Shown one piece after another: positions 1-10,379 of a stretch of DNA of 10,379 nucleotides (positions are counted from its first letter, which is position 1; the number at the start of each line of letters is the position of its first letter). The stretch is from Calditrichota bacterium. GTDB taxonomy: Bacteria; Calditrichota; Calditrichia; RBG-13-44-9; J042. The position numbers and the translations under genes are program-made. Where the stretch lies: NCBI GenBank assembly GCA_013150955.1, contig JAADJD010000040.1, forward strand, positions 1 to 10,379, given 5' to 3'. Under the pieces are notes generated by a model. It was not told the DNA's origin and ran no database searches. It saw only the letters and a program-made list of their open reading frames with translations.

Positions 1-891
1 GGAAAAAGCAAAATAAATGATATCTCTACCATCTGGATAAACCATTCCCCAGACATCATTTCCCCTTTCTTCCGTCCCACTCTCAACCCGCTGCCAGCTC
101 ACACCATCGTAGTGGACGATGAGGCCATTGTTACCGACACCATAAATATTATTTTCAGATGTTCCCCACAATTTTTCTATCGTTTGAAATGTGGAAACAT
201 CCCTGCGATAAACAAGCTTTGCGCTGCTACCAGCCTTCTTATCCCACAAATAAATGCTACCAGCTGCAAACCAAAATTTTTGAGTATCAAATGTTAATAT
301 CCCCCGGATTGCGTTTATTGCCCGATTGTTTTCTTTATAAATCCGCATCAACTCCCACTTCTCCCCATCCCAATGAACGGCATTATATGGCAGCCAGGGC
401 CGGGTGCTGTCTGCGTAAATCTCCCCCACCGCCCAGATGTTGTTCTCATCAATGATGGCCACATCATACAATGCCCCGCTGCCAAAGGGACTGGGGAATT
501 CAATAATCTCCCACTCAAAATCATGGCTGGTGGTGTCCATGGTGTGCACAGTGGTGCGTTGACTTTCCGCCAGTTTCTGCCCCTGCTGCCACAATTCGGC
601 CCGGTAGGTGTAGCTGTGGTTGGGCAGCAAACCGCCGTCGAAGACAACGGTGTCGCTATCGGTCACTGCCGCCTGCCATACTAAGCTATCCCCCCGCCAC
701 AGCTGCCACACCCCATACTCCGGCACCGGCTCCACCTGCAGCCGCAGCCATACCTCGGTCACAAGCACCGCCTCCGCCTCTATCTCAACCGTCAAGCCGC
801 TGCCCACAACCGGCAGACTCAGCCGCTCACAACCCCACACCAGCCAGATGAGCAACACCCCAATCAACCCCCCTTTGCCACATCCCGGCAT
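1..891 (-). CDS. Putative lipoprotein with propeller-like repeats, 3' end missing
   Basis: I read one uninterrupted frame of 297 codons from an ATG at 891 down to the window edge; the stop lies outside. GGAGG at 898-902 sits 6 bases before the ATG and supports this start. The N-terminus has a short hydrophobic stretch (residues 9-20) ending in VWGC, with Cys21 as a possible lipidation site; Trp at -2 is atypical for a lipobox, so it could also be an ordinary signal peptide or anchor. Residues about 40-115 look like a fibronectin-III-type beta sandwich (WQLWRGDSLVW, then LLPNHSYTYRAEL). From residue 125 there are diverged repeats of the form ENNIWAVG followed by a W/YDG-x-x-W strand (149-180, 203-217, 246-268), the pattern of beta-propeller proteins such as the YCF48-like group. 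Expected location is the cell envelope. The ligand and function are unknown. I am sure it is coding and less sure of the fold. Confidence 0.8.
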   Translation of the reverse strand, partial: MPGCGKGGLIGVLLIWLVWGCERLSLPVVGSGLTVEIEAEAVLVTEVWLRLQVEPVPEYGVWQLWRGDSLVWQAAVTDSDTVVFDGGLLPNHSYTYRAELWQQGQKLAESQRTTVHTMDTTSHDFEWEIIEFPSPFGSGALYDVAIIDENNIWAVGEIYADSTRPWLPYNAVHWDGEKWELMRIYKENNRAINAIRGILTFDTQKFWFAAGSIYLWDKKAGSSAKLVYRRDVSTFQTIEKLWGTSENNIYGVGNNGLIVHYDGVSWQRVESGTEERGNDVWGMVYPDGRDIIYFAFS

Positions 892-1124
892 GACTTGCCT
901 CCATGGCTGTGACCTATCATTTTACCCAATCCCCCCAGCAGTCCGGGGAGTTTGACATTCCAAATAAATGTTCCACAAAAAACGATCGATTCCACCACCG
1001 CGGACTCCATTCCAGAAGGCTTAACTTTTTCCCAAAGGAAGGCATACCTAAAATAATTTTTCTGTCAAAATATTTCAACCTAAAAATCCGGCAGGTGGGC
1101 ATTTTTACTGCGAATGAGCCGAAC
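892..1124. other. Intergenic region without recognised gene
   Basis: This stretch separates the lipoprotein gene from the repeat element. Apart from the ribosome binding site at 898-902 I see no gene or terminator. A TAAAAT hexamer on the minus strand, just upstream of the lipoprotein gene, could be a -10 element, but no matching -35 is present. A 95-codon minus-strand frame (917-1204) crosses into the repeat element and resembles no protein, so I do not call it. Confidence 0.5.
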
Positions 1125-1290
1125 TCCAAATAATGCATCAAACCACGAATCCTACGAATGAATCCTAAAAATATCAACAAAATAGCGATTAAATCCCGGA
1201 ACACACTTTTTATCCGAATATAAACAAACGGATTTTTTTATTTTTGTTCGCGTTAATTCGTGTCATTCGTAGGCTATTGCATAATATGGG
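1125..1290 (-). repeat. Inverted, diverged copy of the interspersed MITE-like element
   Basis: This is a copy of the same element found at 3349, 8774 and 10033, in the opposite orientation. The left edge reads CCAAATAATGC and the right edge reads GCATAATATGGG, which are imperfect inverted repeats. Inside, ATCAACAAAATAGCGAT matches the complement of the conserved core ATCGCTATTTTGTTGAT seen in the other copies, while the rest of the centre has diverged. Length is 166 bases. No open reading frame is conserved between copies. Confidence 0.75.
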
Positions 1291-1328
1291 TTAATTCGTG
1301 TAATTTGAAGGCTATTGCATCATCCGGG
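1291..1328 (-). repeat. Extra copy of the element's terminal arm
   Basis: A 38-base unit directly follows the complete element and repeats its last 38 bases (1253-1290). Both begin TTAATTCGTGT and end GGG, with about eight mismatches. It is an isolated arm without the central part, as also seen at 3637-3684 and 8933-8972. Confidence 0.7.
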
Positions 1329-1348
1329 TTGAACGGTGCCCCCGGCAC

Positions 1349-3106
1349 TCAAAAAGCGGACGCCTTTTCTAAAATCGCGGCTTCTGAACGGCAGGGAGTT
1401 TCCCCGGAGGGTTGCTTGCCCTTCTGCTTCCAGCAGTCGACAGCATCGGCCACGCTAAAAAAGAAGCGATCTGCACCGATTCGATTGTACAGGCCGGAAG
1501 TTTTGAGCACATCCCGAACCGGTCCTTTCACATTGGCCAGAAGCAACGCCACATTGTTTTCTTCAAACTGTCTGACAATATCAACCAGCGTTTCCAGGGC
1601 GGTGGCATCCAGATAATTCACGCTGCTGGCATCCAGAATTACCGCCCGTGGGCGCTGGGACGCATACAACAATCGCTCCAGCCGCTCCCGAAGAAAGTTG
1701 GCATTGGCAAAATAAAACGAGGCATCGATGCGGATGATCACCAGTCCCGGTTCCTGTACCGCTTCCGGGAATCGTTCCACATTGCGATAATGGGAAGTCC
1801 CCGGTAGTCGCCCCAGTATGGCGTAGTGCGGTCGGGTACTGCGTACGATGAACATGAGCAGGGAAACCCCCATCCCAATCAAGATACCCGGTTCGATGCC
1901 CAGGAATAGAGTTGCCAGAAAGGTGATGATCAGTAAGGCGGCCTCGCTGCGTTTGATTCGCCAGAGGTGAATTGGTTCCCGCAAGTCAATTAATCCAAAC
2001 ACGGCGACCATGATAATTGCCGCCAGCACGGCGCGGGGCAAGTCATGAAAAAACGGGGTAAAGAACAACAGGATCAGACCGATGCAAATAGCAGTAACGA
2101 TAGATGCCAATCCCGTCCGGGCACCGGCCTGATCATTCACTGCCGTGCGAGAGAACCCTCCGGTGACCGGGTAGGCCTGAAACAGCGATCCCACCAGATT
2201 GGCCAATCCCAGCCCCACCAATTCCTGATTGGCATCCACGGTATAGCGATACCGGGCTGCAATGGCCTTGGCCACGGATATGGACTCCATGAATCCCACA
2301 AAAGAAATGGTCAGCGCGATTGGCAACAGCTGGATAACCGCCTCCCGATTGAATCCCGGAAGAGCGGGTGCTGGAAATCCCGCCGGAATGGCCCCAACAA
2401 TCTGCACACCGGATTCGTCCAGACGGAATCCCCACACGGCCAGAGTACCCAGCAAAACCACGATCAGCGGGGCGGGAAAGGTGGGTCGTTTTCGCTTGAA
2501 AATCAGCAAAATGGCCATGCTTCCCACCCCAATGAGAACGGTCGGCCAGTGGACATCGCCGATTTGCACCAGTGCCTGTCCAATGATGCGGTGAATGTGA
2601 TGGCTGCGCTCGATGGGTATCCCCAGAATGTGCTTCAGCTGGCTAAACCCGATGATTAACGCGGCTGCGGAGGTAAATCCACTGATCACCGGATGGGACA
2701 AGAAATTCACCAGAAAGCCCACCCGGAAAACGCCCATGAACAGTTGAATGGCCCCCACCATACCGGACAGTAAAATGGCCCGTTGAATGTACGCGGACGA
2801 GCCCGGTTCTGCCAGCGGTTCAATTCCCGAAGCGACCAGCAGGGACACCATGGCCACGGGGCCAACCGCCAGCTGCCGCGAGGAACCCATCAGCGCGTAA
2901 ACAATCAATGGGACCACTGAGGCGTACAGGCCCATGATGGGCGGCAGACCGGCCAGCATGGCATAAGCCATTCCCTGGGGAATCAACATCACCGCAACGG
3001 TGAGACCCGCCTGCAAATCTCCGGGTAAATCCTCCCGTCGATACCGCAATAACCAGCGTAAAAACGGCATATATTGAGTTAACGGAATTTTCATCCAGAC
3101 CCTCAC
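1349..3106 (-). CDS. SulP family anion transporter with C-terminal STAS domain
   Basis: This inner-membrane permease has the full SulP architecture: a multi-span transport domain (residues about 28-425) followed by a cytoplasmic STAS domain (about 440-560). Family landmarks visible are LIPQGMAYAMLAGLPP (41-56), GLYASVVP (59-66) and YPVTGGFSRTAVNDQAG (312-328). The STAS loop reads YLDATALETL (498-507), where SpoIIAA-like proteins carry the regulatory serine; a threonine is at the equivalent place. SulP members move sulfate, bicarbonate or other anions by sodium or proton coupling. The sequence resembles the sulfate-permease branch but does not settle the substrate, and no sulfur-assimilation or carbonic anhydrase gene is adjacent. 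The start is ambiguous: GTG at 3106 (585 aa) has GAGG 5 bases upstream, and ATG at 3094 (581 aa) has GAGGG 5 bases upstream. I favour the ATG. It appears to be transcribed alone. Confidence 0.92.
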   Translation of the reverse strand: MRVWMKIPLTQYMPFLRWLLRYRREDLPGDLQAGLTVAVMLIPQGMAYAMLAGLPPIMGLYASVVPLIVYALMGSSRQLAVGPVAMVSLLVASGIEPLAEPGSSAYIQRAILLSGMVGAIQLFMGVFRVGFLVNFLSHPVISGFTSAAALIIGFSQLKHILGIPIERSHHIHRIIGQALVQIGDVHWPTVLIGVGSMAILLIFKRKRPTFPAPLIVVLLGTLAVWGFRLDESGVQIVGAIPAGFPAPALPGFNREAVIQLLPIALTISFVGFMESISVAKAIAARYRYTVDANQELVGLGLANLVGSLFQAYPVTGGFSRTAVNDQAGARTGLASIVTAICIGLILLFFTPFFHDLPRAVLAAIIMVAVFGLIDLREPIHLWRIKRSEAALLIITFLATLFLGIEPGILIGMGVSLLMFIVRSTRPHYAILGRLPGTSHYRNVERFPEAVQEPGLVIIRIDASFYFANANFLRERLERLLYASQRPRAVILDASSVNYLDATALETLVDIVRQFEENNVALLLANVKGPVRDVLKTSGLYNRIGADRFFFSVADAVDCWKQKGKQPSGETPCRSEAAILEKASAF

Positions 3107-3348
3107 GGTTTCCTCTTACTCCAGCAAATCCATGAATCATTCAAGAATTTTGTGACTGCTCCCCGTACCCCGCTCGCCTTCTTCCAATTTTAGAACTGTT
3201 TTTACTGACCTCATCCACACCGGGATACGAGGTCCCCACAACGGCGCCAGGGTATAATAATTGAAATTCACGAATGGGTGCAGAGTTACAAACATTCTTC
3301 ATTTTCCGGGAATGGTTGTTGCAGACTTTGCACTCCATCAGGGATGAA
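3107..3348. other. Upstream region of the SulP gene
   Basis: Noncoding stretch between the SulP gene and the repeat array. It should hold the SulP promoter, since the gap to the operon further right is over 600 bases, but I find no convincing -35/-10 pair. A minus-strand TATTAT near 3255-3265 is the best -10-like string. A 76-codon frame crossing 3141-3371 begins inside the repeat element and has no recognisable protein features, so I treat it as chance. Confidence 0.4.
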
Positions 3349-3514
3349 CCCAGATTATGCATTATAACCACGAATTACACGAATTAACACCAATAAAAAT
3401 AATAGAATGCACTTGATTCTATCTGGATGAAAATGTTTTCTTGGATATATTCGCTATTTTGTTGATTTTATTCGAATTCATTCGCGTGATTCGCGGTTTA
3501 ACGCATTATTTGGG
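3349..3514 (+). repeat. Interspersed MITE-like element, complete copy
   Basis: This is the best-defined copy (166 bases). The left end is CCCAGATTATGCATTA and the right end is the imperfect complement, GCATTATTTGGG. The arms of about 42 bases continue as ACGAATTACACGAATTAACA on the left and matching ATTCGCGTGATTCGCGGTTT on the right. The centre holds TGGATGAAAATGTTTTC and ATTCGCTATTTTGTTGAT, shared almost unchanged with copies at 3515, 8774 and 10033. The terminal inverted repeats, size and lack of coding capacity fit a non-autonomous MITE-type element or a transcribed repetitive hairpin. Confidence 0.85.
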
Positions 3515-3636
3515 ATAAAAATAATAGAATGCACTTGACTCTATCTGGATGAAAATGTTTTCCTGGATATATTCGCTATTTTGTTGATTTTATTCGAATT
3601 GATTCGCGTGATTCGCGGTTTATTGCATAATTTGGG
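3515..3636 (+). repeat. Tandem partial copy of the element, left arm missing
   Basis: This 122-base unit repeats positions 3393-3514 nearly exactly (for example ATAAAAATAATAGAATGC at both starts) and follows it head to tail. It lacks the left inverted-repeat arm, so it is a tandem duplication of the inner and right part of the element, not a separate insertion. Confidence 0.85.
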
Positions 3637-3684
3637 ATGATTCGAATTCATTCGCGTGATTCGTGGTTTAAGGCTTTATTAGGG
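3637..3684 (+). repeat. Third tandem unit: right arm only
   Basis: Only the right arm is present: TTCGAATTCATTCGCGTGAT at 3641, then TTCGTGGTTT, ending in AGGG. With the two preceding units it forms a shrinking tandem array of 166, 122 and about 48 bases, each unit keeping the right end. Confidence 0.75.
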
Positions 3685-3735
3685 TTAAACGCTGGCAGGT
3701 TCGGTGAAACCAATGTTAATTGTTCCGGAAAAGAC

Positions 3736-5016
3736 TTACCTTTCTGTGGAAGGTTTGTCTGTGGTCATCCCCTGCCGGTCCAGTTTCCGCTGTAGACGCT
3801 TCCGCCGATGCTCTAAGGCCTCCCGAAAGCGCCCCCTGCCATCGACCCGTTCCAGCTGTTCCAGCATTCGCAGATGGTTTAATCCGCGCTCCACAATCTG
3901 CAATGCCAGATGGAAGTCCTTTTCCTGATGTTCATAGAATTTGGCCAATTCTTCAATAATCCGGGGATGCATGATATTTTGATCCAGCAATTGCCACAGA
4001 AAGCGGGTGGCCTCCTGTCGCTTCCCCTGTCGCTTCAGGATCATGGCCAGCTGAAAAAAAGTTTGCAGATTGAATTGCGGGGAAAACGAGCCGGCCTGGT
4101 GGATCAGATGCTCCAGCAGTGGCAGTGCCAGTTCGTCCCAGCGCCGCTTGAAATAAAAATCCGCCAGCGCCGCCATTTCTTCAGGCGAGTTTAAATAGAG
4201 CAACGGCTCTTCTGCAACCGCCGCCAGATAAACACCCAGCAATACCATATTCACAATATCGTGGAAATTATGCTCCAGCACATCCTGCAGTAGCCAGACA
4301 TCGCGTCTACGGATGAAATCAAAGTAAATCTGGGGGATCAGCTCGCCCGGAATGTCTCCCACCCGATCCACCCGCAGCACATCCTTTTCCAGCTGCTGCA
4401 AATTGCAGGAAGGTAACAGATGACGCCAGATGCGGCGGGCGGCATGCAGTAAATCGATATGCAGTTTATTTTCCAGCACGTTGTTCATCTGGTTCAGAAC
4501 GAAGCGGTTGCTCAACAGCGGCACATCGAAGGTCTTTCCGTTAAATGAGATGGTCATCGGATAGGCATCGAACACCGTTTGCAGGTGATCCAGCATGGCC
4601 CACTCGTGACTGAAGTCCGGCAACACATACTGGCGCACCCGGATGGCATCGGTTTCGATGGTTCCAATCCCGATCAGGAAGGCAAATGTTCCGGTTCCCC
4701 CGGCAAGCCCGGTGGTCTCCAGATCGAAAAACACGGCCTGCCGCAGGGATAACGGTCGGGGCTCTGCCAGACCCACCAGCCGGCAAAATCGTTCGGTCTG
4801 AAAACCTTTTTGTTGCAGGTAGGAAAAGGCTGCATTTTCAAAAACGGGGTACAAATCTTCCTTCAGTAAAAAAAAGGATTGCTCCTTATGCAATACCCGG
4901 ATTTGAAGTTCGCGCTCCAGCTGCCTCACCCAGTCCGGCGACGCATCCGCCGGCGGTTGAGATGGCAATGCTGGTGCGGAACGATCCAGCCGTTCCAGCC
5001 GATCCCGCAACCCCAT
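3736..5016 (-). CDS. mrfB: MrfB/YprB-like DEDD exonuclease with C-terminal TPR repeats
   Basis: Homologue of Bacillus YprB (MrfB), the exonuclease partner of the MrfA helicase in UvrABC-independent repair of mitomycin lesions. The RNase H-like domain spans about residues 90-270. Exo I is FFDLETTGL with Asp98 and Glu100, exo II is SFNGKTFDVPLL with Asp164, and exo III is HNFHDIVNM with Asp253 and His249 four residues before it. All acidic metal ligands are therefore kept and a His occupies the DEDDh position. After residue 277 come helical hairpins (ADFYFKRRWDELALPLLEHL, LAMILKRQGKRQEATRFLWQ, LAKFYEHQEKDFHLALQIVE) that look like tetratricopeptide repeats, as in the Bacillus protein; total length (426) is also close to its size. 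The ATG at 5016 has AAGGGAAG about 4 bases upstream. It is the last gene of the operon, 54 bases after the glycosidase gene. I infer cytoplasmic DNA repair; nuclease specificity cannot be read from sequence. Confidence 0.88.
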   Translation of the reverse strand: MGLRDRLERLDRSAPALPSQPPADASPDWVRQLERELQIRVLHKEQSFFLLKEDLYPVFENAAFSYLQQKGFQTERFCRLVGLAEPRPLSLRQAVFFDLETTGLAGGTGTFAFLIGIGTIETDAIRVRQYVLPDFSHEWAMLDHLQTVFDAYPMTISFNGKTFDVPLLSNRFVLNQMNNVLENKLHIDLLHAARRIWRHLLPSCNLQQLEKDVLRVDRVGDIPGELIPQIYFDFIRRRDVWLLQDVLEHNFHDIVNMVLLGVYLAAVAEEPLLYLNSPEEMAALADFYFKRRWDELALPLLEHLIHQAGSFSPQFNLQTFFQLAMILKRQGKRQEATRFLWQLLDQNIMHPRIIEELAKFYEHQEKDFHLALQIVERGLNHLRMLEQLERVDGRGRFREALEHRRKRLQRKLDRQGMTTDKPSTER

Positions 5017-5070
5017 ACGCTTCCCTTTTTTGAATGGTTACTGCATTCCATTTCCCCGCCACCCGGCAGG

Positions 5071-5919
5071 TTAAGGGAATTTAACGCCAATTACAACCGG
5101 AAGGGGTAAAAATTTTTCAGAAGTGGGATTTTGCAGACGAACGGTGTCCATGCTTCCCATAAATCCCAGCGTTTCTCGTTCGCCGCGGAGATACAGGGAG
5201 GCCTCCGGGCCCCCTTCCAGATACTGGGCGGCAACCAGATCGATCGGCAGAGAAAGCAGAATCTGATTAAACGTGTACATGGGAAATGGGGTGGCACAAA
5301 AGATAAACAGCACCCGCCCCTGCCGATCCTCCCCCAGCGCAGTTACGCTCCAGGCCTCCTGATTTTTCGGCGACCAGCGATTGATGCCCGGACGCTTGAT
5401 CAACCGCAGGTTTTGAATGACGGTGTGATACTGCTGAATGACCGTATCCAGCGGGACCTCGTCCAGATCGAACAGGCGGAAAGGGGGAAGTCCCGTCCTT
5501 CGAGGGTTGAACGCGGCGGCGCTAAGATACTGCCGCACCGGTCGAGGATGGTCCACAAAATCGAAATGCTGGAGATACCCCACATGCGTGCGATGATCGG
5601 TTAAATACATGCCTGCATTGATGACAGCCGCCAGCTGGTAACGCCTGGCCCATTCCACCACGGTGAGTTTTTCGGAGTTCAGCTGCTTTATGGAGTAAAC
5701 GCCAAACTGCAGGTAATGGGGATCCAGCCGGGCCACCACGACCGTGCCTGTTCCCCATTCCGCCGGCACCGGGAAATAACCAACTTCCACCCCGCGAGCA
5801 ATTGGTTTCCACACAGAGTGGTCTGCGGTCGTGTCCGGATGAATGCCCCGGTTTGCCATTCCCGTAAACACCCCCAAAACCAGCAGACAAAAACATGTCC
5901 AGAAACGGTACATCGGCAT
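5071..5919 (-). CDS. Secreted NAGPA-type phosphodiester glycosidase family protein
   Basis: The frame extends upstream to 6039 inside the helicase gene, but I place the start at ATG 5919 (282 aa), 2 bases after the helicase stop, because the signal-like peptide MPMYRFWTCFCLLVLGVFTG begins there; ATG 5913 is an alternative. No clear Shine-Dalgarno is seen, so translation is probably coupled to the helicase. The mature part matches the domain of the N-acetylglucosamine-1-phosphodiester alpha-N-acetylglucosaminidase family: VINAGMYL (99-106), QNLRLI (169-174), EAWSVTALGEDRQGRVLFIF (188-207) and a C-terminal LEGGPEASLYL (234-244) where family members often have LDGG-x-S. Such proteins cleave sugar-phosphodiester bonds in polysaccharide or wall polymers outside the cytoplasm. 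I infer a periplasmic or surface location. Its place between two DNA-repair genes is not explained by this activity. Family call is good; substrate unknown. Confidence 0.82.
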   Translation of the reverse strand: MPMYRFWTCFCLLVLGVFTGMANRGIHPDTTADHSVWKPIARGVEVGYFPVPAEWGTGTVVVARLDPHYLQFGVYSIKQLNSEKLTVVEWARRYQLAAVINAGMYLTDHRTHVGYLQHFDFVDHPRPVRQYLSAAAFNPRRTGLPPFRLFDLDEVPLDTVIQQYHTVIQNLRLIKRPGINRWSPKNQEAWSVTALGEDRQGRVLFIFCATPFPMYTFNQILLSLPIDLVAAQYLEGGPEASLYLRGERETLGFMGSMDTVRLQNPTSEKFLPLPVVIGVKFP

Positions 5920-5921
5920 TT

Positions 5922-8198
5922 TCAGGATTTGAGCGCCTGGGTTAACCGTTCCAGTAACTGGTGACTGTGCTGTTTGGCCATTTCGCCGACTTCCAGCACC
6001 GGCCCCACACAGGAGGGACAACCGGCCTCGCAGGGGCAATTCTGGATCAGCTGAAAAGCGGCCTCCACGATGGGAAGCGGATCATTAAAAAACTTAAAAC
6101 TCAGTCCCACTCCCCCGGGGTAATTATCATACAGATAAATTGTGGGGATGTGAGAAAAAGGACTGCGCACCATGGGCAGGGCACGGATGTCGTTGGGATC
6201 GCACATCAAATAGACGGGTGACACGTTTCGGATCAGATTGGCGGCGGCCTGAAGCGCCCCGCTCAACTGGCTTTCGCTCAGGCCCATCTGGCTGCCAATA
6301 TCTTCCGGGAATTCCACCCAGGCGGCAGCAGTGGCCATCTCCATTTCCGGCAGATACACCCGGCCAGCGCCCACATTTTCGTGGGTGTGCAACTTAATCT
6401 TCTTATAACCGGTGGTCACGTTGCTTACCTGAATTTCGCCATAAACCAGATGGACGGGTCCCGCATCCTTCTCTTCATCTACCGTTAACACCTTCACATT
6501 GGTTTTGGTAATGGCATCGGTAAAATAATCCACCGCCACCTGATGCACGTAAGCCTTCTTCCGCTCCCAATCCAGTTGATCCACATGGTATTGCTGCCCC
6601 TCGTGCATGTAAATGGCCTCCTTATGTACCAGCATTGGCGCGCTGAACAAATCCACCTCCCCGATGACCCGCTCTCCCTCGGTGGTGTCCACAATCACCA
6701 CATTATCTGGAGAAGCGCTGCGCAGGCTGACTTCCTCTGCCGGGTAAATTTCACTCATCCAGAAATATTTGCCTCCCGTTTTGCGCAACACCCGCTTGTC
6801 CACCAGATAATCCAGAATTTCACGGGTTCCCACCGGACTGAAGACCTCGTTTTCCCGGAACGGAATTTCAAACGCGCCACATTTCAGGTGGCTCATTAGA
6901 ATTAACAGGTTGTCGGGATCGATAATACCCATTTCGGGGGATTTCTGGAAGAAATATTCCGGATGTTGAATAATGAACTGATCCAGTGGCGAACTGCTGG
7001 CAACCAGAATGGCCAGCGAGGTTTGATTTCGCCGCCCGGCCCGGCCTGCCTGTTGCCAGGTGCTGGAAATGGTTCCGGGATACCCGGCAAGAATGGCGGC
7101 ATCCAGCTGACCGATATCAATCCCCAGCTCCAGCGCATTGGTGCTGACCACTCCCAGAATGTGGCCGCTTTTCAGCCCCTGCTCGATCTGGCGACGCTCG
7201 TTGGGCAAATAGCCCCCGCGGTATCCCCGCACCCGGGACGGATCCAGGTGCAATCTGCGGGCATCTTCTTTTAAATAACGCGTTAAAATCTCTACGCGCA
7301 CCCGACTACGGGCAAACACAATGGTCTGCACCCCGGCATCCAGTAAAAAGCGCGCAATCCGGCGGGTCTCGTTCACCACAGAGCGACGAATACCCAGCTC
7401 CCGATTCACCACCGGGGGATTGTAAAAAACAAAATGTTTGCGACCGGACGGGGCGCCGTTTCGATCGATGACGGTGACGTCTTCTTCGATCAACCGGCTG
7501 GCCAGTTCTCCGGGATTGGCAATGGTGGCCGAACAACAGATAAATTGCGGCTGACTGCCGTAAAATCGGGCGATGCGTTTTAAACGGCGGATGAGATTGG
7601 CCAGGTGACTGCCAAACACGCCACGATAGTAATGAATTTCATCGATAACCACAAAACGCAGGTTCTCGAACAGTTTGAGCCAGATGGTATGGTGCGGCAA
7701 AATGCCCTGGTGCAGCATATCGGGATTGGTCATCACGATGTGCCCGGAGCGACGAATGGCTTTTCGTGCAGCCACCGGCGTATCGCCATCAAAGGTAAAT
7801 GTGCGAATATCGGCCTCCAGCAGGGTGATCAGCTCATGCAATTCGTTCAGTTGATCCTGGGACAACGCTTTGGTGGGAAACAGATAGAGGGCGCGCGCGT
7901 CGGGATCGTTGAGCACGGTGTTCAAGACCGGAAGATTATACCCCAGGGTCTTCCCGGAGGCGGTTGGCGTTACCAGCACCACATGGCGCCCGGAAGCAAT
8001 ATGCTGAAAGGCCTCTGCCTGATGAGAATACAACCGGTGAATGCCTTTTGCCTGCAGTGCGGCAATCAATCGGGGATGCACCGAATCCGGGAAATCGCTC
8101 CAGGAGGCTTCCCGGGGCGGGATTTCTTCCCAGTGGGTGATATGCGCTCCCAGCTGGGGATTGGTGCGCAAAAAATCGATGAATTGCTCCAGGTTCAT
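5922..8198 (-). CDS. mrfA: MrfA/YprA-like DEAD/DEAH-box helicase with C-terminal zinc motif
   Basis: A 758-residue superfamily 2 DNA helicase closely matching Bacillus YprA (MrfA, about 750 aa), an ATP-dependent helicase acting with MrfB in repair of mitomycin damage. Motifs in order: Walker A TPTASGKT (77-84), TNPDML (157-162), DEIH (186-189), SAT (223-225), VFARSRVRVEIL (294-305), STNALELGIDIG (352-363) and QQAGRAGRR (382-390). The C-terminal domain carries CPCEAGCPSC, with Cys721, 723, 727 and 730, the four-cysteine metal-binding signature of MrfA and related DUF1998 proteins. Every expected catalytic residue is present. The ATG at 8198 overlaps the stop of the upstream DUF523 gene in ATGA, which implies coupled translation; only a weak GGA precedes it. 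It is cytoplasmic. Confidence in the family is high; the mitomycin role is inferred from Bacillus. Confidence 0.94.
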   Translation of the reverse strand: MNLEQFIDFLRTNPQLGAHITHWEEIPPREASWSDFPDSVHPRLIAALQAKGIHRLYSHQAEAFQHIASGRHVVLVTPTASGKTLGYNLPVLNTVLNDPDARALYLFPTKALSQDQLNELHELITLLEADIRTFTFDGDTPVAARKAIRRSGHIVMTNPDMLHQGILPHHTIWLKLFENLRFVVIDEIHYYRGVFGSHLANLIRRLKRIARFYGSQPQFICCSATIANPGELASRLIEEDVTVIDRNGAPSGRKHFVFYNPPVVNRELGIRRSVVNETRRIARFLLDAGVQTIVFARSRVRVEILTRYLKEDARRLHLDPSRVRGYRGGYLPNERRQIEQGLKSGHILGVVSTNALELGIDIGQLDAAILAGYPGTISSTWQQAGRAGRRNQTSLAILVASSSPLDQFIIQHPEYFFQKSPEMGIIDPDNLLILMSHLKCGAFEIPFRENEVFSPVGTREILDYLVDKRVLRKTGGKYFWMSEIYPAEEVSLRSASPDNVVIVDTTEGERVIGEVDLFSAPMLVHKEAIYMHEGQQYHVDQLDWERKKAYVHQVAVDYFTDAITKTNVKVLTVDEEKDAGPVHLVYGEIQVSNVTTGYKKIKLHTHENVGAGRVYLPEMEMATAAAWVEFPEDIGSQMGLSESQLSGALQAAANLIRNVSPVYLMCDPNDIRALPMVRSPFSHIPTIYLYDNYPGGVGLSFKFFNDPLPIVEAAFQLIQNCPCEAGCPSCVGPVLEVGEMAKQHSHQLLERLTQALKS

Positions 8199-8689
8199 GA
8201 TGATTCCAGCTCGCGTAAATAGGCTTCAGCCCGTTCAATCTCCTTTTCATTGAACACCCGAATGCCAGCATTTTGCAGCATGGCGGTGGTGACCCCCGGC
8301 CCTTCCCGGGAGTTGCCCGAAAAGTGCCCATCGTAAATCCAGTATTTACCACAGGAAGGGCTTTTCTCTTTCAAAATGGCCAGACGGACACCATCGGCGA
8401 TTGCAATGCTGAGAGCCCGACGGGCACCTTCCAGAAAATAGCGGGTTACATCTTCGCCCTTCCAGGTCACCACCGCACTTTTCCCGGTGATGACATCATG
8501 GCCGTTGCCCTGGACAATCTCGGCCGGCGGACGCGGTACCGGTAATCCACCAGCAACCTCCGGGCAAAAAAGAATCAGCCGCCCTTCCCGATGCCACCTT
8601 GTCAAAATGGGATGCGTGACCGAAGCATCCTTCCCATCGTATCGAACTTTTTCGCCCAGTAAACAGGCACTGACGAGTACCTTTACCAT
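8195..8689 (-). CDS. DUF523 family protein (TudS-like, probable [4Fe-4S] desulfidase)
   Basis: A complete 164-residue DUF523 protein. The three conserved cysteines are present: Cys9 in SACLLGEKVRYDG, Cys42 in FCPEVAGGLPVPRPPAEI, and Cys113 in KSPSCGKYWIYDG. In the characterised thiouracil desulfidase TudS, also a DUF523 member, three cysteines hold a [4Fe-4S] cluster that removes sulfur from thiolated pyrimidines; the glutamate after the second cysteine (Glu44) is kept here. A similar reaction on a thiolated base or nucleoside is plausible but unproven, since most DUF523 proteins are untested. The start must be ATG 8689 because the first motif begins at residue 7, yet no Shine-Dalgarno precedes it (ATTACCTTT), so the gene may be leaderless or weakly translated. 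It is the first gene of the operon with the helicase, overlapping it by four bases. Confidence 0.87.
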   Translation of the reverse strand: MVKVLVSACLLGEKVRYDGKDASVTHPILTRWHREGRLILFCPEVAGGLPVPRPPAEIVQGNGHDVITGKSAVVTWKGEDVTRYFLEGARRALSIAIADGVRLAILKEKSPSCGKYWIYDGHFSGNSREGPGVTTAMLQNAGIRVFNEKEIERAEAYLRELESS

Positions 8690-8773
8690 AAAGGTAATTT
8701 AATGGCTTTTTTGGGGAATCGGAATGGCATTTTTGCAATTTTGATGGGATGATTGAACGGCGCCCATCTTTAA

Positions 8774-8932
8774 CCCAGATTTTGCATTCGCCCACGAATG
8801 ACACGAATTAACGCTAATAAAAAAATGCACTTGATTCTATCTGGATGAAAATGTTTTCCCGGATATATTCGCTATTTTGTTGATTTCTTTCGAATTCATT
8901 CGCGCGATTTGTGATTTCATGCATTATTTGGG
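8774..8932 (+). repeat. Interspersed MITE-like element, complete copy
   Basis: This copy (159 bases) has the same ends, CCCAGATTTTGCATT and GCATTATTTGGG, and the same core strings TGGATGAAAATGTTTTC and ATTCGCTATTTTGTTGAT. It lies between the hsp20 terminator and the DUF523-led operon, that is, in the operon's upstream region. The left arm is ACGAATGACACGAATTAACG. It carries small deletions relative to the 3349 copy. Confidence 0.85.
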
Positions 8933-8972
8933 TTCATTTGCGCCCATTCGTCAGCTGCCGCATCATCGGGGA
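8933..8972 (+). repeat. Degenerate extra right arm of the element
   Basis: About 40 bases after the complete copy again follow the right-arm pattern, beginning TTCATTTGCGCCCATTCGT and ending GCATCATCGGGG, with many mismatches. It is an eroded arm duplicate comparable to 1291-1328, where GCATCATCCGGG also occurs. Confidence 0.5.
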
Positions 8973-8998
8973 TAAAAAAAGGCGGGCCAATGCCCGCC
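8972..8998 (-). terminator. Intrinsic terminator of the hsp20 gene
   Basis: On the minus strand GGCGGGC, loop ATTG, GCCCGCC is followed at once by seven T residues. The stem is a perfect 7 base pairs, all G-C, and lies 25 bases past the hsp20 stop. This is a textbook Rho-independent terminator and indicates that hsp20 is not cotranscribed with the DUF523-led operon. Confidence 0.92.
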
Positions 8999-9022
8999 GC
9001 ACATCGGTATCCTCCCTGCACA

Positions 9023-9475
9023 TCAGGACACTTTGACTTCGATCTCTTTGGCCTTCGCCTCCTCCGCTTTCGGTAAGCGGATGGTTAGAATCCCATCCTT
9101 GTAATTGGCTTCAATTTTATCTTCCTGTACCATGGCCGGTAACTGGAAGGTCCGGTAAAATTTCCCGTAACGCCGTTCGACCCGATGGAAGTTGACGTCC
9201 TTTTCTTCTTTTTCCTGCTTCCGCTCACCTTCGATGGTCAACACCCCATCCTTGTAGGTAATGTGAATATCATCTTTCTTCATCCCGGGCAATTCCGCCG
9301 TCACAATGAACTCATTGTTGGTTTCCTTGATGTCCACCAGCGGATACCAGGTCGTCGGGGTCGGCAATTCCGTTTCCTCCAGCAGGCTGGGTCCAAAGAA
9401 CCGATTGATCAGCCGATTCATTTCTTCCTGAATGTTCATCAATTCCCGAGCTGGACTCCAACGAACCAGTGCCAT
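9023..9475 (-). CDS. Small heat shock protein, Hsp20/alpha-crystallin family
   Basis: An ATP-independent cytoplasmic holdase that binds unfolding proteins. The 150 residues show the usual three parts: an N-terminal arm (MALVRWSPARELMNIQEEMN), an alpha-crystallin domain from about 43 to 137, and a short tail. Domain hallmarks are DIKETNNEFIVTAELPGM (48-65), DGVLTIEGERK (76-86), RRYGKFYRTFQLP (101-113) and KDGILTIRLPK (126-136). The tail has I-E-V (145-147), the I-x-I/V motif that docks neighbouring dimers. AGGAGGTG upstream, with a spacer of about 6 bases, is a near-ideal ribosome binding site. It is a monocistronic unit with its own terminator. A close paralogue lies just to the right (10249-10379). 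No CIRCE (HrcA) inverted repeat is visible upstream. Confidence 0.96.
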   Translation of the reverse strand: MALVRWSPARELMNIQEEMNRLINRFFGPSLLEETELPTPTTWYPLVDIKETNNEFIVTAELPGMKKDDIHITYKDGVLTIEGERKQEKEEKDVNFHRVERRYGKFYRTFQLPAMVQEDKIEANYKDGILTIRLPKAEEAKAKEIEVKVS

Positions 9476-9483
9476 AACTCACA

Positions 9484-9491
9484 CCTCCTTT
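9484..9491 (-). promoter_or_regulatory. Strong Shine-Dalgarno site of hsp20
   Basis: AAGGAGGT on the minus strand, about 8 bases before the ATG at 9475, is a near-complete anti-16S match and the strongest ribosome binding site in the window. It fixes the hsp20 start. Confidence 0.9.
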
Positions 9492-9494
9492 CTT

Positions 9495-9550
9495 TTTAAT
9501 TTTTGATTTTTGACTTTTGATCTTTGATCTTCGATTTTTGATTTTTTATC
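9495..9550. repeat. Heptamer tandem repeat (TTTTGAT)8 in the hsp20 leader
   Basis: Eight consecutive 7-base units follow TTTTGAT with single changes: TTTTAAT, TTTTGAT, TTTTGAC, TTTTGAT, CTTTGAT, CTTCGAT, TTTTGAT, TTTTTAT. On the hsp20 transcript they read as A-rich ATCAAAA units ending just before the Shine-Dalgarno. The run should be unstructured and could act as a translational enhancer or a slippage-prone spacer; I see no sequence in it that would mask the ribosome binding site. Confidence 0.8.
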
Positions 9551-9578
9551 GTTTGCTCATTGATTTCACTTATTTTAA

Positions 9579-9607
9579 TTACAAGCCGTGTGCCAAATTT
9601 TGTCATC
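9579..9607 (-). promoter_or_regulatory. Candidate sigma-70 promoter for hsp20
   Basis: On the minus strand ATGACA (9607-9602) and TGTAAT (9584-9579) each match the -35 and -10 consensus in five of six positions with an exact 17-base spacer. Transcription would start near 9572, giving a leader of roughly 95 bases that contains the heptamer repeats. An overlapping TTGGCACACGGCTTGT resembles a sigma-54 site but has GT where the invariant -12 GC should be, so I prefer sigma-70. Recognised by eye only. Confidence 0.45.
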
Positions 9608-10032
9608 GTTTACCTCATTGTTTTTTAATGAATTACACATCTTACCGGGTGCGCGATCGGCTCTGTAAAAAATTCAACCTGATAGTTCATTTTGACAAAG
9701 GCCAAAGGCAGATTTGTGCGATTGTTTGCAGAAATTTCAGCCTGTACCCTCTGCGAACGCCGTTCAACCGTGTTCCGGCTCCGGCACGGTTTGATGTCAC
9801 CCTGAGTGCCCGGTGTGGCGGGAAGTTTTCGGTGGGCAGTATGCAGTTGGCAGTGGGCAGTTTGCAGTTGGCAATGGTAGCCGCTGGTTTTACGCCCATG
9901 TTCCAGTAGGCAGTTTGCAGTATGCAATTGGCAATGGTAGCCGCAGGCTTTACGTCTGCGTGATGACAGGCCGACTGAAAGAGAATTAGAATATTCTGAA
10001 AACGTAACAAGTCCAATGTATACTTACATAAT
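9608..10032. other. Intergenic region between the two hsp20 genes
   Basis: Apart from the heptamer repeats at 9834-9960, this gap shows nothing I can name. Frames of 100-130 codons on both strands exist here but run through the repeats, lack ribosome binding sites and resemble no protein. With the repeat element at 10033-10194 it makes up most of a 773-base gene-free stretch. Confidence 0.5.
9834..9960. repeat. GCAGT heptamer repeats within a 60-base tandem duplication
   Basis: From 9834 to 9875 there are six 7-base units of the form NNGCAGT (GGGCAGT, ATGCAGT, TGGCAGT, GGGCAGT, TTGCAGT, TGGCAAT). They are followed by GGTAGCCGCTGGTTTTACG. The pattern recurs 60 bases later, with five units at 9901-9935 and then GGTAGCCGCAGGCTTTACG. 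Frames crossing it translate to a low-complexity NCxLPTA repeat and are not genes. Confidence 0.8.
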
Positions 10033-10194
10033 CCCAGATTATGCATTAGCCTACGAATGACACGAATGAACACCAATAAAAAAATAATATACTTTATTCT
10101 ATCTGGATGAAAATGTTTTCCCGGATATATTCGCTATTTTGTTGATTTTTTTCGAATTCATTCGCGTGATTCGCGGTTTAACGGTTTATTTGGG
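10033..10194 (+). repeat. Interspersed MITE-like element, complete copy
   Basis: A 162-base copy with ends CCCAGATTATGCATTA and TTTATTTGGG, arms ACGAATGACACGAATGAACA and ATTCGCGTGATTCGCGGTTT, and the conserved core strings TGGATGAAAATGTTTTC and ATTCGCTATTTTGTTGAT. It lies immediately beyond the terminator of the partial hsp20 gene, matching the position of the 8774 copy beyond the first hsp20 terminator. Confidence 0.85.
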
Positions 10195-10197
10195 ATA

Positions 10198-10228
10198 AAT
10201 AAAAAAGCGGGTCAATAGACCCGCTTTT
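10198..10228 (-). terminator. Intrinsic terminator of the partial hsp20 gene
   Basis: A perfect 11-base-pair inverted repeat, AAAAGCGGGTC and GACCCGCTTTT around a 4-base loop, is followed on the minus strand by further T residues. It begins about 20 bases after the stop of the Hsp20 gene to its right. The stem differs in sequence from the 8972-8998 terminator. Confidence 0.92.
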
Positions 10229-10248
10229 CACATTCAGACCAGATGAAA

Positions 10249-10379
10249 TCAGGACACTTTGATATCGATTTCTTTGGCCTTGGCTTTCTCAGCCTTCGGC
10301 AGGTGAACGGTCAGGATACCATCCTTGTAGCTGGCTTCAATCTTGTCTTCCCGCACTTCAGCCGGCAGATGGAAGGTTC
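10249..10379 (-). CDS. Second Hsp20 family protein, C-terminal 42 residues only
   Basis: Reading from the right edge, the frame gives the end of an alpha-crystallin domain: TFHLPAEVREDKIEASYKDG, ILTVHLPKAEKAKAKEIDIK, then VS and a TGA stop. It aligns without gaps to the end of the complete Hsp20 at 9023-9475, with about 33 of 42 residues identical, and keeps the tail I-D-I motif. The start is outside the window. It is almost certainly a tandem paralogue, with its own terminator, so the two genes are separate transcription units. Confidence 0.93.
   Translation of the reverse strand, partial: TFHLPAEVREDKIEASYKDGILTVHLPKAEKAKAKEIDIKVS

Follow-up and report, generated by a model that had tools for sequence, protein, structure and literature searches.

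The DNA analysed here, called the window below, is a complete contig (C9; 10,379 nucleotides) of a Calditrichota assembly of 4.07 Mb that is 99.7% complete, and it carries a gene for a stand-alone TudS-type desulfidase directly upstream of mrfA, the helicase gene of the mrfAB DNA excision-repair module, in an arrangement that recurs in three families of one order of the phylum. From the sequences we can read the identities of the genes, their intact active sites, the conserved tudS-mrfA order over the three families and a genus-restricted insertion of a glycosidase gene, and from these we infer cotranscription, the substrate of this TudS and a benefit of expressing tudS and mrfA together. The explanation that we prefer, with a probability of roughly 55%, is that mrfAB excision repair is co-expressed with TudS-dependent salvage of tRNA nucleotides, and that the glycosidase gene is a passenger.

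Organization of the locus

All four genes lie on the minus strand and run in the same direction, tudS -> mrfA -> NAGPA-type gene -> mrfB. The first, tudS (8195..8689), encodes a 164-aa stand-alone TudS-type desulfidase of the DUF523/PF04463 family, and its stop overlaps by 4 bp (ATGA) the start of mrfA (yprA; 5922..8198), which encodes a 758-aa SF2 3'-5' DNA helicase with an MZB Zn domain; this overlap had been described in an earlier sequence-only reading of the same DNA and is upheld here. The ATG of the NAGPA-fold protein gene (5071..5919; PF09992, 282 aa, with an N-terminal hydrophobic helix) occupies 5919-5917, 2 bp past the mrfA stop, and a gap of 54 bp separates this gene from mrfB (yprB; 3736..5016), whose 426-aa product is a 3'-5' exonuclease of the DEDDh type, with putative helical repeats at its C-terminus. 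A mechanically called frame of 322 aa from TTG 6039 was rejected as the glycosidase, since it would overlap mrfA by 118 bp, and hence we place the start at ATG 5919 (282 aa). Between tudS and an HSP20 small heat-shock protein gene (9023..9475, minus strand), which lies upstream of the operon and outside it, there is a terminator-like hairpin (8998-8981 on the minus strand, 7 G-C pairs, a 4-nt loop and T7; a consensus match only) that forms the upstream border of the operon. An identical four-gene order is found in the sister species (G026), and thus is not an accident of one contig; the four genes are read here as a putative single transcription unit. A scan of the window for RNA families returned no match.

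A second HSP20 gene, also on the minus strand, is cut by the contig end, and a SulP transporter gene (1349..3106, minus strand) begins ~630 bp beyond mrfB. The HSP20 gene pair is seen upstream of tudS-mrfA in the window's genome (G000), in G026 and in G028, and in G034 it lies directly upstream of mrfA, with no tudS there.

The MrfA helicase and the MrfB exonuclease

MrfA contains the domains PF00270, PF00271, PF22982 (HRQ1-type winged helix) and PF09369 (MZB), and aligns over 735 residues with Bacillus subtilis YprA/MrfA (6znp; E=3e-275 in phmmer). The Walker A motif and the DExH box of an SF2 helicase core are both present (TPTASGKT 77-84 and DEIH 186-189), as are QAGRAGRR 383-390 and CPCEAGCPSC 721-730, the last aligning with CPCHDGCPSC of 6znp, the four-cysteine zinc site of the MZB domain. 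Its nearest relatives are encoded by Calditrichota/KSB1-type genomes, with 86% identity to isolate S139_29 and 69-74% to KSB1 4484_188, Caldithrix RBG_13_44_9 and Calditrichia bins. The partner gene mrfB stands on the same strand, one gene further on (3736-5016); its product matches PF13482 and the solved MrfB core 8un9 (E=1e-32), and on alignment with the latter D98, E100, D164, H249 and D253 make up the full DEDDh set, which in B. subtilis MrfB is formed by D107, E109, D172, H258 and D262 (PMC11194089). For the putative C-terminal repeats, the TPR matches at residues 320-359 are sub-threshold only. Thus the presence of mrfA and mrfB with intact catalytic motifs, asserted earlier from the letters of the DNA, is borne out by the alignments with 6znp and 8un9. 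A YprA-type anti-phage system (DISARM, Dpd or Druantia) was considered and rejected: the window holds no defence partner, the neighbour is mrfB, and the PADLOC matches fall in the generic helicase core.

The locus resembles the mrfAB (yprAB) genes of Bacillus subtilis in the succession of mrfA and mrfB, in the end-to-end match of MrfA to 6znp over 735 residues and in the agreement of the DEDDh core of MrfB with 8un9. It differs in that tudS leads the operon and the NAGPA-type gene parts mrfA from mrfB. In reports of mrfAB the sole regular partner described for mrfA is mrfB (PMC12458937), and our literature search found no paper tying TudS/DUF523 to a helicase.

The stand-alone desulfidase and its probable substrate

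The product of tudS matches PF04463 with E=2e-44 and the TudS structure 6z92 with E=3e-38. Reference TudS has the cluster cysteines C10, C43 and C104, the catalytic residues Glu45, Ser101 and Ser103, and Arg17 as a phosphate contact (PMC10611767); in the window protein the three [4Fe-4S] cysteines are C9, C42 and C113, the catalytic E44, S110 and S112 are in place, and R16 is the equivalent of the phosphate-contacting Arg17. It therefore shares its length, the cluster cysteines and the equivalents of Glu45, Ser101, Ser103 and Arg17 with the known stand-alone enzymes (TudS_A, 6z92; TudS_P; P. putida TudS_KT), but unlike them is encoded at mrfA, and in one related genus Ser103 is replaced by Ala. 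None of the nine operon TudS proteins has lost a cluster cysteine or the residues equivalent to Glu45 and Ser101. We rejected a RudS identity for the protein, which at 164 aa contains PF04463 only and lacks DUF1722. RudS, a TudS-DUF1722 fusion, has a homologous desulfidase domain, but the RudS genes of the phylum (e.g. L127, G030:C126) sit away from mrfA, unlike the window's tudS. Genes for RudS are reported from light-responsive operons with photolyase genes (PMC11417400); this is the nearest known link between a desulfidase and DNA repair and, by analogy, a precedent for shared regulation.

Characterised stand-alone TudS enzymes act preferentially on free 4-thio-UMP; they do not use a 4-thiouridine mini-tRNA, and deletion of TudS leaves tRNA s4U unchanged (PMC10611767). 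The s4U synthase ThiI is encoded in the window's genome (G000:C11), and across the phylum the co-occurrence of desulfidase genes (TudS/RudS) with ThiI is only a tendency, which we did not take as proof. By homology, the window TudS most likely acts on free thiouridine nucleotides, such as 4-thio-UMP from tRNA breakdown. At 3/15 inspected clostridial loci tudS overlaps or abuts a PP-loop + NFACT-R gene (L138:1971-2951, L154:509-1495, L128:1962-2966) that resembles tRNA-thiolation enzymes; its product is possibly a tRNA-thiolation or de-thiolation partner, and the linkage points to RNA-derived nucleotides as the substrate. In some clostridial cases tudS is fused in frame overlap to the PP-loop/NFACT-R protein.

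Linkage of tudS and mrfA in Calditrichota

We searched 40 Calditrichota genomes for MZB, PF04463, PF09992, MrfB and ThiI, and read the mrfA regions. By MZB, mrfA is present in 35/40 genomes, to which G028 is added through a truncated gene; in the families outside the window's order, mrfA typically leads into mrfB and lacks a tudS. Full-length stand-alone tudS (PF04463) occurs in 9/40 genomes, all in the window's order and belonging to the families f1 (G000, G026), f2 (G028, G033, G031) and f3 (G035, G037, G038, G039), and in every one of the nine it is found at mrfA. It lies directly upstream of mrfA and in the same direction in eight of them, with gaps of -4, -4, -4, -4, -23, +4, +100 and +116 bp, the two wide gaps (~100 bp) being those of G028 and G038. 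In the ninth (G031) an opposite-strand amidohydrolase gene stands between the two, and cotranscription of tudS and mrfA is therefore impossible there. Family f2 has mrfB elsewhere in the genome (G028, G030, G031, G032, G034), so mrfA and mrfB need not share an operon; despite this relocation mrfA has kept its tudS in G028 and G033, and three genomes (G030, G032, G034) have mrfA without tudS. The flanking genes of tudS-mrfA otherwise vary from family to family. The phylum's remaining PF04463 genes have long frames (345-390 aa) and lie away from mrfA; the scan of one of them, G030:C126, showed a fusion of the RudS type that carries DUF1722, and in G011 PF04463 appears only as a contig-end fragment.

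In the MrfA tree the window's order forms one clade (100/99), and on this tree as drawn, with f2 unresolved, the presence of tudS needs four changes. In a TudS tree with a comparison set of 30 clostridial TudS, TudS_A and one RudS domain, one branch (77/83) separates the nine operon TudS from all the others. The simplest reading of these data, though not a proven one, is that the ancestor of the order acquired tudS once, that the gene was then inherited vertically and that it was later lost within f2.

As a background for the retention of gene pairs we compared 370 kb of the window's genome with 1.2 Mb of G039, a sample of few pairs that is biased to well-conserved genes. Same-strand pairs were kept in 14/41 cases, and tight same-strand pairs in 6/16 (30% identity cut) to 6/9 (45%); tudS-mrfA, retained in 8/9 genomes, reaches or exceeds the upper end of this background for tight pairs. 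This supports a real operon without showing a joint working of the two enzymes; conserved adjacency as a proof of functional coupling was set aside, being weakened by the tight-pair background.

In G039 the two halves of mrfB stand at 3.76 and 2.90 Mb (L088:7607-8659 and L119:3650-4840), each ending at an N run, and this reflects either a misjoin or an inversion that broke within the gene. The first half had the look of a chimeric mrfB, which was traced to a masked N run and is no new protein.

Co-expression or passive inheritance

Under the explanation that we prefer, MrfA would unwind DNA at a bulky adduct and the MrfB exonuclease would remove the damaged strand, as in an ordinary mrfAB module. 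The ancestor of one Calditrichota order would have gained a stand-alone tudS directly upstream of mrfA, and the two would have been expressed together since, with TudS desulfurating free 4-thio-UMP from tRNA breakdown at its [4Fe-4S] cluster. One promoter would in this way serve two damage-limiting jobs, the cleaning of the pool of thiolated nucleotides and the excision of DNA lesions, and TudS and MrfAB would need neither contact nor a common substrate. In the window's genus the NAGPA-type gene would have been inserted between mrfA and mrfB as a passenger. Points against this explanation are the intervening opposite-strand gene in G031, the wide spacing in G028 and G038, the genus g12 (see below), the loose tie of desulfidase genes to ThiI over the phylum and the degree to which gene order is expected to be conserved here anyway.

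The main rival is that tudS landed once upstream of mrfA and that the pair has merely been inherited, with no functional or regulatory benefit, which we regard as a real but distinctly weaker candidate. A single acquisition accounts for the distribution of tudS, tight pairs are commonly conserved between these families (in the small sample above), and tudS has been lost at mrfA in three genomes that retain mrfA. The pair was also not met in the genomes sampled outside the phylum: a profile of the operon TudS detected no tudS within the fetched flanks of 74 mrfA loci from other groups, 23 further genomes had no PF04463 at mrfA, and among the matches listed for 299 genomes of the clostridial phylum (176 with TudS and 82 with an MrfA-like match at E<=1e-100) no tudS-mrfA pair occurs together, this outside sampling having left out Bacteroidota, Proteobacteria and archaea. 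What speaks against mere inheritance is that all nine stand-alone tudS genes of the phylum remain at mrfA even though the genes around them have otherwise changed places, as has even mrfB in f2.

The conserved pair provides a testable hint as to the inducer of mrfAB outside Bacillus and as to a threat from thiolated nucleotides to DNA. If it reflects mere co-expression or passive linkage, which is likelier, the gain is a small one of annotation, namely that a DUF523 protein beside a helicase is to be annotated as a thionucleotide desulfidase, and that the glycosidase is not to be read as a repair gene.

A proposed substrate in DNA

A closer coupling, in which TudS desulfurates DNA bases or thio-dNTPs and MrfAB excises what TudS misses in one repair pathway, appears improbable to us. 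The conserved adjacency of tudS and mrfA would fit it, as would the frequent proximity of RudS genes to photolyase genes, which indicates that desulfidases and repair can share regulation (PMC11417400). However, the substrates of stand-alone TudS are nucleotides, and the 4-thiouridine mini-tRNA is not among them (PMC10611767), and no DNA-binding domain was detected in the 164-aa protein. The proposal of the sequence-only reading that desulfuration of bases is coupled to excision repair, one deduced there from the order of the genes, finds no support, given the preference of TudS for free 4-thio-UMP and a sequence in which nothing points to DNA.

The genus g12 (G037, G038, G039; genomes 81-92% complete) is an exception that is compatible with another substrate and counts in favour of such a pathway. 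It retains tudS at mrfA, ThiI was not found in its three genomes by TIGR00342 and PF02568 searches, and its TudS proteins have Ser103 -> Ala in all three and in G037 also Arg17 -> Trp. With ThiI not found and the active site altered, 4-thio-UMP could not be the substrate there unless it is scavenged, and the case may be explained either by another substrate or by a relaxation of selection; the substrate of TudS may have drifted in this genus. The same Ser103 -> Ala change is found in two clostridial TudS (G329, G078) whose genomes both have ThiI, which argues against taking it as a mark of a DNA substrate. It also fails in Clostridia as a mark of ThiI loss, and several Clostridia with a Ser103-bearing TudS have no full ThiI match. 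A variant in which TudS of this order has taken on the cleaning of DNA or deoxynucleotides (by desulfurating thiolated deoxynucleotides or bases, e.g. 4-thio-dUMP), with MrfAB removing those thiolated nucleotides that reach DNA and g12 as the specialised case, strikes us as slightly more far-fetched still.

The NAGPA-type protein

The protein encoded between mrfA and mrfB matches PF09992 with 36.3 bits (cut-off 25), and the best PDB matches of its AlphaFold2 model (pLDDT 82) in Foldseek are 6pku, 6pky and 3ohg (E ~1e-9 to 1e-10), which are NAGPA catalytic domains and a DUF2233 protein. The splitting of mrfA and mrfB by a NAGPA-type gene (5071-5919), pointed out earlier, is thereby corroborated by both family and fold. 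It shares the fold of the NAGPA/DUF2233 phosphodiester glycosidases (6pku, 3ohg), but its sequence identity to them is only ~11-16%, and the glycosidase role is a predicted one; NAGM and LEGG motifs are common to the protein and its relatives in the phylum. A hydrophobic N-terminal helix at residues 3-21 is compatible with a signal peptide, and the protein is probably secreted.

In the 40 genomes, PF09992 occurs at mrfA only in G000 and G026, which belong to one genus, and relatives of the protein (28-44% identical) are encoded in ten other genomes of the phylum at unrelated places, so that its place between mrfA and mrfB is an insertion at the level of the genus. Of the two neighbours of mrfA expected to recur in relatives, DUF523 does so (9/9 at mrfA in the phylum) and PF09992 does not, and the earlier inclusion of the glycosidase in a system with the repair genes is not supported. 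A working role of the protein in the repair operon is very improbable, its close spacing to mrfA and mrfB in the window and its position between them in G026 being outweighed by its restriction to one genus, the unrelated locations of its relatives and a helix that suggests export away from DNA.

A family of intergenic repeats

The window also contains a ~165-bp intergenic repeat with complementary ends (CGAATCACGCGAATGAATTCG ... AATTCGTGTCATTCGTGG), with copies at 8768-8932, 10033-10194, 3520-3642 and 3347-3514 on the minus strand and at 1121-1294 on the plus strand. It has no Rfam match. In the 370-kb sample there are several dozen copies in both orientations that are 70-90% identical, and the sister species G026 has a single 50-bp match to the tail of the repeat. 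A first-look search gave 736 candidates in the window's genome versus 12-51 in the phylum's other 39 genomes. The repeat has the look of a MITE- or REP-like family peculiar to this species, with several hundred copies that make up perhaps 3% of the genome.
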